Shown piece after piece: positions 1 through 10,369 of a stretch of DNA of 10,369 bases. The translations under genes and the position numbers were made by a program. Under the pieces are notes generated by a model. That model saw nothing but the letters and a program-made list of their open reading frames with translations. It did no database searches and had not been told where the DNA came from. Each line of letters begins with the position of its first letter. The stretch's first letter is position 1. The stretch lies in NCBI GenBank assembly GCA_018677115.1, contig JAHHOC010000010.1, positions 1 through 10,369 of the forward strand. Direction: 5' to 3'. Origin of the DNA: Arenicella sp. Lineage in GTDB: Bacteria > Pseudomonadota > Gammaproteobacteria > Arenicellales > Arenicellaceae.

Positions 1-607
1 CTTCGGAAGGCACCAAGTTACCGCCCTGGTCAACCATCTTGGTGCAAGTTACCTGCCACTCTGAACCCGTCCACTGGTAATCATCGACCTGCCATTTGCG
101 CTCGATACTGACTCCGCGCTGGCGGGCACCTTTAGCCATCGCCATGGTCACATCGGCAGGATTGATATAACCATCGGTGGGATGATAAATGGCGCCTTCC
201 AGATCATCGGTATGAATCAGCGGCCAACGTTCTTTAATCTGCGCTGGCGTTAATCGTTCATAGGGCACGCCCACCGTTTCAGCGGTGGAACCATAGAGCA
301 TAAATTCATCCATGCGGTCTTTGCTCTGCGCCATGCGCAGATTACCGACCACAGAGAACCCGGCGTTGAGACCGGTTTCTGCTTCCAATGACTTATAGAA
401 GCGTACCGAGTAATCATGCAGGTGAGTGGTTGCGTAACCCATGTTAAACAGTGGCAGCAGCCCGGCTGCATGCCAGGTTGAACCCGAGGTCAGCTCGTCA
501 CGTTCGACCAGCATCACGTCATCCCAGCCATACTTGGCAAGATGATAGGCAATGCTGGCGCCAACAGCGCCTCCCCCGACAACCAGGGCTTTTACGTGAG
601 TTTTCAT
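1..607 (-). CDS. FAD-dependent dimethylglycine/sarcosine dehydrogenase-like protein, N-terminal part
   Basis: The gene starts with ATG at 607-605 and runs off the left edge; 202 codons are visible. Members of this family oxidise an N-methyl amine such as dimethylglycine or sarcosine and usually pass the C1 unit to tetrahydrofolate through a C-terminal GcvT-like domain, which would lie outside the window. The N-terminus has a Rossmann dinucleotide fold: beta strand KALVV, then GGGAVG at residues 11-16, with the strand-2 acidic residue in LVERDEL (Glu35). The motif SGSTWHAAGL (residues 41-50) is characteristic of dimethylglycine/sarcosine dehydrogenases; the matching histidine (His46 here) carries covalent FAD in the mammalian enzymes. 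The start is supported by AGGA (plus-strand 616-619) eight bases upstream and by the FAD-binding strand beginning at residue 6. It is divergent from fhs. The substrate is uncertain: sarcosine, dimethylglycine or an N-methylated amino acid such as N-methylglutamate are all possible. Confidence 0.88.
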   Translation of the reverse strand, partial: MKTHVKALVVGGGAVGASIAYHLAKYGWDDVMLVERDELTSGSTWHAAGLLPLFNMGYATTHLHDYSVRFYKSLEAETGLNAGFSVVGNLRMAQSKDRMDEFMLYGSTAETVGVPYERLTPAQIKERWPLIHTDDLEGAIYHPTDGYINPADVTMAMAKGARQRGVSIERKWQVDDYQWTGSEWQVTCTKMVDQGGNLVPSE

Positions 608-617
608 TTACTTAATC

Positions 618-633
618 CTGCGCGACAACGCAG
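618..633 (-). promoter_or_regulatory. Leader hairpin touching the ribosome site of the FAD dehydrogenase gene
   Basis: On the minus strand CTGCG and CGCAG form a 5-bp stem around a 6-nt loop, immediately before the start. The last two stem bases are the first two bases of the AGGA Shine-Dalgarno (616-619), so folding would partly hide the ribosome site. This is seen by eye; no folding energy was calculated and it may have no function. Confidence 0.3.
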
Positions 634-659
634 CATTCCGGAATCTGGTTTGTACTGCC

Positions 660-688
660 ATAATTTACGCCAATTCCGCCATTGTCAA
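660..688 (-). promoter_or_regulatory. Predicted sigma70 promoter of the FAD dehydrogenase gene
   Basis: On the minus strand there is an exact consensus -35 box TTGACA (plus 683-688), a 17-bp spacer and a -10 box AATTAT (plus 660-665, 4 of 6 matches, keeping the key A2 and T6). Transcription would start near 653, giving a leader of about 45 nt. TTGTC words overlap the -35 box, so a regulator could act here. Confidence 0.5.
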
Positions 689-760
689 TTGTCTAAAAAC
701 GACACGATAGGGTATTGTATTTGTCGCTTTCAGGCTAGTCTGATAACTTGTGATAATTGT
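681..760. repeat. Repeated TTGTC words and tandem TGATAA repeat between divergent promoters
   Basis: TTGTC occurs on the plus strand at 682-686, 689-693, 720-724 and 756-760. The second copy also forms an imperfect inverted pair with GACA at 701-704 (TGTC-N7-GACA). At 741-760 a 10-bp unit is repeated in tandem, TGATAACTTG followed by TGATAATTGT, covering the fhs -35 box. The arrangement between two divergent promoters suits a shared operator. The regulator is not encoded in this window. Confidence 0.4.
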
Positions 761-776
761 CTCTGTTGCGTATAAA
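748..776 (+). promoter_or_regulatory. Predicted sigma70 promoter of fhs
   Basis: TTGTGA (748-753, 4 of 6 matches to the -35 consensus) is followed after exactly 17 bp by TATAAA (771-776, 5 of 6 matches to the -10 consensus). The predicted start is near 783, about 107 nt upstream of the preferred ATG. The -35 box lies inside the tandem TGATAA repeat, a position suited to regulation by a bound protein. Confidence 0.55.
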
Positions 777-782
777 ATCGGT

Positions 783-889
783 AGCATGTCGCGGGGAGAA
801 TAGTTTTTAAAACCCGCTCTCTTTAGTATTTCGCAGACCATAAAGACGTGGCAACCACGGCCGCTGCAAACAAGTTTGGAACAGTTCAA
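783..889 (+). promoter_or_regulatory. Long, possibly structured fhs 5' leader
   Basis: Between the predicted start and the ATG at 890 two hairpins can be drawn. The first pairs GCGGG (791-795) with CCCGC (813-817) around a 17-nt AT-rich loop. The second has an inner stem CGTGG (847-851)/CCACG (855-859) with a 3-nt loop, closed by an outer GCAG (833-836)/CTGC (864-867). I could not match it to the glycine, THF or SAM riboswitch consensus. It may be an unrecognised cis-regulatory RNA or chance pairing. Confidence 0.3.
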
Positions 890-2566
890 ATGACCTACAA
901 ATCAGATATTGAAATAGCGCGCGAAGCGAACAAACAGCCAATTCAGGAAATCGGCGCCAAACTCGCAATTCCCAGTGAACATCTGCTGCCGTTTGGCCAT
1001 GATAAGGCAAAGGTCAGTGCGGAGTTCATCGAGGCTCAGGCGAATGGGCAAGACGGCAAACTTATCCTCGTTACAGCGATAAACCCGACGCCGGCAGGTG
1101 AAGGCAAAACCACCACAACCGTTGGCCTGGGAGACGGCCTCAACGCCATTGGCAAGAAAGCCGCGATATGCATCCGCGAGGCATCATTAGGCCCGTGTTT
1201 CGGTATGAAAGGCGGTGCGGCTGGCGGCGGCATGGCACAGGTAGTGCCGATGGAAGATATGAACCTGCACTTTACCGGTGACTTCCACGCGATCACCTCT
1301 GCACACAACCTGCTGTCAGCGATGATCGATAATCACATCTACTGGGGCAATGAATTGGAGATCGACCACCGCCGGGTAACCTGGCGCCGGGTGATGGACA
1401 TGAATGACCGCGCATTACGCGACACCGTCACCAGCCTTGGCGGAGTCGCAAACGGGATACCCCGCCAGACCGGCTTTGACATTACAGTCGCATCTGAAGT
1501 GATGGCGATACTATGCCTGGCCACAGACCTGGCTGACCTGCAAAAGCGCCTCGGTGACATTATCGTGGCCTATCGCCGGGACTTGAGCCCCATTTACTGT
1601 CGGGATATCAAAGCCGACGGTGCGATGACGGTGCTGCTGCAACAGGCCATGCAACCGAATCTGGTACAAACTCTGGAAAACAATCCGGCCTTCGTGCATG
1701 GCGGCCCATTCGCCAACATTGCCCACGGCTGCAACTCGGTGGTGGCCACTAAAACGGCGCTTAAACTGGCAGACTACGTGGTCACAGAGGCGGGCTTCGG
1801 TGCTGACCTTGGAGCAGAAAAATTCCTCAATATCAAATGCCGCAAGGCCGGCCTGGCGCCGAGCGCAATTGTACTGGTGGCAACTGTTCGCGCGATGAAA
1901 ATGAATGGCGGGGTGGCAAAAGCGGATCTGGGGCCAGAAAATGTTGCAGCGGTCCGAGACGGCTGCCCGAATCTGGGACGGCATATTGAAAATCTGAAGT
2001 CATTCGGAGTTCCGGTGGTAGTTGCAATTAACCACTTTGTCAGCGATACCGATGCCGAAGTACAGGCAATCAAGGACTACGTGGTTGAGCAAGGCTCCGA
2101 AGCGATACTTTCCAAGCACTGGGAATTCGGCTCAGAGGGTTCAACCGAGTTGGCTGAACGGGTAGCTGAGGTGGCAGATGCGGATATGGCGAACTTCGCT
2201 CCCATTTACCCGGACGACATGCCGCTGTTTGAAAAAATGGAGACCATCGCCAAGCGTATATACCGGGCCGACGAAGTTCTCGCTGACAAGAAGGTGCGGG
2301 ATCAGTTGCATCGTTGGGAGCAGCAGGGTTATGGCCACCTGCCGATCTGTATGGCAAAAACCCAATACAGCTTCAGCACCGACCCTGCACTGCGCGGTGC
2401 ACCGGACCATCACTCGGTGCCAGTACGTGAAGTTCGACTGGCAGCCGGCGCCGGTTTCATCGTGGCTATCTGCGGTGAAATCATGACCATGCCGGGGCTG
2501 CCGAGGGTTCCCAGTGCCGAAGCGATTGGTATCAATGACGCCGGCCAGATTGATGGTTTATTTTAA
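890..2566 (+). CDS. fhs: Formate--tetrahydrofolate ligase (10-formyl-THF synthetase)
   Basis: This enzyme catalyses the reversible ATP-dependent joining of formate to tetrahydrofolate to give 10-formyl-THF in the cytoplasm. In C1-oxidising aerobes it can run backwards, releasing formate and conserving ATP. The protein is 558 residues, the usual length of the family. It has the Fhs P-loop [15 protein letters not shown] (about residues 66-80), the conserved [18 protein letters not shown] stretch (97-114), and the typical C-terminus with [18 protein letters not shown] ending in GLF. I chose ATG 890 because the family usually begins at this KSDIEIA segment and GGAA (878-881) sits eight bases upstream. 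A GTG at 848 would add 14 residues without a ribosome site. It is the only plus-strand gene, divergent from the FAD dehydrogenase and convergent with mttB. Context suggests that it handles C1 units released by demethylation. Confidence 0.97.
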
Positions 2567-2568
2567 GC

Positions 2569-2584
2569 TGAGCGAGTTAGCTCA
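2569..2584. other. Small hairpin between convergent fhs and mttB ends
   Basis: TGAGC and GCTCA form a 5-bp stem around a 6-nt loop in the 28-bp space between the two stop codons. Neither strand has a T-run after it, so it is at best a weak bidirectional terminator. Read-through between the genes may occur. Confidence 0.25.
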
Positions 2585-2594
2585 CTGCCAGCAA

Positions 2595-4163
2595 CTAATA
2601 CCACTTATCCTCTGAGGCTTGCTTGGTGTTGGCGATGAACGCTTTCAGTTCGTCGTCTATGGCCGGATCTAAATCCGGTTGCTGATAGTCGGCGAGTAGC
2701 GCTTTCCAGTGCTCATTGGCGCGCTGCACGGCTTGCTTGCTACCATTTTCAGTCCACTGTTCGACGCTTTCAGAATCAGACAGCTTGGCGTCAAAAAAAG
2801 CCGTTTCATAATTGTGCATAGTGTGTTCGCAGCCGAGGAAATGCCCTCCCGGTTCAACTTCCCGGTAAGCCTGTTTGCCGAGCGCATTATCATCGGTCGA
2901 CATGCCCTGCAGCATACGCTGCATTGCGCCGAGGCGGTCAGCATCCAGCACCAGCTTCTCATAGCTGCTGACTAAACCGCCTTCCAGCCAGCCAGCGGCA
3001 TGAATCACAAAATTGGCACCGCCCAGTACCGTGGAATGCAAACTGTCGGCGCTTTCATAGGCGGCCTGCGCATCACAGCGCTTGGAGGCCGTCAAAGCAC
3101 CGCCGCAACGCAGCGGCACACCCAGCCGCCGGGCTAGCTGACCGATCGCATAATTCGACATTACCGGTTCCGGCATACCGAATGTCGGCGCTCCGGACTT
3201 GAGGCTCATCGAAGACAGAAAGTTGCCCAATACGAACGGCGCGCCCTTGCGCACTAGCTGGCTGAAAGCCCCTGCCGCCATTCCCTCTGCCAGCGCCTGC
3301 GCCAAACTGGCAGCGGTGGTGACCGGCCCCATGGCGCCACCGAGAATAAACGGTGCTACAACAATACCCTGGTTGGCACCGCAGTAGACCTGGATTGCCT
3401 GCGTGGCAACCTTGTCAAACATCAGTGGCGAGTTGGCGTTGACGTTGCCGATCACACAGCAATGATCACGCATGAATTCCTCACCAAACAGGATGCGGGT
3501 CATGGTGATTGAGTCTTCGGCGCGGTCCTGGGCAGTAATCGCACCTAGATAAGCTTTCTCCGAATAGCGCATATGCGCATACACAATATCCAGGTGACGC
3601 TTATTAACCGGCACATCACATGGCTCAACCAGAATCCCGCCTGAGTGGTGCAAGGATGGCGTTTTGTAAACGATTTTGATCAGCTGCTGCAAATCTTGCA
3701 GGCTGCCGTAGCGCCGGCCGTCATCGATGTCGCTGACAAACGGCGCACAGTGTACCGGGCTGAACACCGCATTTTCTCCGCCGATGACGACATTGAAATG
3801 CGGATTGCGCGCGTGCTGGGTGAACTGTGATGGAATCGTGCTGCATAATTCGCGCGCCATGCCGGCTGGCAAGCGCACCCGCACACCATCTACATCTGCG
3901 CCGGCGTCTTTCCAGATCTCGAGAGCCAGTGGATCATCACGAAACTCGATTCCCACTTCCTGCATCAGCCAATCGGCATGTTCCTCGATCCGTACCAGTG
4001 CTTCCTCATCGAGAAAGTCGTAATAGGGAATCTTGCGCTTTACATACGCGGGTGCCTTTGCTTCGAGTTCCTTATCTGCCAGCTTGCGGGCAACGGCACG
4101 CGCTTTGCGCCCGCCCCTGCGTTGTGGCTTCGCTTCGGTTTCTGATCCAGCTGCACCCGGCAT
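2595..4163 (-). CDS. MttB-family (COG5598) methylamine/betaine methyltransferase, non-pyrrolysine type
   Basis: The 522-residue protein belongs to the trimethylamine methyltransferase MttB family. Characterised non-pyrrolysine relatives (for example MtgB) transfer a methyl group from glycine betaine or other quaternary amines to a corrinoid protein. Visible marks are a Lys/Arg/Ala-rich N-terminal tail (residues 11-45) common in proteobacterial members, the core segment PFILGGAMGPVTTAASLAQA (271-290), GGALTASKRCDAQAAYES (354-371), and a C-terminal GHFLGCEHTMHNYETAFF (440-457). No in-frame amber codon is bridged; the only TAG is the terminal stop (2597-2595). The start ATG 4163 has GAGG (plus 4171-4174) seven bases upstream. 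It lies 209 bp after the Ldh_2 gene and has its own promoter. No corrinoid protein, activator or methyl-THF transferase is in the window, so the partner is unknown. The substrate cannot be assigned; quaternary amines are the best guess. Confidence 0.85.
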   Translation of the reverse strand: MPGAAGSETEAKPQRRGGRKARAVARKLADKELEAKAPAYVKRKIPYYDFLDEEALVRIEEHADWLMQEVGIEFRDDPLALEIWKDAGADVDGVRVRLPAGMARELCSTIPSQFTQHARNPHFNVVIGGENAVFSPVHCAPFVSDIDDGRRYGSLQDLQQLIKIVYKTPSLHHSGGILVEPCDVPVNKRHLDIVYAHMRYSEKAYLGAITAQDRAEDSITMTRILFGEEFMRDHCCVIGNVNANSPLMFDKVATQAIQVYCGANQGIVVAPFILGGAMGPVTTAASLAQALAEGMAAGAFSQLVRKGAPFVLGNFLSSMSLKSGAPTFGMPEPVMSNYAIGQLARRLGVPLRCGGALTASKRCDAQAAYESADSLHSTVLGGANFVIHAAGWLEGGLVSSYEKLVLDADRLGAMQRMLQGMSTDDNALGKQAYREVEPGGHFLGCEHTMHNYETAFFDAKLSDSESVEQWTENGSKQAVQRANEHWKALLADYQQPDLDPAIDDELKAFIANTKQASEDKWY

Positions 4164-4195
4164 GCATCGACCTCATGATTGATGAGAGTTTAAAT

Positions 4196-4213
4196 CCGGG
4201 TGATGTAGCCCGG
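4196..4213 (-). promoter_or_regulatory. Hairpin in the mttB 5' leader
   Basis: CCGGG (4196-4200) and CCCGG (4209-4213) form a 5-bp GC stem around an 8-nt loop, inside the roughly 105-nt predicted mttB leader and about 20 nt upstream of the Shine-Dalgarno. It could modulate translation or be incidental. Confidence 0.25.
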
Positions 4214-4260
4214 GCACTTGTGCTTATGATTGAAGTGTTAACAAAGCATAGACCATTTAT

Positions 4261-4271
4261 ACCTGCCAGGT
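4261..4271. repeat. Palindrome ACCTGCCAGGT at the predicted mttB transcription start
   Basis: This is a perfect 5-bp inverted repeat, ACCTG-C-CAGGT, directly downstream of the mttB -10 box and spanning the predicted +1. The position fits a repressor operator. The binding protein is unknown. Confidence 0.4.
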
Positions 4272-4274
4272 AAA

Positions 4275-4302
4275 ATCATAAAAATTGATTTCACAGTTTC
4301 AA
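4275..4302 (-). promoter_or_regulatory. Predicted sigma70 promoter of mttB
   Basis: On the minus strand TTGAAA (plus 4297-4302, 5 of 6 matches) is followed after 16 bp by TATGAT (plus 4275-4280, 5 of 6 matches). The start would be near 4268, giving a leader of about 105 nt. The palindrome CAATATATTG (4300-4309) overlaps the -35 box and ACCTGCCAGGT (4261-4271) sits at the start, so mttB is probably regulated separately from the upstream operon. Confidence 0.55.
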
Positions 4303-4309
4303 TATATTG
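4300..4309. repeat. Palindrome CAATATATTG overlapping the mttB -35 box
   Basis: This is a perfect 10-bp palindrome that shares its last bases with the predicted -35 hexamer. It could be an operator half of the mttB control region. AT-rich palindromes this short also occur by chance. Confidence 0.3.
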
Positions 4310-4347
4310 CAGCGGTGAGAGTGCACAGTTCTTCGGTTATAGTCACC

Positions 4348-4366
4348 CCGGCACTGCTGAAGCCGG
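4348..4366 (-). other. Hairpin just after the Ldh_2 stop codon
   Basis: CCGGC and GCCGG form a 5-bp GC stem with a 9-nt loop, 6 nt after the stop of the Ldh_2 gene in the direction of transcription. No T-run follows on the minus strand, so it is not a convincing intrinsic terminator. It may slow polymerase or protect the 3' end of the operon transcript. Confidence 0.25.
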
Positions 4367-4372
4367 CAAAGA

Positions 4373-5380
4373 TCAGGCTGCGTAACTGTTTATTTGCTCA
4401 AGTAGAGACTCATCAACCATCACACCATCACGAATGTTTTGTTGGCGCTTACTCTTGGCTTTATCTCCCGGTACATGTGCGCCCTCCTGCTGTGCGATGG
4501 CATTGACCAGGTCAGCGACACGTTGTGCAAACAAATCACCTGAAAAAGCCTGCGGATCAAAAGCAATAAAGCACTGTCCGGTACCCGGTGGCCCGCCCTT
4601 GGTGCCTGCAAAGGGACTTGCATCCTTACTCAGTAGCGCGCCCGCCAGGCAGGAGGCCAACAACTCCGCGACCATGCCAATGCCGAACCCTTTGTAGCCA
4701 CCGGCCGGTGCCATCGAGCCTTTGAGTGCCTCATCAGCATCGGTGGTTGGGTTGCCTTCAGCGTCCATTGCCCAATCTGATTCAATCGATTCACCGCTGC
4801 GCGAGCGCATCATGATCTCCGATTTCGCTACCACGCTGGCTGACTGGTCAATGGAAATGGCTGCACCGCCGTCGCCATCAGGCACCGCAATGGCAAAAGG
4901 ATTAGTGCCGATGACCGGCGTACTGGCGCCGGTGGGAGCAATCGATGCCGGCGCGTGGGTAAAACACAGGCCAACCAGCCCGGTTTCGGCAAGGCGTTGT
5001 GCATGGTGCCCCAGCACCCCGCAATTGTAAGAGTTGTTGACAGTCATTGCCGCCACACCATTGGCCTGCGCCGCAGCGGTAAAGGTCTCCCATCCGGCAT
5101 CAATGGCAGGGTGCGCAAAACCGGATCGGGCGTCCACGCGCACTGCAGCCGGTCGACTGACAATCACTTTGGGATCGGCGAGACCATCCACTTTGCCACA
5201 TCGAACATGTTCGGCATAGATCGGCACATACATCAATCCGTGACTACGAATTCCATCCCGCTCTGCAAGCACCGTAGAGCGGGCAACCGAGGCTGCATTG
5301 ATTTCGCTGGCTCCGGCACCCTGCAGCGCACGCTCGGTGATCTGTTGAACTTCGGTGAGGCTGATGTTTTTTTCGGTCAT
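4373..5380 (-). CDS. Ldh_2 (malate/L-lactate/imino-acid) NAD(P)-dependent oxidoreductase
   Basis: The 335-residue protein is of normal length for the COG2055 family. That family includes malate, lactate, sulfolactate and ureidoglycolate dehydrogenases and the delta1-piperideine-2-carboxylate reductases. Visible motifs are DGIRSHGL (42-49, containing the family histidine His47), SYNCGVLGHH (117-126), APASIAPTGASTPVIGTNPF (143-162), AIAVP, and the cofactor-side GGYKGFGIGMVAELL (227-241), followed by TKGGPPGTGQCFIAFDP. The form SYNCG replaces the SNHFG seen in many malate/ureidoglycolate-type members and fits the imino-acid/keto-acid branch. ATG 5380 is preceded by a weak GAGA. It follows the DUF3726 gene by 33 nt and is the last gene of the tight operon. 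A soluble reductase/dehydrogenase for a cyclic imine or 2-keto acid is likely; the substrate is unproven. Confidence 0.88.
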   Translation of the reverse strand: MTEKNISLTEVQQITERALQGAGASEINAASVARSTVLAERDGIRSHGLMYVPIYAEHVRCGKVDGLADPKVIVSRPAAVRVDARSGFAHPAIDAGWETFTAAAQANGVAAMTVNNSYNCGVLGHHAQRLAETGLVGLCFTHAPASIAPTGASTPVIGTNPFAIAVPDGDGGAAISIDQSASVVAKSEIMMRSRSGESIESDWAMDAEGNPTTDADEALKGSMAPAGGYKGFGIGMVAELLASCLAGALLSKDASPFAGTKGGPPGTGQCFIAFDPQAFSGDLFAQRVADLVNAIAQQEGAHVPGDKAKSKRQQNIRDGVMVDESLLEQINSYAA

Positions 5381-5413
5381 TTTGTTCTCGGTGTTATTTG
5401 ACTATTTATCCGT

Positions 5414-6160
5414 TTAAGCTCCGGCTCCCTTACGGGATTGCTCGGTACTCTCTACCAACACGTTGTTTGCCATGCAACGCAGGCGGTCCCACAGTGTATC
5501 GGTAATTTCGATGCCGTTGCTCAACGATTGTTGAAAAGCAGCGCTTAATTCGTTGGGCTCTATCCTCTTCAGCGGATTCTTATTGATAAAACTGCAGTGC
5601 GCTAAAGCGTACTCACGGGTGCCTTCCGGATCCATCGCACAAACCAGATATAGCGCCTGCGGTTCCACTTCAGCTTGACACTGATAGCTGGAAATCTGTG
5701 GATACTGTGCTCCAGCGTCACTGGTAATTGCATGCACCAGGCCGGGCTCATCAGCGTCCTGCCAGTAGCTAAGGCAATGCGCTCCGCGTGCACAGCAGTC
5801 GACTATTTTTTTGGTCATCAACTGCCGGTCGTAAATGCGGCTTATTGTTGCGCTGCAAATTCCCCTGTTAACAGCACTGGCAAACACCGCGTTGCAAATC
5901 AATTCACCGCAGGCAAGTGCGCTTTTATCGCCTGCATCAAACATTAAATCGCCCCCGGCACTGCTAGGCTTTTCAATTAACGGTGCTGAAGACTCACTCA
6001 ATCGGTCAAGTTTGGCTGGCAACCGCGCAAATACATCGAGGCCATGCATCTCCGCCCACACCACCATGTCTGCCGCACTTTCATACCTTCCAGCGTCGAA
6101 GCCGATGCCTTCGAAAGCCTGCTTAAACAAAGTAAGCAGCTCAGTTTGTGAGGCCTTCAT
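5414..6160 (-). CDS. DUF3726-type protein, function unknown
   Basis: The 248-residue protein has no signal peptide or membrane segment. The C-terminus (residues about 222-248: LWDRLRCMANNVLVESTEQS, then a run ending in GAGA) and the N-terminal pattern around residues 6-48 match my recollection of DUF3726, a short uncharacterised proteobacterial family. The N-terminal 43 residues also align without gaps to the N-terminus of the neighbouring Ldh_2 enzyme (about 11 identities, including AEMHG versus AERDG), but the catalytic SHG is replaced by VFA. It contains eight cysteines. The start codon overlaps the stop of the 571-residue gene as ATGA, so translation is coupled and the two proteins are probably made in matched amounts. 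A non-catalytic partner or subunit of the Ldh_2 or of the 571-residue protein is possible; this is inference. Confidence 0.75.
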   Translation of the reverse strand: MKASQTELLTLFKQAFEGIGFDAGRYESAADMVVWAEMHGLDVFARLPAKLDRLSESSAPLIEKPSSAGGDLMFDAGDKSALACGELICNAVFASAVNRGICSATISRIYDRQLMTKKIVDCCARGAHCLSYWQDADEPGLVHAITSDAGAQYPQISSYQCQAEVEPQALYLVCAMDPEGTREYALAHCSFINKNPLKRIEPNELSAAFQQSLSNGIEITDTLWDRLRCMANNVLVESTEQSRKGAGA

Positions 6161-7872
6161 GTTGCACCCGGTTCTCCAGCGACCGGAAAATACCAGTCGT
6201 CGGCAAACGGTTTACCAATATCAGACAAAATCGGCGCGCCCTGGAACATGGTGTTGCGGACCCAAAGCTTGGATTTTGGATCAAATTTGCTCACCCCGAA
6301 GAAAGATAATTTACAGCGCAGCAAATCCAGCGGCAGCATTTCTTTGTCAGCCAGATTCGCTCGAATATCTCCATAACATTCCTGCGACATTGTCTGTATG
6401 CGTTTCACGATGCTGGCCATGCCAGGGTGGCGCAACAGAAAATAGGCCACCGGCTCGGCCTCATCAAGTTCTTCCATATCGGCAAGCAGACAGTCATAGC
6501 ACTGGCGAACCAGGCGCGCAATTGTCAGTGGCATTTCCTTGTCCGCGCCCGGCTCGGCAAACCGTTCACCGAGCCTTGGTTCCATTTTTTCTTCCGAGCG
6601 ATACCAGAAATAGTGATTGCAGTCGTGATTGGAGAAATCGATGTCGAGCGCCCAGCCATAACGCGTTTCGATCAGTTGTTTTAATTCTGCCCGGGACATC
6701 TCGGCGCTAAGCTGATGGTTCTCATCGACGCAACCATATTGTTCGCAGGCATCAACCAGATCCGGAAAAACTTCGAGCAACACTGAGTTGATCAACTCCT
6801 GGGTTTCAAGGCTGCAGTTTTCTGCCAGGTGCTGTGTCAATTGCGACCAGCTTGCTGCATCACAATTCCATTTTTTGATCCAGCTTTGAATTTCTACCAG
6901 CTCCTTTTGCAGACACTTATTGCGCGCAACCTGAACAGGGTCCGGCACAGTTGTTTCGGCAAAGTGTTGAGCTGCTTTTGCCATAATCGCCTGGAACTTG
7001 TGCACGCTTGCGGGATTCACTTCACCCTGCTGAACAACGGTTGCGATAGCCCGTTCGCGTGTTAAAACCCACTGACTGATCAACTGCGGATGGCGAATCA
7101 GATACGGCGCCATTCCCAGGCCGGTGGAATTACCAATACCGAGATAGCGTTTGACCTCATCCTGCATCGGCACGGCAGTGTCAGGTGACTTAATCCGTGC
7201 CAGGTGCTCTGCCTGTTGCACACTGAAGTGCCGCAACATATAACAGCACAGCATCTCGGCTGCAAAGGGGTGTGCGAATTCCGCACATTGGCTGGAGACT
7301 TTGGCCCAGTCGGCCATACCAAATTTGCCGCTGCCGTAGACCGCCGTGGTGCGATAAAGATAACCGACATTGGCCAGGTACTGCATTGATGGCTGCCGGC
7401 CTGCGGCCAACTCATCGACCACATAGTTAAAATTTCTCGAGCTTTTATTACCGCGGGATAGCACGATCGTGTTCGAACGGCACCGCCCAGCTTCCTGTTT
7501 AGGTACATTGGTGCGCATATCCGCAAGCTGATCGGCGCTCACATCACCGATACACAACGCCATCGTGACATCCCACTTGTCGGCGATTACCCGGTCATTG
7601 CGGTCTTCATCGGCCAGATAGTCGGCAAACGCGACAAAGCTGTAGGTGTTTTCATTCGCCTCGATGCGATAGATCACCGTACCGAAACCCTGATCATCCA
7701 GCTCAACCAGCACAGGTGTGAATTGCCACTGCTGAGACATTACCCGGCGCATCAGGGCACGCATGAAACTCAGGCGCGTCTGGTGCATGCTGCCAAGCCG
7801 CTTCAGGTCCATCACCACTTCGGGGGACCGCATGGGCAGAATCGTAGGTTGGGTAGCGAGTGCGTCAGTCAT
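6157..7872 (-). CDS. Uncharacterised 571-residue conserved-looking protein
   Basis: I cannot assign this protein to a named family. It is soluble: no signal peptide or convincing membrane span is seen. Motif-like segments are LGSMHQTRLSFMRALMRR (26-43), QEAGRCRSNTIVLSRGNKSS (126-145), GYLYRTTAVYGSGKFGMADW (170-189), a glycine-rich YLGIGNSTGLGMAPYLIRHP (243-262), and a His/Cys/aromatic patch with SNHDCNHYFWYRSEEK (414-429). It has 15 cysteines scattered over the length, with one CxxC (458-461). The codons read cleanly and the frame is intact over 1.7 kb, so it is a real gene. ATG 7872 lies 20 nt after the M19-like gene but lacks a clear Shine-Dalgarno; ATG 7833 (residue 14) is an alternative. 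Its stop overlaps the DUF3726 start. Operon position suggests a catalytic or binding role in the same catabolic pathway. Confidence 0.85.
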   Translation of the reverse strand: MTDALATQPTILPMRSPEVVMDLKRLGSMHQTRLSFMRALMRRVMSQQWQFTPVLVELDDQGFGTVIYRIEANENTYSFVAFADYLADEDRNDRVIADKWDVTMALCIGDVSADQLADMRTNVPKQEAGRCRSNTIVLSRGNKSSRNFNYVVDELAAGRQPSMQYLANVGYLYRTTAVYGSGKFGMADWAKVSSQCAEFAHPFAAEMLCCYMLRHFSVQQAEHLARIKSPDTAVPMQDEVKRYLGIGNSTGLGMAPYLIRHPQLISQWVLTRERAIATVVQQGEVNPASVHKFQAIMAKAAQHFAETTVPDPVQVARNKCLQKELVEIQSWIKKWNCDAASWSQLTQHLAENCSLETQELINSVLLEVFPDLVDACEQYGCVDENHQLSAEMSRAELKQLIETRYGWALDIDFSNHDCNHYFWYRSEEKMEPRLGERFAEPGADKEMPLTIARLVRQCYDCLLADMEELDEAEPVAYFLLRHPGMASIVKRIQTMSQECYGDIRANLADKEMLPLDLLRCKLSFFGVSKFDPKSKLWVRNTMFQGAPILSDIGKPFADDWYFPVAGEPGAT

Positions 7873-7879
7873 CGATGTT

Positions 7880-7903
7880 GCTAGCCGAGCGGCTAGCCGA
7901 GCG
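7880..7903. repeat. Exact 12-bp tandem duplication over the M19-like stop codon
   Basis: GCTAGCCGAGCG occurs twice in direct succession (7880-7891 and 7892-7903). In the minus-strand reading frame the duplicated unit is CCG CTC GGC TAG, so the peptide ending PLG-stop is written twice. The second copy fills most of the 20-nt spacer before the next gene, which has no recognisable ribosome site. Confidence 0.8.
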
Positions 7904-8879
7904 GCTCGAACGACTGTTCAAAAAAGCGCAGCCAGTTACGTCCCATTAGCTTGTCGATGTCCTGTTGCGTAAATCCCTCAGCAGCCAGGCCCTCGGCGAT
8001 ATTCATTATGTCCTGCGAGCCCTGGAACCAATCCGGTTGACGTGGCCACTCTTTGTTGTCCGCTGTGCCTTCACCGTAATCTGCGGCAAAGGTCCAGCGG
8101 CCGCTGCGCATCCATTCCAGGGTCTCGTAGCCCCAGCCCTCGCACATGTCAGATCCGATACCAAGGTGGTCGATGCCCATAATCTCAACGGTTTGCCCGA
8201 TCATCTGGCAAAACTCCTGCAATGTGCAATCTGCTCCGTTTTTCAAATGAAACGGGTACATGCTGAAGCCCAGCATACCGCCTGATTCGCCTAGTGCTTG
8301 CAGCACCCGATCAGATTTATTGCGCAAAGCGTCGTGAAAAAATGTCGGGTTGGCATGGGTGATTGCAATCGGCCTTTCAGAAAGCTCGATTGCCTCCAAT
8401 GTAGAGCGTTCCGCCGAATGCGACATGTCAATCAGCATGCCGACACGGTTCATCTCCTTGATCGCCTGCTTGCCAAAGCGTGTTATGCCGGGATCGTTTT
8501 CCTCATAACAGCCGGTCGCCAACAGGCTTTGGTTGTTATACGAAAGTTGCATGATGCGTGCTCCCAGATCATGCAGCACCTTGATCAGGGATATATCGTC
8601 CTCGATAGGTGAACAATTCTGAAAACCGAATACGATCCCAAGCTTGCCGGACTGTTTGGCTTGCAATACATCGGCAGCGCTGCGCACTGGCATGATCAGA
8701 TCAGCATTATTGTCGAAATGACGTTGCCACTGACTGATGTTGGCGATCACTTCACGAAAGTTTTCCCAGTAGGCGATGGTTACATGCACCGTGGTGATGC
8801 CGCTGTCGCGGGTTCTCTCAAACCGCTCGCGGTTCCAATTTATATACTGCAGACCATCGATTATTATTTGATCGTTCAC
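7893..8879 (-). CDS. M19 membrane-dipeptidase-like protein of the dimethylglycine-locus type
   Basis: The 328-residue TIM-barrel-type protein resembles renal dipeptidase (peptidase M19). The second half keeps canonical features: IDMSHSAER with His154, PIAITHANP with His175, the RN pair (186-187), and GIGSD with Asp244. The first metal site is not conserved: the usual HxD near the N-terminus is replaced in IIIDGLQYINWNRE (5-18), and the bridging Glu position reads GFQN (85-88). The same two changes occur in M19-like proteins encoded beside dimethylglycine-demethylation genes, for example PA5396 of Pseudomonas aeruginosa (from memory). There is no signal peptide, so it is probably cytoplasmic, unlike secreted dipeptidases. 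The start is GTG 8879, the only usable start between the upstream in-frame TGA and the family N-terminus; no strong Shine-Dalgarno is seen. Peptidase activity is doubtful. A lactone, imide or amide substrate, or a structural role, is equally possible. Confidence 0.85.
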   Translation of the reverse strand: MNDQIIIDGLQYINWNRERFERTRDSGITTVHVTIAYWENFREVIANISQWQRHFDNNADLIMPVRSAADVLQAKQSGKLGIVFGFQNCSPIEDDISLIKVLHDLGARIMQLSYNNQSLLATGCYEENDPGITRFGKQAIKEMNRVGMLIDMSHSAERSTLEAIELSERPIAITHANPTFFHDALRNKSDRVLQALGESGGMLGFSMYPFHLKNGADCTLQEFCQMIGQTVEIMGIDHLGIGSDMCEGWGYETLEWMRSGRWTFAADYGEGTADNKEWPRQPDWFQGSQDIMNIAEGLAAEGFTQQDIDKLMGRNWLRFFEQSFEPLG

Positions 8880-8894
8880 GGCAACTGGCTCAAC

Positions 8895-10340
8895 TCAATA
8901 CGGTTTTGAATAATTGGTTTTAACGGTGGTGTAAAATTCCGCCGCATATTTTCCCTGTTCGCGTGAACCGTAGCTGGATGATTTGCGCCCGCCGAACGGC
9001 ACATGGTAGTCGGTGCCGGCCGTGGGCAAATTAACCATCACGCATCCGGATTTGGAATGGCGTTTGAAATGTGCGGAGCGCGCCAGGCTTTGAGTAATAA
9101 TTCCTGACGTTAGGCCGAATTCAGTGTCGTTAGACATTGCCAGGGCATGCTCGTAATCACGCGCTTTAATCACACAGGCCACCGGCCCGAAAATCTCTTC
9201 ACGGTTGATGCGCATGTCGTTGCTAGTTTCAGTAAACAATGTGGGTTCGATGTAATACCCCTCCGGGTCGAGCTCCATTTTATTGCCGCCGGCTACCAGT
9301 TTACCGCCCTCGGTGCTGGCCAGTTCAATATATTCCAAAACCTGTTGAAACTGTCTGGCGCTTGCCACAGAGCCTATCTGCATGCCTTCGGCAAGTGGAT
9401 TACCCACTTTCAATTTGGCCATCTCCGACATCATCAGTTCGACAAACTGGTCGTGCACACCCTGCTCTACGATCAGGCGTGAAGAGGCAGTGCATTTCTG
9501 GCCGGTGCCGAAGTAGGCGCCGTTAATGGCACAGGCCACTGCGGTATCAAGATCGGCGTCATTCAAAACCACCAGCGCATTCTTGCTGCCCATTTCGAGT
9601 TGAATCTTGCCCATATTGCCGATGACATTGCCGGCAATGCGTCGGCCGATATTGACCGAGCCGGTAAAGGTCACAGCGTTGACCTGTGCAGATGAACTGA
9701 TGGTTTCACCCACTTCACTTCCGCTACCCATGACCAGGTTAAACACCCCTGCAGGCAAGCCACTGCGGCTGATTATCTCGGCTAATATCCAGGCGCTGGC
9801 CGGCACCAGCTCCGCGGGTTTCAGAACCACGGTATTACCAAACGCCAGCGCGGGGGCGACCTTCCATGCCGCTACCGCCATCGGGAAATTCCACGGCGTG
9901 ATGATACCAATCACTCCAACCGGTTCGCGACGCACTTCCACGTCGATACCGGGGCGCACCGATTCGGTGACCTCGCCCATCTGGCGCAGGGTCTCGGCCG
10001 CGTAATACTGGAAAAACTGTCCCGAGCGGTAGACTTCCCCTACTCCCTCGGCAACGGTCTTGCCTTCTTCACGAGCCAGAATATGGCCAATTTCAGCGCT
10101 GCGTTCGATCAACTCGTTGCCGATTTTATCGAGCACTGCTTTTCGTTCTTCCAGTGGAGATTGGGCCCAGGCCGGCGCCGCATTATGTGCCGCTTGAATC
10201 GCCGCTGCAGCATCTTCTGCATCAGCATGCGCATAGCACCCGATCACGTCGGCTAAATCGGAGGGGCTGGTATTGTCCTGATAGTTTTTTGCCGGGACCC
10301 ATTCGCCATTGATAAAATTGTCATGGTTTTGCTGCGTCAT
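8895..10340 (-). CDS. NAD(P)-dependent aldehyde dehydrogenase, 2-oxoglutarate-semialdehyde type
   Basis: This is a full-length 481-residue aldehyde dehydrogenase. It shows TPWNF with oxyanion Asn151, the coenzyme Lys174 in VLKPAE, general base Glu249 in LEMGSKN, nucleophile Cys283 in GTGQKCTASSR, EEIFGP (381-386) and PFGG (448-451). LEMG in place of LELG, the GQKCTASSRLIV stretch and the C-terminal SREQGKYAAEFYTTVKT resemble alpha-ketoglutarate-semialdehyde (2,5-dioxovalerate) dehydrogenases such as Bacillus YcbD/GucD. Family members oxidise C5 or similar semialdehydes to dicarboxylates. One oddity is Ser252 where almost all relatives have Gly in the EMGGK motif. ATG 10340 has GGAG about 11 bases upstream, and the codon overlaps a possible upstream stop. 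It lies 15 nt before the M19-like gene and is the first complete gene of the operon. The precise substrate is inferred, not proven. Confidence 0.92.
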   Translation of the reverse strand: MTQQNHDNFINGEWVPAKNYQDNTSPSDLADVIGCYAHADAEDAAAAIQAAHNAAPAWAQSPLEERKAVLDKIGNELIERSAEIGHILAREEGKTVAEGVGEVYRSGQFFQYYAAETLRQMGEVTESVRPGIDVEVRREPVGVIGIITPWNFPMAVAAWKVAPALAFGNTVVLKPAELVPASAWILAEIISRSGLPAGVFNLVMGSGSEVGETISSSAQVNAVTFTGSVNIGRRIAGNVIGNMGKIQLEMGSKNALVVLNDADLDTAVACAINGAYFGTGQKCTASSRLIVEQGVHDQFVELMMSEMAKLKVGNPLAEGMQIGSVASARQFQQVLEYIELASTEGGKLVAGGNKMELDPEGYYIEPTLFTETSNDMRINREEIFGPVACVIKARDYEHALAMSNDTEFGLTSGIITQSLARSAHFKRHSKSGCVMVNLPTAGTDYHVPFGGRKSSSYGSREQGKYAAEFYTTVKTNYSKPY

Positions 10341-10369
10341 AGCGTTACGGTCTCCGGTGCAGAATAGCC
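10337..10369 (-). CDS. Possible C-terminal tail of an upstream operon gene
   Basis: The minus-strand frame that ends in TGA at 10339-10337 is open to the window edge (10 codons, GYSAPETVTL). Its stop overlaps the aldehyde dehydrogenase ATG as ATGA, the same junction used between the 571-residue and DUF3726 genes. Ten codons prove little; an open frame this short is likely by chance. If real, the operon extends further right and its promoter is outside the window. Confidence 0.3.
   Translation of the reverse strand, partial: GYSAPETVTL

Follow-up and report, generated by a model that had tools for sequence, protein, structure and literature searches.

In Acinetobacter baylyi, the tgn genes convert the N-methylpyridinium carboxylate trigonelline to an N-formyl ring-opened product, employing a flavin monooxygenase and its reductase, an aldehyde dehydrogenase and an amidase. 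For homarine (N-methylpicolinate), a study of 2026 is said to name an operon homABCDER, comprising five structural genes plus a regulator, which reportedly leads to N-methylglutamate and glutamate and reportedly occurs in Rhodobacterales, SAR11 and SAR116; our literature searches returned nothing under the name homABCDER and no gene list for homarine catabolism. Phytoplankton cells contain high concentrations of N-methylated betaines such as homarine, and Ruegeria pomeroyi draws down homarine fast (PMC12817926). PMC13390433, which cites Ferrer-Gonzalez et al. 2026 (Nat Microbiol 11:1531) for homarine catabolism, reports a conserved degradation pathway that involves N-methylglutamate dehydrogenase (Mgd).

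The window examined here, i.e. the whole analysed stretch of 10,369 nucleotides of Arenicella sp. DNA, carries five tightly packed genes encoding an NAD(P)+ aldehyde dehydrogenase (ALDH), an M19-like protein, a 571-residue protein, a DUF3726 protein and an Ldh_2 oxidoreductase (Table 1). The gaps between them (15, 20, -4 and 33 nt) match the first-pass annotation exactly, and Pfam profile matches bear out the families it had given for the operon, the MttB-superfamily methyltransferase, the formate-tetrahydrofolate ligase (Fhs) and the nearby FAD protein. We favour, with moderate confidence, the reading that the five genes form a single operon for the catabolism of a zwitterionic N-methylated betaine taken up by the cell, homarine being the likeliest candidate, with an N-methyl amino acid, most probably N-methylglutamate, as product. 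The case for homarine is circumstantial, and the earlier interpretation of the locus as serving breakdown of an N-methylated compound is partly supported. The window edge lies 29 nt upstream of the ALDH gene, with the true start of the operon and its regulator beyond view; in this the window, having no visible regulator or transporter, differs from the homarine system as reported.

Table 1. Positions of features in the window
Feature	Coordinates	Strand	Basis
DAO-type FAD protein, N-terminal part	2-607	minus	cut by window end
Fhs (formate-tetrahydrofolate ligase)	848-2566	plus	Pfam FTHFS 881 bits
MttB-superfamily methyltransferase	2595-4163	minus	Pfam MTTB 716 bits
Promoter-like site TTGAAA-16-TATGAT	4275-4302	minus	between Ldh_2 and MttB; consensus match
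Operon, five genes	4373-10340	minus	ORF list
Ldh_2 oxidoreductase	4373-5380	minus	Pfam PF02615 315.5 bits, cut-off 38.8
DUF3726 protein	5414-6160	minus	Pfam 38.5 bits, cut-off 22.1
571-residue protein	6157-7872	minus	ORF; candidate ring-opening enzyme
M19-like protein	7893-8879	minus	Peptidase_M19 261 bits, cut-off 26
ALDH, NAD(P)+ aldehyde dehydrogenase	8895-10340	minus	Pfam Aldedh 528 bits

An alignment-based pattern scan of contigs gave at least 593 stretches. Confirmation retained 574, and neighbourhood counts by tblastn drew on the best 80 of these, with E-value limits of our own setting and LysR and ALDH being common families. Within 7 kb of the 571-residue protein gene, these best 80 of 574 loci held DUF3726 in 78 cases, M19 in 70, ALDH in 64 and Ldh_2, the rarest of the five genes, in 16; the four-gene core without Ldh_2 was found in 62/80 and all five genes in 12/80. 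Where at least 7 kb was available on both flanks (n = 55), the core was found in 48 loci and the full set in 6. These tblastn counts supersede lower figures based on ORF calls (core in 46/78, all five in 10), which arose because antisense ORFs displaced genes in the longest-ORF calls at some loci; ALDH, M19, BCCT or DUF3726 was missed in L010, L012, L025, L031, L054, L055 and L070. A 506-residue "gene" with no Pfam match in L010 was rejected as an antisense ORF over ALDH. The tblastn counts strengthen conservation and leave the substrate odds as they were.

Two Ruegeria loci (L124, L180) carry the run LysR-ALDH-M19-571-DUF3726-Ldh_2, the same number of genes as the five structural genes plus regulator reported for the homarine system, and in seven short-flank loci of Ruegeria type (L132-L138) ALDH, M19, the 571-residue protein and Ldh_2 are present in 7/7 and DUF3726 was called in 6/7. 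The genome G004, of the same genus as the window, reads, on its plus strand, ALDH-M19-BCCT-571-DUF3726-Ldh_2-TonB receptor-TPR/sulfotransferase-formyltransferase-SoxB/D/A/G-like, and there too LysR adjoins the operon. Members of the 571 family occur in 52/54 genomes of the Ruegeria genus (centre genome included) and in 38/397 sampled Pseudomonadota genomes (the window's own included). Within the Ruegeria class, M19-571-DUF3726 runs also occur in genomes of small size (1.2-1.4 Mb) and low GC content (L224-L227), joined by ALDH in 2/4, consistent with the reported occurrence of the homarine operon in Rhodobacterales, SAR11 and SAR116. The expected co-occurrence of the five-gene set in related genomes is thus seen across marine Proteobacteria, both in the tblastn counts and in the Ruegeria runs, and the first-pass reading therefore stands as far as neighbourhood is concerned.

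The same survey bears on the substrate. It is possible, if on the unlikely side, that the same chemistry has a different N-methylated betaine as its target here (trigonelline, proline betaine, hydroxyproline betaine or a related marine zwitterion), with different 571/DUF3726 clades serving different betaines and the window's clade not serving homarine. The window 571-residue protein is 53-54% identical to a two-gene type as against 40-42% to the five-gene Ruegeria type, and clades could therefore differ in substrate. The presence of this two-gene type as a second full-length 571-family type in 3/54 Ruegeria-genus genomes (a fourth genome has a partial second match) and three copies in a single genome (G065) point the same way, as does the presence of M24 (creatinase-family, DddP-like) in place of ALDH in L072, L073, L101 and L119, L073 also carrying MttB and a dimethylglycine-dehydrogenase-like gene. 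MttB-superfamily enzymes, moreover, act on quaternary amines. However, the window has the gene set of the five-gene Ruegeria type, to which its ALDH, M19 and Ldh_2 proteins are 54-61% identical, and this counts against such a difference in substrate. BCCT-containing, M24 and two-gene variants of the locus were all seen here.

The class of substrate is indicated by the transporters. The best 80 of 574 loci include 54 with a BCCT gene within 7 kb (tblastn; 7/7 of those sampled were confirmed by Pfam), and L224 and L225 have, immediately upstream of ALDH, an ABC transporter of the OpuAC glycine-betaine type (binding protein, permease and ATPase). Two unrelated betaine-transporter families at the locus thus support the N-methylated betaine class that the first-pass annotation had proposed. 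Against this, no transporter gene lies in the window, and the two full-length BCCTs present in other parts of the assembly are only 29-30% identical to one operon-type BCCT. RidA, found within 7 kb in 40 of these best 80 of 574 loci (tblastn; one representative checked by Pfam), together with the likeness of Ldh_2 to known reductases, supports imine or enamine chemistry. SoxB-like and SoxA-like genes (8/80 and 5/80, respectively, by tblastn among the best 80 of 574), together with the G004 run, support an N-methyl amino acid product, and homarine, one of the examples named in the first-pass annotation, has a reported conserved pathway involving Mgd (PMC13390433), just as Sox/Mgd-like genes adjoin the operon in some loci here. 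The best solved relative of these Sox-like neighbours is sarcosine oxidase, and neither this nor their own gene neighbours (an AraC-type regulator, serine dehydratase, MoeA and formyltransferase) distinguish Mgd from sarcosine oxidase. A divergent Sox-like type scoring 837-871 bits (cut-off 1164) adjoins the operon in G063; G004 carries it at some 10 kb from the operon and again elsewhere, and it is also present in G107.

The Pfam assignments of M19 (membrane dipeptidase) and Ldh_2 (malate/lactate dehydrogenase) would suit degradation of a peptide-like compound or amino-acid conjugate, in which an M19 dipeptidase releases a hydroxy or keto acid for ALDH and Ldh_2 and the 571/DUF3726 proteins are accessory. 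We consider this improbable, given that the glutamate which we take to bridge the metals in M19 enzymes is replaced by glutamine (Gln87) in 75/75 aligned relatives (not all of them independent), that the transporters are of betaine types, and that no peptide transporter appeared among a selection of 50 neighbour proteins scanned with Pfam. The HxD motif, presumably N-terminal in the M19 fold, is also absent, its position being occupied by Leu (74/75), Gln (74/75) and Tyr (69/75), while His154, His175 and Asp244 are kept in 75/75. The closest solved relative, PDB 2i5g (E 1.7e-70; labelled 'amidohydrolase' and presumably from Pseudomonas), likewise has Gln for the bridging Glu and lacks the N-terminal HxD. 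On sequence grounds the protein is an M19-fold, amidohydrolase-like protein with an altered, incomplete binuclear metal site rather than an ordinary dipeptidase.

Returning to the betaine operon, the Ldh_2 protein has as its nearest solved relative delta1-piperideine-2-carboxylate reductase (PDB 1wtj, E 7.9e-46), which we take to be the enzyme named DpkA, N-methyl-L-amino acid dehydrogenase; the earlier label of imino-acid-family reductase is therefore fair, and from its sequence the protein is probably an N-methyl-imine reductase. It keeps the SHG, GTNP and GGYKG motifs, and patterns of these types, typed by us, occur in 58, 61 and 54, respectively, of 62 distinct Ldh_2 matches in the fetched loci. 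It is the only Ldh_2 found in the assembly, which is incomplete. For the ALDH, the best NCBIfam model is alpha-ketoglutaric semialdehyde dehydrogenase (NF042993), the score of 498.1 falling below the cut-off of 770; Cys283 is present in 71/71 aligned sequences and Glu249 in 69/71.

The DUF3726 protein is predicted to adopt a shrunken Ldh_2 fold with a C-terminal SR..GAGA tail. Whereas the window Ldh_2 shares the motifs of the 1wtj (DpkA-type) reductase, DUF3726 shares the fold and not the motifs: GTNP and GG[YHFA]KG occur in 0/141 distinct DUF3726 matches, and, as to the catalytic His, the column of His39 holds His in 7/24. Our literature search found no paper naming the family. We regard DUF3726 as probably a partner subunit of the 571-residue protein and not as an oxidoreductase in its own right. 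The 571-residue protein has no match in Pfam, NCBIfam or PHROG, so that the family libraries used assign it no chemistry, and none among PDB sequences up to E 1; its AF2 model (pLDDT 90.6) does not clearly match any solved structure. Its family runs to thousands, with at least 7,999 relatives (all 7,999 scored candidates passed). Among 168 distinct members there is no near-invariant Cys and a single near-invariant His, which speaks against a ring-cleaving oxygenase of the usual 2-His iron kind. The pair is probably an enzyme of unrecognised type.

A putative mechanism can be modelled on the tgn pathway by analogy, although no tgn-like flavin monooxygenase, reductase or amidase was recognised among the five genes with Pfam and NCBIfam. 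We infer its steps throughout, the observed basis being gene content, conservation, linkage to transporters and demethylases, the predicted Ldh_2 fold of DUF3726 and the altered M19 site. Ring opening would fall to the 571-residue protein, with DUF3726 as non-catalytic partner; cleavage of the N-methylpyridinium between C5 and C6 would produce an aldehyde at C5, while the nitrogen would carry an N-formyl group or an equivalent C1 unit. ALDH would then oxidise the aldehyde to the carboxylate, the M19-like protein would cleave off the C1 unit, yielding formate that Fhs could capture, and Ldh_2 would reduce the N-methyl-imine or enamine to N-methylglutamate. The N-methyl group would finally be removed by a flavoprotein of Sox/Mgd or dimethylglycine-dehydrogenase type coded elsewhere. 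Because Ldh_2 is so rare in the tblastn neighbourhoods of the best 80 of 574 loci, the reductive step must often use a distant gene. A bolder proposal, which we advance only tentatively, is that the 571-residue and DUF3726 proteins form one enzyme of undescribed structural class, in which a former Ldh_2 reductase, now non-catalytic, extends its conserved GAGA tail into the 571-residue protein, that together they cleave the ring of homarine and related compounds once the N-methylpyridinium has been dearomatised, and that exchange of the front end (ALDH, M24 or none) retunes the module to several marine betaines. Marine bacteria widely carry this operon, most likely for breaking down a nitrogen compound from algae, for instance homarine, and the 571-family set (the likely enzyme pair, the metal-altered hydrolase and the probable imine reductase) offers candidate marker genes for marine betaine carbon and nitrogen flux.

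The remaining genes of the window may be neighbours of the operon rather than members. The first-pass annotation had MttB following the operon, and the 209-nt gap after Ldh_2 is indeed seen; the association itself is not general, with MttB within 7 kb in 1 of the best 80 of 574 loci. A promoter-like site intervenes, by which MttB would be a separate unit, although the window holds 13 such consensus sites as against a mean of 6.9 in shuffles. We conclude that MttB is probably a separate unit of variable linkage. Its score against the pyrrolysine TMA methyltransferase model (TIGR02369) is 246, below the cut-off of 525, and, as a separate observation, homarine breakdown has no need of MttB. A joint pathway that includes MttB, Fhs and the FAD enzyme, in which MttB takes one methyl from a quaternary nitrogen, a dimethylglycine-dehydrogenase-like enzyme takes the next and the operon degrades the remaining ring or chain, is very unlikely in view of this spacing, the promoter-like site and the rarity, and of the same-genus genome G015, where the operon and an 84% identical MttB, accompanied by Fhs and SoxBDAG, are on different contigs. 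It draws some support from L073, where MttB, a dimethylglycine-dehydrogenase-like gene, M24, M19, 571, DUF3726 and Ldh_2 all run in one direction, from the same-genus contig L115, in which the operon has beside it a 71% identical MttB truncated at the contig end, and from dimethylglycine-dehydrogenase-like genes adjoining the operon in L027 and L066. To these last FAD+GcvT-type genes the FAD fragment of the window is 50-52% identical, and a gene 93% identical to the window Fhs lies beside MttB and SoxBDAG in the same-genus genome L190.

ORF calling and family searches confirmed the genes and families that the first-pass annotation had read from the window (contig C96, 10,369 bases long, one of 510 in an assembly that is 82% complete), with gaps of 15, 20, -4 and 33 nt running in order from the aldehyde dehydrogenase (ALDH) to Ldh_2. 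Upstream of ALDH the sequence stops after 29 nt, and 209 nt separate the end of Ldh_2 from the start of MttB; the promoter-like match (10/12) in that interval is weak, since 13 such sites were found and shuffled sequences already average 6.9. Fhs lies on the plus strand, the DAO-type FAD gene is truncated by the window end, and an Rfam search of the window returned nothing at gathering score.

Operon genes in the window, and M24 genes at related loci (L-numbers)
Feature	Location	Strand	Basis or position
ALDH	window:8895-10340	minus	ORF + family search
M19-like	window:7893-8879	minus	ORF + family search
571-aa protein	window:6157-7872	minus	ORF
DUF3726	window:5414-6160	minus	ORF + family search
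Ldh_2	window:4373-5380	minus	ORF + family search
M24 creatinase-family	L072:7670-8926		replaces ALDH ahead of M19-571-DUF3726
M24 creatinase-family	L073:7678-8931		as L072
M24 creatinase-family	L119:12487-13791		as L072
M24 creatinase-family	L101		as L072

The 571-residue protein matches no family in Pfam, NCBIfam or PHROG, and has thousands of relatives. For the best 80 loci, which are the closest relatives rather than a random sample, flanks of at most 10 kb were taken in either direction, and tblastn, at E-value limits of our own choosing, was used to count the neighbours lying no more than 7 kb from the gene for the 571-residue protein. DUF3726 was found at 78/80 loci, M19 at 70, ALDH at 64, LysR at 59, BCCT at 54, RidA at 40, Ldh_2 at 16, SoxB-like at 8, SoxA-like at 5, M24 at 3 and MttB at 1. 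The first-pass annotation had proposed looking for the five-gene set in other genomes; the four-gene core lacking Ldh_2 is whole in 62 of the 80 loci, and all five genes are present in 12. Where at least 7 kb flanks the gene on each side (n=55), the counts are DUF3726 54, M19 52, ALDH 49, LysR 48, BCCT 43, RidA 33 and Ldh_2 8, with the core in 48 and all five in 6. Counts based on ORF calls are smaller (core 46/78, all five 10/78), an undercount because antisense ORFs displaced genes. The two-gene form LysR-571-DUF3726 is genuine, since tblastn detects neither ALDH nor M19 in L008 or L009. In the DUF3726 alignment (A3) the C-terminal tail SR..GAGA(..DND) is conserved, and the remaining protein is fast-evolving.

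With centre genomes included, the 571 family occurs in 38/397 genomes sampled evenly over the phylum, 53/385 of the class of the Ruegeria centre, 52/54 of that centre's genus and 29/61 of the window's relatives, and in 4/17 other genomes searched from the window's own genus. Gene order in Ruegeria L124 and L180 is LysR-ALDH-M19-571-DUF3726-Ldh_2; in seven short-flank loci of this type (L132-L138, examined out of some 50 matches) ALDH, M19, 571 and Ldh_2 were called in 7/7 and DUF3726 in 6/7, the missing call being perhaps an ORF-calling loss. M19-571-DUF3726 also occurs at L224-L227, in small alphaproteobacterial genomes (1.2-1.4 Mb, low GC) that would appear to be SAR11-like; two of these loci, L224 and L225, have ALDH as well. 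Some alphaproteobacteria hold two or three 571-family copies (L124 and L125 in Ruegeria G061; L009 and L126 in G062; L068, L127 and L128 in G065), some of them short units lacking ALDH and M19.

In loci of Halomonas and Marinobacter, and in G004 (L112), of the window's genus, a BCCT transporter gene sits between those for M19 and the 571-residue protein, and all seven BCCT genes sampled were confirmed by Pfam; in L224 and L225 an ABC transporter of the OpuAC (glycine-betaine) type stands directly before ALDH. That betaine transporters of two unrelated families occupy this position suggests a zwitterionic betaine as substrate, and the RidA neighbour, whose identity was checked in one representative, fits imine or enamine intermediates.

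We read the operon as converting an N-methyl betaine to an N-methyl amino acid. Homarine to N-methylglutamate would entail loss of ring carbon 6 with retention of the N-methyl and C2 carboxylate: the ring would be opened at C5-C6, ALDH would oxidise the aldehyde, the M19-like protein would release C6 as formate, which Fhs could use, and Ldh_2 would reduce the imine, a scheme of putative steps employing each gene once. PMC13390433 cites a 2026 paper reporting a conserved homarine pathway, and has N-methylglutamate dehydrogenase taking part in it. Homarine-type breakdown is, in our judgement, the probable function. The 2026 operon is reportedly named homABCDER, its product is said to be N-methylglutamate and its distribution SAR11/SAR116; that name agrees in number with the five Ruegeria genes plus LysR, but equal gene counts do not make the two operons identical. 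Should the published operon prove to be this gene set, the window adds a further member to an already described system.

Several observations argue against homarine, and a different betaine is an alternative that we consider rather unlikely. Ldh_2 is absent nearby in 64 of the best 80 loci by tblastn, MttB is superfluous for homarine, and a second 571 type, found in 3/54 Ruegeria-genus genomes, is the one to which the window's protein is nearer. The M24 variants likewise count against homarine; they are possibly the same module serving a different substrate, and Ldh_2 is mostly present in them. The L073 M24 copy is DddP-like, under the DddP cut-off, with MttB and a dimethylglycine-dehydrogenase-like gene upstream. 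The literature searched makes no mention of an Ldh_2 origin of DUF3726, the DUF3726 tail, the altered M19 site or the M24 variants, some of which the 2026 homarine paper, outside that literature, may describe.

SoxBDAG-like clusters, which belong to families acting as demethylases on sarcosine, N-methylglutamate and other N-methyl amino acids of this kind, adjoin the operon in L003, L014, L047, L064 and L071 (genes NCBIfam-checked in L003, also in L027); the analysis did not separate sarcosine oxidase from N-methylglutamate dehydrogenase. In G004, Ldh_2 is followed on a single strand by a TonB receptor, a TPR/sulfotransferase gene, a formyltransferase and a SoxB/D/A/G-like set. In congeneric G015 (L190:102-14666) a SoxBDAG cluster has as neighbours close counterparts of the window's Fhs (93% identity) and MttB (84%), an arrangement which suggests that Fhs/MttB form a separate methylamine or one-carbon unit, a chance neighbour of the operon in the window. 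That stretch also holds a TRAP transporter and an AraC-type regulator. The TonB-dependent receptor and TPR/sulfotransferase gene recur as a pair by the operon (e.g. L027:1617-6470 and L112:13633-18365), the receptor cluster in 7 loci and the TPR/sulfotransferase cluster in 9.
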